Part shown: positions 1 to 64,000 of the stretch, in pieces
Position numbering within the stretch: the first letter of the stretch is position 1
How the letters are laid out: every line of letters starts with the position of its first letter
Assembly: GCA_015063385.1 (NCBI GenBank)
Contig: SVUG01000002.1
Coordinates: 62,001-126,000 of the forward strand
Source: Oscillospiraceae bacterium
Lineage (GTDB): Bacteria > Bacillota > Clostridia > Oscillospirales > CAG-272
Direction: 5' to 3'
Length of the DNA: 64,000 nt
The notes under the pieces: model-generated
The model's database searches: none
Told to the model about the DNA's origin: nothing
What the model saw: only the letters and a program-made list of their open reading frames with translations
Translations under genes and position numbers: made by a program

Positions 1-1
1 G

Positions 2-1810
2 TTCTCGGGCAAGGAGCTAATCAGGGGCGAGCCCGACGCATCCTCCTTCCCCTCGGGCGGTCTTCGCGCCACCTTTGAGGCTCGCGGATACACAGCCTGG
101 GACCCTGCCTCTTACGCCTTTATCAAGGACGGCTCGCTCTACATTCCCACGGCATTCTGCTCGTTTGGCGGCGAGGCTCTGGACACCAAGACTCCCCTGC
201 TTCGCTCTATGGACGCCATAAGTGCGGAGGGACTGCGTATTCTGCGCCTGTTCGGTGACTCGGAGACGAAAAGAGTCGTTTCCAACGTGGGCGCGGAGCA
301 GGAGTATTTCCTCATCGACTCCGAGGACTTTAAGAAAAGGCGCGACCTCTATTTCTGCGGCAGGACGCTTTTCGGTGCGCCTGCGGTCAAGGGACAGGAG
401 CTTGACGACCATTATTTCGGTATTCTTCCCACGCGCGTGAGCGCGTTTATGAAGGAGCTCGACCTGGAGCTGTGGAAGCTCGGCATCGCGTCAAAGACCA
501 AGCACAACGAGGCTGCCCCCGCGCAGCACGAGCTGGCTCCCATCTTCACAAGCACCAATATTGCAGTTGACCAGAATCTTCTGACTATGGAATATATGCG
601 CAAGCTCGCGCCAAAATTCGGTATGGAGTGTCTGCTTGCGGAAAAGCCCTTTGAGGGCATCAACGGCTCGGGTAAGCACAACAACTGGTCTATCTCGACC
701 GATTCGGGCAGAAATCTTTTGAAGCCCGGCAAGCACCCTGCCGAGAACAAGCAATTTCTCTTAATTCTCGCCGCCGTCATTCGCGCGGTGGACGAGTATC
801 AGGACCTGCTCCGCATCTCTGCGGCAACGGCAGGCAACGACTGCCGCCTTGGCGGTCACGAGGCACCTCCCGCGATAATCTCGATATTTCTCGGTGAGGA
901 GCTTGAGACGCTCGTTAATTCGATAGTCGACGGCTCTGCCTACTCTGACGCCGAGCGCAAGTATATGTCGCTCGGAATTCCCTCTCTGCCCACTATCCGC
1001 AAGGATACGACCGACCGCAACCGCACCTCGCCCTTTGCCTTTACGGGCAACAAGTTCGAGTTCCGAATGGTCGGCTCGTCGCAGAATATTGCGCTTGCGA
1101 ACATCGTTATAAACACTGCCGTTGCCGAGTCGCTCTCCATTTTTGCAGACGCGCTTGAGGAGACTCTCGACTTTGACGGCACGCTCGACGCGCTTATTGC
1201 CGACACCCTGCGCCGTCACGGCAGAATTCTCTTCTCGGGCAACTCCTACTCGCAGGAATGGGAGGCCGAGGCTGCACGCAGAGGTCTCTCAAACTTCAAG
1301 ACCGCACCAGAGGCGTACGCCCACTTCACCGACGAGAAGAATATTGCCCTCTTTGGCAAATTCGGCGTTATGAGCGAGACCGAAATGCGCTCGCGCCGTG
1401 AGATTTTCTTCGAGAGCTACCGCAAGATTAAGAACATTGAGGCAAGGGTTATGCTGGAAATGACCGTCAGGGATATTATCCCCGCGGTGTCGAAATATAT
1501 CGGCAGCCTCACCGACAGTATAAATTCGCGCCTCACATTCTCAAAGACCGCAAATATCAGCGCCGAGCGCGATATTATCGAGAAGCTCTCGAATCTTCTC
1601 TCTGCGACCTACGAGGCGTACAACGCGCTTGAGCTGTCGGAAAAGGTCGCTATCTCCAAGACCGACTGCGAGGAGGCGGCGTTCTACTACAAGTCGAGCG
1701 TTATTCCGAGAATGGACGCGCTTCGTAAGTGCGTGGACGCTATGGAGGTCCTCACCGCGCGCGAGTATTGGCCGATTCCGACCTATGGAGATATAACGTT
1801 CAGAGTTTAA
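2..1810 (+). CDS. glnN: Type III glutamine synthetase, 5' end truncated by window start
   Basis: Frame open from base 2 ([35 protein letters not shown]...); GSIII-like motifs [38 protein letters not shown]. Confidence 0.95.
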
Positions 1811-1826
1811 ATATTTGAATAAAACA

Positions 1827-1862
1827 CCCCGACAGGCGTCAAGTTCTGTCGGGGATATTTTT
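1827..1862 (+). terminator. Rho-independent terminator after glutamine synthetase
   Basis: CCCCGACAG...CTGTCGGGG stem followed by a T-rich tract. Confidence 0.7.
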
Positions 1863-2123
1863 TGTAGCCTCGGTAAGATATGCGGTAGCGAATTTCACAC
1901 CGCTTGAAAAGGCTTCGCGCGCGCAGACCTCTCTAAGCTCCATGGAAAGCTCGATATATCTTTTTAAAACCATATCGCCCTCGCCACCAAGAAGCACGCG
2001 CAGTCTGTCCTCCATTATCTCGATTTCTTTTACCAATTTGGCGTCTGACTTATCCTCTACCGCGCCAATCATCTGCATAGTGTCCCAAATTTTTGAAAGT
2101 ATAGAATCGTCCTTCTTGGTCAT
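1839..2123 (-). CDS. Small hypothetical protein, DUF6809-like
   Basis: MTKKDDSILSKIWDTM...; shares the C-terminal F..G.KFAT.YL pattern with the 46341-46652 protein. Confidence 0.6.
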   Translation of the reverse strand: MTKKDDSILSKIWDTMQMIGAVEDKSDAKLVKEIEIMEDRLRVLLGGEGDMVLKRYIELSMELREVCAREAFSSGVKFATAYLTEATKNIPDRT

Positions 2124-2179
2124 ACTATATCTCCTAATGTTTTTTACTTTTATTATACAACTGATTAATTGTAAAGTCA

Positions 2180-2199
2180 ATACAATTTATAAATTGTAT
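2180..2199. promoter_or_regulatory. Perfect 20-bp palindrome, putative operator between divergent genes
   Basis: ATACAATTTATAAATTGTAT between the DUF6809-like gene and the XRE regulator. Confidence 0.5.
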
Positions 2200-2232
2200 G
2201 TTAAAATTGTCAAAAAAGAAATCGGAGACAAT

Positions 2233-2451
2233 ATGTATTACTATAAAAGAGTGAGAGATTTGCGTGAGGACAACGACAAAAGCCAATCTCAAATTGCCAA
2301 ATATTTAAATATGAAGCAACAGCAGTATGCAAGATATGAAAACGGTATTCAAGAAATACCGTTGCATCACATGGTGGCTTTGGCAAGATATTATAACGTT
2401 TCTCTGGATTATCTTGCAGGACTTATTGACGAGCCAAAATCATTGAATTAA
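2233..2451 (+). CDS. XRE-family helix-turn-helix regulator
   Basis: MYYYKRVRDLREDNDKSQSQIAKYLNMKQQQYARYENGIQEIPLHHMVALARYYNVSLDYLAGL; internal start of ORF 1942..2451. Confidence 0.9.
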   Translation: MYYYKRVRDLREDNDKSQSQIAKYLNMKQQQYARYENGIQEIPLHHMVALARYYNVSLDYLAGLIDEPKSLN

Positions 2452-2452
2452 A

Positions 2453-2480
2453 AAAGAGTCGGAAATTCCGACTCTTTTTG
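2453..2480. terminator. Bidirectional terminator
   Basis: AAAAAAGAGTCGGAAATTCCGACTCTTTTTG between convergent genes. Confidence 0.8.
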
Positions 2481-2483
2481 CTT

Positions 2484-3647
2484 TTATTCAATTACACGAA
2501 CCTTAATAACACCCTCAATCGCCTCAATCTTGGGAATAATATCGGCGGGGATTTTTACGCTCATTTCAACTATAGTGTAAGCGAAATCGCCCTTCGAGCC
2601 GTTGGAGAGGTTCTCGATGTTGATGCCTGCGCCCGAAACGATACCCGTAATAGAGGCAAGCATATTCGCCACGTTCTTGTGGCAGATGCAGATACGCGAT
2701 GCGCCCGTGTGAGGAATGGAAACCGCAGGGAAATTGACCGAGTTCTTGATATTACCTGTCTCAAGGAACTCGCAAAGCTGTCTTGCCGCCATAACCGCAC
2801 AGTTGTCCTCGCTCTCGGCGGTAGATGCGCCAAGGTGGGGGATGCTGACTGTATTTTTCATATTAACGGTATCAGGAGTGGGGAAATCTGTCACGTATGC
2901 AGCTACTTTTCCGCTTTCAAGTGCAGCTTTCATATCCTCGGAGTTAACGAGGTCGGCACGGGCAAGGTTGATAATTCTGACACCGTCCTTCATCTTAGCG
3001 ATGGTTTCCTTGTTTATCATTCCGCGCGTGGTGGGAGTCGAGGGAACGTGGAGAGTGATGTAATCGGAGGAGGCGTAAATCTCGTCGTAGCTCTGCGCGT
3101 GGACGACAGCGCTCGAAAGACTCCAAGCCGCGTTAACCGTAAGGTAGGGGTCGCAACCGATTACCTTCATGCCGAGGTTCTTCGCGGTGTTCGCAACCAG
3201 ACCGCCAATCGCACCGAGGCCGAGAACGCCAAGCGTCTTGCCAAGGATTTCGCAGCCTGCGAACTTGGATTTTTCCTTCTCAACCGTCTTTGCAATATTC
3301 TCGTCAGCGGCGTTTGCCTTAACCCACTCGATACCGCCCACGACGTCGCGCGAGGCGAGAATCAGGGCCGCAACGGCAAGCTCCTTAACACCGTTGGCGT
3401 TAGCACCGGGGGTGTTGAATACGACGATACCGCGCTCGGCACACTTGTCGGTAGGAATATTGTTGACGCCTGCGCCTGCTCTTGCAATAGCGAGAAGCTC
3501 ACTGTCAAACTCCATCTCGTGAAGGCTCGCAGAGCGCACCATAATGGCGTCAGCGCCCTCAAGAGAGTCGGAAACCTCGTACACCGCCTTGTCAAACACG
3601 TTAGTGCCGACGGCGGCTATTTTATTCATAAGCTTAATCTTTCTCAT
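2484..3647 (-). CDS. serA: D-3-phosphoglycerate dehydrogenase family protein
   Basis: GKTLGVLGLGAIGGLVANTAKNLGMKVIGCDPYL NAD-binding motif, C-terminal ACT-like region; adjacent to serC. Confidence 0.92.
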   Translation of the reverse strand: MRKIKLMNKIAAVGTNVFDKAVYEVSDSLEGADAIMVRSASLHEMEFDSELLAIARAGAGVNNIPTDKCAERGIVVFNTPGANANGVKELAVAALILASRDVVGGIEWVKANAADENIAKTVEKEKSKFAGCEILGKTLGVLGLGAIGGLVANTAKNLGMKVIGCDPYLTVNAAWSLSSAVVHAQSYDEIYASSDYITLHVPSTPTTRGMINKETIAKMKDGVRIINLARADLVNSEDMKAALESGKVAAYVTDFPTPDTVNMKNTVSIPHLGASTAESEDNCAVMAARQLCEFLETGNIKNSVNFPAVSIPHTGASRICICHKNVANMLASITGIVSGAGINIENLSNGSKGDFAYTIVEMSVKIPADIIPKIEAIEGVIKVRVIE

Positions 3648-3659
3648 AATCTTACCTTA

Positions 3660-4775
3660 TTATTTCTGAATCTTGGGATTGTCAATAGCAAACTGCTTCA
3701 TAAACTCTACGAGCTTTTCTACGCCCTCGTAAGGCATCGCGTTGTAGATGGACGCGCGCATACCGCCTACGCTTCTGTGTCCCTTGAGGTTCACAAGACC
3801 TGCGGCAGCAGCCTCCTTGGCAAACTTTTTGTCAAGCTCGCCGTCGCCCGTCACGAATACCACGTTCATCATGCTGCGGCATTTCTTGTCAACGGGTGCG
3901 GTGTAGTACGCCTGACCGGGACCGTCGAGGTAATCGTAAAGCAGGCTCGCCTTCTTCTCGTTGCGGCGCTTCATTTCATCAAGGCCGCCGATGGAAAGTA
4001 TCCACTCGAACACGAGCTTTGCCATATAAATGCACCAGCAGGGAGGAGTGTTATACATAGAGTCGTTCTCTGCCATGAGCTTGTAGTCAAGCATCGCAGG
4101 AGCGTCCTCACGCGCGCCGCCGATAAGGTCGTTGCGCACGATAACGATTGTGACGCCTGCGGGAGCGATATTCTTCTGCGCGCCTGCGTAGATAAGGCCG
4201 AACTTGGTCACGTCAACCGGCTCGGAGCAGATGCAGGAGGACATATCGGCAACAAGGGGAATGTTGCCCGTGTCGGGCACGTAGTGGAACTTCGTTCCGT
4301 ATATAGTATTATTGAAGCAAATGTGCACGTAGTCAGCGTCGGGACGGAAGTCTGCACGAGTAGTCTCGGGCACTGTGGAGAAGGTGGGCGATGCGCCTGC
4401 GCTCGACGCTGCAATAGCAATATCACCGTACTTCTTAGCCTCCATAGCCGCCTTCTTCGAGAACTGGCCTGACACGATGTAGTCGGCGCACTTGTGCTCG
4501 GAGAGGAGGTTGAGAGGAACTGCTGCAAACTGCGTCGATGCACCACCCTGAAGGAAAAGCACCTTGTAGTTTGCGGGAATGTTCATCAGCTTGCGAAGTG
4601 CGTCCTCCGCATCGTGAAGAATCTGCTCGAACTCAGGGGTACGGTGGCTCATCTCCATTACCGACATTCCTGACTCGCCATAACAGAGCATCTCTGCCTG
4701 AGCGCGCTCAAGAACCTCGAGAGGAAGCATGGAAGGACCTGCGGAAAAGTTATAAACTCTATCCATTTTGTTCAC
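3660..4775 (-). CDS. serC: Phosphoserine aminotransferase
   Basis: YNFSAGPSMLPLEVLE, FLQGGASTQFAAVPLNLL, YAGAQKNIAPAGVTIVIVR. Confidence 0.96.
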   Translation of the reverse strand: MNKMDRVYNFSAGPSMLPLEVLERAQAEMLCYGESGMSVMEMSHRTPEFEQILHDAEDALRKLMNIPANYKVLFLQGGASTQFAAVPLNLLSEHKCADYIVSGQFSKKAAMEAKKYGDIAIAASSAGASPTFSTVPETTRADFRPDADYVHICFNNTIYGTKFHYVPDTGNIPLVADMSSCICSEPVDVTKFGLIYAGAQKNIAPAGVTIVIVRNDLIGGAREDAPAMLDYKLMAENDSMYNTPPCWCIYMAKLVFEWILSIGGLDEMKRRNEKKASLLYDYLDGPGQAYYTAPVDKKCRSMMNVVFVTGDGELDKKFAKEAAAAGLVNLKGHRSVGGMRASIYNAMPYEGVEKLVEFMKQFAIDNPKIQK

Positions 4776-4963
4776 CGTATTATCTTCAAAAAAGATAACC
4801 CTTTCTAAAAAAAATAATAATACAAAAATTATACTACAACACTAAATAATTGTCAACAGTTTTTTTAAACCTTGCGCATTTTGACGATGTATATGAGAAA
4901 TAGTAATACCCTTTTCTCTGCCATAATAATTATATGTAGAAAAAACGGTATGTTGTGCGGGTT

Positions 4964-5024
4964 GGTTTGATGAGCGTACGGGTCAACCACCGACAGAAAA
5001 AGAAAAAGCACCACTTCTGTGGTG
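4964..5024. repeat. 61-bp direct repeat, copy 1
   Basis: GGTTTGATGAGCGTACGGGTCAACCACCGACAGAAAAAGAAAAAGCACCACTTCTGTGGTG, identical to 5320-5380. Confidence 0.9.
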
Positions 5025-5319
5025 TCGTTATCTAACTTTGTTTGGTGCATACCGCGAATGCGGTATATTGGCTGGCGAGCAGAAGGCACTCGCAATTAGT
5101 ACAAAAAGCGCAATCAAATCAAATAGTACCGCGAGCGCCAAACAAGTACGGGAATGCGAAGCCTTTTGTCCGGAGCACCCGTATGGGAATCCGCCTCGTC
5201 CTTCGAGGTTTCTCGCAGAGAAACGACGAGGCGGTGATTCGCCCCCATAGCGCACTCCTATTTGACTTGCAAATTAAGCATATCAAAAATATGCTTTTGC
5301 TTACTTTGCACGTGCGCTG

Positions 5320-5380
5320 GGTTTGATGAGCGTACGGGTCAACCACCGACAGAAAAAGAAAAAGCACCACTTCTGTGGTG
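5320..5380. repeat. 61-bp direct repeat, copy 2 (contains the terminator of tRNA-Glu)
   Basis: Identical to 4964-5024; directly 3' of the minus-strand tRNA. Confidence 0.9.
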
Positions 5381-5391
5381 CTTTCTGTCGG

Positions 5392-5466
5392 TGGTGACCC
5401 GTACGGGAATCGAACCCATGTTTCGGCCTTGAGAGGGCCACGTCTTAGCCGCTTGACCAACGGGCC
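5392..5466 (-). tRNA. tRNA-Glu (anticodon CTC), CCA encoded
   Basis: Reverse complement GGCCCGTTGGTCAAGCGGCTAAGACGTGGCCCTCTCAAGGCCGAAACATGGGTTCGATTCCCGTACGGGTCACCA folds as a cloverleaf; anticodon loop CTCTCAA. Confidence 0.93.
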
Positions 5467-5677
5467 ATTTTGTTGGTTGCCCGACTATTATACTACTTTT
5501 TTCTCGGTTTGTCAAGTGGTTTTGGAAAAGTTTTTTGTAAAAATGCACTTTTATTTGAAAGTGGCTGTTTTTTGCTGATTTTTGGTTGTTTTTTTATATT
5601 TTCCTGCCTTTTACTGTTGATTTTCAGCTCTGACAATGCTAAAATAATATAATAAAGTAAAATATTTTGGAGTTAAA

Positions 5678-6517
5678 ATGAACTACGTTAGCTTTAATCC
5701 GGTGGTGCGCTCGGTATCACTTTATGAAAAAAATATGCGCTCCGAGGAGTGCGTCGGCTACGACTGCAGGCTGATTTACATGATTTCAGGTGATATTGCA
5801 GCGACGGTCGGCGGCAAAAAGCTCGGACATATCGGTCCGGGAAGCCTGCTTTATATCCCTGCGGGAATGCCGTACAGGCTAAAGAGCAAATATATGCGCG
5901 CGGTGGTTGTCAGCTTCGACCCGACCGACGACTGTCCTCTGCCCGAGGAGAGAATTGCGCCCGTGCCTGTTGCCGATTACGATGAGGCTCTCGCGCACAA
6001 ATCGGGAATTATGCCACCGCTTGACGACTGTATTCTTCTCACCGAAATGGAATCCGAGCGAGAGGCGTTCATAAATATGAGCGAGATTTTCACCTCGGCA
6101 GAGGGACTCTACCGTGCACAGCTGTCGGCTATGGTTAAGCTCGTGATGCTTAGAGTAGTTGAGGTGTCCGACGAGTCGGCCCTGCCTGCCAGAATGGTTG
6201 AGTCGCTCGACTCCTATATCAGAGAAAACTGCTCGGACGAGATTTCCAATACCGAAATCGGCGCGATTTTCGGCTACCACCCCTTCTACGTCAGCCGTAT
6301 GCTTAAGGACAAAAAGGGCATGACTCTGCGTCAGTACATAATCGCCTACCGACTCAAGCGCGCAAAGCGGCTGCTAGAGCTGACGGACAAGAGCGCGCAG
6401 GAAATTGCCGAGGAGTGTGGCTTTACCGACGCGTCCTATTTTGCCAAGAGCTTCAAGAGTGCTTTTGGAGTCACTCCAAAGGATTACAGAAACGGTTTTA
6501 AGAACGATTTTATTTGA
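5678..6517 (+). CDS. AraC-family transcriptional regulator
   Basis: C-terminal double HTH: IGAIFGYHPFYVSRMLKDKKGMTLRQYIIAYRLKRAKRLL...IAEECGFTDASYFAKSFKSAFGVTPKDYR. Confidence 0.95.
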   Translation: MNYVSFNPVVRSVSLYEKNMRSEECVGYDCRLIYMISGDIAATVGGKKLGHIGPGSLLYIPAGMPYRLKSKYMRAVVVSFDPTDDCPLPEERIAPVPVADYDEALAHKSGIMPPLDDCILLTEMESEREAFINMSEIFTSAEGLYRAQLSAMVKLVMLRVVEVSDESALPARMVESLDSYIRENCSDEISNTEIGAIFGYHPFYVSRMLKDKKGMTLRQYIIAYRLKRAKRLLELTDKSAQEIAEECGFTDASYFAKSFKSAFGVTPKDYRNGFKNDFI

Positions 6518-6544
6518 TTTTGACAACTTTTGTTGTCATTTTAG

Positions 6545-7927
6545 GTGTTTTTTATGGGTTTTAAGAAAAACGAGGTCTTTGTTGCAGATATAATTGACAT
6601 CACAAATCTCGGCTTTGGCGTAGCCAAGCGCGAGGGCGAGGTGGTGTTCGTCAGCGGCACTGTGCCCGGCGACGTTGTGCGCGTTAAGATAATAAAAAGT
6701 GAAAAGAGCTATTCGATAGGTCGCGCCGAGGAGATTATAACTCCCTCGCCAATGCGAGTCGGGGACAGATGCGAGAATTCCGCCTGCCGAAGCTGCGCCT
6801 ACAAGTGCATCTCATACTCCGACGAGGCAAAAATCAAGGAGGAGTCGGTGCGACAGGTCTTCAAAAAGGCAGGGCTGTCCGAGGTGCGCGTGATGCCGCT
6901 GGTTAAGTCGCCCATCGAGCGCGGATACAGAAATAAGGCGCAGTACCCCGTGGCACGCGGCAAGGGCGGTGAGTATATCATCGGCTTCTTCGCCCCGAAG
7001 AGTCACCGCGTGACCGAGGCGGCAGACTGCCCTCTCGCACCTGATGTGTTTTCTGAAATTTTGGAGCTTTTGCGTGCGTTTTTTGCCGAAAAACAAATTT
7101 CGGTATACGACGAGGTAAGCGGTGAGGGGCTTCTGCGTCATATTTATTTGCGTCGGGGCGAGGTGTCGGGCGAAATTTTAATTACCTTAGTAATTAACGG
7201 CTGCGCACTTCCACATTCCGACGAGCTTACAGCTCGCATTTGCGAGCGCTTCCCCTCCGTAGTCGGCGTGCTGCTCAATATCAACGAGAAAAGCACGAAC
7301 GTCATTCTCGGAGAGAAATTTATCACCCTCTTTGGCAGGGATTATATATTCGACACGCTGGGCGGTGTGCGGCTGAAAATTACCGCACCGTCGTTCTATC
7401 AGGTCAACCACTCGGCCGCCGAGCTGCTTTATGCCAAGGCGAAGGAGCTGGCCTCTCCCACGAAGGACGACCTTCTCCTCGACCTCTACTGCGGTGCAGG
7501 CTCTATCGGTCTGTCTATGGCTGACGCGGCGGGAGAGGTTATCGGAATTGAGATAGTCGAGAGCGCGGTCGAGTGTGCTCGCTTCAATGCTGAGGCAAAC
7601 GGCATAGCAAACGCATCTTTCTACGCAGGCGATGCAAGCGAGGCGGCAAGACTGCTCGCTCCTGCCGAAGCCGAGCGCGGTGGAAAAATTCTGCCCGATA
7701 TAGTTATCCTCGACCCACCGAGAGCAGGCACGACAAAGGAGCTTATCGAGCATATCGCCACCCTCGCACCGAAAAAGGTGGTCTATATCTCCTGCAACCC
7801 GCAAACGCTGGCAAGGGATATGGTTGTTTTCAAAGAATTCGGCTACGTAGGCAATGAGGTCACGCCGTTTGATTTGTTCCCAATGACAGGGCACGTCGAA
7901 AGTGTCGTTTGTCTGACAAGAAAATGA
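6545..7927 (+). CDS. rlmD: 23S rRNA (uracil-C5)-methyltransferase, RlmD/RumA family
   Basis: LLLDLYCGAGSIGLSMA, ILDPPRAGT, VVYISCNPQTLARD, C-terminal GHVESVVCLTRK. Confidence 0.95.
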   Translation: MFFMGFKKNEVFVADIIDITNLGFGVAKREGEVVFVSGTVPGDVVRVKIIKSEKSYSIGRAEEIITPSPMRVGDRCENSACRSCAYKCISYSDEAKIKEESVRQVFKKAGLSEVRVMPLVKSPIERGYRNKAQYPVARGKGGEYIIGFFAPKSHRVTEAADCPLAPDVFSEILELLRAFFAEKQISVYDEVSGEGLLRHIYLRRGEVSGEILITLVINGCALPHSDELTARICERFPSVVGVLLNINEKSTNVILGEKFITLFGRDYIFDTLGGVRLKITAPSFYQVNHSAAELLYAKAKELASPTKDDLLLDLYCGAGSIGLSMADAAGEVIGIEIVESAVECARFNAEANGIANASFYAGDASEAARLLAPAEAERGGKILPDIVILDPPRAGTTKELIEHIATLAPKKVVYISCNPQTLARDMVVFKEFGYVGNEVTPFDLFPMTGHVESVVCLTRK

Positions 7928-8030
7928 GTGAAAATCGGCTTAAAATATGCAAAAATCAAGCCGTTTTAAACGATTTTGAGATAAAAATCCAAAAAATCGG
8001 TGTTCAAAAACAAAAATGCCCCAATTTTGC
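7892..8030 (+). repeat. rlmD 3'-end repeat R1 (native rlmD tail plus downstream)
   Basis: Homologous to 8564-8751 and 9311-9500. Confidence 0.85.
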
Positions 8031-8113
8031 CTTGGGACAAATGATAGTTTTGAGCGAAACTCAAAACTATCATTTACAGCTGTTTGGTATAACATGTCGA
8101 AAGGAGTTGAAAT

Positions 8114-8497
8114 ATGAAAAAGAGAATATCCGAACTCGAAAAATATTATTCAGGGTTTCCCGAATGGTATTGGATATATGGTCTGCATGATGCGGAAATT
8201 TTGTCCTTTTCAGAAATGCAGTTACCTCCCGATTGGAAAAGTAAAACTCCGCGATATAACTGCTTGGAAATTCAATTAAATTCTGTCGGTGCAATGACAA
8301 AAATCAAAAAAATTGTGTTTTATAATTATTCCTTGAAAAGCGATTTTGATATAAGCACATTGAAAAAGCCTTGGTGGATGGGAGATAAGTTAACCCTTTT
8401 GCCAGATAACCGCTTTTTACTCGAAGTGGAAATAGAGGATGCAAAAGGCGAAAGATATGTTTTCTCCATAACTTTCGAAGATGTATCCGTGAAATAA
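8114..8497 (+). CDS. Hypothetical protein (AT-rich orphan, 127 aa)
   Basis: Intact ORF MKKRISELEKYYSGFPEWYWIYGLHDAEILSF... with upstream AAAGGAG. Confidence 0.65.
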   Translation: MKKRISELEKYYSGFPEWYWIYGLHDAEILSFSEMQLPPDWKSKTPRYNCLEIQLNSVGAMTKIKKIVFYNYSLKSDFDISTLKKPWWMGDKLTLLPDNRFLLEVEIEDAKGERYVFSITFEDVSVK

Positions 8498-8563
8498 AAA
8501 TATACCTTTTGTCGTTACAACCCCCGTTTTTGCCCGATTTTTATACCTTTTGGAGTCTTGACC

Positions 8564-8751
8564 CACGTTGAGAATGTGGTTTGTCTGACGAGGAAATAAA
8601 CCCAAAACGGCTTAAAACAGGTAAAAATGAGCCTTTTTGAGTGGTTTTGAGAGAAATTCAAAAAATCGGTGTTCAAAATCAAAAAATGCCCCAATTTTGA
8701 AAAATGTATTTTTGAAATAGAAAGCAAATTAAATAGCAAATGATTTTGACC
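8564..8751 (+). repeat. rlmD 3'-end repeat R2
   Basis: CACGTTGAGAATGTGGTTTGTCTGACGAGGAAATAA still encodes HVENVVCLTRK*; followed by the same downstream sequence as R3. Confidence 0.85.
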
Positions 8752-8801
8752 TTGTAAATGAGCTTAAAAGTGTACTTTATCTTAAAAAAGAGGATAATTA
8801 T

Positions 8802-9284
8802 ATGAGAAATAAGAAGCGAAAAATTAAAGATGGCAGATGGTTCAGAGAATTTGACTTCACTTTTAATACAAGAGTTTTTTTCACCATAAAAACAGATAAT
8901 TTCATAATTCGTTTCACGGGCGGAAGCTTGATTATATCCGATAAAAACGATAGAGAGCTTGCAAGGCTCGGCGGATACAATTATTTATATACGGGTGACG
9001 TTACGCCTGACGAAAAGGAACTGTTTGCTTTGGAAAACGGAAAACATTTTTACGTTATATCTTTAGAGGATTTTACGCAAAAGCGCAAAATCACTCTTCC
9101 CCGCTCTTACGAGGCAATCGACGTTTACGGAAGCTATTCGGACGACGGCAAATTTTTATACGTACCGATTTGCAAATGGTTAGATAATGGTTATAAATAC
9201 TGCTTATGTGAATACGAAACAGACACATACTCATTATTGACTATGAAAGAAATTAAAGAATCCAAAGTGCCTGCTTGGCCGTAA
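8802..9284 (+). CDS. Hypothetical protein (160 aa, beta-rich)
   Basis: Intact ORF MRNKKRKIKDGRWFREFDFTFNTRVFF... between repeats R2 and R3. Confidence 0.65.
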   Translation: MRNKKRKIKDGRWFREFDFTFNTRVFFTIKTDNFIIRFTGGSLIISDKNDRELARLGGYNYLYTGDVTPDEKELFALENGKHFYVISLEDFTQKRKITLPRSYEAIDVYGSYSDDGKFLYVPICKWLDNGYKYCLCEYETDTYSLLTMKEIKESKVPAWP

Positions 9285-9310
9285 ATAAATATACCTATTG
9301 TCGTTCCACC

Positions 9311-9500
9311 CACGTCGAGAGTGTCGTTTGTCTGTCACGAAAACAAGCCAAAAACGGCTTAAAACAGGTAAAAATGAGCCTTTTTGAGTGGTTTTGAGAG
9401 AAAAATTCAAAAAAACGGTGTTCAAAATTAAAAAATGCCCCAATTTTGAAAAATGTATTTTTGAAATAGAAAGAAAATTAAATAGCAAATGATTTTGACC
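9311..9500 (+). repeat. rlmD 3'-end repeat R3 (coding tail degenerate)
   Basis: CACGTCGAGAGTGTCGTTTGTCTGTCACGAAAACAA (HVESVVCLSRKQ, stop lost); rest nearly identical to R2. Confidence 0.85.
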
Positions 9501-9556
9501 TGAAATATACCTTTCGCCCACGCTTAGAGGTGGACACTTAATCGGAGGAAATACTT

Positions 9557-10357
9557 ATGAAATTTAAAATTGATCACGACTATCACATTCACTCAAAATT
9601 ATCTTCCTGCTCAAGAGATCCCGAACAGACCGGCGATAGAATGCTTGACTATGCAAGGAAAAACGGACTTTCCCGAATCTGTGTAGCCAATCACTACTGG
9701 GACAGTGCCGTTGAGGGTGCGTCCGGCTGGTATAAGCCACAGAATTTCGAGCATATCTCAAAGGACTGCCCTCTGCCGAAGGCTGACGGAATTGAATTTC
9801 TCTTCGGCTGCGAGTGCGAAATGGACAAATTTATGACTCTCGGTATGCCTGTGCAGAGATTTGACGATTTTGATTTCGTCATAATCCCCACTACGCATCT
9901 ACACATGACGGGATTTACCATCACCGCCGAGGACGCCGAGAGCAAGGATAGGATAGCAGAGCTGTGGGTTAAGCGACTTGAGGCTCTTCTCAATATGCCT
10001 CTTCCCTTTCACAAGATTGGTATTGCACACCTTGCCTGTGACTTGATAAACAAAAAATCGAGGCAGGATTTTCTCGAAACGCTAAAGCTGATTTCAAGCG
10101 AGGATATGGAGCGATTGTTCAAAAAGGCGGCAAAGCTCGGCTGCGGAATTGAGCTGAATCAGAGCGATATGTCCTTCTCTGACGAGGAGGCGGATATAGT
10201 GCTTCGTTCGTTCAGAATCGCCAAGGAGTGCGGCTGCAAATTTTATCTCGGCAGTGACGCTCATCATCCAAAGGATTTTGAAAATGCCAAAGAGATTTTC
10301 GAGCGGGCGGTCACGCTTCTCGATTTGAGAGAGGATGATAAATTTCATATAGGATAA
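9557..10357 (+). CDS. PHP-domain phosphoesterase
   Basis: DHDYHIHSKLSSCSRDPEQTGDRMLDYARKNGLSRICVANHYWD and LGSDAHHPKDFE metal-ligand motifs. Confidence 0.85.
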   Translation: MKFKIDHDYHIHSKLSSCSRDPEQTGDRMLDYARKNGLSRICVANHYWDSAVEGASGWYKPQNFEHISKDCPLPKADGIEFLFGCECEMDKFMTLGMPVQRFDDFDFVIIPTTHLHMTGFTITAEDAESKDRIAELWVKRLEALLNMPLPFHKIGIAHLACDLINKKSRQDFLETLKLISSEDMERLFKKAAKLGCGIELNQSDMSFSDEEADIVLRSFRIAKECGCKFYLGSDAHHPKDFENAKEIFERAVTLLDLREDDKFHIG

Positions 10358-10388
10358 ATTTTGACGCAAAAGCCCGATATTGCCTACA

Positions 10389-10589
10389 GGAGGATATTAT
10401 GTACGATATTCAAAACAGATGGAAGCTTGAGGGAAGCAGCTTGCAATATTACGGCTTGAGAAGCAGCCCGAATATGTTTAAAAATAGCGTCAGGCTGACA
10501 AAAAAGCAGCTTGATATTATTAAAAAAATGCCTTGCGATATGACAGAGGACGAAATATGCGTGCTCGGGGAGCTTGTTGGCGTGCAAAT
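10389..10589 (+). repeat. 201-bp direct repeat, copy 1
   Basis: Near-identical to 12794-12994, includes RBS and the first ~60 codons. Confidence 0.92.
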
Positions 10590-10875
10590 CGAGAGCGACG
10601 AGCCGTACATCCGCGACGCGCACAGGCTATGCCCTGAGTCAGTATCGGGGCGGAGCGATATTGTCACCTGCCTTGGCTGGCATAGCTACAAAAAATCAAA
10701 CCAGCTCTGGCACGTCGGCGGCGTCGGCACGTTCCGCTCGTCTATCATCATAAACAGGCCAAGGAAAATCGGTGTCGTGGTGCTTGGCAACTCAAAGGGA
10801 CGGGCATCGGCAAACGTGCATTATCTTGCAAAAATGCTTTACAGCGAAATGAAAATCAAGAAAATAATTTTTTAA
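10399..10875 (+). pseudogene. Chimeric remnant: duplicated N-terminal domain joined to the C-terminal fragment of a class C beta-lactamase-like serine hydrolase
   Basis: N-term [30 protein letters not shown] shared with the 12804 ORF; C-term GWHSYKKSNQLWHVGGVGTFRSSIIINRPRKIGVVVLGNS resembles serine-hydrolase C-termini, catalytic SxxK absent. Confidence 0.65.
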
Positions 10876-10892
10876 TGATAGGAGACACAAAA

Positions 10893-12146
10893 ATGAACGA
10901 GGAGCTTATAAAAATCCTAAATTACAGACTCAAGGGAGAACTTCCCAATCCCTTTATTTTTGATGACGGAACGCCCTTGCGCTCGGCGGCAGACTGGGAA
11001 AGGCGCAGAGCCGAGATATACAAGTCTACCATTGAGCTTCAGTACGGCACTATGCCGCCAAAGCCCGATTTTCTGAGGGTTGAGCTGCTCTATACGAGCT
11101 GCAGCTATCCTAACAGCTACCGTATAGTGACGGGCACTAAGGAGTCACCGATAAGCTTCATTATGTACGTTTTCCGCGCTGATTCAAAGAAGAAAGCACC
11201 TGCGGTCATCGACGGAGATATGTGCTTTTCCTACCTCTACGACGAGGCGTTTATCAAGGCGTTTACCGATAACGGCATAGACCTCGTTTGCTTCAACCGC
11301 TGCGAGCTGGCGACCGACGTTGCGGCATACAGCCTCGACGAGATAATGAGTGGCACGGGCGAAGCCGAGATTGCAAGGGCGGCGCTCGACGAGATACTTG
11401 AAAACGGCTGCGGCGGTCAGGTCAAGCGTGCATATCCCGATTATAGCTTCGGCACTCTCGGCGCTTGGGCGTGGGGATATTCAAGATGCGTTGACGCGCT
11501 TGAAATACTTGGATTCACGGATATGGACACGATAGCCTTTACCGGTCACTCACGCGGTGGAAAAACCGCGGCTCTTGCAGGCGCTCTCGACGAGCGCGCG
11601 TCAATCGTAAACCCCAACGGCTCCTGCTCGGGCGGCTACGGCAGCTACAGAATCAGCATTGACGCAGAAACCGAGGACGGCGAGATTAAAACGAGCGAGC
11701 CTCTCTCCAACATATTACATCACTTCCCTGCCTGGCTTGGCGAGGGTATGCGCGAATACGTTGACCGCGAGGAGCTTCTGCCCTTCGACTCGCACTATCT
11801 CAAGGCGCTGGTTGCTCCGAGAGCGTTGCTCGTCACCGAGGGCGCAAGCGATATTATGGCGAATCCCGTCGGCTCGCATCAGACCACCGAGGCGGCAGGC
11901 GAGGTATACAAATTCCTCGGCTGTGAGGATAAGCTGTTCTGGCAAATCAGAAGCGGAAAGCACACGCACGGCGGCGAGGACGTTCGCGCTCTGGTCAGCG
12001 TTATCAGGCATATAAAATACGGCGAGCCTCTCTACGAGGGACTCTTTAAGCTCCCCTTTAAGCCGATAGAAAAGGCTTATAAATGGACGTCTCCCGAAAG
12101 GGTGGGCGATGAGCAAATACATATTTGCCAAAATGCGAAAAACTGA
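10893..12146 (+). CDS. Alpha/beta hydrolase, acetyl xylan/glucuronoyl esterase-like
   Basis: GHSRGGKTAALAGALDERASIVNPNGSCSGGYGSYR nucleophile region; RBS before ATG at 10893. Confidence 0.75.
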   Translation: MNEELIKILNYRLKGELPNPFIFDDGTPLRSAADWERRRAEIYKSTIELQYGTMPPKPDFLRVELLYTSCSYPNSYRIVTGTKESPISFIMYVFRADSKKKAPAVIDGDMCFSYLYDEAFIKAFTDNGIDLVCFNRCELATDVAAYSLDEIMSGTGEAEIARAALDEILENGCGGQVKRAYPDYSFGTLGAWAWGYSRCVDALEILGFTDMDTIAFTGHSRGGKTAALAGALDERASIVNPNGSCSGGYGSYRISIDAETEDGEIKTSEPLSNILHHFPAWLGEGMREYVDREELLPFDSHYLKALVAPRALLVTEGASDIMANPVGSHQTTEAAGEVYKFLGCEDKLFWQIRSGKHTHGGEDVRALVSVIRHIKYGEPLYEGLFKLPFKPIEKAYKWTSPERVGDEQIHICQNAKN

Positions 12147-12233
12147 TGCAAAGAGTGAAGTAATCCGAAGAGCATTAAAGAGATATTTGTGAAAACTGCA
12201 ATATTAAATTACTATAAGGAGCGTATGGTAACA

Positions 12234-12737
12234 ATGAAAAAAATAATCGTTTTAGCAATAACTTTAATTATGTTGTTTTCGCTCTCCTCGTGCTACGTAA
12301 CGGTTGATAAGAAAATCAAGCTTGGGGAAGATGCCAAAAGCATTACGTCGATAGACATATATGACACCGGCGACTTTGACGGATATATATTAGATATCCG
12401 CGAGGATTTGTCGCCTATATACACGATCGAGGAGGACGACGTTTCTGCGTTTGTAGGTGAGCTTACGGCTCTTGAATACAAAAAAGATATTCTGATTTCT
12501 CCTGTGGCTATAGACTATGCCCACGTATTTTCTTCCGGGCTTGTCGTAGTCATTGAATATGATAACGGCGGGTGCGACATCTATGCAGAAAAAGGAATTC
12601 TTGTCCACACGATGAATTCCGATGGTGTTATAAGCTACGAATACGACCACGCCGATTATCGCGGAAGCACGCCTTGGGATAAATTTATAGAAAAATACAT
12701 TGATACCGAACAGAAACAAGGCTCCGAAGCAAAATAG
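12234..12737 (+). CDS. Putative lipoprotein
   Basis: MKKIIVLAITLIMLFSLSSC lipobox. Confidence 0.75.
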   Translation: MKKIIVLAITLIMLFSLSSCYVTVDKKIKLGEDAKSITSIDIYDTGDFDGYILDIREDLSPIYTIEEDDVSAFVGELTALEYKKDILISPVAIDYAHVFSSGLVVVIEYDNGGCDIYAEKGILVHTMNSDGVISYEYDHADYRGSTPWDKFIEKYIDTEQKQGSEAK

Positions 12738-12793
12738 TAGTTATATAAAGAATAATGATACTATAATTACACAGAGAATACTTCAAAGGCGCG

Positions 12794-12994
12794 GGAGGAT
12801 ATTATGTACGATATTCAAAACAGATGGAAGCTTGAAGGAAGTGTTTTGCAATATTACGGCTTGAGAAGCAGCCCGAATATGTTTAAAAATAGCGTCAGGC
12901 TGACAAAAAAGCAGCTTGATATTATTAAAAAAATGCCTTGCGATATATCAGCAGACGAAATCTGCGCGCTCGGTGAGCTTATTGGCGTGCAAAT
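12794..12994 (+). repeat. 201-bp direct repeat, copy 2
   Basis: Near-identical to 10389-10589. Confidence 0.92.
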
Positions 12995-14192
12995 AGTGAA
13001 AGCCGAGGATAAAAAATCGACGCCGACGTCTTTGAGCGAAGCGCGATTTTGCAAAACCTGCATTGCAAACGACTTTATCATTCCCGGTATTGAATTTGAT
13101 GCCGAGGGCAGATGCCCTATCTGTCAAAGTGCCGATATAACCCGAGGATTCAAGAGCGTAGTTCCTGTTATGAACAGCTTCCCAAGGGCAAAGAAATCCC
13201 GCTTTGATATTGCCGTATTCTATACGGGCGGCAAGGATTCTACATATCTGCTTTATTATCTTTCAAAGGTACTAAATCTTCGTGTGCTTGCACTCACCTG
13301 GGAAATTCCTTATATGTCGGAATGCGCAAGACGGAGCATTGAAAACGCAAAAAACAAATTGGATTCGGTAGAGTTCATTACAAGAAGAATCTCTAACGAG
13401 GATTTAAGAAAAATATACAAAAAGCTCTACTCATTGAGCGAAAACACCTGTGCATGTCCGTCGCTTGCTTACGTATTATTCTATCCCGAGCTTGTGATTA
13501 ACAGAGTGCCTTATTTTGTTGTCGGAAACGAACCGGCACAACTGCTTGGACTGTATTATAACCATATGGCACCGAAAATAGCATACACGTTCCCCGAAAA
13601 CAAGCCGCTTAACGCCATGTTTAATCTCGGCAGAATTCTGACTTTCAGACCACCGCTTAAAAGGGGACAATTCCACACGCTTGCCACTATGAAGCAGCTC
13701 GCATACGGAGATAATCCCATTAAAAATTGGCTTGGATATTCAAATCAGCTGCTATACAACGTTTGCGAGGCTATAAACGAGGTGCCGAATATTACAAAGC
13801 CGCTTAAAAAGGCTATAAGAACATCTTCCCGCTCGGGCAATATTCCTGCATTTATACAGGTGGATTTAGACGATATATGCGGCGGCATTTACGAGTGGAG
13901 CAAGATAAAAGACGTTATAACGAGAGAGTGTGGCTGGGTTGCACCCGAGGAAACGAGCAAAGGACTGCATACGAGCTGTAAAATTGAAAAGTGCAAGGAG
14001 CACTCGCAATTCGTAAGATTTTATCATATGAGAAGCACTATGATTCCTTTCAGTGCACTTGAAATTGCTATTGCGAGCCGAAATAAAAACCTCTCACGTG
14101 AAGAGGCTCTCCTTGAGCTTAATGAATCGCTTGGATTTTCTCTCGATAAAATTCCTGAGTGTGCCATTATGACGGAGTATTTTGAAGAATGA
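12804..14192 (+). CDS. PP-loop ATPase, N-acetyl sugar amidotransferase-like, with extra N-terminal domain
   Basis: [27 protein letters not shown] paired Cys motifs, [19 protein letters not shown]-loop, C-term [15 protein letters not shown]. Confidence 0.75.
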
Positions 14193-14872
14193 ACGCAGTT
14201 GTTTTTTATTCTGCCACAGGACAAAGCGAGCTGATTGCCAAATATTTTGCAAAAAAGCTCTGCTACCCTGTTTTAAATATTGAAAATATCGAGGATCGGC
14301 GGTACGAAAGCCTCGTGCTTGTTTTCCCCGTGCATTGTCAGAATATCCCATACGTTGTAGAGGATTTTCTGAAAACGGCAGAGGTTGAGCATCTGACTGC
14401 TGTTGCAACCTACGGCAAAATGTGCCCCGGAAACGTTCTTTATGAAATCAAGAAAGAATTCGGCTTTAACATCGTGGCGGGTGCGTATATTCCTACCAAG
14501 CACTCCTACGTTGACGGTGATGTCGGCTTCGCTGACTTTGATAAGCTTGAACCGATTTTTGAAAAAATCAAAAATCCGTCCCCGATAGAGCTTCCGAGAT
14601 TATATAAAAACCCGCTCGCTAATCTTTTTCCTAGATTGCGTAGCCGGTTCGGACTTAAAATATATAAGGATTCAAATTGTAAGAGCTGCGGTATTTGTGA
14701 CGAAAATTGCCACTTTGAAGCGATAAAGGACGGCGTGACAAACTATAAGTGCATCCGTTGCCTTAAATGCGTAAAGGCGTGTCCTCAAGGTGCATTGCAT
14801 TTTAAGGCTCGTTTGCCGTTAAGGATTTATTTAAAGAAAAGGCAGATAAATAAAACTATAGTTTACATTTAA
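14189..14872 (+). CDS. EFR1-type flavodoxin plus 2x[4Fe-4S] ferredoxin fusion
   Basis: N-term [21 protein letters not shown] flavodoxin-like; C-term [40 protein letters not shown]. Confidence 0.85.
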
Positions 14873-14876
14873 TAAT

Positions 14877-15662
14877 ATGAAAAGAATTTTGATTGACAAA
14901 ATCCCTATTGCGCTCCCAGAGGAAATCGAGGGGCTGTGCCGCGGGGCGAGGATTTTTGACAGCTCCTGCTCGCCTGAGGCTAGGGTTTACTTTATTGACA
15001 AGGACGATGGATATTACCTCAAATGCGCGGCGGCCGGTAGCCTTTTGCGTGAGAAGATAATGACTGAGTACTTTCACAAAAAGGGGCTTGGTGCAGAGGT
15101 GCTATGCTACCGTTCGGGAGAGCGCGACCTGCTCCTTACCGCGCGCGTTGCGGGCGAGGACTGCACGCACGAAAAATATATAAGCGAGCCGAAAAGGCTC
15201 TCTGCCCTTCTCGGAGAGCGGCTGCGCGCCTTGCACGAGGTCGATTTCTCCGACTGTCCCGTAAAGGACCGCGTGAGCGAATATATCGCCCGTGCACAGA
15301 AAAACTACCGCGAGGATAACTACAATAAGGAGCACTTCCCCGATAGCTTCGGCTATCCGTCGGGCGAGGCGGCTATGCGAGCGCTCACCGAGGGAGGTCA
15401 TTTGCTCAAAAACGATGTTCTCCTGCACGGCGACTACTGTATGCCGAATATAATGCTCGACGACTGGAGATTTTCCGGCTTTATTGACGTGGACTCGGCA
15501 GGTGTTGGGGACAGGCATATCGACTTATTTTGGGGCGTATGGTCGCTTCAGTTTAACCTTGGCACGAACGAATTTGCTTCGCGCTTTCTTGACGCTTACG
15601 GCAGAGATAAGGTCAATACCGACATACTGAAAATCGTAGCAGCAGCCGAGGTTTTAGGTTGA
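14877..15662 (+). CDS. Aminoglycoside 3'-phosphotransferase-like kinase
   Basis: LLHGDYCMPNIMLDDWRFSGFIDVDSAGVGDRHIDLFWGVWSL resembles the APH(3') HGDxxxxN and GFID motifs. Confidence 0.8.
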   Translation: MKRILIDKIPIALPEEIEGLCRGARIFDSSCSPEARVYFIDKDDGYYLKCAAAGSLLREKIMTEYFHKKGLGAEVLCYRSGERDLLLTARVAGEDCTHEKYISEPKRLSALLGERLRALHEVDFSDCPVKDRVSEYIARAQKNYREDNYNKEHFPDSFGYPSGEAAMRALTEGGHLLKNDVLLHGDYCMPNIMLDDWRFSGFIDVDSAGVGDRHIDLFWGVWSLQFNLGTNEFASRFLDAYGRDKVNTDILKIVAAAEVLG

Positions 15663-15719
15663 TTTTGCTATAAAATGTAATGTTTAGTTTGTATTTTTGC
15701 TTCTTTTCGGAGGTTTATA

Positions 15720-16532
15720 ATGAAAAATATCACAGATTATTCCTCACTTCTTGAAAGCGTTATTGCGCTTGTAAAAGAGGCGGCGGAGCTTGCAAGGAAA
15801 ACCGAGCTTTCGGTAATTGAGAAGGGCGCGCCGGAAAATATCGTGACGGAAAGCGACCTGGCAGTACAGCGATTTCTGCACGAGCGACTTGGAGAGCTGC
15901 TCCCACGCTCCGCCTTCTTCTGCGAGGAGGAGGGACTGTGCGAGAATTCGGGCGAGTGCGTATGGATTATCGACCCGATAGACGGCACGGCTAACTATTC
16001 AAGAGGAATTCACGAGTCGGCAATATCCGTCGCTCTCGTCGTGGGCAAAGAGGCTCGGCTCGGCGTCGTTTACAATATATTTACGGGAGATATTTTCTCG
16101 GCTGTGAGAGGCGGCGGTGCTTTTCTCAACGGCAAAAAAATCACCGTATCAAAAAGGAGCTTCCGCGAGGGCCTCTTCTGCACGGCTATGTGCGTATATA
16201 AAAAGGAGCTTGCCGCCCTCTGCCGCGACGTCATATACGACGCTTATATGGAGTGCAACGACCTGCGCCGCTTCGGCGGCTGTGCGCTGGAGCTGTGCTA
16301 TATTGCGGCAGGACGGTGCGAGCTGTTCTTCGAGATGCGCGTGTTCCCTTGGGACTATGCGGCAGCCTATCTCATTCTCTCCGAGGCAGGAGGAGTTCTT
16401 TACGGCTTTGACGGCGAGGAGCTTGATTTTTCAAAAACTACTATGCTAGTCGGTGCTAACAACCGTGAAAACTACGAAAAGCTTGCGGGCATTGTTAAAA
16501 AGCATATAAAATCTTTACCATACGAGGATTAG
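15720..16532 (+). CDS. Inositol monophosphatase family protein
   Basis: CEEEG...WIIDPIDGTANYSRGI and FPWDYAAAYLILSEAGG. Confidence 0.93.
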   Translation: MKNITDYSSLLESVIALVKEAAELARKTELSVIEKGAPENIVTESDLAVQRFLHERLGELLPRSAFFCEEEGLCENSGECVWIIDPIDGTANYSRGIHESAISVALVVGKEARLGVVYNIFTGDIFSAVRGGGAFLNGKKITVSKRSFREGLFCTAMCVYKKELAALCRDVIYDAYMECNDLRRFGGCALELCYIAAGRCELFFEMRVFPWDYAAAYLILSEAGGVLYGFDGEELDFSKTTMLVGANNRENYEKLAGIVKKHIKSLPYED

Positions 16533-16536
16533 TCTT

Positions 16537-17295
16537 ATGAAAAATTTAAACGACTGGGAGCTTCCTCTTGACTCGGGAAAGCTCAATGACAAGCAGCACT
16601 ACAATTTAGAGGGAATTTACGAGCACGCTCATTCCGAGCTCTCACTCCAGCAAAGCAAGCGTGACCAGATAATTACTATTTATCTCGCGCTCTGCTCATT
16701 CCTTATTCCCTTTGCGCTCGGTGAGGAGATAATAGGCTACGAGCTTAAGGGCCTCATTTTCCTTATCGTCGGCATTGTAGGCGTGCTGTTTTCCTGTATC
16801 ACGGTGAGATACAGAGAGTATAAAGAGGTTTACTGGCTCTGCTGTCAGACGCTGACGGTGCTTCAGAGCTTTAAGAGCGAGGAGCTGGACAAATCGCTCG
16901 TTCAGCGCACGTTTTACCACTGTCTGCACAAGAAGGGCAAGGGCTATCTTAAATCCAAGGGCGAGAAGCTCATTTTTCGCAAATTCCGCTATGCAAGAAA
17001 AAACATTTTCAGCTCGGAAACTCTGCATTTCGTAATAATCGAGCTTATGACCTCGTTTATAATCGGTCTTGGAGTTGCTCTTTTGCTCGTTTCCATGCCC
17101 GGTCTGAATCTGATTTTAGGCGTGACTGTCGGAATTATAGCTTTTATTTTACTCGCAGCACTTTATTTTGGCACATGCATTAAGGTTTATCTGCCGCTTG
17201 AGAGCGATGCGAGCGAGAAAAACGCCGAAAAGAAAAACCGCGCCTTCAACAAGGTGTTCTCAAAGGCGTGGTTCTTGCATTTTTATCACAACTAA
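16537..17295 (+). CDS. Hypothetical membrane protein (two predicted TM pairs)
   Basis: Hydrophobic segments IITIYLALCSFLIPFALG, GLIFLIVGIVGVLFSCI, FVIIELMTSFIIGLGVALLLV, LILGVTVGIIAFILLAALYF. Confidence 0.75.
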   Translation: MKNLNDWELPLDSGKLNDKQHYNLEGIYEHAHSELSLQQSKRDQIITIYLALCSFLIPFALGEEIIGYELKGLIFLIVGIVGVLFSCITVRYREYKEVYWLCCQTLTVLQSFKSEELDKSLVQRTFYHCLHKKGKGYLKSKGEKLIFRKFRYARKNIFSSETLHFVIIELMTSFIIGLGVALLLVSMPGLNLILGVTVGIIAFILLAALYFGTCIKVYLPLESDASEKNAEKKNRAFNKVFSKAWFLHFYHN

Positions 17296-17307
17296 AAACT
17301 GCTTTCT

Positions 17308-17396
17308 ATTCAATTAGTAAAAAACGCCCCCTGCTTTTTTGCAGGGGACTGGCTATTCAATTAGTAAAAAACACACCGCTTTTTGCAGGGGACGGT
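17308..17396. repeat. Tandem ~44-bp repeat containing terminator-like hairpins
   Basis: CTATTCAATTAGTAAAAAAC...GCAGGGGAC occurs twice in tandem between convergent genes. Confidence 0.7.
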
Positions 17397-17405
17397 ATAT
17401 TCAGC

Positions 17406-18560
17406 TTAAACGCCCCAATTTGAGCGCATTTTATCCTTTTCGGTTGCGGTGTCTTCCTTTAGAGCCTCGCTTGCCTCGCCTAAACCGAGGTCCTCTTTAA
17501 TGAGGAAAATAAGCTCGTTGCGGCGCTTTACTATCGGGGAATTAAGCACGTGCTGGGCGTAGTAAACGGTTAGACCTAGAGTGCGGTCAACCCACAGGCC
17601 TGCGCCTGCCGCACCGCCCCAGCCGATGTCGGTTATGCCGTCGCCTCCCTTCGAGCATCGAACGCCGAGGCCGTAGGAATACTTCTCTACCCAGAAGGTG
17701 TCCTGACAGTGCGCTATCTGGCTGGTGCTCATGAGGTCGAGGGTTTCCTCGCGCAGCAGCTTGCCCGTGCGGAGTGCCTCACCGAATTTTATCATATCGT
17801 CAACCGTGCTGACGCAGCCTGCACCGCCGCTCTCAAATTCGGGGCCGAGGTCATAGCAGTTGGTTGGCTCGACGCGTGCTATGGTTTTCGTGCCGAAATC
17901 GTATCTATACTGCGCGCAGAGTCTATGGTATTCCTCGGGAGGAATATAGAAGCTCGTGTCGGTCATGCCCGACGGCTCGAATATATTCTTTTTGAGGTAT
18001 TCACCGAATTTCTCACCCGACCAAATCTCGATAAGCGAGCCGAGTATATCGTGGCAGAGGCTGTAATTCCATCTCGTGCCCGGCTCGAACTCAAGCGCGG
18101 TTTCTGCCGCTACGTATTTTGCAAAATCGCGAGTCGGACATCTGCCGCCCGTTTCCTCGCGGAATTTCTTGATACCGGGGTTGTTCAGGAAAACGTAGGA
18201 GAAGCCTGCGGTCATAGTCAAGAGGTGTCTGACGGTGATAGGAGTCTTTGCCTCGCGCGTGCTGCCGTCCTCGCACTTGACGTACATCGTCGAAAATTCG
18301 GGAATATACTTCTCCACCCTGTCGTCAAGGTCGAAAAGTCCTCTCTCGTAGAGCTGCATGGCGGCAGTCGCTGTAATCATCTTCGAGCAGGAGTATACGT
18401 AGTAAAGCTCCTTGCCGTTCATCTTTATTTTATTTTCGGAATCGCTGTAGCCCTCGGTTCTGCGGAACAGACACTCACCGTTGCGGTATATCGCAATATC
18501 GTAGCCGGGTGTGCCGTTTCCGATAAAGCTATCTAGCATTTCGGTTATCTTCTCAAACAT
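17406..18560 (-). CDS. Serine hydrolase, class C beta-lactamase-like
   Basis: YVYSCSKMITATAAMQLYERGLFDLDDRV (SxxK) and WNYSLCHDILG (YxN-type). Confidence 0.92.
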   Translation of the reverse strand: MFEKITEMLDSFIGNGTPGYDIAIYRNGECLFRRTEGYSDSENKIKMNGKELYYVYSCSKMITATAAMQLYERGLFDLDDRVEKYIPEFSTMYVKCEDGSTREAKTPITVRHLLTMTAGFSYVFLNNPGIKKFREETGGRCPTRDFAKYVAAETALEFEPGTRWNYSLCHDILGSLIEIWSGEKFGEYLKKNIFEPSGMTDTSFYIPPEEYHRLCAQYRYDFGTKTIARVEPTNCYDLGPEFESGGAGCVSTVDDMIKFGEALRTGKLLREETLDLMSTSQIAHCQDTFWVEKYSYGLGVRCSKGGDGITDIGWGGAAGAGLWVDRTLGLTVYYAQHVLNSPIVKRRNELIFLIKEDLGLGEASEALKEDTATEKDKMRSNWGV

Positions 18561-18642
18561 TTTCCCCTCCAAAAAAGAGTGTATTTACGCTTGTATTGTA
18601 GCACTTACGCAAAGAAAAGTCAATAAAGGTAATTAAAATTAT

Positions 18643-19503
18643 ATGAAAAACGAATTAACCACCGGGACGTGCGACCTGCACACCCACTCCTGCTACTCCG
18701 ACGGCACTTATACGCCGAGCGAGCTGATAGCCGAGGCGGAGAGAATCGGTCTTTCGGCAATAGCGCTGACCGACCACAACACCGTCGCGGGCCTTGACGA
18801 ATTTTTGGCAGCGGCAGACGGCTCGACAGTCGAGGCTGTGCCGGGAATCGAGCTTTCAACCGAATGGCGCGGGCGCGAGCTGCATATTCTCGGTCTTTAT
18901 ATAAAAACCTCCGATTTCTCACGTCTGGTCGCGCTCGTTGAGTCTATGCGAGAGCGCAAGGAGGCGGCATACCGCGAGTGTATTGCGTCACTAAACAGTG
19001 CGGGCTACGAGCTGGACTATGACGAAATCGCGAAAGAGTGTCGTGGGCAGGCAAACCGCGCGCATATTGCAAGAGAGCTTGTAAGGCGCGGCTACGTCGG
19101 CTCGCGCGAGGAGGCGTTCGCCACCCTGCTTAACCCTCGCGGTGACCACTATCGCGCACCGAAATATCTCGAGGCGGAGGAGGCTATCCGCTTCTTAAAG
19201 TCTATCGGCGCTGTGACGGTATGGGCACACCCGTATCTGAGTCTTGACGAGGAGAGCGTAAGCGAATTTCTGCCTCTGGCAAGGGCGGCGGGACTTGACG
19301 CGATGGAGGTCTACTACTCAAGATACGACGAGAAAACTCTCGCTACGGCAAGGCGCGAGGCTGCGCGCTTTGGCATTCTTGAGAGCGGTGGAAGCGATTT
19401 TCACGGCCCAATCAAGCCGGACGTCTTGCTGGGTGTAGGCACGGGAAATCTCGCCGTACCCTACCCAGTGCTTGAAAAAATGAAAAAAATAATTAACAAA
19501 TAA
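18643..19503 (+). CDS. PHP-domain protein
   Basis: CDLHTHSCYSDGTYTPSELIAEAERIGLSAIALTDHNTVAGLDE. Confidence 0.95.
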   Translation: MKNELTTGTCDLHTHSCYSDGTYTPSELIAEAERIGLSAIALTDHNTVAGLDEFLAAADGSTVEAVPGIELSTEWRGRELHILGLYIKTSDFSRLVALVESMRERKEAAYRECIASLNSAGYELDYDEIAKECRGQANRAHIARELVRRGYVGSREEAFATLLNPRGDHYRAPKYLEAEEAIRFLKSIGAVTVWAHPYLSLDEESVSEFLPLARAAGLDAMEVYYSRYDEKTLATARREAARFGILESGGSDFHGPIKPDVLLGVGTGNLAVPYPVLEKMKKIINK

Positions 19504-19507
19504 TTTC

Positions 19508-19536
19508 TTTACAAAAAAATATTACTGTGTTATAAT
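19508..19536 (+). promoter_or_regulatory. Sigma-70-type promoter for the LRR protein gene
   Basis: TTTACA - 17 nt - TATAAT. Confidence 0.7.
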
Positions 19537-19566
19537 TTAAAAAAGACCTTTTTTATAGGAGGCAGT

Positions 19567-20649
19567 ATGAAGCAGAAAACCAAGCTGATTATAATTTTAG
19601 CCGTTGAATTCGTGGCTGTATCCATAGTTCTTCTTATGATATTCCTCGCGGGCAAGAAGTCCTACACAGTCACCTTTGACCTGAACGGAGGAATTCTTCT
19701 CAGCGGTGACACCGTTCAGCGTATCACCCAGGGACAGAGCGCGACTCCCCCGAACGTAGCGAAGGACGGCCATTACCTTAAAGGTTGGTCGGGAAATTAC
19801 CGCAAGGTGACGAGCGATTCAACCGTAAGGGCAATTTGGGAGTACGAAACCACGCCCGGTATAATTTACGGTGACTCCGAGAACCAAAATTTTGCCGAAA
19901 TAGTCGGCTCGTTTAAAGAAATTCACGGTGAGGTCTACATAGGCGCTTACCACGACGAAAAGATAGTTTTGAGCATCAACTCGGGCGCGTTCCGCGACCG
20001 CACCGAGATTACCGAGGTGCATCTGCTTGACGGTATTCTCTCTATTGAGAGTGAGGCGTTCGCAGGCTGCACGAAGATGAAGAAAATAGATATTCCCTCT
20101 ACCGTTGTCAGACTTGGCGCAGGCGCTTTCGAGGGCTGCAAGAGCCTTGAGTCAGTCACTCTGCCCGCCTCGCTCGTTGAGATTGAGGAGGGCGCTTTCG
20201 CAGGCTGCGAGAGCCTTAGTGAGATAATTTTCGTCGACAGGGTTAAGGACAAGGACGGCAAGATGGAGAACATCTCCGTGCTTGAGAAAATCGGTGCAGG
20301 CGCGTTTTCAGGCTGCAAGTCGGTTGAGACGGTCGTATTGCCCGAGAACCTTAAGGAAATCGGCACTCTCGCCTTTTCTGGCTGTGAAAAGCTCGCAGAG
20401 GTCACCGTTCCCTTGGCAGTCGAGAGCATCGGAGTCGGTGCGTTTAACACCGACAATCTGACGATAAACCTCTTCTTTAGCGAGGGAGAGATTCCCGAGG
20501 GCTTTGCTCCGCTTTGGTATACGGGTGATGGCGTCAAGCTGGTGTACGATTATCAGCCGCCCGAGCCTGAGGACACCGAGGAGGACGAAAAGAATCCCTG
20601 GTGGGACCTTGGCGGCAAGGACGAGGACAAAACCGACGAAAAAGAGTGA
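19567..20649 (+). CDS. BspA-type leucine-rich-repeat protein with InlB-type repeat
   Basis: N-terminal TM; VTFDLNGGILLSGD...YLKGWSG; repeats IESEAFAGCTKMKKIDIPSTVVRLGAGAFEGCKSLESVTLP. Confidence 0.9.
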   Translation: MKQKTKLIIILAVEFVAVSIVLLMIFLAGKKSYTVTFDLNGGILLSGDTVQRITQGQSATPPNVAKDGHYLKGWSGNYRKVTSDSTVRAIWEYETTPGIIYGDSENQNFAEIVGSFKEIHGEVYIGAYHDEKIVLSINSGAFRDRTEITEVHLLDGILSIESEAFAGCTKMKKIDIPSTVVRLGAGAFEGCKSLESVTLPASLVEIEEGAFAGCESLSEIIFVDRVKDKDGKMENISVLEKIGAGAFSGCKSVETVVLPENLKEIGTLAFSGCEKLAEVTVPLAVESIGVGAFNTDNLTINLFFSEGEIPEGFAPLWYTGDGVKLVYDYQPPEPEDTEEDEKNPWWDLGGKDEDKTDEKE

Positions 20650-20660
20650 GGTAAGGCTAT

Positions 20661-21461
20661 ATGAATATGATGCAGATGGTCGGCATCATGGTGTTCTTCT
20701 ACTTCACCTCTATTCTCGTGCTGTCCCTGATGCACAAGCATATAAATACGAGGCTTGGAAACACTATATTTATAATTGCCGACCTGGTATTCTTCCTTGC
20801 GTGGAACTACGCGGCGTATCTTGAGGGCTGGCTTGAAGACGGCTTTATGACCTTTGGAAACATCAGCCCGTTTATCATGACTCTTATTCCACTTACCGTT
20901 CTGCTCTCGCCGAAGGTACGCGAGTACTGCAACGCGGCTATTGGATTTTTGTGGATAGGAATGTTTATTGCGCTGATGATAAGCCCCGAGCACGCTTATA
21001 TTTTCAGCTTCAACACCGAGGCTTCGTTTCTGTACACGGCAGAGGCGGCGTGCCATCTGCTCGCCAGCGTTTACGGCTTCTATCTTATAATTTCGGGACA
21101 GGTTAAGTGCGACTTTAAAAACTGGGTTAAATCAATTATTTGTATGTACTCGGTAATCACCTTTGGAGTTATTCTCAATTTCCTGTTCCACACGAACAAT
21201 TTCCAGATGGACCCCTACGGCGGTGCTTCGATTTATATGATTGATATATTCAGCGGCTTCTGGGTGACTCTTGCCGCGTACTACCTCGGCGTTATGCTCG
21301 TTCTGACGCTCGGTATGCAGGCGGGATACGGAGTTCAGCGGCTGGTTGAAAAGGTGAATATTGAAATCACCGAGGAGGAAGCCGATACAAATGACGCCTT
21401 GCCCGAGGCAAAGGACGAAAGCGAAGAAAAAATTACAGTTAAATCCGATGAAACAAATTAA
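20661..21461 (+). CDS. Hypothetical multi-pass membrane protein
   Basis: Multiple hydrophobic segments; RBS GAGGTAAGG. Confidence 0.8.
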   Translation: MNMMQMVGIMVFFYFTSILVLSLMHKHINTRLGNTIFIIADLVFFLAWNYAAYLEGWLEDGFMTFGNISPFIMTLIPLTVLLSPKVREYCNAAIGFLWIGMFIALMISPEHAYIFSFNTEASFLYTAEAACHLLASVYGFYLIISGQVKCDFKNWVKSIICMYSVITFGVILNFLFHTNNFQMDPYGGASIYMIDIFSGFWVTLAAYYLGVMLVLTLGMQAGYGVQRLVEKVNIEITEEEADTNDALPEAKDESEEKITVKSDETN

Positions 21462-21481
21462 ACATCTTTTGGAGGCTTGTT

Positions 21482-21901
21482 ATGGAATTTTTGAAGAATT
21501 TGCTTTTTGGAAGAACTAAATTTACCGCATTTTCAAATGCAGCAGCGAGCTATCTTCTTTATGTTTGCGTAGGCATTTTCACGCTTTATACTCCTAACGG
21601 AGTTGCAACGATACATAAGCTCCCTGCTCTTTCGGGGCTTGACGCAGAGGCACTCACCAAAATAGTGCAGGTCTATATGATAGCTGCGGGAGTATTGCTC
21701 GTTATAAAGGGCATACAGAGCCTTATCGGTGTAGGTATTCTCGGTATCCCCTGCCTTATCGGAGATATTGCTTACACAGCGTTCTACGCATTCCTTTTAA
21801 GCAGTGCTTCAAGCGGTGCTAGTATACTTCTCATTTTCTTTATCATTCTGTCTGTTATATCCTTTATCGCGAATATCACCTCACTTGGCGGCAGAAGATA
21901 A
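21482..21901 (+). CDS. Small 4-TM hypothetical membrane protein
   Basis: Four hydrophobic segments; C-term FIANITSLGGRR resembles the end of the 31426-31824 protein. Confidence 0.75.
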   Translation: MEFLKNLLFGRTKFTAFSNAAASYLLYVCVGIFTLYTPNGVATIHKLPALSGLDAEALTKIVQVYMIAAGVLLVIKGIQSLIGVGILGIPCLIGDIAYTAFYAFLLSSASSGASILLIFFIILSVISFIANITSLGGRR

Positions 21902-21913
21902 TCAGGAGCTTTT

Positions 21914-22435
21914 ATGAGTAGCTGTATGGAAATTATGCTCTCAAGACGGAGCGTGAAAAAATATACCGACGCTCCCGTCAGTGAGGAGCTTATCGACAAA
22001 ATTATAGACGCAGGACTCGCGGCGGCAAGCGGAAGAAATCTGCAAGCGCCGATTATCGTTGCAGTGACGAATAAGGAGCTGCGCGACAGGCTCTCCGCGG
22101 CAAACGCTGCGGTTATGGGCGCACAGGGCGACCCGTTCTACAACGCACCCGCAGTACTCGTCGTGCTTGCAGAAAAGCGCGCGCACACCTACGTCTACGA
22201 CGGCAGCCTTGCGCTTGGAAATATGATGCTCGCAGCGCACGAGCTGGGGCTTGGCTCTTGCTGGATTCACAGGGCAAGAGAGGTCTTTCTGCAGCCCGAG
22301 TGGCAACAGTGGCTTCGCTCTATTGGAATTACCGAGGAGGTCGAGGGTATCGGCAATCTCGTGCTCGGCTACCCCGACGGCGAGCTTCCCGCCCCAAAGG
22401 AAAGACGCCCGGGCAGAGTCTTTAAGGTCAGATAA
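21914..22435 (+). CDS. Nitroreductase family protein
   Basis: MLSRRSVKKYTDAPVSEELIDKIIDAGLAAASGRNLQAPIIVAVTN, LGLGSCWIHRA. Confidence 0.92.
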   Translation: MSSCMEIMLSRRSVKKYTDAPVSEELIDKIIDAGLAAASGRNLQAPIIVAVTNKELRDRLSAANAAVMGAQGDPFYNAPAVLVVLAEKRAHTYVYDGSLALGNMMLAAHELGLGSCWIHRAREVFLQPEWQQWLRSIGITEEVEGIGNLVLGYPDGELPAPKERRPGRVFKVR

Positions 22436-22502
22436 ATCTCGCTCGTGGGCTTGTCCTATCAGCGTTTATCACTCTCGTAAAGTACACTAACGGAGAATTT
22501 TT

Positions 22503-23216
22503 ATGCTTCTTGATTTTCTCGCAGGGCTTCCGCGCGAGCTGTACGTATTTTTGATTTCAATGCTGCCGTTTATTGAGCTTCGCGGTGCAATTCCCGTGGG
22601 CGCGGCACTCGGCATGCCTTTTTATACGAATTTCCCGATTGCGATAATCGGCAATATGCTCCCCGTGCCTCTCATTCTGCTTTTTATACCGAAAATCCTT
22701 GATTTTCTCGAACGCTTCAAGCTCTTTCGCCCGATAGTCGCGTGGCTGAGGCGCACGGCAGACAAGCATTCAAAAAAGGTGATTAAGGAAGATGTTCGCA
22801 AAATCGGCACTGCACCAGAGAAAGTAAGCAAAATCGACGCTGCGACAGAGGAAGTAAGCGAAAACGACGCTGCAACAGAGAAAGTAAGCGAAAGCGGTGC
22901 TGCGGCAGAGAAAGTAAGCGAAATCGGCGCTGCGGCAGAGACAGTGCCTGAAATCGACGCTGTGACGGAGAAAAATGAGAGAAAGAAAACGGCAAGGGCG
23001 TCACTTATGACACCTGCGATTTTCCTAGGTCTTATGCTTTTCGTTGCCCTGCCTATCCCCGGCACGGGTGCGTGGAGTGGCTCGCTGGTAGCGGCACTGT
23101 TCGCTCTTTCTAAAAAATACGCCTTTCTTGCGGTGCTGTGCGGCGTGATAATTTGTGCGATTATTATGACTCTTGCCTCTTACGGAGTGCTTGGTTTTTT
23201 ATCATTTCTTTTATAA
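22503..23216 (+). CDS. Small multidrug export-family membrane protein with repetitive insert
   Basis: MLPFIELRGAIPVGAALGMPF and LFVALPIPGTGAWSGSLVAALF. Confidence 0.85.
   Translation: MLLDFLAGLPRELYVFLISMLPFIELRGAIPVGAALGMPFYTNFPIAIIGNMLPVPLILLFIPKILDFLERFKLFRPIVAWLRRTADKHSKKVIKEDVRKIGTAPEKVSKIDAATEEVSENDAATEKVSESGAAAEKVSEIGAAAETVPEIDAVTEKNERKKTARASLMTPAIFLGLMLFVALPIPGTGAWSGSLVAALFALSKKYAFLAVLCGVIICAIIMTLASYGVLGFLSFLL
22800..22979 (+). repeat. Six in-frame 30-bp tandem repeats
   Basis: 10-aa units IGTAPEKVSK/IDAATEEVSE/NDAATEKVSE/SGAAAEKVSE/IGAAAETVPE/IDAVTEKNER. Confidence 0.9.
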
Positions 23217-23262
23217 AAATAGCGGTTTTGCAAAGTTTGGTTTGCAAAACCGCCTATTTTTT
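23216..23262. terminator. Bidirectional terminator
   Basis: AAAATAGCGGTTTTGCAAA...TTTGCAAAACCGCCTATTTTTTT. Confidence 0.85.
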
Positions 23263-23747
23263 TACTTTAACTTATCCCTTTCAACGAGAGTCAGAGGCAG
23301 CACGAAGCCCTCGGGGTCTGCACTCGAAATATCGCAGGCTACGATTTTGCCTCGATAGACGAAGAGATTTGCATACACCTCACCGTCGGAGTCGTAATTT
23401 GACACGCGGTAGGAGTAGCGCGTGACGCGCTTTTTTGCATACTTTGAGAGGTCAAGGCCCTGCTTTTTCTGCAGCTCGTTGTAGCCGAGAATAACTCGGT
23501 CAAAGCTGTCGGGCATCTTAAAGCTCTCTTCCGTCTCGCTTTCCTTGTCAACCTTGATGCCGAAGCCCTCGATAAAGGCTATTCTGTCCTCCTCGGTTTT
23601 AATGCCGCCGTAATTGATTTCACCGGGTGCAGCCGATGCTATGGCAGCACCGTCGCCTGCAAAAATTATGCCAACGACAGCCAAAAACGCCACGAGCAAA
23701 ACTCCGAAAAACTTCACCGTCGACGAGCGTATTGAGTAAACGAACAT
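23262..23747 (-). CDS. DUF4830-like membrane-anchored protein
   Basis: N-terminal TM; GYNELQKKQGLDLSKYAKKRVTRYSYRVSNYDSDGEVYANLFVYRGKIVACDI. Confidence 0.75.
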   Translation of the reverse strand: MFVYSIRSSTVKFFGVLLVAFLAVVGIIFAGDGAAIASAAPGEINYGGIKTEEDRIAFIEGFGIKVDKESETEESFKMPDSFDRVILGYNELQKKQGLDLSKYAKKRVTRYSYRVSNYDSDGEVYANLFVYRGKIVACDISSADPEGFVLPLTLVERDKLK

Positions 23748-23900
23748 ATAAGCTCCATTCCGCCAAGTGCTAGTGGTTAGGCGAAAGAGGGCTATCCAAG
23801 CTCGTTTTGAAAATAGATAGCGCCCACCCATAAGCAAAAGGCAAATATAATTTTCTTACTAGACTATATTTGCACAGCGGAAAAAATATTACCACAAAAG

Positions 23901-23931
23901 CAAAAACTGCCACCGGAGTGGCAGTTTTTTA
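23901..23931. terminator. Terminator hairpin
   Basis: AAAACTGCCACCGGAGTGGCAGTTTTTT. Confidence 0.75.
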
Positions 23932-23981
23932 AGTCAATTAAGAATAGCAATGGTTTGCCGAAAGGCAGAGAACCTCACCTA

Positions 23982-24080
23982 TCAATGATTACAGCAACAA
24001 CACAATACGATGATTATCGCAACGATAATTATCCAGGTGCAGTTGTCGTCAAAGATGTGGCATAAGCAGTTGTTATTCAT
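23982..24080 (-). CDS. 32-aa Cys-rich single-TM small protein (not in ORF track)
   Basis: MNNNCLCHIFDDNCTWIIIVAIIIVLCCCCNH*, preceded by GGAGGAAACATA on the minus strand. Confidence 0.6.
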   Translation of the reverse strand: MNNNCLCHIFDDNCTWIIIVAIIIVLCCCCNH

Positions 24081-24158
24081 TATGTTTCCTCCATGGTGTC
24101 GTTTTGAGCGTTTTTCTTTCGCTCAATACTATAATATGCCATGGAGATTTTTGTGTGA

Positions 24159-26282
24159 TTATTTTTCAAAGCTGAAAACGGCGTTTCCATCCTTTAATAC
24201 CAGGCGCGCCTCGAAATACTTGCCGTTCTTCGAGATAAAGCCGCCAAGAGACGCTGTCTTGCCCTCGGTGAGAAGGGCGCGCACCTCGGAAATCGGAATA
24301 TCACGCTTACATATATTGATGCCGACGCGGAATTTGCAGCCGTCCTCAAAGCCGATGCAGCCGTAGTTATATTTGCCTCTGACGACGTTCTTCTTGCATA
24401 CGGGGCACTCGCCGACTATCTCACCGTACTTGCCCGTATCCACACCGACAACCCTGGGTATTTCGGTATCTCTGCCCTTCTTAAACACCTCGGAAATTTC
24501 CGCCTCGGCAAGCTTGACGCTCTCGTCAACAGTCATCTCACCGCGGTATACCTTTTTGAGTGCCTTGCCAAGCTCGCTCGTCTTGTACTTATCCATACTG
24601 ATAGAGAGCCTGCCGAGCGACTCAATAAAATGCTCACCGCCGGGGAGAATGGTATAGACGTCCTTTTTGAGCTCAATGTATCCGCTCTTCTTGGCGTTGT
24701 CGATAATGCCCGAACGCGTTGCCTCCGTGCCAAGCTCAAGGCCCTCGAATATTGCCTTATAATCGTCAGCGTCGTCAATGTCGCCCGATTCCTCAAGCTC
24801 CTTTGCCCTTGCCTTATCGTCCTTGAAGGGATTTTTCAGATAATTATTTAAGGTAGTAATAGTATAATGCTTCGGGGGCGTGGTCTGCTTCTCCTGCGGT
24901 GCAAAGTTGATGTTCACTTTGTCGCCTACGACGAGATTCGGCAGAATTTTGTCCTTTTTCGTATAATCGTCGTACTTGGTCCAGCCCTTTTCGAGAATAA
25001 CCGTGCCCTTGAGGGAAAACTCCTCAAGCTCGCCCACCTTTATCTTGATTTCGCTCTTCTGCGCCACGCAGTCCTCCGAGCAGAAAACAGCAACGAATCT
25101 GCGGAAAACCGTCGAATAAACCTTTGACTCGTCGGGCGAGAGCTTATCCTTTGAGGGAATCTTATAGGTTGGGGTGAGAGCCGAGTGCGCCTCAATCTTC
25201 GAGTCGTCGAAAATCGCCTTTGAATCCTTGAATCTCACGGGATAGCCGAGCTTCGATATATTAGAAATAATCGAGCGCATTTTATCCTTCTCTGCCGTCG
25301 CAAGATACTCGGAGTTGGTTCTCGGATAGGTCAGATAGCCCTCCTCGTAGAGCTTCTGAATTATTTTAAGGCTGTCGGTCATGCTCATCTTGTATTTTTC
25401 GCCAAGAACGTTCTGAAGCGTTGAGAGCGAGTAGAGCTTGCCCGGGAAGATATTATCCTTTTTGCTCGTCACGCTCGTGACGACAGCGCCTGTGTCATTA
25501 TAGAGCTTTGCAGACTCTTCAGCCTTGGAAAACTCGTCTTTTGTAAACTTTTGTTTGCTAAGAAGCTCAACTTTCTCGCCGTTCGTCTCCTCAGCGCTGG
25601 AAATTACGAAGTATTTTTCGGGAGTGAAATTACGGATTTCCATATCCCTGTCGTATATTGCGCGGACAATGGGCGCGATAACTCTGCCGACGCGCAGGAG
25701 CTTGCCCGTCTTTATAGTCGCGTATCTCGTCAGGTTCACACCGTAGAGCCAGTCGATATAGGTGCGCGCGTAGCCCTCGCCTGCGAGGTTGTCGTACTCC
25801 GACTCGTCCTTCATTTCGGTTAGCGCCTTTGCCACCGTTTCGGGAGTCTGGTCGGGAAGCCAGAGGCGCTTCTGCGCCTTGTTGCTCTTTAAGGCGTTCT
25901 CTACGCACAGACGAACTATGATTTCTCCCTCTCGGTCGGCGTCTCCTGCGTTTACGATAGTGTCAACATCGTCTCGGTTGCAGAGGGATTCAAGAATTTT
26001 AAACTGCTTTTTTACGCCGGAGTCAACGCCCTTTTTGTCGGCTGACTTGCGAAGCTCAAAGCGGAATTTTTCGGGGAAGCAGGGGAGTCTGTCAAGCGAC
26101 CATTTGCCACTCGCGCCGGGCTGATACGCCTCGATGTCTGCAAGAGAAAACAGGTGTCCGAACGCCCAGGAAACGATATATTCTTCGCCTATAAAATAGC
26201 CGTCCTTTTTGTCCATTTTACCGCCAATGCCTGCCACGATATTTCGCGCAAGGCTCGGCTTCTCGGCAATTATAAGAACCAT
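24159..26282 (-). CDS. topB: DNA topoisomerase III (type IA)
   Basis: MVLIIAEKPSLARNIVAGIG, NAGDADREGEIIVRL, YLTYPRTNSEYL, C-terminal Cys cluster and repeated-domain tail. Confidence 0.95.
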   Translation of the reverse strand: MVLIIAEKPSLARNIVAGIGGKMDKKDGYFIGEEYIVSWAFGHLFSLADIEAYQPGASGKWSLDRLPCFPEKFRFELRKSADKKGVDSGVKKQFKILESLCNRDDVDTIVNAGDADREGEIIVRLCVENALKSNKAQKRLWLPDQTPETVAKALTEMKDESEYDNLAGEGYARTYIDWLYGVNLTRYATIKTGKLLRVGRVIAPIVRAIYDRDMEIRNFTPEKYFVISSAEETNGEKVELLSKQKFTKDEFSKAEESAKLYNDTGAVVTSVTSKKDNIFPGKLYSLSTLQNVLGEKYKMSMTDSLKIIQKLYEEGYLTYPRTNSEYLATAEKDKMRSIISNISKLGYPVRFKDSKAIFDDSKIEAHSALTPTYKIPSKDKLSPDESKVYSTVFRRFVAVFCSEDCVAQKSEIKIKVGELEEFSLKGTVILEKGWTKYDDYTKKDKILPNLVVGDKVNINFAPQEKQTTPPKHYTITTLNNYLKNPFKDDKARAKELEESGDIDDADDYKAIFEGLELGTEATRSGIIDNAKKSGYIELKKDVYTILPGGEHFIESLGRLSISMDKYKTSELGKALKKVYRGEMTVDESVKLAEAEISEVFKKGRDTEIPRVVGVDTGKYGEIVGECPVCKKNVVRGKYNYGCIGFEDGCKFRVGINICKRDIPISEVRALLTEGKTASLGGFISKNGKYFEARLVLKDGNAVFSFEK

Positions 26283-26479
26283 TCTCTCTCCCCCTCTCAA
26301 ATTTTACCCTTATATTTTAGCACAAGAAAAGGAAAAATTCCACACATTTTGCGATTTTTTTTACATTTACCCATTTTTTTCTTCGGCTAGGCTGTTTTTT
26401 TCTGAAAAGCTATTCCCTTTTTGTTTATTTTGTGATATAATTATACAATAAAATAATGCTTAATCGGGAGATTTTTACA

Positions 26480-27148
26480 ATGGATATTAAGGAAATACTT
26501 TCTAAATGCGACCACACGCTCTTGCTTCAGGGCTCGACCTGGGAGGAGATTAAGGCTATCTGCGACGACGGAATTAAGTTCGGCTGTGCCAGCGTGTGTA
26601 TCCCCGCATCGTTCGTTAAGCGCGCAAAGGAGTACGTGGGGGACGGGCTTGCTATATGCACGGTTATCGGCTTCCCGAACGGTTATTCGACCACCGCGGT
26701 TAAGGTGTTCGAGACTGCTGACGCAATCAAGAACGGTGCTGACGAGATAGATATGGTTATAAATATCGGTATGCTTAAGGATAAGCAATACGATGATATT
26801 CTCGAGGAAATCAACGCTATCAAGGCAGCCTGCTGCGGCAAGATTCTCAAGGTTATCATTGAGACCTGCCTCTTGACAGACGAGGAGAAGATTAAGATGT
26901 GCGAGATTGTTTCAGCGTCTGACGCTGACTTTATCAAGACCTCGACGGGATTCTCCACCGCGGGTGCTACCAAGGAGGACGTTGCCCTCTTTGCAAAGCA
27001 TACGACTAACGGCAAAAAAATCAAGGCGGCAGGCGGTATCGCATCTCTTGCAGATGCTGAGGACTTCATAAAGCTCGGTGCAGAGAGACTCGGCACGAGC
27101 AGAATAGTTAAGCTTGCAAAAGCGGAAGAAAACATTTCGGGATACTGA
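26480..27148 (+). CDS. deoC: Deoxyribose-phosphate aldolase
   Basis: [45 protein letters not shown]. Confidence 0.95.
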
Positions 27149-27261
27149 TATATGTCAGCAAAGCTGACGTGATATGCTTGCTATGCAAGCGTGATGTTCT
27201 CGCTCTGCGAGAGTGATATTTCGCCCTAAAGGGTAAAGTGATATGCCGATGAAGTCGGCGT
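27147..27261. repeat. Array of five tandem short hairpins with TGATAT-type spacers
   Basis: TGATAT followed by different inverted repeats: GTCAGC-AAA-GCTGAC, GCTTGC-TAT-GCAAGC, TCTCGC-TCT-GCGAGA, CCCT-AA-AGGG, GCCGA-TGAAG-TCGGC. Confidence 0.85.
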
Positions 27262-27281
27262 TAATGAAAAGGAGAAAAACA

Positions 27282-28010
27282 ATGGATAAGTCTAAATTCT
27301 ATACACCTCATATAAAGGCTACACCCGACGATTTTGCAAAGACCGTGCTTATGCCCGGCGACCCTCTGCGCGCAAAGTTTATCGCGGAGACCTTCCTTGA
27401 AAATGCTAAGCTCGTAAACAACGTGCGCGGCATTCACGGCTACACGGGAGAATGGAAAGGCGAGCGCGTTTCGGTTATGGCGAGCGGCATGGGTATGCCC
27501 TCAATAGGCATTTATTCCTACGAGCTCTACAACTTCTTCGGAGTTGAGAATATTATGCGTATCGGCTCGGCAGGAGCTATCAGCACCGACGTTAAGGTAA
27601 GAGATATAATCTTCGGTATGGGCGCTTGCACAAACTCGAACTTTGCGGTACAGTATAATCTTCAGGGCGCATTTGCACCTATTGCAAGCTACGATATGAT
27701 GAAGATTGCTATTGAGGAGGCTGAAAAAATCGGTGCGAGATACTGCGTGGGTAATCTTCTCTCCTCCGACACCTTCTACAACGCTGACGGAGAAGCTACT
27801 ATGAAGTGGGCAAAGCTCGGTGTTCTCGGCGTTGAGATGGAGGCGGCTGCGCTCTATATGAACGCGGCTTATTCGGGCAAGAGGGCTCTTGCTATCTGCA
27901 CGGTTTCCGACCATATCGTGACGGGCGAGGCGCTGGACGCTGACGCAAGACAGAACTCCTTCACCGAGATGATGGAGATTGCGCTTAATACCGCGATAAG
28001 ACTTAAATAA
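27282..28010 (+). CDS. deoD: Purine nucleoside phosphorylase (DeoD type)
   Basis: MPGDPLRAKFIAETFLENAKLVNNVRGIHGYTG, GVEMEAAALYMNA. Confidence 0.95.
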   Translation: MDKSKFYTPHIKATPDDFAKTVLMPGDPLRAKFIAETFLENAKLVNNVRGIHGYTGEWKGERVSVMASGMGMPSIGIYSYELYNFFGVENIMRIGSAGAISTDVKVRDIIFGMGACTNSNFAVQYNLQGAFAPIASYDMMKIAIEEAEKIGARYCVGNLLSSDTFYNADGEATMKWAKLGVLGVEMEAAALYMNAAYSGKRALAICTVSDHIVTGEALDADARQNSFTEMMEIALNTAIRLK

Positions 28011-28069
28011 ATTCGGAATTAAAAATATGCCTCGCCCTATGGGAGAGCCGTAAAGAAAGGAGAAAAACT

Positions 28070-29248
28070 ATGAAAGCAAAGAGAGTTTTCCTCATAGTTC
28101 TTGACTCCGTTGGCATTGGATATGCGCCCGACGCTGCCGATTTCGGCGACCACGGAGCAAACACTATGAAGCGGATTTCCTCATCCGCAAAATTTAATAT
28201 ACCAAATCTTCTCTCACTCGGTCTTGGAAATATAGACGGAGTGGATTATCTTGGCAAGACAGAAAAGCCGCTTGCCGCTGTGGCAAGGATACGCGAAAGG
28301 AGCAAGGGCAAGGACACTACTACGGGACACTGGGAGATGATGGGCATCGTTTCCGAGCGTCCGATGCCGACCTACCCTGACGGCTTCCCTCTCGAAATTC
28401 TCGACGAGTTTTCCCGTCGCACGAAGAGAGGTGTCCTCTGCAACAAGCCCTACTCAGGCACTGACGTTATCCGCGACTACGGCAAGGCGCACGTTGATTC
28501 GGGTGACCTGATAGTTTACACCTCGGCTGACAGCGTGTTTCAGATTGCGGCTCACGAGGATATAGTCCCCCCGGAAAAGCTTTACGAATACTGCCGTATA
28601 GCAAGAGAAATTCTCACGGGTGAGCACGCAGTCGGCAGAGTTATAGCGCGTCCGTTCGTTGGCACGGAGGGCGCTTACAAGCGCACCGAGAATCGCCACG
28701 ATTTCTCGCTCACTCCGCCAAAAAAGACGGCTATGGACGCTATCGGTGAGTCGGGGCTCGACGTCATTTCGATAGGCAAAATTTACGACATTTTCTCTGG
28801 TGCGGGCATCAAAAAGAGCCTGCCCACCCACAACAATACCGAGGGTATGCAGACGCTTCTTGCGGCACAGAAAATTGACTTTTCGGGATTTTGCTTTGCA
28901 AACCTCGTGGACTTCGATATGCTCTACGGTCACAGACAGGATATTGACGGCTATGCTGCGGCACTGTCGGAGTTTGACGAATTTCTTCCCGATTTTATGG
29001 CAAATATGCAGGACGGTGACGTTCTTATGATTACTGCCGACCACGGCTGCGATCCGGGCGACGACAGCACCGACCACACGAGAGAGCACGTGCCGCTTCT
29101 GGTATACGGAAAGGATATAAAGCCGAAAAATCTCGGCACTCGCATCGGCTTTGCCGAAATCGGCAGCACGGTATGCGATATGCTTGGAGTGGACTTCGAC
29201 TGCTACGGCGCGGAGTCACTCGCGGAGGTGATTTCTAGTGAAAATTGA
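28070..29248 (+). CDS. deoB: Phosphopentomutase
   Basis: RVFLIVLDSVGIGYAPDAADFGDHGANTM, TTGHWEMMGI, MITADHGCDPGDDSTDHTREHVPLLVYG. Confidence 0.97.
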   Translation: MKAKRVFLIVLDSVGIGYAPDAADFGDHGANTMKRISSSAKFNIPNLLSLGLGNIDGVDYLGKTEKPLAAVARIRERSKGKDTTTGHWEMMGIVSERPMPTYPDGFPLEILDEFSRRTKRGVLCNKPYSGTDVIRDYGKAHVDSGDLIVYTSADSVFQIAAHEDIVPPEKLYEYCRIAREILTGEHAVGRVIARPFVGTEGAYKRTENRHDFSLTPPKKTAMDAIGESGLDVISIGKIYDIFSGAGIKKSLPTHNNTEGMQTLLAAQKIDFSGFCFANLVDFDMLYGHRQDIDGYAAALSEFDEFLPDFMANMQDGDVLMITADHGCDPGDDSTDHTREHVPLLVYGKDIKPKNLGTRIGFAEIGSTVCDMLGVDFDCYGAESLAEVISSEN

Positions 29249-29648
29249 CGCGCGAGAGCTTTTATCAAAGGCAATAGAGGCAAGAGAGCGCTCATACTGC
29301 CCCTACTCGAATATTTCGGTAGGCGCGGCGCTTCTTACGAAATCGGGAAAAATTTATCTCGGTCAGAACATTGAGAACGCCTCGTTCTCACCCACCGTTT
29401 GTGCCGAGAGAGTCGCTTTCTTCAAGGCTATCTCGGAGGGCGAGCGCGATTTTTCGGCTATTGCTATTGCAGGCGGTAAAAAAGGTGAGCCGTCACGTGC
29501 GGATTTCCCTCCCTGCGGCGTTTGCAGGCAGGTGATGAGCGAGTTCTGCGACGCTGACTTCCGCGTTATCTTTGGCAACGGTGAAAAAATCACCGAGAGA
29601 GCTCTAAAAGAGATTTTGCCTGACGGATTTAATAAGGACAATTTGTAA
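29238..29648 (+). CDS. cdd: Cytidine deaminase
   Basis: [53 protein letters not shown]. Confidence 0.96.
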
Positions 29649-29674
29649 AAATAAACGACAAAAAGGACGCTATT

Positions 29675-30454
29675 ATGCAGGATATTGGAACTCAATTTCA
29701 CATTCGTGTGAGTGCGGGCGACGTTGGTCGATACGTATTTCTCCCCGGGGACCCCGGACGGTGTGAAGATATTGCAAAGCATTTTGACAACCCACGCCAC
29801 GTGGGAATGAACAGAGAGTATAACATTTATACCGGTACGCTGCTTGGCGAGAAGGTTTCGGTTTGCTCTACAGGTATCGGCGGCCCTTCGGCTTCTATTG
29901 CAATGGAGGAGCTTGCCGCGATAGGTGCAGACACCTTTATCCGTATCGGAACCTGCGGAGGAATTGACCTTGACGTGCAGCCGGGCGACGTCGTGGTTGC
30001 CACGGGCGCAATACGCTTTGAGCACACCTCTATGGAATACGCACCGATTGAATTTCCCGCGGTTTCCGACTTTGATATTGCCTCTGCGCTCAAAGGCGCG
30101 AGCGAGGAGCTCGGCTACCGCACCCACACGGGCGTAGTTCAGTGCAAGGACTCCTTCTACGGACAGCACTCGCCCGAAAAATCTCCCGTGTACTACGAGC
30201 TTTTACATAAATGGGAGAGCTGGAAGCGCCTCGGCGTTAAGGCTAGCGAGATGGAATCGGCGGCACTGTTCGTGGTTGCTTCTGCACTGCACGTTCGCTG
30301 CGGCAGCTGCTTCCACGTAATCTGGAATCAGGAGAGAGAAAAGCTCGGCATGGATATGCCTATGACCGAGGATACCTCGGGTGCTATCCGTGTAGGCATC
30401 GAGGCTATGAAGCGCTTAATCCGCGAGGATATTAAAAAGAAGGAACAGATATGA
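29675..30454 (+). CDS. udp: Uridine phosphorylase
   Basis: [46 protein letters not shown]. Confidence 0.92.
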
Positions 30455-31071
30455 AGGACGTGCTCGTTATTGGAATTGCAGGCGGCTCGGGAAGCGGAAA
30501 AACCACGCTTGCAAGGAATATTTCAGACTATTTTGCCGACAGAATAAGCATTCTGCGCCACGATGACTACTATCGCGCACAGGACGATATTCCTATGGAG
30601 GTCAGAGTGCAGACCAACTACGACCACCCCCATGCGTTTGACACCGAGCTGCTTCTCTCGCACCTTGATGCTCTGCGTGAGGGGCACGACGTTGACTCAC
30701 CCATATATGATTACACAAACCACACGCGCTCGGGTGAGGTGCGCCACGTCAAAGCCTCTGCGGTAATACTGCTCGAGGGTATTCTTATCCTAGAAAACAA
30801 AGAGGTGCGCGACCGTCTGGATATGAAGATTTTCGTGGACACCGATGCCGACGTGCGTATAGTCAGACGAATTATGCGCGACGTAAAGAAGCGCGGGCGC
30901 AGTCTGGAATCGGTGACGAGGCAGTACCTCACCACCGTTAAGCCGATGCACGAGGCATTCGTCGAGCCTAGTAAGAGATATGCAGATATTATTATACCCG
31001 AGGGTGGTAAAAACCCGGTTGCCTGCGGAACTATAATAGATAGGATAGAAAGGCATCTGTCGGGCGACTGA
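30451..31071 (+). CDS. udk: Uridine kinase
   Basis: [22 protein letters not shown] Walker [23 protein letters not shown]. Confidence 0.96.
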
Positions 31072-31086
31072 TTTGTGCCAAAACAA

Positions 31087-31183
31087 AGGTTCTATCTCAT
31101 TAAGAATCAAGGAAAATCAATGAAAAAGCCGAGAAAACACGGTGAGAATTGTGTTTTAGGCAAATTCTTAATGAGATAGAACC
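31087..31183. repeat. ~96-bp element bounded by 20-bp perfect inverted repeats (MITE-like)
   Basis: GGTTCTATCTCATTAAGAAT ... ATTCTTAATGAGATAGAACC. Confidence 0.75.
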
Positions 31184-31195
31184 AGGGGCGAACGG

Positions 31196-31275
31196 ATTTA
31201 GAGCAGAAATTGTCGTTCTCCGCCCCGAAGGTGTATATACATACACCGAGAGGAAGGAAACGGCAATAGAATAAA
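31196..31275. repeat. Dispersed structured element, copy A
   Basis: GATTTAG...TTGTCGTT...CCGAAGGTGTATATACATACACCGAGAGG...AACGGCAATAGAA; homologous to 47955-48040. Confidence 0.65.
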
Positions 31276-31345
31276 AAAACGATAAAAACGAGGAAAAGCG
31301 CAGGTTTTCGACCTTATATTTCCTGGATTTTTCATATAATGTAAA

Positions 31346-31384
31346 GAGAGGTACTGTGTTTTGTCACAATACCTCTCTTTTTTT
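31346..31384 (+). terminator. Terminator hairpin
   Basis: AGAGAGGTACTGTGTTTTGTCACAATACCTCTCTTTTTTT. Confidence 0.85.
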
Positions 31385-31425
31385 ATTCGGTTATGCCTAA
31401 AGGCGACAGCCCCGCTTATGTAATT

Positions 31426-31824
31426 TTATCTTCTGAGTGAAGAAATATTCGAACCGAATGATACTATAAGTGCAAGAATTACAGCAAGTACCGGTAAAGA
31501 CTCTACAAAATTAAACGAAGCGCCCTCGGGAATAGAGGTGTAGATATTATACGCCAAAACAGCGATAAGCGCAAGGTCAATGATTGAGCAAAGGAAGCCG
31601 AAGAAGCCCCAGCCCGTAGCAACGTGGATAATCTTGAAAAGAAATGCTACAGCAAGAACTATAGTGACTATGATAAAGAGCGCCAAAAGAATTCCAAGTC
31701 CGAGTGCCTCAAAGCCCTGCTGACCGTTCGCCTTCTCTAAATCAAGATAGGTGATAAGTGTAATAATACCGCTGCCCACGAAGAGAACAAGGTATATTAT
31801 AAACGAAAGAAAACCTTTTTTCAT
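31426..31824 (-). CDS. Small 4-TM hypothetical membrane protein
   Basis: FLFKIIHVATGWGFFGFLCSIIDLALIAVLAYNIY; paralog of 45875-46279. Confidence 0.75.
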   Translation of the reverse strand: MKKGFLSFIIYLVLFVGSGIITLITYLDLEKANGQQGFEALGLGILLALFIIVTIVLAVAFLFKIIHVATGWGFFGFLCSIIDLALIAVLAYNIYTSIPEGASFNFVESLPVLAVILALIVSFGSNISSLRR

Positions 31825-31897
31825 AAGAAAAACCTCGCTTTTTTTTTATTATATCATATTATTTTACATTTGTAAATGAATATTTTATGAATTTTTC

Positions 31898-31968
31898 AGC
31901 CGCAGCTCTAATTTTTTGGGATGCGGCTTTGTGCATACTGCACAAGTTTTAGTCACCTCATAGGTGAC
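31898..31968. promoter_or_regulatory. Three consecutive dyads upstream of the phage-like operon
   Basis: AGCCGCA-N17-TGCGGCT, TTGTGCA-TAC-TGCACAA, GTCACCT-CAT-AGGTGAC. Confidence 0.5.
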
Positions 31969-31989
31969 ATTTTTGACACCAAATCATAC

Positions 31990-32017
31990 TTACAAATGAG
32001 TTTTAGTGTTGTATAAT
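31990..32017 (+). promoter_or_regulatory. Putative promoter for the structured leader and phage-like operon
   Basis: TTACAA - 16 nt - TATAAT; predicted start near 32024. Confidence 0.55.
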
Positions 32018-32021
32018 GAAC

Positions 32022-32100
32022 TTGCCGGGTGACAAGAGGCCGATGCGTAGACCTCTTTTGGCAGTGGGCAGACGCATATGCCCGAGCACTCAAACGGCAA
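32022..32100 (+). ncRNA. Candidate structured leader RNA: three-way junction with complementary hairpin loops
   Basis: P1 TTGCCG/CGGCAA (extended by GGTG/CACT), hairpin AAGAGG/CCTCTT, hairpin GGGCA/TGCCC; loop ATGCGT (32043-32048) perfectly complements loop ACGCAT (32072-32077). Confidence 0.55.
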
Positions 32101-32121
32101 TAAACAGAAAGGAAAGAGAAA

Positions 32122-32448
32122 GTGGCAAAACGAAAATACACCCCCTCGCTTGCAAGAGAGATGTACTGCTTCTTCCGTGGCTTTGACGACCTTGGCGCGC
32201 CGAGTGTCGCAAAGTTTGCCGCATCAATCGGTGTGACAAGCGCCGAAATTGAGAAATTCAGGCGACACAAGGAATTTGACAGGGCGTACCGCGAGTGCTG
32301 CGAAATTAAAAGAGATTATCTTATAGACCGTGCGCTGAGCAAGCGGTTTGACGCCGGATTTGTAAAGTTCCTGCTATCAAGCGAGGACGAAAAGAGCTCC
32401 TCTGAGGATAGAGAAAGCCTAAATATCACTCTCACGGTGGCTGAATAA
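32122..32448 (+). CDS. Putative phage terminase small subunit (GTG start)
   Basis: HTH-like GAPSVAKFAASIGVTSAEIEKFRR; overlaps TerL gene start. Confidence 0.6.
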   Translation: MAKRKYTPSLAREMYCFFRGFDDLGAPSVAKFAASIGVTSAEIEKFRRHKEFDRAYRECCEIKRDYLIDRALSKRFDAGFVKFLLSSEDEKSSSEDRESLNITLTVAE

Positions 32449-33806
32449 TGAAGCTGAATTTGACTGTGACGAAAAAGCAAAAGGCTTTTATTGATGCAAC
32501 TGAGGGCGAGGTGCTTTTCGGAGGCGCGGCGGGCGGTGGAAAATCATACGGACAGACGGTGGACGCACTTCTGTTTGCGCTGAAATACCCCGGCTCAAAG
32601 CAGCTTATACTCAGGCGAACCTTCGCCGAGCTTGATAAGTCGCTTATCCGCACCTCACTCTCCCTCTTTCCAAAGGAGATTTACTCATTCAACTCCTCAT
32701 CGCACACGGGAAAATTCAAAAACGGCTCGATAGTTGACTTCGGATACTGCGCGGCGGAAAACGACGTTTATCAATACCAAAGCGCAGAGTACGACGTGAT
32801 ACGCTTCGACGAGCTGACGCACTTTACCGAGAGTCAGTATATATATCTGATTTCAAGAGTGCGCGGCGCGAACGATTTCCCAAAGCAGATAAAGTCCTCA
32901 ACCAACCCCGGCGGCATAGGACACGCCTGGGTAAAGCGGAGGTTTGTCGACGACTCTCCCTCGGGTGTGGCGTTTATCGGCGGTGACGGAATGAGAAGAA
33001 TCTTTATCCCCGCACTCCTCGATGACAACCGCTTTCTCGTCTCGGGCGACCCGCAGTACAGAGAAAGACTGCTCGCCCTGCCAGAGCGTGAAAGGCGCGC
33101 ACTTCTCCACGGGGACTGGAACATCTTTGAGGGGCAGTATTTCTCGGAGTTTAACCCAAGGGTGCATATTATAGAGCCCTTTGAAATACCTGCCTCGTGG
33201 CGTAAATTCCGCACGATTGACTACGGTCTTGACCGTCTGGCGTGCCTGTGGATTGCGATTTCGCCCGAGGGAATTTCCTACGTCTACCGAGAATACTGCG
33301 AGTCAAATCTTGCAATAAGCGCGGCGGCAGGGGCAATTCTTGAGAGAACCCCAAGCGGTGAAGAAATCTACGCAACCCTTGCACCCCCCGACCTCTTTTC
33401 ACGTAGTCAGGAAAGCGGCAAGAGCAAGGCGACGCTCTTTTCCGAGTTCGGTGTGAATTTCACCAAGACGGCAAACGACCGCGAGGCCGGCTGGCTGGCA
33501 ATTAAGGAGCTGCTTTCAGGACCTCTTGGAGTGCGGCTGAGGATTTTCTCAAGCTGTACCGAAATAATAAAGTGCCTGCCTGCCTTGGCGGTGGATAAAA
33601 TCCGCCCCACCGACTGCTCGAGCGAGCCCCACGAGATAACTCACGCGCCCGACGCTCTGCGCGGATATGCAATATACAAGGCGTATCCTGCAAGGTGCAC
33701 CGTGAAAAAGAGAAGCGTGTGGACGAGGGATATGTGGGAGGACTATATGCTTGCCGACGGTGAGCAAAGAAAATACTTGAAAGAAAAATACGGAGAACCA
33801 AATTGA
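32448..33806 (+). CDS. Phage terminase large subunit
   Basis: EVLFGGAAGGGKSYGQTVDALLFALKYPGSKQLILRRTFAEL (Walker A), YDVIRFDELTHFTESQYIYL (Walker B), FRTIDYGLDRLACLWIAI nuclease region. Confidence 0.95.
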   Translation: MKLNLTVTKKQKAFIDATEGEVLFGGAAGGGKSYGQTVDALLFALKYPGSKQLILRRTFAELDKSLIRTSLSLFPKEIYSFNSSSHTGKFKNGSIVDFGYCAAENDVYQYQSAEYDVIRFDELTHFTESQYIYLISRVRGANDFPKQIKSSTNPGGIGHAWVKRRFVDDSPSGVAFIGGDGMRRIFIPALLDDNRFLVSGDPQYRERLLALPERERRALLHGDWNIFEGQYFSEFNPRVHIIEPFEIPASWRKFRTIDYGLDRLACLWIAISPEGISYVYREYCESNLAISAAAGAILERTPSGEEIYATLAPPDLFSRSQESGKSKATLFSEFGVNFTKTANDREAGWLAIKELLSGPLGVRLRIFSSCTEIIKCLPALAVDKIRPTDCSSEPHEITHAPDALRGYAIYKAYPARCTVKKRSVWTRDMWEDYMLADGEQRKYLKEKYGEPN

Positions 33807-35509
33807 AAGACATAAACACACAAAAAGACGAGCGGCTTGAGCATTTTTCCTCACTCCTTGAGGCAGCAAGGCTCGCCGCCGGCGACCGCGACGAGAGGCT
33901 CGACAAAAATATGAACCAATACCTCGGCGGAGCCGAAATCGACGGCTCTAGCGAGCCTGCTCTCACGGTGAGAAATATCACATACGAGATTATCGAGAGC
34001 GAGATTGACCCTGCGGTTCCCGTGCCGAAGGTTGACGCCTTCTCATACAGCGAGGAAAGAGAGAGGCGCGCTGCCTCTATCGAAAGACTCTGCACCGCCC
34101 TGCGCGACAGACTGCCGTTTGAGGATATGAACGACCTCGACGAGAGGTATACCTATATTTACGGTGCGAGCGTATGGTACGCGGAGTGGGAGCAGGACGG
34201 CGGCGACGGCGGAATCAGGCTTCACTGCCTGTCTCCCAAAAGCTTCCTCGGTCAGCCCGGAATCACGAAAATCGAGGATATGGAGTACTGCTTCCTTACC
34301 TTTATTACGACCAAGGACGAGCTGATGCGAAAATACGGCGTCAGCGAGGAGGACAGCGCGCTTGCCGAATACGAATACAAGTACGACGGCGCGTCGCTCT
34401 CGGATACGGTAAAGGTAGTGCTGTGCTTCTATCGCGACGAGGACTCGGAGGTGTCGAGGTTTATCTTCTCGGGCGACCTCGTGCTTGAGGATACCCCAAA
34501 GCTATACAAGAGAAAGAGCCTCGTATGCTCAAGCTGCGGTGCTGCGATAGGCGAATGCGGCTGCGGTGCCCCTCTAGTGCTTTCGGATTTATCGGCGGAG
34601 GATATAAAAGTCGGCTCAAGGAGCGTTAGAGTTCCTTATTATACCCCCATGGGCTTCCCTATCGTTATCAGAAAGAACTCTCGCTCGGAGGACGGCGTTT
34701 TCGGCTCGTCTGACTGCGAAATAATAAGACCTCAGCAGCAGGCTATAAACAAGGTGGAATCAAGAATTCTGCAAAAGCTGCTGCGTGCCGCAATTACCCC
34801 GATTATGCCCGAGGACTCCTCCGTCACGCTTGGCAACTCGGTATTCGGGCAGGTGATAAAGATGCGCCCCGGTGAGAGCGCTTCGAGCTACGGCAAAATC
34901 GACACCACCCCCGACATATCGCAGGATATTCTCGAGGCAGACAGGCTCTACGAGCAGGCAAAGAGAGTGCTGGGTATTTCCGACGCGCTTCAGGGCCTTG
35001 ATACCACCAGCGTTGAGTCGGGTTATGCAAGACAGCTGAAGATTTCACAGTCGGCAAGCCGTCTGGAGACCAAGAGGAGAATGAAAAACCTCGCCTACTC
35101 CGAGATTTACCGCCTGATATTCGAGCATTATCTCGCGTTTGCCGATGCGACTCACGAGCTATCCTACAAGGACGGCCTCGGCGTAGTGCATACCGAGCAT
35201 TTTAGCCGTCACGACTTCATTGAGTGGGGCGACGGAAGCGCTCCTCATTACGCTGACGAATATCTCTTCTCCACAGGAGAGGACAGCGAGAGCCAATACA
35301 AGCGCGAGGCGCTCTGGGAGAGGAATCTCGAGAATCTTGAGTCCGGCACTCTCGGCGACAAATCCGAGCCGAAAACCCTGCTCAGATACTGGCAGGCACA
35401 GGAGAAGGCTCATTATCCTTACGCCAAGGATAACGTCGAATACTTTAAGGGTATTCTTGAAAATCAAAATCAAAAAGAAAGCGAGAAAGAAAATGAAAAA
35501 TCAGACTAA
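33803..35509 (+). CDS. Phage portal protein, podovirus-like
   Basis: Follows TerL; PQQQAINKVESRILQKLLRAAITPIM, SASRLETKRRMKNLAYSEIYRLIFEHYL. Confidence 0.85.
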   Translation: MKDINTQKDERLEHFSSLLEAARLAAGDRDERLDKNMNQYLGGAEIDGSSEPALTVRNITYEIIESEIDPAVPVPKVDAFSYSEERERRAASIERLCTALRDRLPFEDMNDLDERYTYIYGASVWYAEWEQDGGDGGIRLHCLSPKSFLGQPGITKIEDMEYCFLTFITTKDELMRKYGVSEEDSALAEYEYKYDGASLSDTVKVVLCFYRDEDSEVSRFIFSGDLVLEDTPKLYKRKSLVCSSCGAAIGECGCGAPLVLSDLSAEDIKVGSRSVRVPYYTPMGFPIVIRKNSRSEDGVFGSSDCEIIRPQQQAINKVESRILQKLLRAAITPIMPEDSSVTLGNSVFGQVIKMRPGESASSYGKIDTTPDISQDILEADRLYEQAKRVLGISDALQGLDTTSVESGYARQLKISQSASRLETKRRMKNLAYSEIYRLIFEHYLAFADATHELSYKDGLGVVHTEHFSRHDFIEWGDGSAPHYADEYLFSTGEDSESQYKREALWERNLENLESGTLGDKSEPKTLLRYWQAQEKAHYPYAKDNVEYFKGILENQNQKESEKENEKSD

Positions 35510-35627
35510 AAATCCCTACAGAAGCTTATCCCAAGAGCCTATCAAGGCGCCGAAAAAGCAGGACGAGGCAAAGGTGCGCTCCGACAAGACCGTTGGCGGT
35601 GACCTGCGCGTCAAGGGAGGCAAGTAA
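35493..35627 (+). CDS. Small basic hypothetical phage protein (44 aa)
   Basis: MKNQTKNPYRSLSQEPIKAPKKQDEAKVRSDKTVGGDLRVKGGK; overlaps portal 3' end, abuts the next gene. Confidence 0.5.
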   Translation: MKNQTKNPYRSLSQEPIKAPKKQDEAKVRSDKTVGGDLRVKGGK

Positions 35628-36028
35628 TGGACGAGCGCGAGGAAATAGAGACCACTCTGCCTGATGGACAGACCGAGGTATACGAGGCAGAGCCCGAGGT
35701 ATACGAGGGCAGCGAGCCGGAGGCGGTGGACTACACGAGCGAGCTGGAGGGACTCTCTGCCGAGTTCCCCGACGTAAATCTCGGTGGGCATGCCGAAAGG
35801 TACTCCGAGCTTAGAGCGCTCGGTCTCAGCGAAAGAGAGGCGTTCTTTGCCAGCGCCTCGCGCGTGCCGAGGACGGACAATCGCGCACATCTGTTCGGCG
35901 GTATGCCGAAAATGGCAAAAAGCCCTATGGGCGCTATGCCCAGACGCGAGCTGGAGGCAGCACGCGAAATATTCTCAGGTCTATCCGACCGTCAAATCGA
36001 GGACCTGTATAAAAAAGTGACTAAATAA
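35627..36028 (+). CDS. Putative capsid scaffolding-like protein
   Basis: Acidic N-terminus and basic C-terminus between portal and capsid genes (assignment from position and composition). Confidence 0.5.
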   Translation: MDEREEIETTLPDGQTEVYEAEPEVYEGSEPEAVDYTSELEGLSAEFPDVNLGGHAERYSELRALGLSEREAFFASASRVPRTDNRAHLFGGMPKMAKSPMGAMPRRELEAAREIFSGLSDRQIEDLYKKVTK

Positions 36029-36051
36029 TTAAAAGAAAGAAGGAAAAACAA

Positions 36052-37089
36052 GTGATAATTTATTCTAAATCTTCGGGTAATACCCCTGCTGCGATAGGCA
36101 GACTCGAAACCCCTATCAAAATGATTATAGAGCATGAGAGCGATATGCTCACCAAGAAGGGCGGCATCTGCGAGGCGCTCTTCAACGTAGAAAAGAGCAA
36201 CCGCTTCGGTGAAACCATCGTCGGCGGCAACGAGTTCGACGTCTTTGAGGCGGCGGCAGAAGGCACGGCGGCAGCAAGCGATACTCTCGTCGAGACCTAT
36301 CAGAAGTTCATCGAGCACATTCAGTTTATGAAGGAGTTCACCATCACCGCAGAGATGATGGAGGACGCAAACTACGGTGTTGCGGCAGACGCAAAGCGCA
36401 GAATCGAGAACTTCGTCAGAGCATACTACAAGACCGTCAACAAGGTGTGCGAGTGCGCGCTTGCAAACGGCCTTAACACCAGCGCAACCTTTGCAGGTGC
36501 AAGCGTTGACCTTTCTGCACCCGACGGTCTCTCGCTCTTTAACAAGAACCACACCTACGGCTCTTCTGCTACAAACGCAAGCGGTACTCAGTCAAACTAC
36601 TTCTGGGGTGATATTCTCTCGTCTACCTCTGCATTTGAGGACGCGCTCTCCGAGCTTTCGGTCAAGCTTCGCTATATGAAGGACGAAAGCGGCGAGCCTC
36701 TCGGCTACACCGCCGACACCATCGTGCTTCCCGGCAATCGCCCCGCGGCAGAGGTTATCGCCAAGAAGGTATGCGGCTCTGAGGGCTCTCTTGGCAACGG
36801 CTACAACGACATCAACCTCCACTACGGCAACTGGAACATCGTGGTGCTTCCAAACTGGCAGACCAGCGATAACCGCGTGATGATTATGTCAAGCGAGGCT
36901 AATAAGAGCCTTTGCGGTAATATGTTCTTCAACCGTATTCCCCTCACCGTCACAAACTGGGTGGACAATCACACCGGCAATTACATCTGGAACGGCAGAT
37001 GCCGTTTCGGCGTAGGATTTGGCACTTACAAGCATATTCTCCTCGCCGTAGACAGCACCAGCGCCGTCGCCGATGCCACTGCTTTGTAA
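36052..37089 (+). CDS. Putative major capsid protein
   Basis: Follows the scaffold-like gene; FTITAEMMEDANYGV, ADTIVLPGNRPAAEVIAKKV, GFGTYKHILLAVD. Confidence 0.8.
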   Translation: MIIYSKSSGNTPAAIGRLETPIKMIIEHESDMLTKKGGICEALFNVEKSNRFGETIVGGNEFDVFEAAAEGTAAASDTLVETYQKFIEHIQFMKEFTITAEMMEDANYGVAADAKRRIENFVRAYYKTVNKVCECALANGLNTSATFAGASVDLSAPDGLSLFNKNHTYGSSATNASGTQSNYFWGDILSSTSAFEDALSELSVKLRYMKDESGEPLGYTADTIVLPGNRPAAEVIAKKVCGSEGSLGNGYNDINLHYGNWNIVVLPNWQTSDNRVMIMSSEANKSLCGNMFFNRIPLTVTNWVDNHTGNYIWNGRCRFGVGFGTYKHILLAVDSTSAVADATAL

Positions 37090-37140
37090 TTTTTAGTTTA
37101 CATTTTAGCTTAAATTTCAAGGAAAGGCAAGGTTTTTTAA

Positions 37141-37980
37141 ATGACACTAAAGGAATTACACGGTGAAACGTGCGCACTCGCATTCGACGATTTTCTGGCG
37201 CTGGACGACAGGTTTCTCTCGTCCGCCTACCGTGCGATGCGCGCTGTGTATAACTCAAGAAAAATCACTGCCGAGAAAAAATTCTACGTCAGAGGCTGCC
37301 TGCCGAAAACTAAGATTTCCGAAATTCGTCACAAGGGAGGCAGGGCTGAATCCCTGCCTCTTTCGGGAAAGGCGTTCAGCATGCGACTTTACGGCAAGGG
37401 AAACATCGTCGTAAGCGGTCCAAATGGAGAGTTCATGAAGGATTTTGATTGCAACGGCGATTATTACAAGGACTTCCTTGACGCAGATACGACAATTACC
37501 TTCGTCGGTTTGAGCTCCTACACCGTTTGCGACCTGGTCACCTTTGAGGAGGTCTTTTCAAGCAACAGAAGCGATATTCCTGACGGTGACGGCTTCACGG
37601 TTATTGATTTAAGGGAGGCACTGCCCGATTTCCTCTCTCTTGACTCCATGCCGACCGACGCGTCGGGCAAGACTCTTACTGCAGCTGTGGTCTACGACGG
37701 AAAAATCAAGCTTCCCGACTCCTATTCGGGCGAGATTTCCATAGTTTACCGCAAGCGGCCGATGCAGCCCTCGCTTTATTCCCCTGAGAGCAGAATAGAT
37801 ATTCCTGCAGAGTACGAGCCGCTATTGCCTCTGTACTGCGCGTATTATCTGCTGCTTGAGGACGAGCCCGAAAAAGCGGAATTCTATCGCGAGGAATATG
37901 AAAAAATGCTCGCAGTAATTGGCCGTGGATTCGTGTATTCGTTTGAGAACAAATATCTTGATACGAACGGGTGGGCGTGA
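37141..37980 (+). CDS. Putative head-tail connector / neck protein
   Basis: Position after capsid gene; IDIPAEYEPLLPLYCAYYLLLEDEPEKAEFYREEYEKML resembles neck-protein C-termini. Confidence 0.55.
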   Translation: MTLKELHGETCALAFDDFLALDDRFLSSAYRAMRAVYNSRKITAEKKFYVRGCLPKTKISEIRHKGGRAESLPLSGKAFSMRLYGKGNIVVSGPNGEFMKDFDCNGDYYKDFLDADTTITFVGLSSYTVCDLVTFEEVFSSNRSDIPDGDGFTVIDLREALPDFLSLDSMPTDASGKTLTAAVVYDGKIKLPDSYSGEISIVYRKRPMQPSLYSPESRIDIPAEYEPLLPLYCAYYLLLEDEPEKAEFYREEYEKMLAVIGRGFVYSFENKYLDTNGWA

Positions 37981-40607
37981 TGAGCAGTAAATACAAAAAT
38001 TCATCAAGCGCAGAATACACCAGGGTTTACGAAAACCTGCGCGGTGTAGATTTGTCCATAGTTCCGAACCGAAAGTCTCATTCAAGATTCGCTTATCTTG
38101 AAAATATGTACGTTGACTACGAGGGCGCGGATACGGCAGTGGAAAGCGTGGTCGGCTTCAGAAAGGTCGTTCAGCTTAACACAAAAATAAACGGTATGTT
38201 TCTTCAAAGGCTTGGCGAGGGAGAGGAATACGTTGTCGTGCACGCGGGAACTAAGGTCTACCGCTTTAACTCAAATAATCGAGACACTATTAAGAGAATT
38301 GCAGCTACTTACAACGGTCTGATTGACACAGTAAGCCGTGCGGTCTGCTTCAAGGACTCGCTGTATATTATGGATGGCGAGAAAATTCTGGTAATCGCCG
38401 CAGACGGAAGTGCGAAGCTGCTCGGAGAGGATATTGCACCGTATATCCCCATTCTTTCGCAGGACGGCGAGGAAAATGAAAATGCCAATCTTCTCACAAG
38501 CAGCTGTATTTGCAAATATACGGTTAATAACCTCAACGAAACAGGATACGCAAGCCCCGGACTCACCTACGAGATAAGCAATGAATATAGCAAAACCTGC
38601 AAGGTGACCGGTATAAGCAACGACTTCTCCGGCGAGCTTCATATTCCGTCCTACGTTTTTATTGAGGGTAAAAAATACAACGTGACTGCTATCGGCGAAA
38701 GCGCTTTTAAGGGCAACGCAAAAATTACCGCCCTTCACACAAACGCAAATCTTAAAATCATAGAAAAGTATGCGTTCAGAGGCTGCCCGGCGCTGAAAAC
38801 CGTACATTTTTCTGATACGGTAAGCGAGCTTGGCCACTATTCGTTCTATAGCTGCACGGCTCTTACGGATTTGTATATCGGACTCGGATTTACTTCTTTC
38901 GGCGTACACGCAATGGACGGCTGTACTGCCCTTCAAAACGTATATTATGCCGGAAGCGACGAGGAATTTATCGAAATTGAAAGAGTAGACCAGATGATAA
39001 ATGCTGATATACACAGCGGTGTGTCAGAAAAGGGGCTTATATTATCAATTCCCGTCAGTAGTAAAATATCAAGCGTTCAGCGAGTTTTTATCGGCAACAC
39101 ACAGGTTTCGTTCATATTTGAAAAGGAAAAGGCGCAGATTCGCATAACTATCGCGGATAAAACGGCGGTTTCTCCGGGAGAGGTCCTGGTTTACGCAAAT
39201 GCAGATAACAACGTCTTCACAGCCATAACCCCAAAGGAAGCTATCACCTATTGCACTCTTGCGGCGGTTTATGACGGAAGGCTTTTCCTCTCCGGAAATC
39301 CAAGTCTTCCGGGATACGTGTTTTATTCCTCAACGGACGGGGACGGCAATATAAATCCCGCCTATTTTTCCGTGAGCGATTTCTTCATTGACGGCGGGGA
39401 TAAATACGGGGTCTGCTCGCTGCTCGCAACAGATGACGGACTCGTGGTATTCAAAGCGGGTGATGGCGGAGAGGGCGACGTGTTTTATCACAAGCCGTCG
39501 ACAAGCGGCGGCTATCCCGTCACGCGTCTGTGTCACGACAGCTATGCCGCGGGCGACTCCTTCGTCTTTCTCGGTGACACCGTTTTCGTTTCGGAAAAGG
39601 GGCTCTCTGCCCTTGAGTCGTCATCGGGCAAGATGCGTGCGGTCTGCCGCTCAGGCAATATAAACAGGCTTCTTCTGTGTGAGAATCCAAAGGACATTCG
39701 CATAGCAGAATGGCAAGGATATATCGTACTGTCGGTTGGCGGAAGAATGTATCTTGGTGACTCGCGCGCAACCTTTAAGCGTGCAGATAGCTTTGAGTAC
39801 GAGTGGTATTACCTAAGCGGAATCGGAACTTATTTTGACGCACAGAGAATTTGCCGATACAGCTCTGTTGCACGCGACGGATACGAGGTTCACGAGAATG
39901 TCGACCAGCCCACCGATATGACCGTAGTCAGCAAATCGGACGGAGCCGGCGGTTATTATTACTACGTCACCGACAGCAAAACAAACAAGAAATACGAGGT
40001 ATATCTGACCGACGAGTTCAGCGGCGGAGTATTCAAGGCGGCGACCTCCATTCTCGGCTTTGATAATCTTCTGTATTTCGGAACGGAATCAGGTGACGTT
40101 TGCATCTTCAATAACGACAAGCGAGGGGTTGCTCCCGACAGGCTGAAAAATGCGGACGATTTTGACCCAGAGGAGTATAAGAGGCTCTACGGCAGGAAAA
40201 TTCACCCCGATTTTTACGGTTTTGACAACAAGGCTGCGCACTGCGTAGTATCCACCGTTATGGACGACTGCGAGCTTCCGGGACTTAGGAAAAACAGTAT
40301 TCGCGACTCTTTGGCAGTTAAATTCAAGACGTTTCCGAGAAGTATGGCAAGCGTTTTCGTAAGCACCGACGCTGTTGCACACAAGCTGCTCACTACCCTC
40401 TCGGTATCTGAATTCAATTTTGCAGACGTTTATTTTGCTGATATTTCTATGCTTACAGCTCCCTTTGTCAGCCGTCCAATACCCGAATTCGAGCGCGACT
40501 GGGTTGAAAAGAGCATAACGCTCTCCTCTGATAATTTTCGTGCTCCGATAGGAATTTACTCAATAAGCTATCGGTACAGAATAAAAGGTAAAATCAAGAA
40601 AAACTGA
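37971..40607 (+). CDS. Putative phage hub/DNA-stabilization-like protein with embedded BspA-type LRR domain
   Basis: N-term RGVDLSIVPNRKSHSRFAYLENMYVDYEGADTAVESVVGF; internal AIGESAFKGNAKITALHTNANLKIIEKYAFRGCPALKTVHFSDTVSELGHYSFYSCTALTDLYIG. Confidence 0.65.
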   Translation: MGVMSSKYKNSSSAEYTRVYENLRGVDLSIVPNRKSHSRFAYLENMYVDYEGADTAVESVVGFRKVVQLNTKINGMFLQRLGEGEEYVVVHAGTKVYRFNSNNRDTIKRIAATYNGLIDTVSRAVCFKDSLYIMDGEKILVIAADGSAKLLGEDIAPYIPILSQDGEENENANLLTSSCICKYTVNNLNETGYASPGLTYEISNEYSKTCKVTGISNDFSGELHIPSYVFIEGKKYNVTAIGESAFKGNAKITALHTNANLKIIEKYAFRGCPALKTVHFSDTVSELGHYSFYSCTALTDLYIGLGFTSFGVHAMDGCTALQNVYYAGSDEEFIEIERVDQMINADIHSGVSEKGLILSIPVSSKISSVQRVFIGNTQVSFIFEKEKAQIRITIADKTAVSPGEVLVYANADNNVFTAITPKEAITYCTLAAVYDGRLFLSGNPSLPGYVFYSSTDGDGNINPAYFSVSDFFIDGGDKYGVCSLLATDDGLVVFKAGDGGEGDVFYHKPSTSGGYPVTRLCHDSYAAGDSFVFLGDTVFVSEKGLSALESSSGKMRAVCRSGNINRLLLCENPKDIRIAEWQGYIVLSVGGRMYLGDSRATFKRADSFEYEWYYLSGIGTYFDAQRICRYSSVARDGYEVHENVDQPTDMTVVSKSDGAGGYYYYVTDSKTNKKYEVYLTDEFSGGVFKAATSILGFDNLLYFGTESGDVCIFNNDKRGVAPDRLKNADDFDPEEYKRLYGRKIHPDFYGFDNKAAHCVVSTVMDDCELPGLRKNSIRDSLAVKFKTFPRSMASVFVSTDAVAHKLLTTLSVSEFNFADVYFADISMLTAPFVSRPIPEFERDWVEKSITLSSDNFRAPIGIYSISYRYRIKGKIKKN

Positions 40608-40621
40608 AGAAAGGATTAAAA

Positions 40622-40996
40622 ATGAAGGTACAAAAAATATTTAGCACTGATACCGAGGATAAAAAAATATCATCCTTGCCAAGCTGTCCGACTAGTCAGG
40701 CATTGTACGGCGGTATGGGATACAGCTCTACTGATATGAAGAACGCCTTTGACGGACTCTCACTGCTTATCATAGAGCGCTTCAACGCCCTGCTCGACGA
40801 TATATGCGCGGCGCCTGCCGATTCAATTAGCTCGGCTATAAAAACCGGCATATACGCAGGACATACTCTCTCACAGCTCTTCTCGGACCTGCAAAACGGA
40901 AACGCGGCAACCTATATTAAGGTTAACGGCAACTCGCTTGCAAGCGAACTTCTCACCATTAAAGAGGCAATACGCGAGCTCGGAGGTGACGTATGA
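40622..40996 (+). CDS. Hypothetical phage-module protein
   Basis: Co-directional intact ORF, overlaps next gene by 4 nt. Confidence 0.6.
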   Translation: MKVQKIFSTDTEDKKISSLPSCPTSQALYGGMGYSSTDMKNAFDGLSLLIIERFNALLDDICAAPADSISSAIKTGIYAGHTLSQLFSDLQNGNAATYIKVNGNSLASELLTIKEAIRELGGDV

Positions 40997-41388
40997 GCAG
41001 ACTGAAATTCAAGCTTTACGGCAGCGAGGTCGAGCTTATCAACATGGCAAGCGACTCCTCAGGAAGCTTGGAGCTGGATTTTTCAGAAAATTTATCCGGC
41101 TTCCTGCGCATAGGCAAGCTTGCGCTAAAATTAACAGAGGGCAAGTGCATCGTGGATTTAAGGCTTCTTGAGAACGGGGAATATACACCCGAGCTGGTGC
41201 TTGACAACAGGCTCGTCGTGCTTCCTCTTATGAGAAAATTCGGCAACCTAGTCGAGTGCCTTGACTGCACTGTCGACTATATCCGTGCCGCATCTCAAAG
41301 AGAGCGCGCGCTCGCTGAGCTGGTAGCAACGCTTGAGGAAAAAATCAAGCTTCTTGAGGACAAGGTATACGGCACTGTCGTGCTCTAA
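40993..41388 (+). CDS. Hypothetical phage-module protein
   Basis: Co-directional intact ORF with coiled-coil C-term RERALAELVATLEEKIKLLEDKVYG. Confidence 0.6.
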   Translation: MSRLKFKLYGSEVELINMASDSSGSLELDFSENLSGFLRIGKLALKLTEGKCIVDLRLLENGEYTPELVLDNRLVVLPLMRKFGNLVECLDCTVDYIRAASQRERALAELVATLEEKIKLLEDKVYGTVVL

Positions 41389-41394
41389 AAAGAA

Positions 41395-41415
41395 TGGTGC
41401 GGCAAAAAGCCGCAC
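41395..41415 (+). promoter_or_regulatory. Strong hairpin directly 5' of the RBS of the next gene
   Basis: GGTGCGGC-AAAAA-GCCGCACC followed by GGAAAGGACAAAAATG. Confidence 0.6.
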
Positions 41416-41429
41416 CGGAAAGGACAAAA

Positions 41430-42053
41430 ATGAAAAGAAAAAATCAAAAATTAACTAAAATCATAATCACACTTGCCCTTGCGGCAGCGCTTATTACAGT
41501 CTTTGCTATCGGTGTGTCTGCCGAGGAGGCGCAAATCGCAGCCGATGCGCTCACAGAGAGCACGGGGCTGAGCGAGGAGAACGTTTTCGCTGAAATTTAC
41601 TCGGTGATTAAGGCAAACTCCGACAAGATTTTCTCCGCTCTCGCCTTTATCGGCACACTGATAGTGGGCGCGATGTATAAAAGCGGACTTTTGCCTCTGC
41701 TCTCCGACGCGCTAGCCAAATTTAAGGGAATGCTCGACAGCATTAAAGCGGAAAACGAGCGATACGAGAGCCTCTCTGATGCAAAAATGTCAGAGATTGG
41801 CGTATCCATTAAAAATATCGAGAAATCGATTGAGGATACAAACGGCGAGATAGAGCGCATTGAAAGTGAGCTCTCGGTGTACGAGGCTGCTCTCTCTGAG
41901 CGAAATAGCATGAAGATTATACTCTCCTCACAGATAGATATGCTTTACAGCATATTTATGGCGTCCTCTCTCCCCCAGTTTGAAAAGGAGGAGATAGGCA
42001 ACAAAATTTCAAAGATGAGAGAGGAGCTTAACTCCTATGAAAAGTCGGAATAA
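41430..42053 (+). CDS. Membrane/coiled-coil protein with signal peptide
   Basis: KIIITLALAAALITVFAIGVSAEE; IFSALAFIGTLIVGAMY; long coiled coil. Confidence 0.7.
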   Translation: MKRKNQKLTKIIITLALAAALITVFAIGVSAEEAQIAADALTESTGLSEENVFAEIYSVIKANSDKIFSALAFIGTLIVGAMYKSGLLPLLSDALAKFKGMLDSIKAENERYESLSDAKMSEIGVSIKNIEKSIEDTNGEIERIESELSVYEAALSERNSMKIILSSQIDMLYSIFMASSLPQFEKEEIGNKISKMREELNSYEKSE

Positions 42054-42402
42054 GTCGAAATTTGTAAATATTATTTTACATATCATCGGTTTTTTGCTCT
42101 GCATCATTCCGCCCGCGGTATGCACGATACTCTACTTCCCCGTGTGGCGTGAGGCAGGTGCGGCCAGCTGTATTGCAGGTGGTGGGGCACTCGTTCTAGT
42201 GATTTGCGCTATACCTCTCTACAAGCTTCTGCGCCGTGCGCTCTCGGGGGCGAGCGCGTATATGATGTGGCTTATCGCCTTTCTCGTATTCTTCGGTCTG
42301 TCGAAAATTGCCGTGGAAATGACGGTTATAAGCTTCGTCGGCTTCGTGTCTAACCTGCTCGGCGCAATTCTAATGAAAATAGGCGGAATAAAAGATGAGT
42401 AA
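42037..42402 (+). CDS. Hypothetical membrane protein
   Basis: Several hydrophobic segments; overlaps both neighbours. Confidence 0.65.
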   Translation: MKSRNKSKFVNIILHIIGFLLCIIPPAVCTILYFPVWREAGAASCIAGGGALVLVICAIPLYKLLRRALSGASAYMMWLIAFLVFFGLSKIAVEMTVISFVGFVSNLLGAILMKIGGIKDE

Positions 42403-43231
42403 AAACGGCTTTGACAAGGAGCTGCTTGAGTTCTCCTCGGTGATGCACAGCGGATACCTGCTTTTGCTCAGAGGCGCAGGAAAAATCATCGCGCTTTTGA
42501 CTATTATAGTGACGGCTCTGGTCACCTTTACCGATATAAGCTTTCAGTCGTTTACCAGTGAAGGCTTCTCAAGCTCGCTTATCGTGATGCTGATTTCCTC
42601 GTATATCGTCTACTTCTCTCTTGAGGAGTCGGGCGAGGCGCTGGGCAACGAGTCTGACGAATACCGCGATGCGCTTTCCGCCTACCGCGAGGCAAGGGCA
42701 AAAATCGGTGTGGACTCTGTGGCGGCTCTGCGCGAGTTCTGCTCGGATTACAGGCGCGAGGAGCTTTTGTACAGGCGAAAAAATTTCCTTATGGAAAAGG
42801 GACTCTCGGGCGAGGAATACGAGGAGTATAAGAGAGGCGGTACGGTCTCGAAAAGGGCGGCGCGAGCCTTCAGGCGAGCAGACGCGATGCGAGCGATTTC
42901 CCTCACTCCCGCTACGCTTCTATCGGGCGAGCGGGGGGGTGGAGGCTCGGAGCTTGAAAGCCCTGAAAAAAAGAAGCTTCTCACCTCGCTCCGCATACTG
43001 ATTCCCTCGACGGCGTGTATGATTTTCACCATTTCGGTGATTCTCACCGCCAAGGGCGATATGACCGCGTCGGTCATAATCGACGGTATACTGAAGCTGT
43101 CGGCTCTGCCGATAATCGGTCTGCGCGCGTACAGTGCAGGCTACTCCTACGCAAAGGAGGAAAAATCGCTCTGGCTTGAAGCAAGGGCAAGACTGCTATC
43201 CTCATTCGCAAATCAAAAAAATAACGCCTAA
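42395..43231 (+). CDS. Hypothetical membrane protein
   Basis: Paired hydrophobic segments around a charged cytosolic-type region. Confidence 0.7.
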   Translation: MSKNGFDKELLEFSSVMHSGYLLLLRGAGKIIALLTIIVTALVTFTDISFQSFTSEGFSSSLIVMLISSYIVYFSLEESGEALGNESDEYRDALSAYREARAKIGVDSVAALREFCSDYRREELLYRRKNFLMEKGLSGEEYEEYKRGGTVSKRAARAFRRADAMRAISLTPATLLSGERGGGGSELESPEKKKLLTSLRILIPSTACMIFTISVILTAKGDMTASVIIDGILKLSALPIIGLRAYSAGYSYAKEEKSLWLEARARLLSSFANQKNNA

Positions 43232-43240
43232 GGGCGTGGG

Positions 43241-43273
43241 CAAGGTCAAAAATATTGACTTTGCCCTTTTTAT
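43241..43273 (+). terminator. Terminator at the end of the phage-like operon
   Basis: GGGCAAGGTCAAAAATATTGACTTTGCCCTTTTTATA. Confidence 0.75.
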
Positions 43274-43328
43274 ATGGTAAAATCTTTATGTAAAATATCA
43301 GCCGATACGGCAAGAGAGGAGAGCGCCT

Positions 43329-45722
43329 ATGAAATACGATATAAGCGAAGAAAAAATCATAATTTCGCAACGAGAATTCGTATCTATTGCAAGGCGCTCG
43401 GTTTCTGCCACTGCGAGCTTTGACGAGGACGAGCCAAGCCTCTCGGAAATTTCGGCAAAGCGGCTCTCGGCAATAGTCGGCGAGGTTAAGGAGGTCGGCA
43501 TTTCGCACGAATTTTCCGCCCTAGGATACGGCTTCAAGCTCATTTTGCGCGCGGACGGTGTGCGAGGTGACGAGATTATCCTCGCGGGAAATGCCGCGTC
43601 GTACAAGGCAGATCCAAGCCGTGAGGAGCTTGCCGAGCTTCGCGGTGAGGCGTTTCTCTTTGGCTTTTGGCTGGCGGAAAAGGAAAAATATCCGTCGGTC
43701 AAAATAAGGCTCGTATTTATCTCGGAAAACGGGCTATATAAGGAAATGAGCGAGAGAGTTGAAATTTCGGTGCTCAAAAAATTCTTTGACAAATGTCTTG
43801 ACAGCGTTAAAAAATTTGCGCGCCCAGAGGTCGAGCGCGTGAGCGAAAGACTGCCATCTCTTAAAGGAATGAAGTTCCCATACGAGAATATACGCGAGGG
43901 ACAGAGCGAGTTTATCCGCACCGCCTACCGCACGCTTGCAAGAGGCGGAGTACTCTACGCGTCAGCGCCTACCGGCACGGGAAAGACGGTTTCCGCCCTC
44001 TACCCTGCTCTGCGCGCTTTGGGCGATGAACGGGTTGAAAAGGTCTTTTATCTCACCCCAAAAACCACGACCGCCGAGGCAGCGCGGGAGTGCCTTACGC
44101 TTATGGCGGAGCGCGGTGCGAATATACGCGCTGTAATTCTGACGGCAAAGGACCGCTGCTGCATTGGCAATCACGCCTGCCGCGACGCGCGCAAGAATTG
44201 CCGATTTGCGCCCTGCAAAAATATAGGCGAGGCGGCGCTGGCTCTTTATAATATGGGGCTGACGGTGGTCACCTCGCGTGAATTTATGAGAGTAGGCGAG
44301 CAGTATGGCGTTTGCCCACACGAGCTCTCGCTCACCTACGCGGAGCTTTCGGACGTTGTGATTTGCGACTTCAATTATCTCTTCGACCCGCAGGTTTACA
44401 TTCGACGCTTCTTCACCGAGGGCGGCCGCTACGCAATTTTAGTCGACGAGGCGCACAACCTATGCGAGAGGGCACGCGAGATGTACTCGGCAGAGATTAC
44501 CGCTGACGAAATTGCTGCCCCTGCTGCCGACGAGGTGCTGGGCGTGCTCTCCCCAACGAAGAAAATGGCAGACACCGCGAGGGCGGTATTTGAGGATATT
44601 TTCTACCCATTCGTTAAGGAAGAATTGCGCGAAAACCGCGAGGGTGAGATGGTCGGTGCGGTGAATCTCTCTGAAATTCCCGCAAGGCTTTACACGCTTC
44701 TTGACGAGATTTTGACAGTGACGGACGACGAGCTGCGCGATAATCTGCGCGCGCGTGACGAGGAGCGCGACGCAAGGGTCAAGTCGCTGCGAAATTACTA
44801 CTACAAAATTAAAAAATTCGCCGAGGCGGCGGCTCGCTTCGACGATGCTTATAAATTATTCGTGTTCTTTGAGGACGGGCAAATCCGCGTCAGGATTTTC
44901 TGCCTTGACACAGGTCCTGCCATCAAAAAATGCCTCGGAAAAGGACACGGTGCGGTGCTGTTCTCGGCTACGCTCTCGCCCCTTGGATACTACCGCTCGG
45001 TGCTGGGCGGTGAGAGAAGCGACGAGATGCTTGAGGTTAATTCCCCATTCGCGCCTGAGCAGCTCTCGGTGGCTATTATGGACAAAATCAGCACGCGATA
45101 CTCCGAGCGCGAGGACACGCTGCTCGCCGTCTGTCGCGCTATTGCGGCAACCGTTTCGGCAAAGCGCGGAAATTATATGATTTTCTCGCCCTCGTTTGCC
45201 TACTCCGAGGCACTCTCTGAGCTATTCCGCGCGAAATACCCGAATATTCGCGTTCTGTCGCAGAAAAGGGATATGACGCGGAGCGAAAAAGAGGAGTTCC
45301 TCGCCGAGTTCAGAAAGGACGACCGGTCATACCTCATCGGATTTTGCGTTATGGGCGGAATTTACTCTGAGGGAATAGACCTCGCGGGTGACTCGCTCAT
45401 CGGTGCGGTGATAGTCGGCATCGGTATGCCTGCCCTCTCCTACGAGCGAGAGGCTATCGCCGAGTATTATCAAGAAAAGTACGACGAGGGCAAGCAGTAC
45501 GCCTACATCTACCCCGGTATGAACCGTGTATTCCAGGCGGCAGGACGAGTCATCAGGCGTGAGGACGACCGCGGCGTTATCGTGCTAATCGACGACCGCT
45601 TTGACGACCCACTCTACCGCAAAAGCCTGCCAAAGCTCTGGGAGGGCGTGCAGTTTATAGGTGACGCAAAGGAATTAAAAGAAGAGCTCGAGGAGTTCTG
45701 GAGAGCAGAAGAAAACAACTAA
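43329..45722 (+). CDS. Rad3/DinG-type Fe-S DNA helicase
   Basis: SAPTGTGKTVSALYPALRA, Fe-S cysteines CCIGNHACRDARKNCRFAPC, VDEAHNL, VFQAAGRVIRREDDRG. Confidence 0.92.
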   Translation: MKYDISEEKIIISQREFVSIARRSVSATASFDEDEPSLSEISAKRLSAIVGEVKEVGISHEFSALGYGFKLILRADGVRGDEIILAGNAASYKADPSREELAELRGEAFLFGFWLAEKEKYPSVKIRLVFISENGLYKEMSERVEISVLKKFFDKCLDSVKKFARPEVERVSERLPSLKGMKFPYENIREGQSEFIRTAYRTLARGGVLYASAPTGTGKTVSALYPALRALGDERVEKVFYLTPKTTTAEAARECLTLMAERGANIRAVILTAKDRCCIGNHACRDARKNCRFAPCKNIGEAALALYNMGLTVVTSREFMRVGEQYGVCPHELSLTYAELSDVVICDFNYLFDPQVYIRRFFTEGGRYAILVDEAHNLCERAREMYSAEITADEIAAPAADEVLGVLSPTKKMADTARAVFEDIFYPFVKEELRENREGEMVGAVNLSEIPARLYTLLDEILTVTDDELRDNLRARDEERDARVKSLRNYYYKIKKFAEAAARFDDAYKLFVFFEDGQIRVRIFCLDTGPAIKKCLGKGHGAVLFSATLSPLGYYRSVLGGERSDEMLEVNSPFAPEQLSVAIMDKISTRYSEREDTLLAVCRAIAATVSAKRGNYMIFSPSFAYSEALSELFRAKYPNIRVLSQKRDMTRSEKEEFLAEFRKDDRSYLIGFCVMGGIYSEGIDLAGDSLIGAVIVGIGMPALSYEREAIAEYYQEKYDEGKQYAYIYPGMNRVFQAAGRVIRREDDRGVIVLIDDRFDDPLYRKSLPKLWEGVQFIGDAKELKEELEEFWRAEENN

Positions 45723-45737
45723 ATGTTGTTTTCTTCG
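45709..45737 (+). terminator. Terminator-like hairpin overlapping helicase stop codon
   Basis: GAAGAAAACAAC-TAAAT-GTTGTTTTCTTC. Confidence 0.7.
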
Positions 45738-45801
45738 TAGCGAAGCGGCACGAGCGAAATTAATGACAATCAATTTAAAATACCAATTTTTACTATAAGA
45801 C

Positions 45802-45830
45802 TTGACAAACATACCTGCCAGTTATACAAT
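45802..45830 (+). promoter_or_regulatory. Sigma-70-type promoter
   Basis: TTGACA - 17 nt - TACAAT upstream of the 45875 gene. Confidence 0.65.
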
Positions 45831-45874
45831 TAAATAAAGAATCATTATTAAAATTCGCAAAGGAGAATGAAAAA

Positions 45875-46279
45875 ATGAAAAAACTGCTTGGTGTAGTACC
45901 GCTTTTAACCTATCTCTTTGCAACGCTTGCTCTTGTTGGATTTGGCGTTCTTTTGCTGACGACGGCTGATTTGGCAGTCCCTGATGATGCGGGACTTGGA
46001 GAGGTATTTTTTGATGTCACCATTAATCTTGGAGCAAAAATCTTTGTAATTCTCATTTTCATTTTGGCTTGTATTCCTCTTCTGATGTTTATATTCAAGC
46101 TGATACATCTTGCAACCGGTGCAACCTTCTTTGGTGCTTTTTGCGTAATCATTGATATTATAGTCACCGTCGCTCTCTTCATTTTGGCGTTCAACAATTC
46201 TACCGAATCATTCATAGCAATAGTGGCTTTTGCCGAGCTTGGATGCTGCGTCTGCAATATAATTTCAGCAGCAAGATAA
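45875..46279 (+). CDS. Small 4-TM hypothetical membrane protein
   Basis: FKLIHLATGATFFGAFCVIIDIIVTVALFILAFN; paralog of 31426-31824. Confidence 0.75.
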   Translation: MKKLLGVVPLLTYLFATLALVGFGVLLLTTADLAVPDDAGLGEVFFDVTINLGAKIFVILIFILACIPLLMFIFKLIHLATGATFFGAFCVIIDIIVTVALFILAFNNSTESFIAIVAFAELGCCVCNIISAAR

Positions 46280-46309
46280 ATTACATATAGAATCATATAA
46301 CCAAATCAA

Positions 46310-46336
46310 AAGGATGCCTGAATTGGCATCCTTTTT
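46310..46336. terminator. Bidirectional terminator
   Basis: AAAAGGATGCCTGAATTGGCATCCTTTTTT. Confidence 0.85.
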
Positions 46337-46340
46337 TGTT

Positions 46341-46652
46341 TTAGTTTAATATAGCAGCCAGAAGATAAGACGTTGCAAATTTAATCCCCTTCACAAATGC
46401 TTCACATTGGCAGATAGAATCAAGCTCATCAATTGAATCGCAATATAGGTTGAGTAATTCCTTTTGTTCTTGGTTTAAGGTCTTTTCCAGTGATTCCAGC
46501 CGTTGTATCACTACTCCCGAAGCCTTCGACTCTTCCTCGCTCGAAAACGGTTCTAATGCTACGATATATTCCCATAATGTTTGTAATGGTTTATTACCTT
46601 TGGATATCATAAAATTTCTCCTTTTGATTATTATGATTATATAATATACCAT
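46341..46652 (-). CDS. DUF6809-like small protein
   Basis: LDSICQCEAFVKGIKFATSYLLAAIL; related to the 1839-2123 protein. Confidence 0.6.
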   Translation of the reverse strand: MVYYIIIIIKRRNFMISKGNKPLQTLWEYIVALEPFSSEEESKASGVVIQRLESLEKTLNQEQKELLNLYCDSIDELDSICQCEAFVKGIKFATSYLLAAILN

Positions 46653-46665
46653 TTTTCATATTATG

Positions 46666-46684
46666 TTGTCTTATGTTAAGACAA
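46666..46684. promoter_or_regulatory. 19-bp dyad, putative operator
   Basis: TTGTCTTA-TGT-TAAGACAA upstream of the DUF6809-like gene. Confidence 0.45.
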
Positions 46685-46757
46685 AACGCGAAAAAGTGAT
46701 TGGATTTTTCCAAGCACTTTTACTATTATGATGTTTTTTCTTTGTTTTATTATACTT

Positions 46758-47453
46758 TTACCACTTTTCTATGAGTGAAAGAGTAAGATTTGTGGAGTTC
46801 CTTGCGGCTATTCCGAGGAAGGTGGGATAGTCCATCGTTGCTTCGCCGTCGGCAGAGTCGGAAATTGCCCTTACCACTGCAAAGGGTGTACCGTTGACAA
46901 AGGCAACCTGTGCGATAGCGCAGCCCTCCATCTCGCAGGCGTCGGCTGAAAAATCGGCTATCAGTCTATCCTTATCAGCACTTGATGCGATAAACTTGTC
47001 ACCCGTGGCAATTCTGCCAAGGCGCGCAGAGAGTCCAAGCTCGGCGGCAGAGGCGAGGAGAATTTCAGTGGCTCTCTTGTCGCTCTCAAAGTAAATCATA
47101 TTGATGCCCGAGACGAGTCCCTTGGGGTCGCCTATCGGTGAGGTGTCCATATCGTGCTGGCAGAGGCTGTCGGCAATAACTATATCGCCCGTCGTGAGCC
47201 CCGATGCAAGCGCACCGCCAACGCCCGTGTTGACGAGCAGGCTCGGCGCATATTTGAGTATCATAATCTCGGCGCAGATTGCGGCAAAGACCTTGCCTAT
47301 TCCGCACTTGGCAACGGCAACCGTTTTCCCACCGATTTTGCCCGTGTGAAAGTCAATTCCGCTGACGCTCTCGCACTCGTGGTTATCGAGCGCAGCAATA
47401 ATTGCCTCAACCTCGGGCACCATTGCACCGATTATTCCAATATCAACCGTCAT
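46758..47453 (-). CDS. mtnN: 5'-methylthioadenosine/S-adenosylhomocysteine nucleosidase
   Basis: IGIIGAMVPEVEAIIAAL, LVNTGVGGALASGLTTGDIVIAD, ACEMEGCAIAQVA. Confidence 0.95.
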   Translation of the reverse strand: MTVDIGIIGAMVPEVEAIIAALDNHECESVSGIDFHTGKIGGKTVAVAKCGIGKVFAAICAEIMILKYAPSLLVNTGVGGALASGLTTGDIVIADSLCQHDMDTSPIGDPKGLVSGINMIYFESDKRATEILLASAAELGLSARLGRIATGDKFIASSADKDRLIADFSADACEMEGCAIAQVAFVNGTPFAVVRAISDSADGEATMDYPTFLGIAARNSTNLTLSLIEKW

Positions 47454-47923
47454 ATCTTTTCTCCCTTGTACTTGAAGTCCTGCTCGCGCGAGTTAAGGGC
47501 GGCAAGATACTTCTCTGCCTCGCGCTTTGCGGCGGTGAGGTCGAGATTCTTATAGTTTCCGCACTCGCGGCGCACCGCACCGAACATCTCGCCATCGTGG
47601 TCGATAATCTTCTTCAGCGTATCCTTTACCACCGAGAGCACGACCGAATTGTCGGCATCGCGCACGAGAAGATAAAATCCCGTCTGGCAGCCCATCGGGC
47701 CAAAGTAGATTACCCTGTCGGAAATGATGCTCGCTCTGACGTAGGTTGCGAACATGTGTTCAAGCGAGTGCATAGTGAGGTTGTCCATATAGTCACCTGC
47801 GTTGGGTACTCTGGTGCGCAGGTCGTAGGTGGTAATATCGCCGTCGATACGCGAGACGTAGATTCCCTCTGTAAGCAGGTCATGGTCCACGGTGAAGGAG
47901 GCGATTTTTTCTATTTTTTTCAT
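47450..47923 (-). CDS. luxS: S-ribosylhomocysteine lyase
   Basis: FTVDHDLLTEGIYVSRIDGDITTYDLRTRVPN, TMHSLEHMFATYVR, GPMGCQTGFYLL. Confidence 0.96.
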   Translation of the reverse strand: MKKIEKIASFTVDHDLLTEGIYVSRIDGDITTYDLRTRVPNAGDYMDNLTMHSLEHMFATYVRASIISDRVIYFGPMGCQTGFYLLVRDADNSVVLSVVKDTLKKIIDHDGEMFGAVRRECGNYKNLDLTAAKREAEKYLAALNSREQDFKYKGEKI

Positions 47924-47954
47924 AAAACTCTCGATTCAAAATATTTTTTTGAAA

Positions 47955-48040
47955 AAACTACAGATTTAGGCGAGAATCGCCGTTTGCGACCGAAGGCGTA
48001 GATACCTACGTCGAGAGTTCAGCAAACGGCGATAGAAAAT
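47955..48040. repeat. Dispersed structured element, copy B
   Basis: GATTTAGGCGAGAATCGCCGTTTGC-GACCGAAGGCGTAGATACCTACGTCGAGAGTTCA-GCAAACGGCGATAGAA; homologous to 31196-31275. Confidence 0.65.
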
Positions 48041-48073
48041 GCATATTTTCGTTCTCGTCAAATATGTTGTTTT

Positions 48074-49465
48074 TTAGAACTTGATTTTTTCTGCGATGTA
48101 ATTCTTAACCTCTGCGAGAGGAATTCTTACCTGCTCCATAGTATCTCTGTCACGAACGGTCACGCAGCCGTCGTTTTCGGTATCGAAGTCGTAGGTGATG
48201 CAGAAGGGAGTACCAATCTCGTCCTCACGGCGATATCTCTTACCGATAGAGCCGGTCTCGTCAAAGTCAACGTTCCACTCCTTGCTAAGCTCGTCGTAAA
48301 GCTCAAGAGCCTTGTCGGAGAGCTTCTTGGAGAGAGGAAGCACTGCACACTTAACGGGTGCAAGCGCGGGGTGGAGGTGAAGAACGACTCTGACGTCGCC
48401 CTCGGAAATTTCCTCCTCGTCGTATGCGTCAACGAGGAATGCAAGCGCAACTCTGTCCGCGCCGAGCGAGGGCTCGACAACGTAAGGAACGTAGTGCTCG
48501 TTAGTTTCCTGGTCGAAGAAGGTGAGGTCCTTGCCCGAATGGTTGCCGTGCTGGGTGAGGTCGTAGTCGGTTCTGTCGGCTATGCCCCAAAGCTCACCCC
48601 AGCCGAACGGGAAGAGGAACTCAAAGTCGGTAGTAGCCTTGGAGTAGAAGCAAAGCTCCTCGGGGTCGTGGTCACGAAGACGAAGATTCTCGCCCTTCAT
48701 ACCAAGGTCAAGAAGCCACTGATGGCAGAAGTTCTTCCAATATGCGAACCACTCAAGGTCGGTTCCGGGCTTGCAGAAGAACTCAAGCTCCATCTGCTCG
48801 AACTCACGGGTTCTGAACACGAAGTTGCCGGGGGTAATCTCATTACGGAAGGACTTACCTATCTGGCAGATACCAAAGGGCAACTTCTTTCTTGCAGAGC
48901 GCTGTACTGCGGGGAAGTTTACGAAAATTCCCTGCGCGGTCTCGGGACGGAGATAAACGGTGTTGGTCGAATCCTCGGTGACACCGATAAAGGTCTTGAA
49001 CATCAGGTTGAACTTCTTGATGTCTGTGAAGTCCTTGCCGCCGCAGATGGGACAAACTATGTTCTTTTCCTTAATAAAGGCAGCCATTTCCTCAAAGCTC
49101 CAAGCGGCAGGGTTGTCGCTCGTGCCGTTCTGGAACGCGTAATCCTCAATAAGCTTATCTGCTCTGTGACGAGCCTTACAGCCCTTGCAGTCCATAAGAG
49201 GATCGGAGAATCCGCCTACGTGTCCCGAAGCCACCCATGTTTCAGGATTCATAATGATAGCTGCGTCAAGGCCGACGTTGTAGCGCGACTCCTGAACGAA
49301 CTTCTTCCACCAAGCGCGCTTTACGTTGTTCTTGAACTCAACGCCAAGAGGACCGTAGTCCCAGGAGTTAGCCAGACCGCCGTAAATCTCGGAGCCGGGG
49401 AAGATGAAGCCTCTGTTCTTACAGAGCGCAACGATTTTTTCCATTGTCTTTTTGCTGTTGTCCAT
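48074..49465 (-). CDS. glyS: Glycyl-tRNA synthetase
   Basis: [59 protein letters not shown]. Confidence 0.97.
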
Positions 49466-49499
49466 TATTTTTCACCTCAAAATAGAGAATTTGTAAACT

Positions 49500-50810
49500 T
49501 TAGTTGTTATTTTTAATAATTTTGCCATATATTGCGCCGTTTTCCTGTCGCTTTGGTTGAACGAACGAAAGCTCGCCGCACTTACCGTCTCCCTCGGCAT
49601 AAACCTCAATATAGGAGTCGGAATGGCCGTAGAGATAAGCGCCCTTTTTGCTCTCAAAAATCACCCCAAGCGGCTCATTTTGCAGTACAACCCGAGAAAG
49701 CACCTCGTCGCGCACGCGTGCACACTCGTTTATCAAGCGCGCACTGCGCTCGTGCTTTATCTGCTCGGAAATCTGGTCGGGATAGTCGGCGGCAGGCGTG
49801 CCGTCACGACGGGAATAGGCAAAGACGTGGGCGTCGAGCAGCTCTGCCTCGCTTACGAAACGCATCGTATCGAGGAAATCCTCCTCGCTCTCTCCCGGGA
49901 AGCCAACCATAAGGTCGGCAGTGAGCATCACGCGCGGCATAAGCTCCTTTATGCGCTTTATATTATCAAGCGCCATTTTACGACTGTATCTGCGCTTCAT
50001 TCGGTGAAGCACCGAGTCGGCTCCGCTCTGCATAGACACGTGAAAATGCGGTGTAAGTATTTTAAGGGGAGCAACTCGCGTTATGAACCTTTCCGAGAGA
50101 AGCTCGGGAGCCATTGAGCCAAGTCGCACTCGCTCACAGCTGTGGCGCTCGTCAAGCTCGCATAGCAGGTCGGCAAGGTCGTATTTTTCATCGAAATCAG
50201 CGCCGTACGAGCCTGTTTCAATGCCGGTGAGAACTATCTCGCGCGTGCCGTTTTTATAGAGTCCCTCGACCTCACGGATTACGTCCTCCGGTCGCTTTGA
50301 GCGCACCGGGCCTCTTGCGCCGGAAATAGCGCAGTAGGTGCATTTGCACTCGCAGCCGTCCTCAATTTTCACGTAGGCGCGGGTTCGCGGTGCGCGCTCA
50401 ATGCACATCGGCTCAAATGTCGCCCCATCAAGAGAGGTGACGAAATTCGGAATTTGAAATTCGGAATTCGAAAGTAATTTCTCCGCAATTTCTACGCACT
50501 TCATCTTATCAGCCGTTCCCAGAACCGCGCTGACACCCTCAATTTTCATAGCCTCTTCGGGTGCGCGCTGGGTGTAGCAGCCGATTGCAATTACAACCGC
50601 CAGCGGATTCTTCCTTATGGCGCGACGGATATACTTGCGCGACTTCGCATCGCTCTCGGCGGTGACGGTGCAGGTATTGATAACGTAAACGTCGCAGACC
50701 GAATCGAACGGCGCGACCTCAAAGCCCGCCCTCGAAAACGCCTCGGCAATAGCCTCGCTCTCATAAAGCGAAACCTTGCAGCCGAGGGTGTAAATACCGA
50801 CCTTACGCAT
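49500..50810 (-). CDS. mtaB: MtaB-type tRNA methylthiotransferase
   Basis: YTLGCKVSLYESEAIAEAF, radical SAM EDGCECKCTYCAISGARG, ADLMVGFPGESEEDF. Confidence 0.94.
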   Translation of the reverse strand: MRKVGIYTLGCKVSLYESEAIAEAFSRAGFEVAPFDSVCDVYVINTCTVTAESDAKSRKYIRRAIRKNPLAVVIAIGCYTQRAPEEAMKIEGVSAVLGTADKMKCVEIAEKLLSNSEFQIPNFVTSLDGATFEPMCIERAPRTRAYVKIEDGCECKCTYCAISGARGPVRSKRPEDVIREVEGLYKNGTREIVLTGIETGSYGADFDEKYDLADLLCELDERHSCERVRLGSMAPELLSERFITRVAPLKILTPHFHVSMQSGADSVLHRMKRRYSRKMALDNIKRIKELMPRVMLTADLMVGFPGESEEDFLDTMRFVSEAELLDAHVFAYSRRDGTPAADYPDQISEQIKHERSARLINECARVRDEVLSRVVLQNEPLGVIFESKKGAYLYGHSDSYIEVYAEGDGKCGELSFVQPKRQENGAIYGKIIKNNN

Positions 50811-51363
50811 CTTCTCCGCCGTAAACCTCCGGCTTCAGAATACCAACGTAGGGGAGAGCGCGATATTTCTCGGCATAGTCGAGGCCGTAGCCTACGACGA
50901 ACTCGTCGGGAATTTCAAGCCCCACGTAGTCGGGAGTAAAATCAACCACTCTGCGCGAGGGCTTGTCCAGCAGGGTGCAGGTCTTAACGCTCCTTGCGCC
51001 CTTATGCTTCAGATAGCCCACGAGGTAGGAAAGCGTTCTGCCACTGTCAATTATATCTTCAATAATAAGAAAATCACATTCACTGATGTCGGGGCGGATT
51101 ACGTCAAGCACGATATTAATGTTTCCGCTTGATGACGTGCCGGCACCGTAGGACGACACGCGCATACAGTCGATTTCTACAGGCACGCCGACCTTCTTCA
51201 TAAGGTCACCCGTAAACACGATAGAGCCCTTAAGAATACAAAGAAGCACCAGCTTCTTGTCAGAGCCGGCATAATCACGGTCAATTTCCTTTGCAAGACG
51301 GCTGACAGTCGCGTCAAGCTCCTGCTCGGTTATGAGAATATTAGCAATATCATTGTTTATCAT
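50803..51363 (-). CDS. hpt: Hypoxanthine phosphoribosyltransferase
   Basis: LVLLCILKGSIVFTGDLMK, CDFLIIEDIIDSGRTLSYLVGYL PRPP motif. Confidence 0.95.
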   Translation of the reverse strand: MINNDIANILITEQELDATVSRLAKEIDRDYAGSDKKLVLLCILKGSIVFTGDLMKKVGVPVEIDCMRVSSYGAGTSSSGNINIVLDVIRPDISECDFLIIEDIIDSGRTLSYLVGYLKHKGARSVKTCTLLDKPSRRVVDFTPDYVGLEIPDEFVVGYGLDYAEKYRALPYVGILKPEVYGGEDA

Positions 51364-51495
51364 ACCAACACTACCCCATTTTATATGATAAAGTATATTT
51401 TAGCAGAAAGGCTCGAAAAAGTCAAGTAAAATGACCGCTGTTTTATAATTTCTTTATTAAAATATTATTTATAATAAGTTTTTTTAAAAAGCATC

Positions 51496-51524
51496 TTGAC
51501 AAAGCGGGAGTTTTCGGCTATAAT
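51496..51524 (+). promoter_or_regulatory. Strong promoter for rpmH
   Basis: TTGACA - 17 nt - TATAAT. Confidence 0.85.
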
Positions 51525-51617
51525 ATACTCTGCTTTCGTATGGTTTATTGAATACGCGACAGCATCCGAGGAGCTTCCCTCGGGACGTTAATCTATTTTA
51601 CAAGGAGGTGCGAGTCC

Positions 51618-51752
51618 ATGAAAAGAACATACCAGCCTAAGAAAAGACAGAGAAAAAAGGAACATGGCTTTAGAAAAAGAATGGCTACCGCTAACGGTAG
51701 AAAGGTTCTTAAGAGAAGACGCGCCAAGGGCAGAGCTAAGCTCACCTACTAA
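51618..51752 (+). CDS. rpmH: 50S ribosomal protein L34
   Basis: [54 protein letters not shown] (not in ORF track). Confidence 0.98.
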
Positions 51753-51789
51753 TTGAAGGTCACTCGTCTGACCACGTCGTCACGGACGA

Positions 51790-51846
51790 CAAAGAAAACC
51801 TCCGATAAAGCGCAGCCTTGCAGGACTTTATCGGGGGTTTTGCATA
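51790..51846 (+). terminator. Terminator/attenuator between rpmH and rnpA
   Basis: CCTCCGATAAAG...CTTTATCGGGGGTTTTGC. Confidence 0.7.
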
Positions 51847-51878
51847 ATTAAGCTAAAGTATTTTGAGGGGGTACGGAT

Positions 51879-52271
51879 ATGAAATTCCGGGCTATATGCG
51901 AAAATCATCTGTATTCCAAGGCGTATTCAAAGGGCAAGAGAGCGGTGACGTCGGCTCTCGCGGTTTACGTTCTGCCCGACTATCAGGCCAAGAGATTGGC
52001 AAAGGCACATCCGGAAAAACGAGTGGTTAACCGCATTGGTCTTACCACGTCTACAAAGCTCGGAGGAGCAGTGGTCAGAAGCCGCTGCCGACGGATTATG
52101 CGCGAGGGACTCAGGGCGCTTGAGCAGGAGAAAAGGCTCAAGACAGGCTTTCTTATCGTTATCGCAGCGCGCTCGGCATCCGTTAAACTCAAGAGCACCG
52201 AAATCAAGCGTCAGCTTGACTCGGCATTCACAAAGCTCGGTATGTACTCGGAAGAGAGTAATAATCAATGA
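51879..52271 (+). CDS. rnpA: Ribonuclease P protein component
   Basis: Position after rpm[32 protein letters not shown]. Confidence 0.95.
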
Positions 52272-52561
52272 GGCACGTTATGATATGGCTTGTGGGCCTA
52301 TACCGCAAATTTATATCACCATTAAAACCGCCCTGCTGCAGATTCACACCGACCTGCTCAGCCTATGCCATTGAGGCATACAGAAAACGCGGCTTTTTCG
52401 TTGGGACAATCCTCACCGTATGGCGCATTCTGCGTTGTAATCCGTTCTCCAAGGGCGGCTACGACCCCGTGCCCGACAAGGGATTTCGCAACAAAAATAT
52501 ATGCAGGGAAAACGATTGCCAAGAGCATACCGATACGACAAACGAAGAAAAGGATAAATAA
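52268..52561 (+). CDS. yidD: Membrane protein insertion efficiency factor YidD
   Basis: [48 protein letters not shown]. Confidence 0.97.
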
Positions 52562-52563
52562 AA

Positions 52564-53619
52564 ATGTTAGATTGGCTTTACGAGCTGCTTGGAACTATGC
52601 TTTCATGGTTCAGTAGCTTATTCGCAGGAAAATACGTCTTCGGACTTTTACTTTACGCCCTTCTTTTCAAGCTTCTGTTTCTTCCCTTCTCTATCAAGCA
52701 GCAGAAGAATCAGATTAAGATGGCGCTTCTTGCACCCAAAATTGAACTTATCAGAGCTAAATACAAGGGAAGAACCGACCAACCCTCTATGCAGAAGCAG
52801 CAGCAGGAAATTATGGACCTTCAGCAGAAGGAGGGATACAATCCCCTCTCAGGCTGTCTGCCTATGCTCATTCAGATGCCCATAATTATCTTCCTTTATA
52901 ACGTAATAAGAAATCCCCTCTCTCATATTTGCAAAATCAATGACGAGGGCGTTATCAAAATTTACAATCTTCTCAACCCCGAAAATACGGTTGAGGCAAT
53001 CAAGAGCATCGACCAGATTAAGCTTGTTTCCCAGATAAGAAACTACGCAGGCGGCGGACTTGCAGAGTACGACCTCTCAAAGCTGCCCGACTTTACGCTT
53101 TTCGGAACTGACCTTGCGGCTACACCCAGCTTTACCAATATCAGCTGGCTCGTCGCAGTTCCCGTTATCGCAGCGGCTCTCACCTGGCTTTCTATGTTCC
53201 TCTCTCGCAAGTGGAACTCAAACAATGCGACCAATCCCTCGCAGGATGCACAGGCTAACGCTTCGATGAAGATGATGGACATCACCATGCCCCTTATGAC
53301 GCTGTTCTTCGCGTTCGGCTTCTCCGGCATGATGGGTATCTACTGGATTTACCAGTCGGCACTCGGTATTTTGCAGACCTTCATTATCTCCCGCGCTATG
53401 CCGCTTCCCAAGTTCACCGAGGAGGAGATGCGCGAGATGAGAAAGGCACAGAAGGCTGCCGAAAAGGCACAGCGCTCTGCGGCAAAATCTGCACCCAAGT
53501 ATCGCTCGCTTCACTATATTGACGACGACGATTACGATGCGCTTCCCGAAATCAAGAGCGACGAAAAGAAAAACGGCAATAAGGGTATAGACATGGATAT
53601 GCCCGAGATTAAAGACTGA
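52564..53619 (+). CDS. yidC: Membrane protein insertase YidC
   Basis: LPFSIKQQKNQIKMALLAPKIELIRAKYKGR, GYNPLSGCLPMLIQMPIIIFLYNVI. Confidence 0.96.
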   Translation: MLDWLYELLGTMLSWFSSLFAGKYVFGLLLYALLFKLLFLPFSIKQQKNQIKMALLAPKIELIRAKYKGRTDQPSMQKQQQEIMDLQQKEGYNPLSGCLPMLIQMPIIIFLYNVIRNPLSHICKINDEGVIKIYNLLNPENTVEAIKSIDQIKLVSQIRNYAGGGLAEYDLSKLPDFTLFGTDLAATPSFTNISWLVAVPVIAAALTWLSMFLSRKWNSNNATNPSQDAQANASMKMMDITMPLMTLFFAFGFSGMMGIYWIYQSALGILQTFIISRAMPLPKFTEEEMREMRKAQKAAEKAQRSAAKSAPKYRSLHYIDDDDYDALPEIKSDEKKNGNKGIDMDMPEIKD

Positions 53620-53639
53620 TTATTATAAGGAAAAAAACG

Positions 53640-54518
53640 ATGATTAAAGAAATTACAGCAGTTGGCAAGGATATAATCGAAGCCAAGGACAACGCCAGAA
53701 TTGCGCTCGGCGCAGGCGAGCTTGACGACGTACAGTTTGAAATTATAGACGGCGGAACAAAGGGTATTCTCGGTCTGTTTGCAAGACCTGCAAAGGTAAG
53801 AGCTTTTATCGAGCTTCCCGAGCCCAAGGAAAAGAAGGAAAGAAACCGTCAGAAGAAGAATAAGAACCAGGGCGAGCGTAAGCCCGAGGGACAGAAGCAA
53901 AAGCAGCCAAAGCCCGAGAAGAAGGCAAGCGCACCCAAGAGCGAGGTTATTCCCGAGGAGGTGCTCAAGATGGAGCGCCGCATCGTTGAGGCGGGCGAGG
54001 ATATGTCCTACGACTTCGTTAAAACGCTTATTTCCGATATTGGACTCTCTGCCGAGGCAGAGCTTTACTCCTGCGAGGACGGCACCAGAAGAATCGCCAT
54101 CGTTGGTGAGGACGCATCCGTGCTTATCGGTCACCACGGTGACACTCTGGACGCGCTTCAGTATCTTGCAAACCTTGCGTCTGCAAGAAAGAACTCGAAG
54201 GGCGAGCGCGACAAGAGCCGCGTGACAATCGACATCGAGGGCTACAGAAAAAAGAGAGAGGAGACTCTGCGCGCACTCGCAAGAAAGATGGCGGCAAAGG
54301 CTCTTCGCAACAAGAGAAGCGTTATGCTTGAGCCTATGAATGCGTACGAGAGAAGAATCATTCACTCCGAGATTCAGGGCATTGAGGGCGTAAGCACCAA
54401 CTCTATCGGCTCGGACAACAACAGAAAAATTGTTATCTTCCTTACCGACAAGAAGCCTGAGGAAATTTTTGAAAGCGATGCCGAGGCTAACGAGGTAAAC
54501 GAGGCTAGCGAGGCTTAA
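53640..54518 (+). CDS. jag: Jag/KhpB-type RNA-binding protein (KH, R3H)
   Basis: DGGTKGILGLFARPAKVRA N-domain; LIGHHGDTLDALQYLANLA; R3H-like tail. Confidence 0.94.
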   Translation: MIKEITAVGKDIIEAKDNARIALGAGELDDVQFEIIDGGTKGILGLFARPAKVRAFIELPEPKEKKERNRQKKNKNQGERKPEGQKQKQPKPEKKASAPKSEVIPEEVLKMERRIVEAGEDMSYDFVKTLISDIGLSAEAELYSCEDGTRRIAIVGEDASVLIGHHGDTLDALQYLANLASARKNSKGERDKSRVTIDIEGYRKKREETLRALARKMAAKALRNKRSVMLEPMNAYERRIIHSEIQGIEGVSTNSIGSDNNRKIVIFLTDKKPEEIFESDAEANEVNEASEA

Positions 54519-54519
54519 A

Positions 54520-55911
54520 ATGAATAATCTGACGCATACAATAGCGGCAGTATCAACCCCACCCGGCAAGGGTGGGGTTGCCATTATACGCATTTCGGGC
54601 GAGGGGGCGTTTGATATTGCCGATAAGGTATTTTCGCCCGCTTCCGAAAAAAAGCTCTCGGATTTTGGTCCGAGAGTACAGATATACGGTTATATAGTTG
54701 ACTCGGGTGAGAGGATAGACGACGTGCTTCTCACGCGCTTCCCTGCCCCTCATTCCTACACGGGTGAGGACACCGTGGAGATTGCCTGCCACGGCGGTAT
54801 ACTCGTTAGCGCCCTCGTGCTCGAGGCGGTATTAAAGGCAGGGGCTATGCCTGCTGCGGCAGGCGAGTTCACTCGTCGCGCGTTTATTAACGGCAGAATG
54901 TCACTGACCGAGGCGGAGGCCATCTCCGACCTGCTTGAAGCACGCTCGCGCGAGCAGATACGGCTCTCCTCAAGCACCGCACGCGATGCACTCTCAACGA
55001 AAATCGGCGATATTCGCACAGAGCTCGTTAGCCTTATGAGCTCAATTTACGCGAGAATCGACTATCCCGACGAGGACCTTGGCGACTTCAGTGACAAAGA
55101 GGTGCTCGCGCATTTATATAATATAAGGAAGAAGATTTCTTCCCTGCTCTCGACCTATAAGACGGGCAGAGCCATCAGCGAGGGAGTCAGGACGGTTATA
55201 TGCGGAAAGCCGAACGCAGGCAAGAGCTCGCTCTACAACCTGCTCGTCGGTGAGGATGCGGCTATCGTCACCGATATTGCGGGAACGACGCGCGACGTGC
55301 TCGAAAGAAGCGTTCCGTGCGGAAAAATTATGCTCCGTCTGACCGACACGGCAGGCATACGAGAGGGAGAAAAAATCGACGAGGTTGAGCGCATAGGAAT
55401 TGAGCGCAGCCGCGAAATGATTAAAAAAAGCGAACTTTTGTTTGCAATTTTCGACCTTTCTCGTCCATTTGACGAGCAGGACAGGCTTCTCTGTGATTTA
55501 ATTCGCGAGTCGAAAGCTCCCAAAATTGCGATACTTAACAAGTCGGATAAGCCAAAGGTGTTCGACTGCGATATGCTCCCCCTGTTCGACTGCTCTATAA
55601 CCGCCACTATGCAGGGTGATGGTGGCGAGAGCCTTAAAAAAATCGAGAAGGCTGTCAACGAGCTTTTCACCGATGAGAAAATCCTGGTCGGTGAGGACGC
55701 GGTTATCTTCTCGGCAAGACAGAACGCTGCACTCTCGCGCGCTGATGAATTTATCACGGCGGCGATAGAGAGCATTGAGGCAGGATTTTCGCAGGATGCG
55801 GCATCAAGCGACATCGAAAGAGCGCTCGGCGCTGTCGCAGAGCTTGACGGTCGTGCTGTAAGCGAGGAAATCGTCGCGGATATATTTTCAAAATTCTGCG
55901 TAGGAAAGTAA
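54520..55911 (+). CDS. mnmE: tRNA modification GTPase MnmE
   Basis: TIAAVSTPPGKGGVAIIRISG, CGKPNAGKSSLYNLLVGEDAAIVTDIAGTTRDV, C-term FSKFCVGK. Confidence 0.97.
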   Translation: MNNLTHTIAAVSTPPGKGGVAIIRISGEGAFDIADKVFSPASEKKLSDFGPRVQIYGYIVDSGERIDDVLLTRFPAPHSYTGEDTVEIACHGGILVSALVLEAVLKAGAMPAAAGEFTRRAFINGRMSLTEAEAISDLLEARSREQIRLSSSTARDALSTKIGDIRTELVSLMSSIYARIDYPDEDLGDFSDKEVLAHLYNIRKKISSLLSTYKTGRAISEGVRTVICGKPNAGKSSLYNLLVGEDAAIVTDIAGTTRDVLERSVPCGKIMLRLTDTAGIREGEKIDEVERIGIERSREMIKKSELLFAIFDLSRPFDEQDRLLCDLIRESKAPKIAILNKSDKPKVFDCDMLPLFDCSITATMQGDGGESLKKIEKAVNELFTDEKILVGEDAVIFSARQNAALSRADEFITAAIESIEAGFSQDAASSDIERALGAVAELDGRAVSEEIVADIFSKFCVGK

Positions 55912-55983
55912 AGTAAATTCGAAATTAGAAATTCGGAATTAAAAACTTAATCCTACAGGCAAAAATGCGAAAGGAAAACCGCT

Positions 55984-56316
55984 ATGGAAGAAAAGCGTTT
56001 TAAGAAAAACGACGAGGGCTTCGTGTGTAAAAACTGCGGCAAGGAGGTGCTCCCTCTCGGATACACCTCTCGAAATCACTGCCCGTTTTGCCTCTGCTCT
56101 CTGCACGTGGATATAAACCCCGGTGACAGAGCCAACGACTGCGGCGGTATACTTCGCCCCATTCAGACGCTCCCCGACTCAAAGCGCGGATACATTATTA
56201 TTCACCGCTGCGACAAATGCGGTGCTACCGTACGAAACCGTGCGGCGCACGAGGCTAAAATTCAGCCCGACGACAACGATTTGCTTATTAAGCTCACGGC
56301 TGGAATAGGCAGATAA
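55984..56316 (+). CDS. RNHCP-domain zinc-binding protein
   Basis: FVCKNCGKEV...SRNHCPFCLCSLHVD...IIHRCDKCG. Confidence 0.85.
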   Translation: MEEKRFKKNDEGFVCKNCGKEVLPLGYTSRNHCPFCLCSLHVDINPGDRANDCGGILRPIQTLPDSKRGYIIIHRCDKCGATVRNRAAHEAKIQPDDNDLLIKLTAGIGR

Positions 56317-56333
56317 TTGAATAGTAAAACGGA

Positions 56334-56357
56334 TGCTTTTGCGTCCGTTTTTCTTTT
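56334..56357 (+). terminator. Terminator hairpin
   Basis: ACGGATGCTTTTGCGTCCGTTTTTC. Confidence 0.75.
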
Positions 56358-56579
56358 TACCCCGAAATCTTGCACTAGAAAAACATTGGCTTTTTGTATA
56401 TTTTTTTATATTTTATGTGTTAAAATATTAACTTTTAAGTATATACTTGATTTCAGAGAGCATTTGTGCTAGAATACTATCGTGGAAATATAGGATTTTT
56501 TAACCAATATAACCAAAAATTTCCGTTTGGTAGTAGGAATAAGAAAACGACGCCCCCGAGGCTTTGATTGGAGAAGGAT

Positions 56580-56861
56580 ATGTATAAAAAGCTCGTCAGC
56601 GCGCTTTACGTGCTTAATATCGTATCTCAGGCAATTTTTACGCTTGCCTTGCCCATTGGTCTTGGCGTGCTCGCTTCCTATCTGCTTACAAAGCACGCAG
56701 GCGCACCGTCGTGGATTTGGGCGTTGCTTATCGTGCTTGGCGCTATGTCGGGACTTTATTCTATGATAAAATTCATTTTGTCCGCCACGGCGGGACTTGA
56801 AAGGCTCGAAAAGGAGCACAATACTAAAGAGAAAAAAGAAAATTCAGGTAATGAAACATGA
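56580..56861 (+). CDS. AtpI/AtpZ-like membrane protein
   Basis: First gene of the atp operon; GGAGAAGG RBS before ATG; two TM segments. Confidence 0.75.
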   Translation: MYKKLVSALYVLNIVSQAIFTLALPIGLGVLASYLLTKHAGAPSWIWALLIVLGAMSGLYSMIKFILSATAGLERLEKEHNTKEKKENSGNET

Positions 56862-57322
56862 ATGAAAACAAGCTTTCAGGGAAGGAAATAATTACTCTTC
56901 TCGTTTTAGAGACCTTGGTAGCCGTGCTGGTTGTCGGCGGATTTCTGATATTTGATATACTCGGACTCTACGACTTTTCCTGGCAGGTTATCAGCGGTGC
57001 GGTGCTGGGCGTTGCGGTAATAGTGCTCAACTACCTTTTCCTCACCGTGTCGGTCAACCGCGCGGTAAATAATTATCTTGCCCTGCGCGGAGAGCGAGAG
57101 ATGGACGAGGAGGAGGCGGCAAAATTCGCTGCCGAGAACTCTATGCCTATACAGAACGCTATAAAGACCTCGTTCATTACGAGAAGCGCGACTATGGTTC
57201 TGGCACTTTTGGTTGCCTTTCTCACGAAGTGGTTTCATCCGCTGGCAACGGTAATCCCGCTGCTTTCGTTCAGGCCGCTTTTGCACATTATTGAAACTAT
57301 AAAAGGAAAAGCTGGAAAATGA
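56858..57322 (+). CDS. ATP synthase I-like membrane protein
   Basis: Second small membrane protein before atpB, overlapping both neighbours. Confidence 0.65.
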   Translation: MNENKLSGKEIITLLVLETLVAVLVVGGFLIFDILGLYDFSWQVISGAVLGVAVIVLNYLFLTVSVNRAVNNYLALRGEREMDEEEAAKFAAENSMPIQNAIKTSFITRSATMVLALLVAFLTKWFHPLATVIPLLSFRPLLHIIETIKGKAGK

Positions 57323-58260
57323 AGAAAAAGAAGAATTTACTCGGTTTGTCAATATTTCTTGCCTTGCTTCTGATAATCGGTGTGCTTTCAGCACTCGTGC
57401 TCGTCTTCTACGACTATATTCCCGTCTCAGACGATGATGGGGCGCTTATCTCACCCGAGGGCTCAAGAATCATTCTGGGTATTCCTGCGTTGCAGGAAAT
57501 ATCAAAAAATATTCCGCTGCTCGAGCTTGGCAATCCTATAACGCAAACCACGTTGTCAATACTCGCAGTGACGCTGCTCCTTATTATCCTTGCCGCACTT
57601 CTTACGAAAAATCTTTCAAAGCGTCCCGGCAAGGTACAGGTCGTGCTTGAAAAGCTTATATCCATGCTTTACGGTCTTGTAGAGGATACTATGGGCAAGC
57701 ATAATGTTAAGTTTGCGCCTTATATCGGCACGCTGTTTTTGAGCTCGATTGTCGGCACGCTTATCGGAATGACGCAGATTATTCCCTCCGTCACAAAGGA
57801 CCTCTCGGTCACTCTCGCTTGGGCGCTCGTCACAACCGCTCTGGTGTGGTATAACAATATTAAAAACTTCGGATTTAAGGCATGGCTTAAGGGCTTTACA
57901 GAGCCTATCGTGGTCATGACGCCTATGAATATCGTCTCCGAAATCGCACAGCCTATTTCTCTTGCATTCCGTCATTTCGGAAACGTGGCGGGCGGCGGAG
58001 TACTTACGGCGCTTATTTATTCGGCGCTTGCAGGACTTTCGGGTCTGATTTTCGGTTGGATTCCCGGATTCATCGGCACTATTCCCTTCTTCCAGGTCGG
58101 TATACCCGCCTTTCTCTCGATTTACTTCGACCTCTTCTCAGGCTTCGTGCAGGCGCTGGTATTCTCGCTTCTGACGATGGTTTACGTCGGTGGTGCTTGC
58201 CCTCCGCCCGAGGAGATTCCGGAAGAAAGACGTGCAAAGCTTGAGAAAAAAGCAAATTAA
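57319..58260 (+). CDS. atpB: F0F1 ATP synthase subunit a
   Basis: FTEPIVVMTPMNIVSEIAQPISLAFRHFGNVAGG (conserved Arg). Confidence 0.95.
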   Translation: MKKKKNLLGLSIFLALLLIIGVLSALVLVFYDYIPVSDDDGALISPEGSRIILGIPALQEISKNIPLLELGNPITQTTLSILAVTLLLIILAALLTKNLSKRPGKVQVVLEKLISMLYGLVEDTMGKHNVKFAPYIGTLFLSSIVGTLIGMTQIIPSVTKDLSVTLAWALVTTALVWYNNIKNFGFKAWLKGFTEPIVVMTPMNIVSEIAQPISLAFRHFGNVAGGGVLTALIYSALAGLSGLIFGWIPGFIGTIPFFQVGIPAFLSIYFDLFSGFVQALVFSLLTMVYVGGACPPPEEIPEERRAKLEKKAN

Positions 58261-58289
58261 AATACAAAAAAAAATAAAATAAATTCTAG

Positions 58290-58532
<243 letters not shown>

Positions 58533-58576
58533 TTTTCATTTGAAGAAAAAAGAACTAAGTAAGGAAGGATTATGCC

Positions 58577-59101
58577 ATGGAATTTCAATGGTTTCTAGAA
58601 AAATTTGAGGCATTCGTCGGTGTAAATCCATGGACGATGATTTTCGCGTGGCTCAACCTTCTTATCCTTTATCTTTTCCTTAAAAAGCTGGCGTTTAATC
58701 CGCTGAAGAATATGATTGACTCAAGGCAAAAGGAAATTGACGACATGTATTCGGAAGCAGAGGAGGCACAGAAATCTGCCGAGGTGCTCAAGGCAGAGTA
58801 TGAAGAAAAGATAAGCCACGCAACCGAAGAGAGCGAGGAAATTCTGAAGAGCGCGGTCAGACGCGCACAGCTTAAGGAGGAGGAAATTCTCCGCACGGCT
58901 GACGCTGAGGCTGCACGCACTCTTGAGCGTGCCGAGGAGCAGATTGAGCTGGAAAAGAAGCGCGCACTCGGTGAGATTAAGGACGAGGTTTCCTCAATGG
59001 CTATCGGAATCGCTTCTGCGGTTATCGAGCGCGACGTGGACGAGGATAAGCACAGAGAGCTTATCGACGACTTTATAAATAATATGGGGAACGAGCAATG
59101 A
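58577..59101 (+). CDS. atpF: F0F1 ATP synthase subunit b
   Basis: N-terminal TM, KKLAFNPLKNMIDSRQKEIDDMYSEAEEAQKSAE coiled coil. Confidence 0.95.
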   Translation: MEFQWFLEKFEAFVGVNPWTMIFAWLNLLILYLFLKKLAFNPLKNMIDSRQKEIDDMYSEAEEAQKSAEVLKAEYEEKISHATEESEEILKSAVRRAQLKEEEILRTADAEAARTLERAEEQIELEKKRALGEIKDEVSSMAIGIASAVIERDVDEDKHRELIDDFINNMGNEQ

Positions 59102-59631
59102 CGGCGGCCTATGAATATGCAAGAGCGATGTTTATGATAAGCGAGGAGGAGCACTGCTCCGACAAAATGCGCGACGAGGTTGAGATTGTAAGGGCTACCT
59201 TCCTCTCAAACCCCGATTATTCGCAGCTTCTCGACACCCCCGCGCTTCCAAAGGACAAGAGGCTCGGGCTGATTGACGAGGCGTTTTCCTCACTTAACCC
59301 CTCGCTCGTAAATTTAATTAAAATTTTATCTGAAATGCGGCTTTCCTACGTTTTCCCGAAGCTCGCAGAGGAGTATTTCGCGCTTTACGACCAGTCGCGC
59401 GGAATTCTGCGTGCAGAGGCTATCACCGCCACCCCGCTGACCAAGGCGCAGAGCGATGCTATCGTTAAAAAGCTTTCGGCTATGACGGGCAATACGGTCA
59501 TTCTCAAAAACACCGTTGACCCCTCTATTCTCGGCGGTGTGAAGCTGCGCTACGGCGGTATTCAGCTTGACGGCTCTGTTAAAGAGAGGCTTAACAAGTT
59601 TGAATCCGCACTCAAGAGCACCGTCGTCTGA
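59098..59631 (+). CDS. atpH: F0F1 ATP synthase subunit delta
   Basis: Position between atpF and atpA; C-term LGGVKLRYGGIQLDGSVKERLNKFESAL. Confidence 0.95.
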   Translation: MTAAYEYARAMFMISEEEHCSDKMRDEVEIVRATFLSNPDYSQLLDTPALPKDKRLGLIDEAFSSLNPSLVNLIKILSEMRLSYVFPKLAEEYFALYDQSRGILRAEAITATPLTKAQSDAIVKKLSAMTGNTVILKNTVDPSILGGVKLRYGGIQLDGSVKERLNKFESALKSTVV

Positions 59632-59682
59632 CGGTGAGCTAAAAAATATCTCTGCCACTCGGCAGAGGGAAAGAAGAACAAG

Positions 59683-61194
59683 ATGCAGTCTAAATTAGAT
59701 GATATCAGCAAGATAATTAAAGAGCAAATTAAGAACTACTCGAGAGAAACCGAGCAGGACGAGATTGGCTACGTTATCTCTGTTGGCGACGGTATTTCCA
59801 AGGTTTTCGGACTCGATAAGTGCAAGGCAAACGAGCTTCTTGAGTTTTCTAACGGCACGTTCGGCATGGCACTCAACCTTGAGGAGAAGCTCGTAAGCGC
59901 GGTGCTTCTCGGTACTGACGTCGGCATCGCAGAGGGCAGCGTGGTTAAGCGTACGGGCAGAGTCGTCTCCGTTCCCGTAGGCGAGCGCCTTATCGGTCGT
60001 GTAGTCAACGCTCTCGGTCAGCCCATCGACGCCAAGGGTCCCATCGTAGCAAGCGATTACAGCCCTATTGAGCGCAAGGCTTACGGCATTATTGAAAGAA
60101 AATCGGTTTCCGTGCCGCTGCAGACGGGTATCAAGGCTATCGACTCTATGATACCTATAGGCAGAGGTCAGCGTGAGCTTATTATCGGTGACAGACAGAC
60201 CGGTAAGACGGTTATCGCAACCGACACTATTATAAATCAGAAGGGCAAGAACGTTATCTGTATCTACGTTGCAATAGGTCAGAAGCAGTCCACCGTCACT
60301 AACGTGGTTGACACGCTTTATAAGAGCGGTGCTATGGATTATACCATAGTCGTCAGCGCTACCGCGGCGGAATCTGCGCCCCTTCAGTATATCGCACCCT
60401 ACGCAGGCTGTGCTATGGGCGAGTACTTTATGGATAAGGGCCGCGACGTGCTTATCGTGTACGACGACCTCTCCAAGCACGCGGTTGCTTACCGTGCGCT
60501 CTCGCTTCTTATCAGACGTCCTCCGGGCCGTGAGGCATATCCCGGTGACGTATTCTACCTGCACTCAAGACTCCTTGAGCGTGCGGCAAGGCTTGCTCCG
60601 GAATACGGTGGCGGCTCGCTGACCGCACTCCCGATTATTGAGACGCAGGCGGGTGACGTTTCGGCGTACATTCCCACTAACGTAATTTCTATCACCGACG
60701 GTCAGATATTCCTTGAGTCAGAGCTCTTCCACTCGGGCGTTCGCCCCGCGGTTAACCCCGGTATCTCGGTATCCCGAGTAGGCGGTAATGCTCAGATTAA
60801 GGCTATGAAAAAGGTTGCGGGAACTCTTAAGCTGCTCTACTCGCAGTACAGAGAGCTTGCAGGCTTTGCACAGTTTGGCTCCGACCTTGACGCAGACACC
60901 AAGGCTCGTCTTGAGCAGGGTAAGCGCATCGTTGAGGTGCTCAAGCAGAACAGAAACTCGCCTATCGCGGTAGAGCTTCAGGTGGCTATCATCTACGCGG
61001 TGGTTAACAATATGCTCTCAGACGTTGCCACAGAGTCCATCTCCGACTTTGAAGCAGAGCTCTTTGAGTACCTCGTAGCGACCAAGGATTCTCTCCTTGC
61101 ATCTATTCGCGACACGGGTGTTATCAGCGCCGAGGCAGAGGCAGAGCTTAAGGAAGCAATCATTAAATGCAAGGAAAAATTCACTAATAAGTAA
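59683..61194 (+). CDS. atpA: F0F1 ATP synthase subunit alpha
   Basis: [20 protein letters not shown] Walker A, alpha-type signature [14 protein letters not shown]. Confidence 0.98.
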
Positions 61195-61246
61195 ATTACG
61201 CTTTGCATTTTAACAACATTAAGAAGAAAGGAAGGCGAAAAAAGAT

Positions 61247-63531
<2,285 letters not shown>

Positions 63532-63549
63532 GGTCAGAGGTGCAGCCGA

Positions 63550-63951
63550 ATGAGAGCCTTTCACCTTGAAATTGTCACTCCCGACGGTCTTGCTTTTAAC
63601 GGCGAGGTAGAGAGCTTGCTCATCAGAACTGATGACGGTGACGCCGAAATTCTTTGCGGTCACGCAGATTTTCTCGCTTCCATCGGAACAGGCAGAGCAA
63701 GACTTCTTATAGACGGAAAGCCAAGATATGCATCTGTTTCCGGCGGATTCGTTTCGGTATGTGACGGCGTCACAAGAGTCGTAGCTATCACATTTGAGTT
63801 CGCAGAGGATATAGACGTCAATCGTGCAAAAGCTGCTAAAGAGCGCGCCGAGGCGGCTCTCTCGCGAGCTAGTGGCGAGCGCGAGGAGCTCGTCGCCAAG
63901 GCAAAGCTTGCGCGAGCTGTAAGCCGTATTAACGTCGCGGAGTTATTGTAA
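63550..63951 (+). CDS. atpC: F0F1 ATP synthase subunit epsilon
   Basis: FHLEIVTPDGLAFNGEVESLLIRTDDGDAEILCGHADFLASIGTG. Confidence 0.95.
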   Translation: MRAFHLEIVTPDGLAFNGEVESLLIRTDDGDAEILCGHADFLASIGTGRARLLIDGKPRYASVSGGFVSVCDGVTRVVAITFEFAEDIDVNRAKAAKERAEAALSRASGEREELVAKAKLARAVSRINVAELL

Positions 63952-64000
63952 TTTAAAAGAAAACACCCGGTTTTGTAAGTCTAACTTTACAAAATCAGGT

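Follow-up and report, generated by a model that had tools for sequence, protein, structure and literature searches.

Tandem copies of the rlmD 3' end mark a probable attachment site for small gene cassettes in Oscillospiraceae and related Clostridia

Why should the 3' end of an rRNA methyltransferase gene recur in series, with an orphan gene between one copy and the next? The question is raised by a 64,000-nucleotide stretch of an Oscillospiraceae genome (hereafter the window; assembly GCA_015063385.1, contig SVUG01000002.1, positions 62,001 to 126,000), in which the initial annotation had seen the end of rlmD repeated at 8564 and 9311, had placed one open reading frame (ORF) between each pair of repeats, and had proposed that one-gene cassettes accumulate there by site-specific or tail-homology recombination. 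The repeats are real and the two ORFs are located as described (Table 1). We consider it likely that the rlmD 3' end is the attachment site for small, nonautonomous gene cassettes, which would integrate serially by conservative site-specific recombination with a recombinase supplied in trans. The junctions, the structure of the cassettes, and their exchange between species are direct observations.

Table 1. Features of the cassette locus behind rlmD (window coordinates)
Feature	Position	Strand	Evidence and remarks
rlmD, RumA-type 23S rRNA m5U methyltransferase	6545..7927	+	TIGR00479, 357 bits; last codons are the proposed attachment site
Cassette E1: tail R1 (HVESVVCLTRK and stop), AT-rich post-tail region, hairpin leader, gene 1	7892..8563	+	CAYGT sites at both bounds; first 237 bp 83% identical to G016
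E1 leader, conserved: GGGACAAATG, inverted repeat 8039-8075, TTTACAGCTGTTTGGTATAACATGTCGAA, ribosome-binding site	8027..8113	+	Common to cassettes of other species
Gene 1 of E1, 127 aa	8114..8497	+	No function by family search; homologues in five other species
Left arm before R2: TTTATACCTTTTGGAGTCTTGACC	8540..8563	+	Junction score 64.9
Cassette E2: tail R2 (HVENVVCLTRK and stop), AT-rich region, gene 2	8564..9310	+	Tail comparison and junction scoring
Gene 2 of E2, 160 aa	8802..9284	+	66% identity with the sole gene of a cassette in L294
Left arm before R3: AAATATACCTATTGTCGTTCCACC	9287..9310	+	Junction score 40.9
Unit E3, gene-less, tail R3 without stop	9311..9518	+	Tail comparison, sequence reading
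Arm remnant ATATACCTTTCGCC ahead of R4	9505-9518	+	Read from sequence
Vestigial tail R4, degenerate fourth copy, CACGCTTAGAGGTGG	9519..9533	+	Read from sequence
PHP-domain gene	9557..10357	+	PF02811 near cut-off; 70% identical genes within cassettes of L042 and L123
Phosphotransferase-like (kinase-like) gene, conserved chromosomal neighbor past the variable interval	14877..15662	+	1.16 to 12.4 kb behind rlmD in relatives

Within the window, R1 is rlmD's own working tail and starts at 7892; it is 65% identical to R2. R3 matches R2 at 90% identity over 96 nt, and in their 3' parts the two agree at 96% over 104 nt. As the initial annotation had it, R2 still encodes a complete tail, a short vestige follows near 9518, and R3, which reads HVESVVCLSRKQAKNG..., has lost its immediate stop. 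With R3 as the query, the 1.69-Mb genome yielded three copies only (E values of 6e-100, 2e-76, and 4e-33; the next match had an E value of 0.01). This search for tail copies across the genome, which had been suggested as a check, thus returned local ones alone, and a generic dispersed repeat was rejected.

Three features go beyond that annotation: a conserved arm lies ahead of every extra tail copy (R2, R3, and, as a remnant, R4); the unit E3 is gene-less, probably a decayed or deleted cassette; and homologues of the PHP-domain gene are cassette genes in relatives. The PHP gene itself is probably the gene of an older cassette. We rejected it as the chromosomal flank, because relatives have PHP homologues within cassettes and the conserved flank is the kinase-like gene at 14877. 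Family searches with genes 1 and 2 returned no match. The window's tails are of an AT-rich type without a tail hairpin, a type also found in G016 (83% identity over 237 bp). In the window (8501-8541) and in many cassettes (e.g., L049, L054, L110, and L124), the end arm occurs once more inside the cassette, 41 bp ahead of the junction (ATACCTTTTG...ACCCCCGTTTTTG...); this inner copy may have been left by an earlier event or may offer a recombinase another binding site. Farther into the variable interval, an N-terminal part of 46 aa is duplicated (10399-10875 and 12804-14192). The first copy is fused to a beta-lactamase-like C terminus, making this a partial duplication, and relatives also have such a start near rlmD.

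How widespread is this arrangement? We located rlmD in 59 relatives, all of them metagenome-assembled genomes (MAGs), and fetched and compared the regions behind it, which showed the same tail-repeat pattern with other genes. A position matrix refined on the collected loci defined a conserved junction, AATATACCTTTTGGAGTCTTGACC joined to CACGTCGAAAGTGTCGTTTGTCTG, with about 46 conserved bp. It detected 170 junctions in 1.59 Mb of the relatives' loci and none in reversed or complemented controls. The exact junction pattern occurred in 105 stretches of an 85,000-species genome collection; among the matches listed, all were MAGs of Clostridia, Oscillospiraceae, or Clostridiales, and the named sources were mostly herbivore hindgut. 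When the window's family was sampled, the junction was present in 18 of 71 genera, and a reversed control pattern gave no match. Identical junctions in many MAGs from several studies led us to reject an assembly artifact. Carriage of the cassettes by phages or plasmids likewise found no match to support it; the exact pattern was absent from 2.9 million viral contigs.

Of 98 loci with junctions from the genome collection, 43 had rlmD directly upstream on the same strand, and in 51 the upstream sequence was too short to judge; the rest had an RlmD-like gene close by (two), a serine integrase (one), or no rlmD within 7.5 kb (one). Every junction in the first set of arrays was on the rlmD strand. 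The last junction scored lowest in 8 of the 10 arrays having several scored junctions, as expected if arrays grow beside rlmD and old copies decay. At two loci (L235 and L253), the gene beside a cassette junction is another RlmD-like methyltransferase, with 35% identity to rlmD; in L253 it sits between two junctions. It may be an alternative target that is itself cargo. In another family of the order (L077, genome G054), two extra rlmD-like tails (HAIVPRHVECVILMTKNG and HAIVPRHVETVVLMTKE) occur at distances of 615 and 2511 nt past the rlmD stop. Their left motif is another one (TTTTTATTCACGCTATTGTCCCCAGG), and they may represent an independent form of the system.

What do the cassettes carry, and do they move? 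Among the 90 unique complete cassettes, the median length is 834 bp. A single sizeable ORF is present in 55 of them, and 113 of the 116 ORFs are in the rlmD orientation. Their cargo includes an HpaII-type restriction endonuclease, a cytosine methyltransferase, HNH, GIY-YIG, and DUF559 nucleases, glycosidases (GH43 and GH39), peptidases, DUF4886 proteins, and many unknowns, and nearly every matched family occurs once. One array interval (L257, 2673-5461) holds both a cytosine DNA methyltransferase and an HpaII-type restriction endonuclease, a whole restriction-modification system as cargo. Among relatives, the interval from rlmD to the kinase-like gene ranges from 1.16 to 12.4 kb. The genomes G028 and G061 have a cassette in common at 94.7% nucleotide identity over 1102 bp with rlmD genes 66.8% identical, and G006 and G061 share one at 95.7% over 843 bp with rlmD genes about 66-67% identical. 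The homologue of gene 2 in L294 stands alone between two perfect junctions. Gene 1 homologues directly follow a gene for a four-helix-bundle protein (TIGR02436) in G009 and G060 and lie shortly downstream of one in G020; in G009 and G020 these contexts sit behind tRNA ends. The comparison of rlmD-downstream regions, also proposed at the outset, therefore revealed cassettes gained, lost, and horizontally exchanged between tail repeats; it excludes a fixed-gene arrangement and supports the accumulation of one-gene cassettes at the rlmD tail.

The E1 leader, whose core motif recurs in 27 of the 90 cassettes, is a putative promoter. Mosaic cassettes (L044/L110, L049/L109, and window 8027-8113) have the same leader-plus-gene module with and without a four-helix-bundle part, so the GGGACAAATG leader may be another point of exchange.

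How might such arrays be built? In the mechanism that we propose, each cassette opens with a replacement for the last rlmD codons (CAYGTNGARAGYGT...), and its other end is a conserved arm of 24 bp (ATACCTTTTGGNNTNNTGACC). Crossover at or beside the step between CAY and GT would join the rlmD body to the incoming tail, restoring the protein, and would leave the old tail downstream, behind the left arm of the cassette. Repetition would produce an array in which the newest cassette adjoins rlmD. The recombinase would be supplied in trans; the absence of one from the window, already reported in the initial annotation, held up among the window's genes.

Many cassettes begin with a hairpin that takes in the tail: its 5' arm encodes the RlmD tail, and its 3' arm lies inside the cassette (e.g., GTTGAATCTGTCGTTTG/CAAACGACAGATTCAAC and GTCGAGTCTGTCGTTTG/CAAACGACAGACTCGAC). 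In the 17 hairpin tails of our selection, 95% of cells pair; two-sided changes number 41, compared with 14.3 in shuffles (none of 500 reached the observed count) and at most seven in slid controls, and an HVE-type tail is kept in all 17. Swapping 3' halves among all tails, a weak control because many tails are of one type, gave 20 observed against a mean of 12.7 and a maximum of 18; the aligned covariation test is the better one. Pairing also occurs where the tail is rlmD's own (L042, L043, L048, L058, and L118), which indicates that the last codons there came from the incoming cassette. Hairpin-type cassettes bring the tail with them.

Behind the hairpin, many cassettes continue with an array of small hairpins set apart by a constant spacer word (AGTGAAGTT, ATGAATT, GCGATAT, or GTGATAT) and then the complement; one such region folds with z = -9. 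The Rfam model Gut-1 (RF01706) matches these arrays at 52 bits in one relative (gathering threshold of 50) and at 26-45 bits in others, so we call them Gut-1-like; the window, with its own sequence type, gave no Gut-1 match. Gut-1 was previously known only from human gut metagenomes, as a presumed noncoding RNA (PMC2864571). By tblastn, a TIGR02436 gene was found in 21 of the 90 cassettes, at 218-346 nt; both window cassettes are without one, and the genome's single copy is on another contig. In the same genus, four-helix-bundle genes and hairpin arrays, with spacer and then complementary words, also occur behind tRNA genes (Gln, Cys, Leu, Met, and others; L161, L162, L163, L166, L167, L168, L345, and L348), sometimes with a copied tRNA end. 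These are probably sister elements with other target sites. Our guess is that hairpin, Gut-1-like array, and four-helix-bundle protein play a role in mobility or in insulation from rlmD transcription.

Which activity moves the cassettes? Two relatives (G027 and L307) have a large serine integrase gene, 91% identical between them, that ends in an rlmD tail (DNDTQVETIVCLCKQ and DNDTQVESLVCLTRK, each followed by a stop) with a cassette array behind it, and G027's own rlmD has a long foreign C-terminal extension. This shows that a large serine integrase uses the rlmD crossover point in these bacteria. The integrase junction and the cassettes have the right half and the crossover point in common. 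Taking the G027 enzyme as the proven cassette recombinase is unsupported, since the left arm of its junction matches the cassette arm not significantly better than shuffles do (P = 0.08-0.17). No PF07508 match was found in the window's genome, which is 88% complete, and no recognized recombinase of the listed families in 57 cargo representatives of the scanned cassettes. We favor a dedicated recombinase acting in trans and give it the highest weight; serine integrases like those of rumA integrative and conjugative elements (ICEs) are the best candidate class, because two relatives have one recombined at the same point. The host's own Xer-like tyrosine recombinase is a very improbable agent. 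Most of the array genomes tested have a conserved protein of this kind, ~350 aa long, and G007, G065, and G076 have no other PF00589 match, but no dif-like sequence was recognized at the junctions, judged by eye, and MAGs often lack mobile genes.

Of the two routes named in the initial annotation, the site-specific one is favored and tail homology is disfavored: most neighboring tails share only ~24 bp, while 24 bp across the joint are also conserved. Homologous recombination or tandem duplication between tail copies, needing no dedicated recombinase, would account for the ~190 bp that R2 and R3 have in common at 90-96% identity, and that likeness suggests that E2 or E3 may stem from local duplication and deletion. 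As a general explanation we find it improbable, given that the cassettes hold unrelated genes and differ in post-tail type, that the conserved left arm lies outside the tail homology, and that an identical junction occurs in 18 genera. It is similarly improbable that the hairpin module itself moves the cassettes, with the four-helix-bundle protein and the folded array acting on single-stranded DNA or RNA, much as has been suggested for 23S rRNA intervening sequences, and with module-less cassettes mobilized in trans. The fixed position of the TIGR02436 genes, the same protein and arrays at tRNA genes, the covarying hairpin located at the cassette's extreme end, and the stable array fold all point that way; most cassettes, however, have no TIGR02436 gene, and the conserved left arm resembles a recombinase site rather than a hairpin. 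Moreover, we know of no catalytic activity in this protein family. It is known from 23S rRNA intervening sequences, and no function is given for it (PMC4990558). A tentative, rather doubtful reading makes the whole an integron-like system, with the coding end as attachment site, the tail-encoding hairpin as part of the recombination element, and the four-helix-bundle protein and Gut-1 array as its mobility module; if true, two orphan families would gain a function together.

To our knowledge, this part of the Clostridia has no known integron-like gene-capture array, and in the open-access papers that we searched such arrays are not described. The system spans the family, in animal-gut bacteria, and takes genes for restriction enzymes and hydrolases, along with many unknowns, from one genus to another. 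It also shows how cassette replacement drives the evolution of the RlmD C terminus. The arrays also provide a genomic home for Gut-1-like RNA and a class of S23/IVP-like proteins, and the 46-bp junction is a searchable tag for new accessory genes.

How does the array compare with known systems? Integrons resemble it: cassettes, most with a single gene and together of mixed function, stand in tandem at one chromosomal site, share one orientation, and are exchanged between species; the 90 cassettes here are likewise mostly of one gene and on the same strand. They differ in that the site here is the coding end of rlmD, an rlmD tail stands in place of attC, and some cassettes have a putative promoter of their own. 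No IntI was found near the window's array (the genome's PF00589 proteins are on other contigs). We rejected attC by inspection: no RYYYAAC ... GTTRRRY pair lies between cassettes, the polarity of the tail hairpins is reversed (GTTGAAA ... TTTCAAC), and the window's junctions are without a long hairpin. The 23S rRNA intervening sequences (S23p/IVP) share the TIGR02436 protein, a hairpin-rich insert, and a patchy, horizontally transferred distribution, whereas the present insertions lie behind rlmD and tRNA genes, not inside the rRNA, and bring extra cargo genes. Gut-1 shares three small hairpins, their separation by repeated words, and an origin in gut bacteria; in this system, mobile cassettes have the motif as their 5' part, with other spacer words and a complementary second half beyond the Rfam model.

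Closest in target are the rumA/rlmD-targeting ICEs with a serine integrase, streptococcal or, like CTn5, of Clostridioides difficile, which use the same gene and region and replace the C terminus; one such element is present here in G027 and L307. Reciprocal exchange of the 3' end has been described for the streptococcal elements (PMC4701971) and a rumA fusion by CTn5 in C. difficile (PMC4320837). The cassettes, too, cross over in the rlmD 3' end and exchange its C terminus, but at about 0.2-4 kb they are without integrase and conjugation genes, accumulate serially, and have another left arm; integrase genes are absent from the window's cassettes and from the families listed for the 57 cargo representatives and occur only in the separate G027 and L307 elements. 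Thus, while lacking the defining features of an integron, the array works like one, and, without the genes of rumA ICEs, it has the same target and the same outcome.

Follow-up and report, generated by a model that had tools for sequence, protein, structure and literature searches.

The DNA just ahead of a phage-like packaging operon in an Oscillospiraceae genome appears to encode a short leader RNA with two mutually complementary hairpin loops, which raises the question whether these loops close a single molecule or join one RNA copy to another. We analyzed this locus within a stretch of 64,000 nt (the window) and compared it with orthologous loci. The leader and its parts are as follows:

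32022–32100, forward strand: structured 5' leader RNA, a three-way junction (direct reading and RNAfold)
32022–32027 (TTGCCG) and 32095–32100 (CGGCAA), forward strand: closing helix P1 (read directly)
32034–32057, forward strand: hairpin P2 with stem AAGAGG (32034–32039) and CCTCTT (32052–32057) (direct reading and RNAfold)
32042–32049, forward strand: P2 loop G-ATGCGT-A, hexamer at 32043–32048 (read directly)
32066–32083, forward strand: hairpin P3 with stem GGGCA (32066–32070) and TGCCC (32079–32083) (direct reading and RNAfold)
32071–32078, forward strand: P3 loop G-ACGCAT-A, hexamer at 32072–32077 (read directly)
32110–32116, forward strand: Shine-Dalgarno-like AGGAAAG, outside the leader structure (by eye)

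Direct reading agrees with the initial annotation on P1, the two hairpins and the complementary loops, and the gene of the terminase small subunit indeed starts 22 nt after P1, at a GTG read at 32122. The inner extension of P1 had been given as GGTG/CACT; RNAfold draws TGA/TCA instead, while the junction itself is retained. The two hexamers are perfect complements, each within an 8-nt loop flanked by G and A, and neither loop is palindromic by itself. RNAfold returned the three-way junction with a minimum free energy of -29.8 to -30 kcal/mol and a z of -2.07 to -2.67, so the predicted folding energy by itself would be only modestly unusual; a chance origin is ruled out by the comparison with relatives described below, not by folding energy alone. 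That the layout corresponds to no known riboswitch was borne out by Rfam, in which neither any family nor the pRNA covariance model matched the window leader at the gathering score, nor did the purine riboswitch core or covariance model. The leader is located downstream of the predicted start of transcription and upstream of the ribosome site, which it leaves uncovered.

Upstream of the leader we mapped these elements:

31929–31945, no strand assigned: inverted repeat TTGTGCATACTGCACAA, operator-like, a putative regulator site
31970–31993, forward strand: conserved upstream promoter box TTTTTGACACCAAATCATACTTAC (genus consensus TTTTTGGAAGGGTACTATACTTAC)
31989–31994, forward strand: -35 hexamer CTTACA, conserved in orthologues
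32012–32017, forward strand: -10 hexamer TATAAT, with the RNA start expected at about 32022–32025

The TATAAT box noted earlier, paired with CTTACA across a 17-nt spacer (10 of 12 matches), makes a good promoter whose start site would coincide with the beginning of the leader. Orthologous leaders likewise begin just after one conserved promoter, which among orthologues with a TerL (terminase large subunit) identity of about 72% or more reads TTTTTGGAAGGG-n-ATACTTAC-N18-TATAAT. The ACTTAC core served to pick out these promoters, which makes its 100% conservation among them circular; even so, every 20-kb locus retrieved for this group has it except L084, which has GCTTAC. Recognizable forms of the TTGTGCATACTGCACAA repeat (TTTTTTTGTGCA-n-TGCACAA) stand ahead of many orthologous promoters. 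A second inverted repeat, GTCACCTCATAGGTGAC, is found at 31952–31968 upstream of the promoter; both repeats recur in several relatives and are candidates for an operator or an insulating terminator.

The genes transcribed behind the leader form a cassette of about 11 kb (32122–43231) with a gene order conserved in relatives:

32122–32448, forward strand: terminase small subunit (TerS), 108 aa, GTG start (phrog_3064, E 1.4e-9)
32448–33806, forward strand: terminase large subunit (TerL), 452 aa (PF04466, PF03237)
33803–35509, forward strand: portal protein (phrog_156, E 5e-24)
35627–36028, forward strand: probable scaffold, by position; no family match, syntenic in relatives
36052–37089, forward strand: major capsid protein (phrog_371, E 1e-8), single copy in the genome
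37141–37980, forward strand: head-tail adaptor, SU10-like (weak match to PF24175, E 5e-4, below cut-off)
37971–40607, forward strand: 878-aa protein with a BspA-type LRR_5 region (PF13306), a probable tail or receptor-side protein
40622–43231, forward strand: five small conserved ORFs (124, 131, 219, 121 and 278 aa), order kept in relatives, no Pfam family
43329–45722, forward strand: DinG/XPD-type helicase (PF13307, PF06733), often directly 3' of the cassette in relatives

By reading, the cassette is flanked upstream by deoC, a nucleoside phosphorylase gene, deoB, cdd, udp and udk and, beyond the helicase, by housekeeping genes, among them luxS, glyS and ATP synthase. The deo/cdd/udk genes are found upstream in L203, L206, L213 and L224 as in the window, and mtnN-luxS-glyS downstream in L209; other species differ. 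Searches found no tyrosine integrase on the contig of 254 kb, nor a serine recombinase anywhere in the window's genome, and beside the cluster neither an integrase nor replication genes of its own were found, the flanks reading as housekeeping ORFs. Of the 69 genomes of the genus, 60 have TerL, free of internal stops. One mark of a gene transfer agent (GTA) is that a bacterial lineage retains phage head and packaging genes undamaged, and this is what we find here. The operon is thus probably not an ordinary prophage or phage module and looks like a domesticated GTA-like cassette. Contigs of 40,886–40,887 bases carrying this TerL are also binned in Methanobrevibacter, Methanosphaera and Clostridia MAGs (L120, L121, L133); these probably represent one phage contig mis-binned into archaea.

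We then compared the leaders of 35 orthologous loci, almost all from within this genus, with one genome per species. Sequence and architecture of the leaders drift, with no conservation at the level of primary sequence. In many of them a helix starting at the predicted RNA 5' end closes the leader, and one to three hairpins are present. Across the leaders the apical loops follow one grammar, G-N6-A, in which N6 is usually a perfect palindrome (for example TCCGGA, CTGCAG, CTCGAG, CTTAAG or TTGCAA). Counting all G-N6-A hairpins with a stem of at least 4 bp, palindromic or not, we found 11 of 13 in the leaders to be palindromic, the other two being the window's and a T-run, vs 4 of 694 (0.6% background) elsewhere in the same loci. 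A strict G-palindrome-A hairpin is present in 10 leaders, with 0.022 expected from dinucleotide shuffles and a maximum of 1 in 500 rounds. In a broader test admitting loops of 8–12 nt the signal was weaker than with the strict grammar (18 of 35 leaders, shuffle mean 4.3, maximum 11). The shuffles and the background hairpins of these loci both rule out chance as the source of the palindromic loops. Palindromes at any place within a leader were dropped as evidence since a random 100-nt leader often contains one and their presence is uninformative. The mean folding z of the leaders is only -1.27.

The strict motif is also restricted to one strand. In 207 loci it occurs 19 times on the sense strand upstream of TerL (a good part of these matches being the same species under two locus ids), once on the antisense strand and 12 times in the remaining ~1.9 Mb of sense strand. 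Where a leader carries two palindromic loops the palindromes differ: TCCGGA and CTGCAG in L206, TCATGA and CTTAAG in L207, TCATGA and CTCGAG in L209. The close relatives L207, L209 and L211 vary only in the loop centre (GCT-TA-AGA, GCT-CG-AGA, GCT-AT-AGA); with the GC of L203 and L206 all four self-complementary dinucleotides are represented. In 16 aligned hairpins 97.9% of the cells in the loop and 93.8% of those in the stem hold standard pairs, every pair shows changes on both sides, and sliding the partner by one lowers pairing to 37–39%; the stem-plus-kissing register is favored over every shift. As 14 of the 16 rows were picked as palindromic, the unbiased evidence is the count of 11 of 13. 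The G and A flanking the hexamer are invariant in this alignment, the window included, for which hairpins were selected by their G...A flanks; G...A is the only flank class enriched in palindromes.

The window itself departs from the palindromic rule in a simple manner. Each of its hexamers is one substitution away from ACGCGT, the palindrome of L213 in the same TerL subtree, so that the two pair mutually and no longer with themselves. The pair ATGCGT/ACGCAT as such occurs only in the window's genome, with two other pattern matches in the genus showing longer spacing. Since the backbone of the TerL tree is weak, with many deeper nodes poorly supported, the number of independent loop changes is uncertain. 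Computed kissing-helix strength ranges from -3.2 to -11.5 kcal/mol across the leaders, and the helices predicted for CTTAAG or CTATAG would be weak.

The initial annotation had expected homologous modules to carry the leader and substitutions to respect its pairing. The former holds in part. G014 has essentially no leader ahead of its orthologous module, the TerL lineage at 63–68% identity is without the promoter and, but for one locus (L113), without the motif, and the leaders of L225, L226 and L104 show plain hairpins. That it is all but missing from G014 and absent from the 63–68% lineage means that the leader is not essential to the module. A considerable part of the leaders has no clear palindromic loop, with none found in L201, L215 and L219, and TerL relatives of ~54% identity are without the strict motif. 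In the remaining orthologous leaders substitutions tend to keep the loops self-complementary. In L113, of the divergent TerL lineage, the hairpin TGCTTGC-G[CACGTG]A-GCAAGCA occurs twice, at about -540 and +3918 relative to TerL.

Comparison of sequences establishes the promoter, the predicted structure, the loop grammar, the preserved self-complementarity and the restriction to the sense strand. What these loops would do follows from their symmetry: within a single molecule a palindromic loop has no copy of itself to pair with, and the palindromes of a two-loop leader differ from each other, so selection has most likely acted on pairing between RNA molecules. We therefore propose, with reasonable though not strong confidence, that the leader hairpins of this GTA-like packaging mRNA are G-N6-A kissing-loop modules selected for pairing between RNA copies. 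In most hairpin-bearing relatives the palindromic hexamer would allow two leaders to pair loop to loop, as the dimerization initiation site (DIS) of HIV-1 does, and leaders with two different palindromic loops could build chains of RNAs. In the window, mutually complementary loops replace the palindromes and could form a hetero-kissing pair joining neighboring RNAs head to tail; closure within one molecule may also occur but is less likely on geometry. The RNA dimers presumed to form in the cell may act at the level of the mRNA, by protecting its 5' end, by clustering packaging transcripts for co-assembly or by dose-dependent control. We favor such mRNA-level linkage, stability or clustering ahead of a motor role, the simplest reading being that a paired 5' end and loop linkage of packaging transcripts would affect their stability, local concentration and dose response. 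As a tentative and rather doubtful extension, a domesticated packaging system might use DIS-like loops to link copies of its late mRNAs as dimers or chains, making RNA assembly a part of particle production, either by clustering packaging transcripts or by supplying a structural or motor RNA.

Pairing between copies has to be weighed against a kiss within one three-way junction, which would make the window leader a compact regulatory element with a topology like that of purine riboswitches. Both loops lie on one RNA at a suitable distance, on hairpins of similar length, and would enjoy the advantage of local concentration. However, the relatives' loops are palindromic or mutually non-complementary and unable to pair within a molecule, no riboswitch core or Rfam match was found, and a collinear 6-bp kissing helix is awkward for adjacent hairpins. 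A full 6-bp kissing helix tends to collinearity. Kissing motifs of 180 and 120 degrees are on record (PMC10376919). We rank this reading second to inter-copy pairing and consider it unlikely; of the kissing-loop junction proposed initially, the structured leader and the loop complementarity stand, whereas a conserved intramolecular kiss does not fit the palindromic loops of the relatives. Slightly less plausible still is a stabilizer of the 5' end or a put-like antitermination leader, whose functional parts would be P1 and the hairpins, the loop palindromes being incidental. The helix that closes many leaders close to the predicted RNA 5' end, the length of the operon and the mean folding z of -1.27 would suit such a role, and antitermination is used in GTA clusters elsewhere, as in Caulobacter (PMC11150451). 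It leaves unexplained, however, both the palindromes (11 of 13 against the 0.6% background) and the invariant G...A flanks, and it may be true in addition to loop pairing.

The position of the leader at the head of a terminase-portal operon would also suit a packaging-motor RNA, cut from the mRNA and assembled by loop-loop contacts into a ring on the portal like phi29 pRNA; hetero-complementary loops as in the window could form rings, as in pRNA (PMC7357161). Palindromic loops in the relatives favor dimers or chains over rings, though, the operon has ordinary TerS and TerL, and the Rfam pRNA match is absent. Support for this reading is poor: among orthologous modules whose TerL is intact, L225, L226 and L104 show plain hairpins and G014 next to no leader. 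We regard it as very unlikely. Finally, the symmetry might belong to the DNA, as a cos/pac-like site or an operator for a dimeric protein next to terS. A cos site is often found immediately upstream of terS and can be symmetric. Against sequence-specific binding, the symmetry is kept while the hexamers change from species to species; the G...A flanks lack complementarity, there is a strong strand bias (19 sense vs 1 antisense), and the motif is in every case downstream of the predicted start of transcription and upstream of the ribosome site. A DNA-level element is therefore the least probable of these readings.

The promoter of the cassette is not confined to it. Up to five copies per genome of the composite box are found across the genus, with zero for the reversed control. 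In the window's own genome a variant, ACACCAAATCATACTTAC, stands ahead of DnaD-like genes, one product of which matches phage helicase loaders (phrog_5708, E 1.6e-27), and other genomes have the box ahead of DnaD-like or helix-turn-helix genes standing singly among host genes. Scattered single genes of these two kinds, of phage type, follow the box at L262, L269, L293, L302, L309 and L311–L313. Because its box precedes these scattered genes, the packaging cassette seems to be part of a dispersed, co-regulated set of phage-derived genes. At L310 and L311, in the genomes G021 and G040, the leader of a helix-turn-helix gene under the same promoter presents a palindromic TCCGGA loop. The packaging leader of G021 has the same hexamer, so that the two mRNAs could kiss in trans, while that of G040 has another. 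In two species (L277, also L279) the ORF behind the box weakly matches a minor head protein and looks like a nuclease, and the ORF after it is barstar-like by eye (phrog_17593, of unknown function); a toxin-immunity pair in the same regulon is possible. In L271 and L272 of the window's own genome it precedes genes that by eye are DUF1385-like and permease-like. In the relatives L293 and L312 a DnaD-like ORF lies between box and DUF1385-like gene, which suggests that this ORF was lost in the window's genome.

RNA homodimerization via palindromic loops is known mainly from retroviruses and from a few other RNAs, eukaryotic ones and ornate ones of bacteria. For a bacterial packaging system of this kind, a retrovirus-like RNA-pairing device has not previously been described. 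If our reading is true, bacteria gain such a device for mRNAs at the 5' end of a GTA-like structural operon, and the role of RNA is reopened for packaging systems outside phi29. The relatives' leaders would then offer a ready set of natural compensatory variants for testing loop pairing. The leader and its promoter also mark an apparently co-regulated, dispersed set of phage-derived genes in a large genus of ruminant-gut Clostridia.

For the cassette, FpGTA I of Faecalibacterium is the nearest system described, a 10.5 kb podovirus-like operon encoding TerS, TerL, portal, scaffold and capsid; a species bearing it has been shown to produce 40-nm DNA-filled capsids (PMC12946183). The likeness lies in gene content: both are GTA-like operons of gut Clostridia with no replication genes, and the portion of the description accessible to us does not mention a leader RNA. 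The literature searched, in which subscription journals are sparsely covered, yielded no paper joining 'gene transfer agent' and 'kissing loop'. The ornate RNAs GOLLD, ROOL and OLE are bacterial homo-oligomers held together partly by intermolecular kissing loops, some of them symmetric, and GOLLD and ROOL are phage-encoded (PMC12286853); they are separate RNAs of hundreds of nucleotides, whereas here a 5' leader of ~80 nt carries one to three hairpins. With phi29 pRNA the window shares loop-loop complementary RNA beside phage packaging genes and hetero-complementary loops, but there is no Rfam match and, as far as known, no separate small RNA, the terminase subunits are ordinary, and the relatives' loops are palindromic and not ring-forming. 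Closest in the loop itself is the HIV-1 DIS, an apical loop with a 6-nt palindrome and purine flanks (purine(s)-N6-A), whose GUGCAC occurs as such in L223. The present case differs in being the mRNA leader of a bacterial DNA-packaging operon with a hexamer that varies between species, in the two complementary loops that replace the one palindrome in the window, and in that dimerization is here predicted. The purine flanks of the leaders agree with the rules described for the HIV-1 DIS (PMC7357161).
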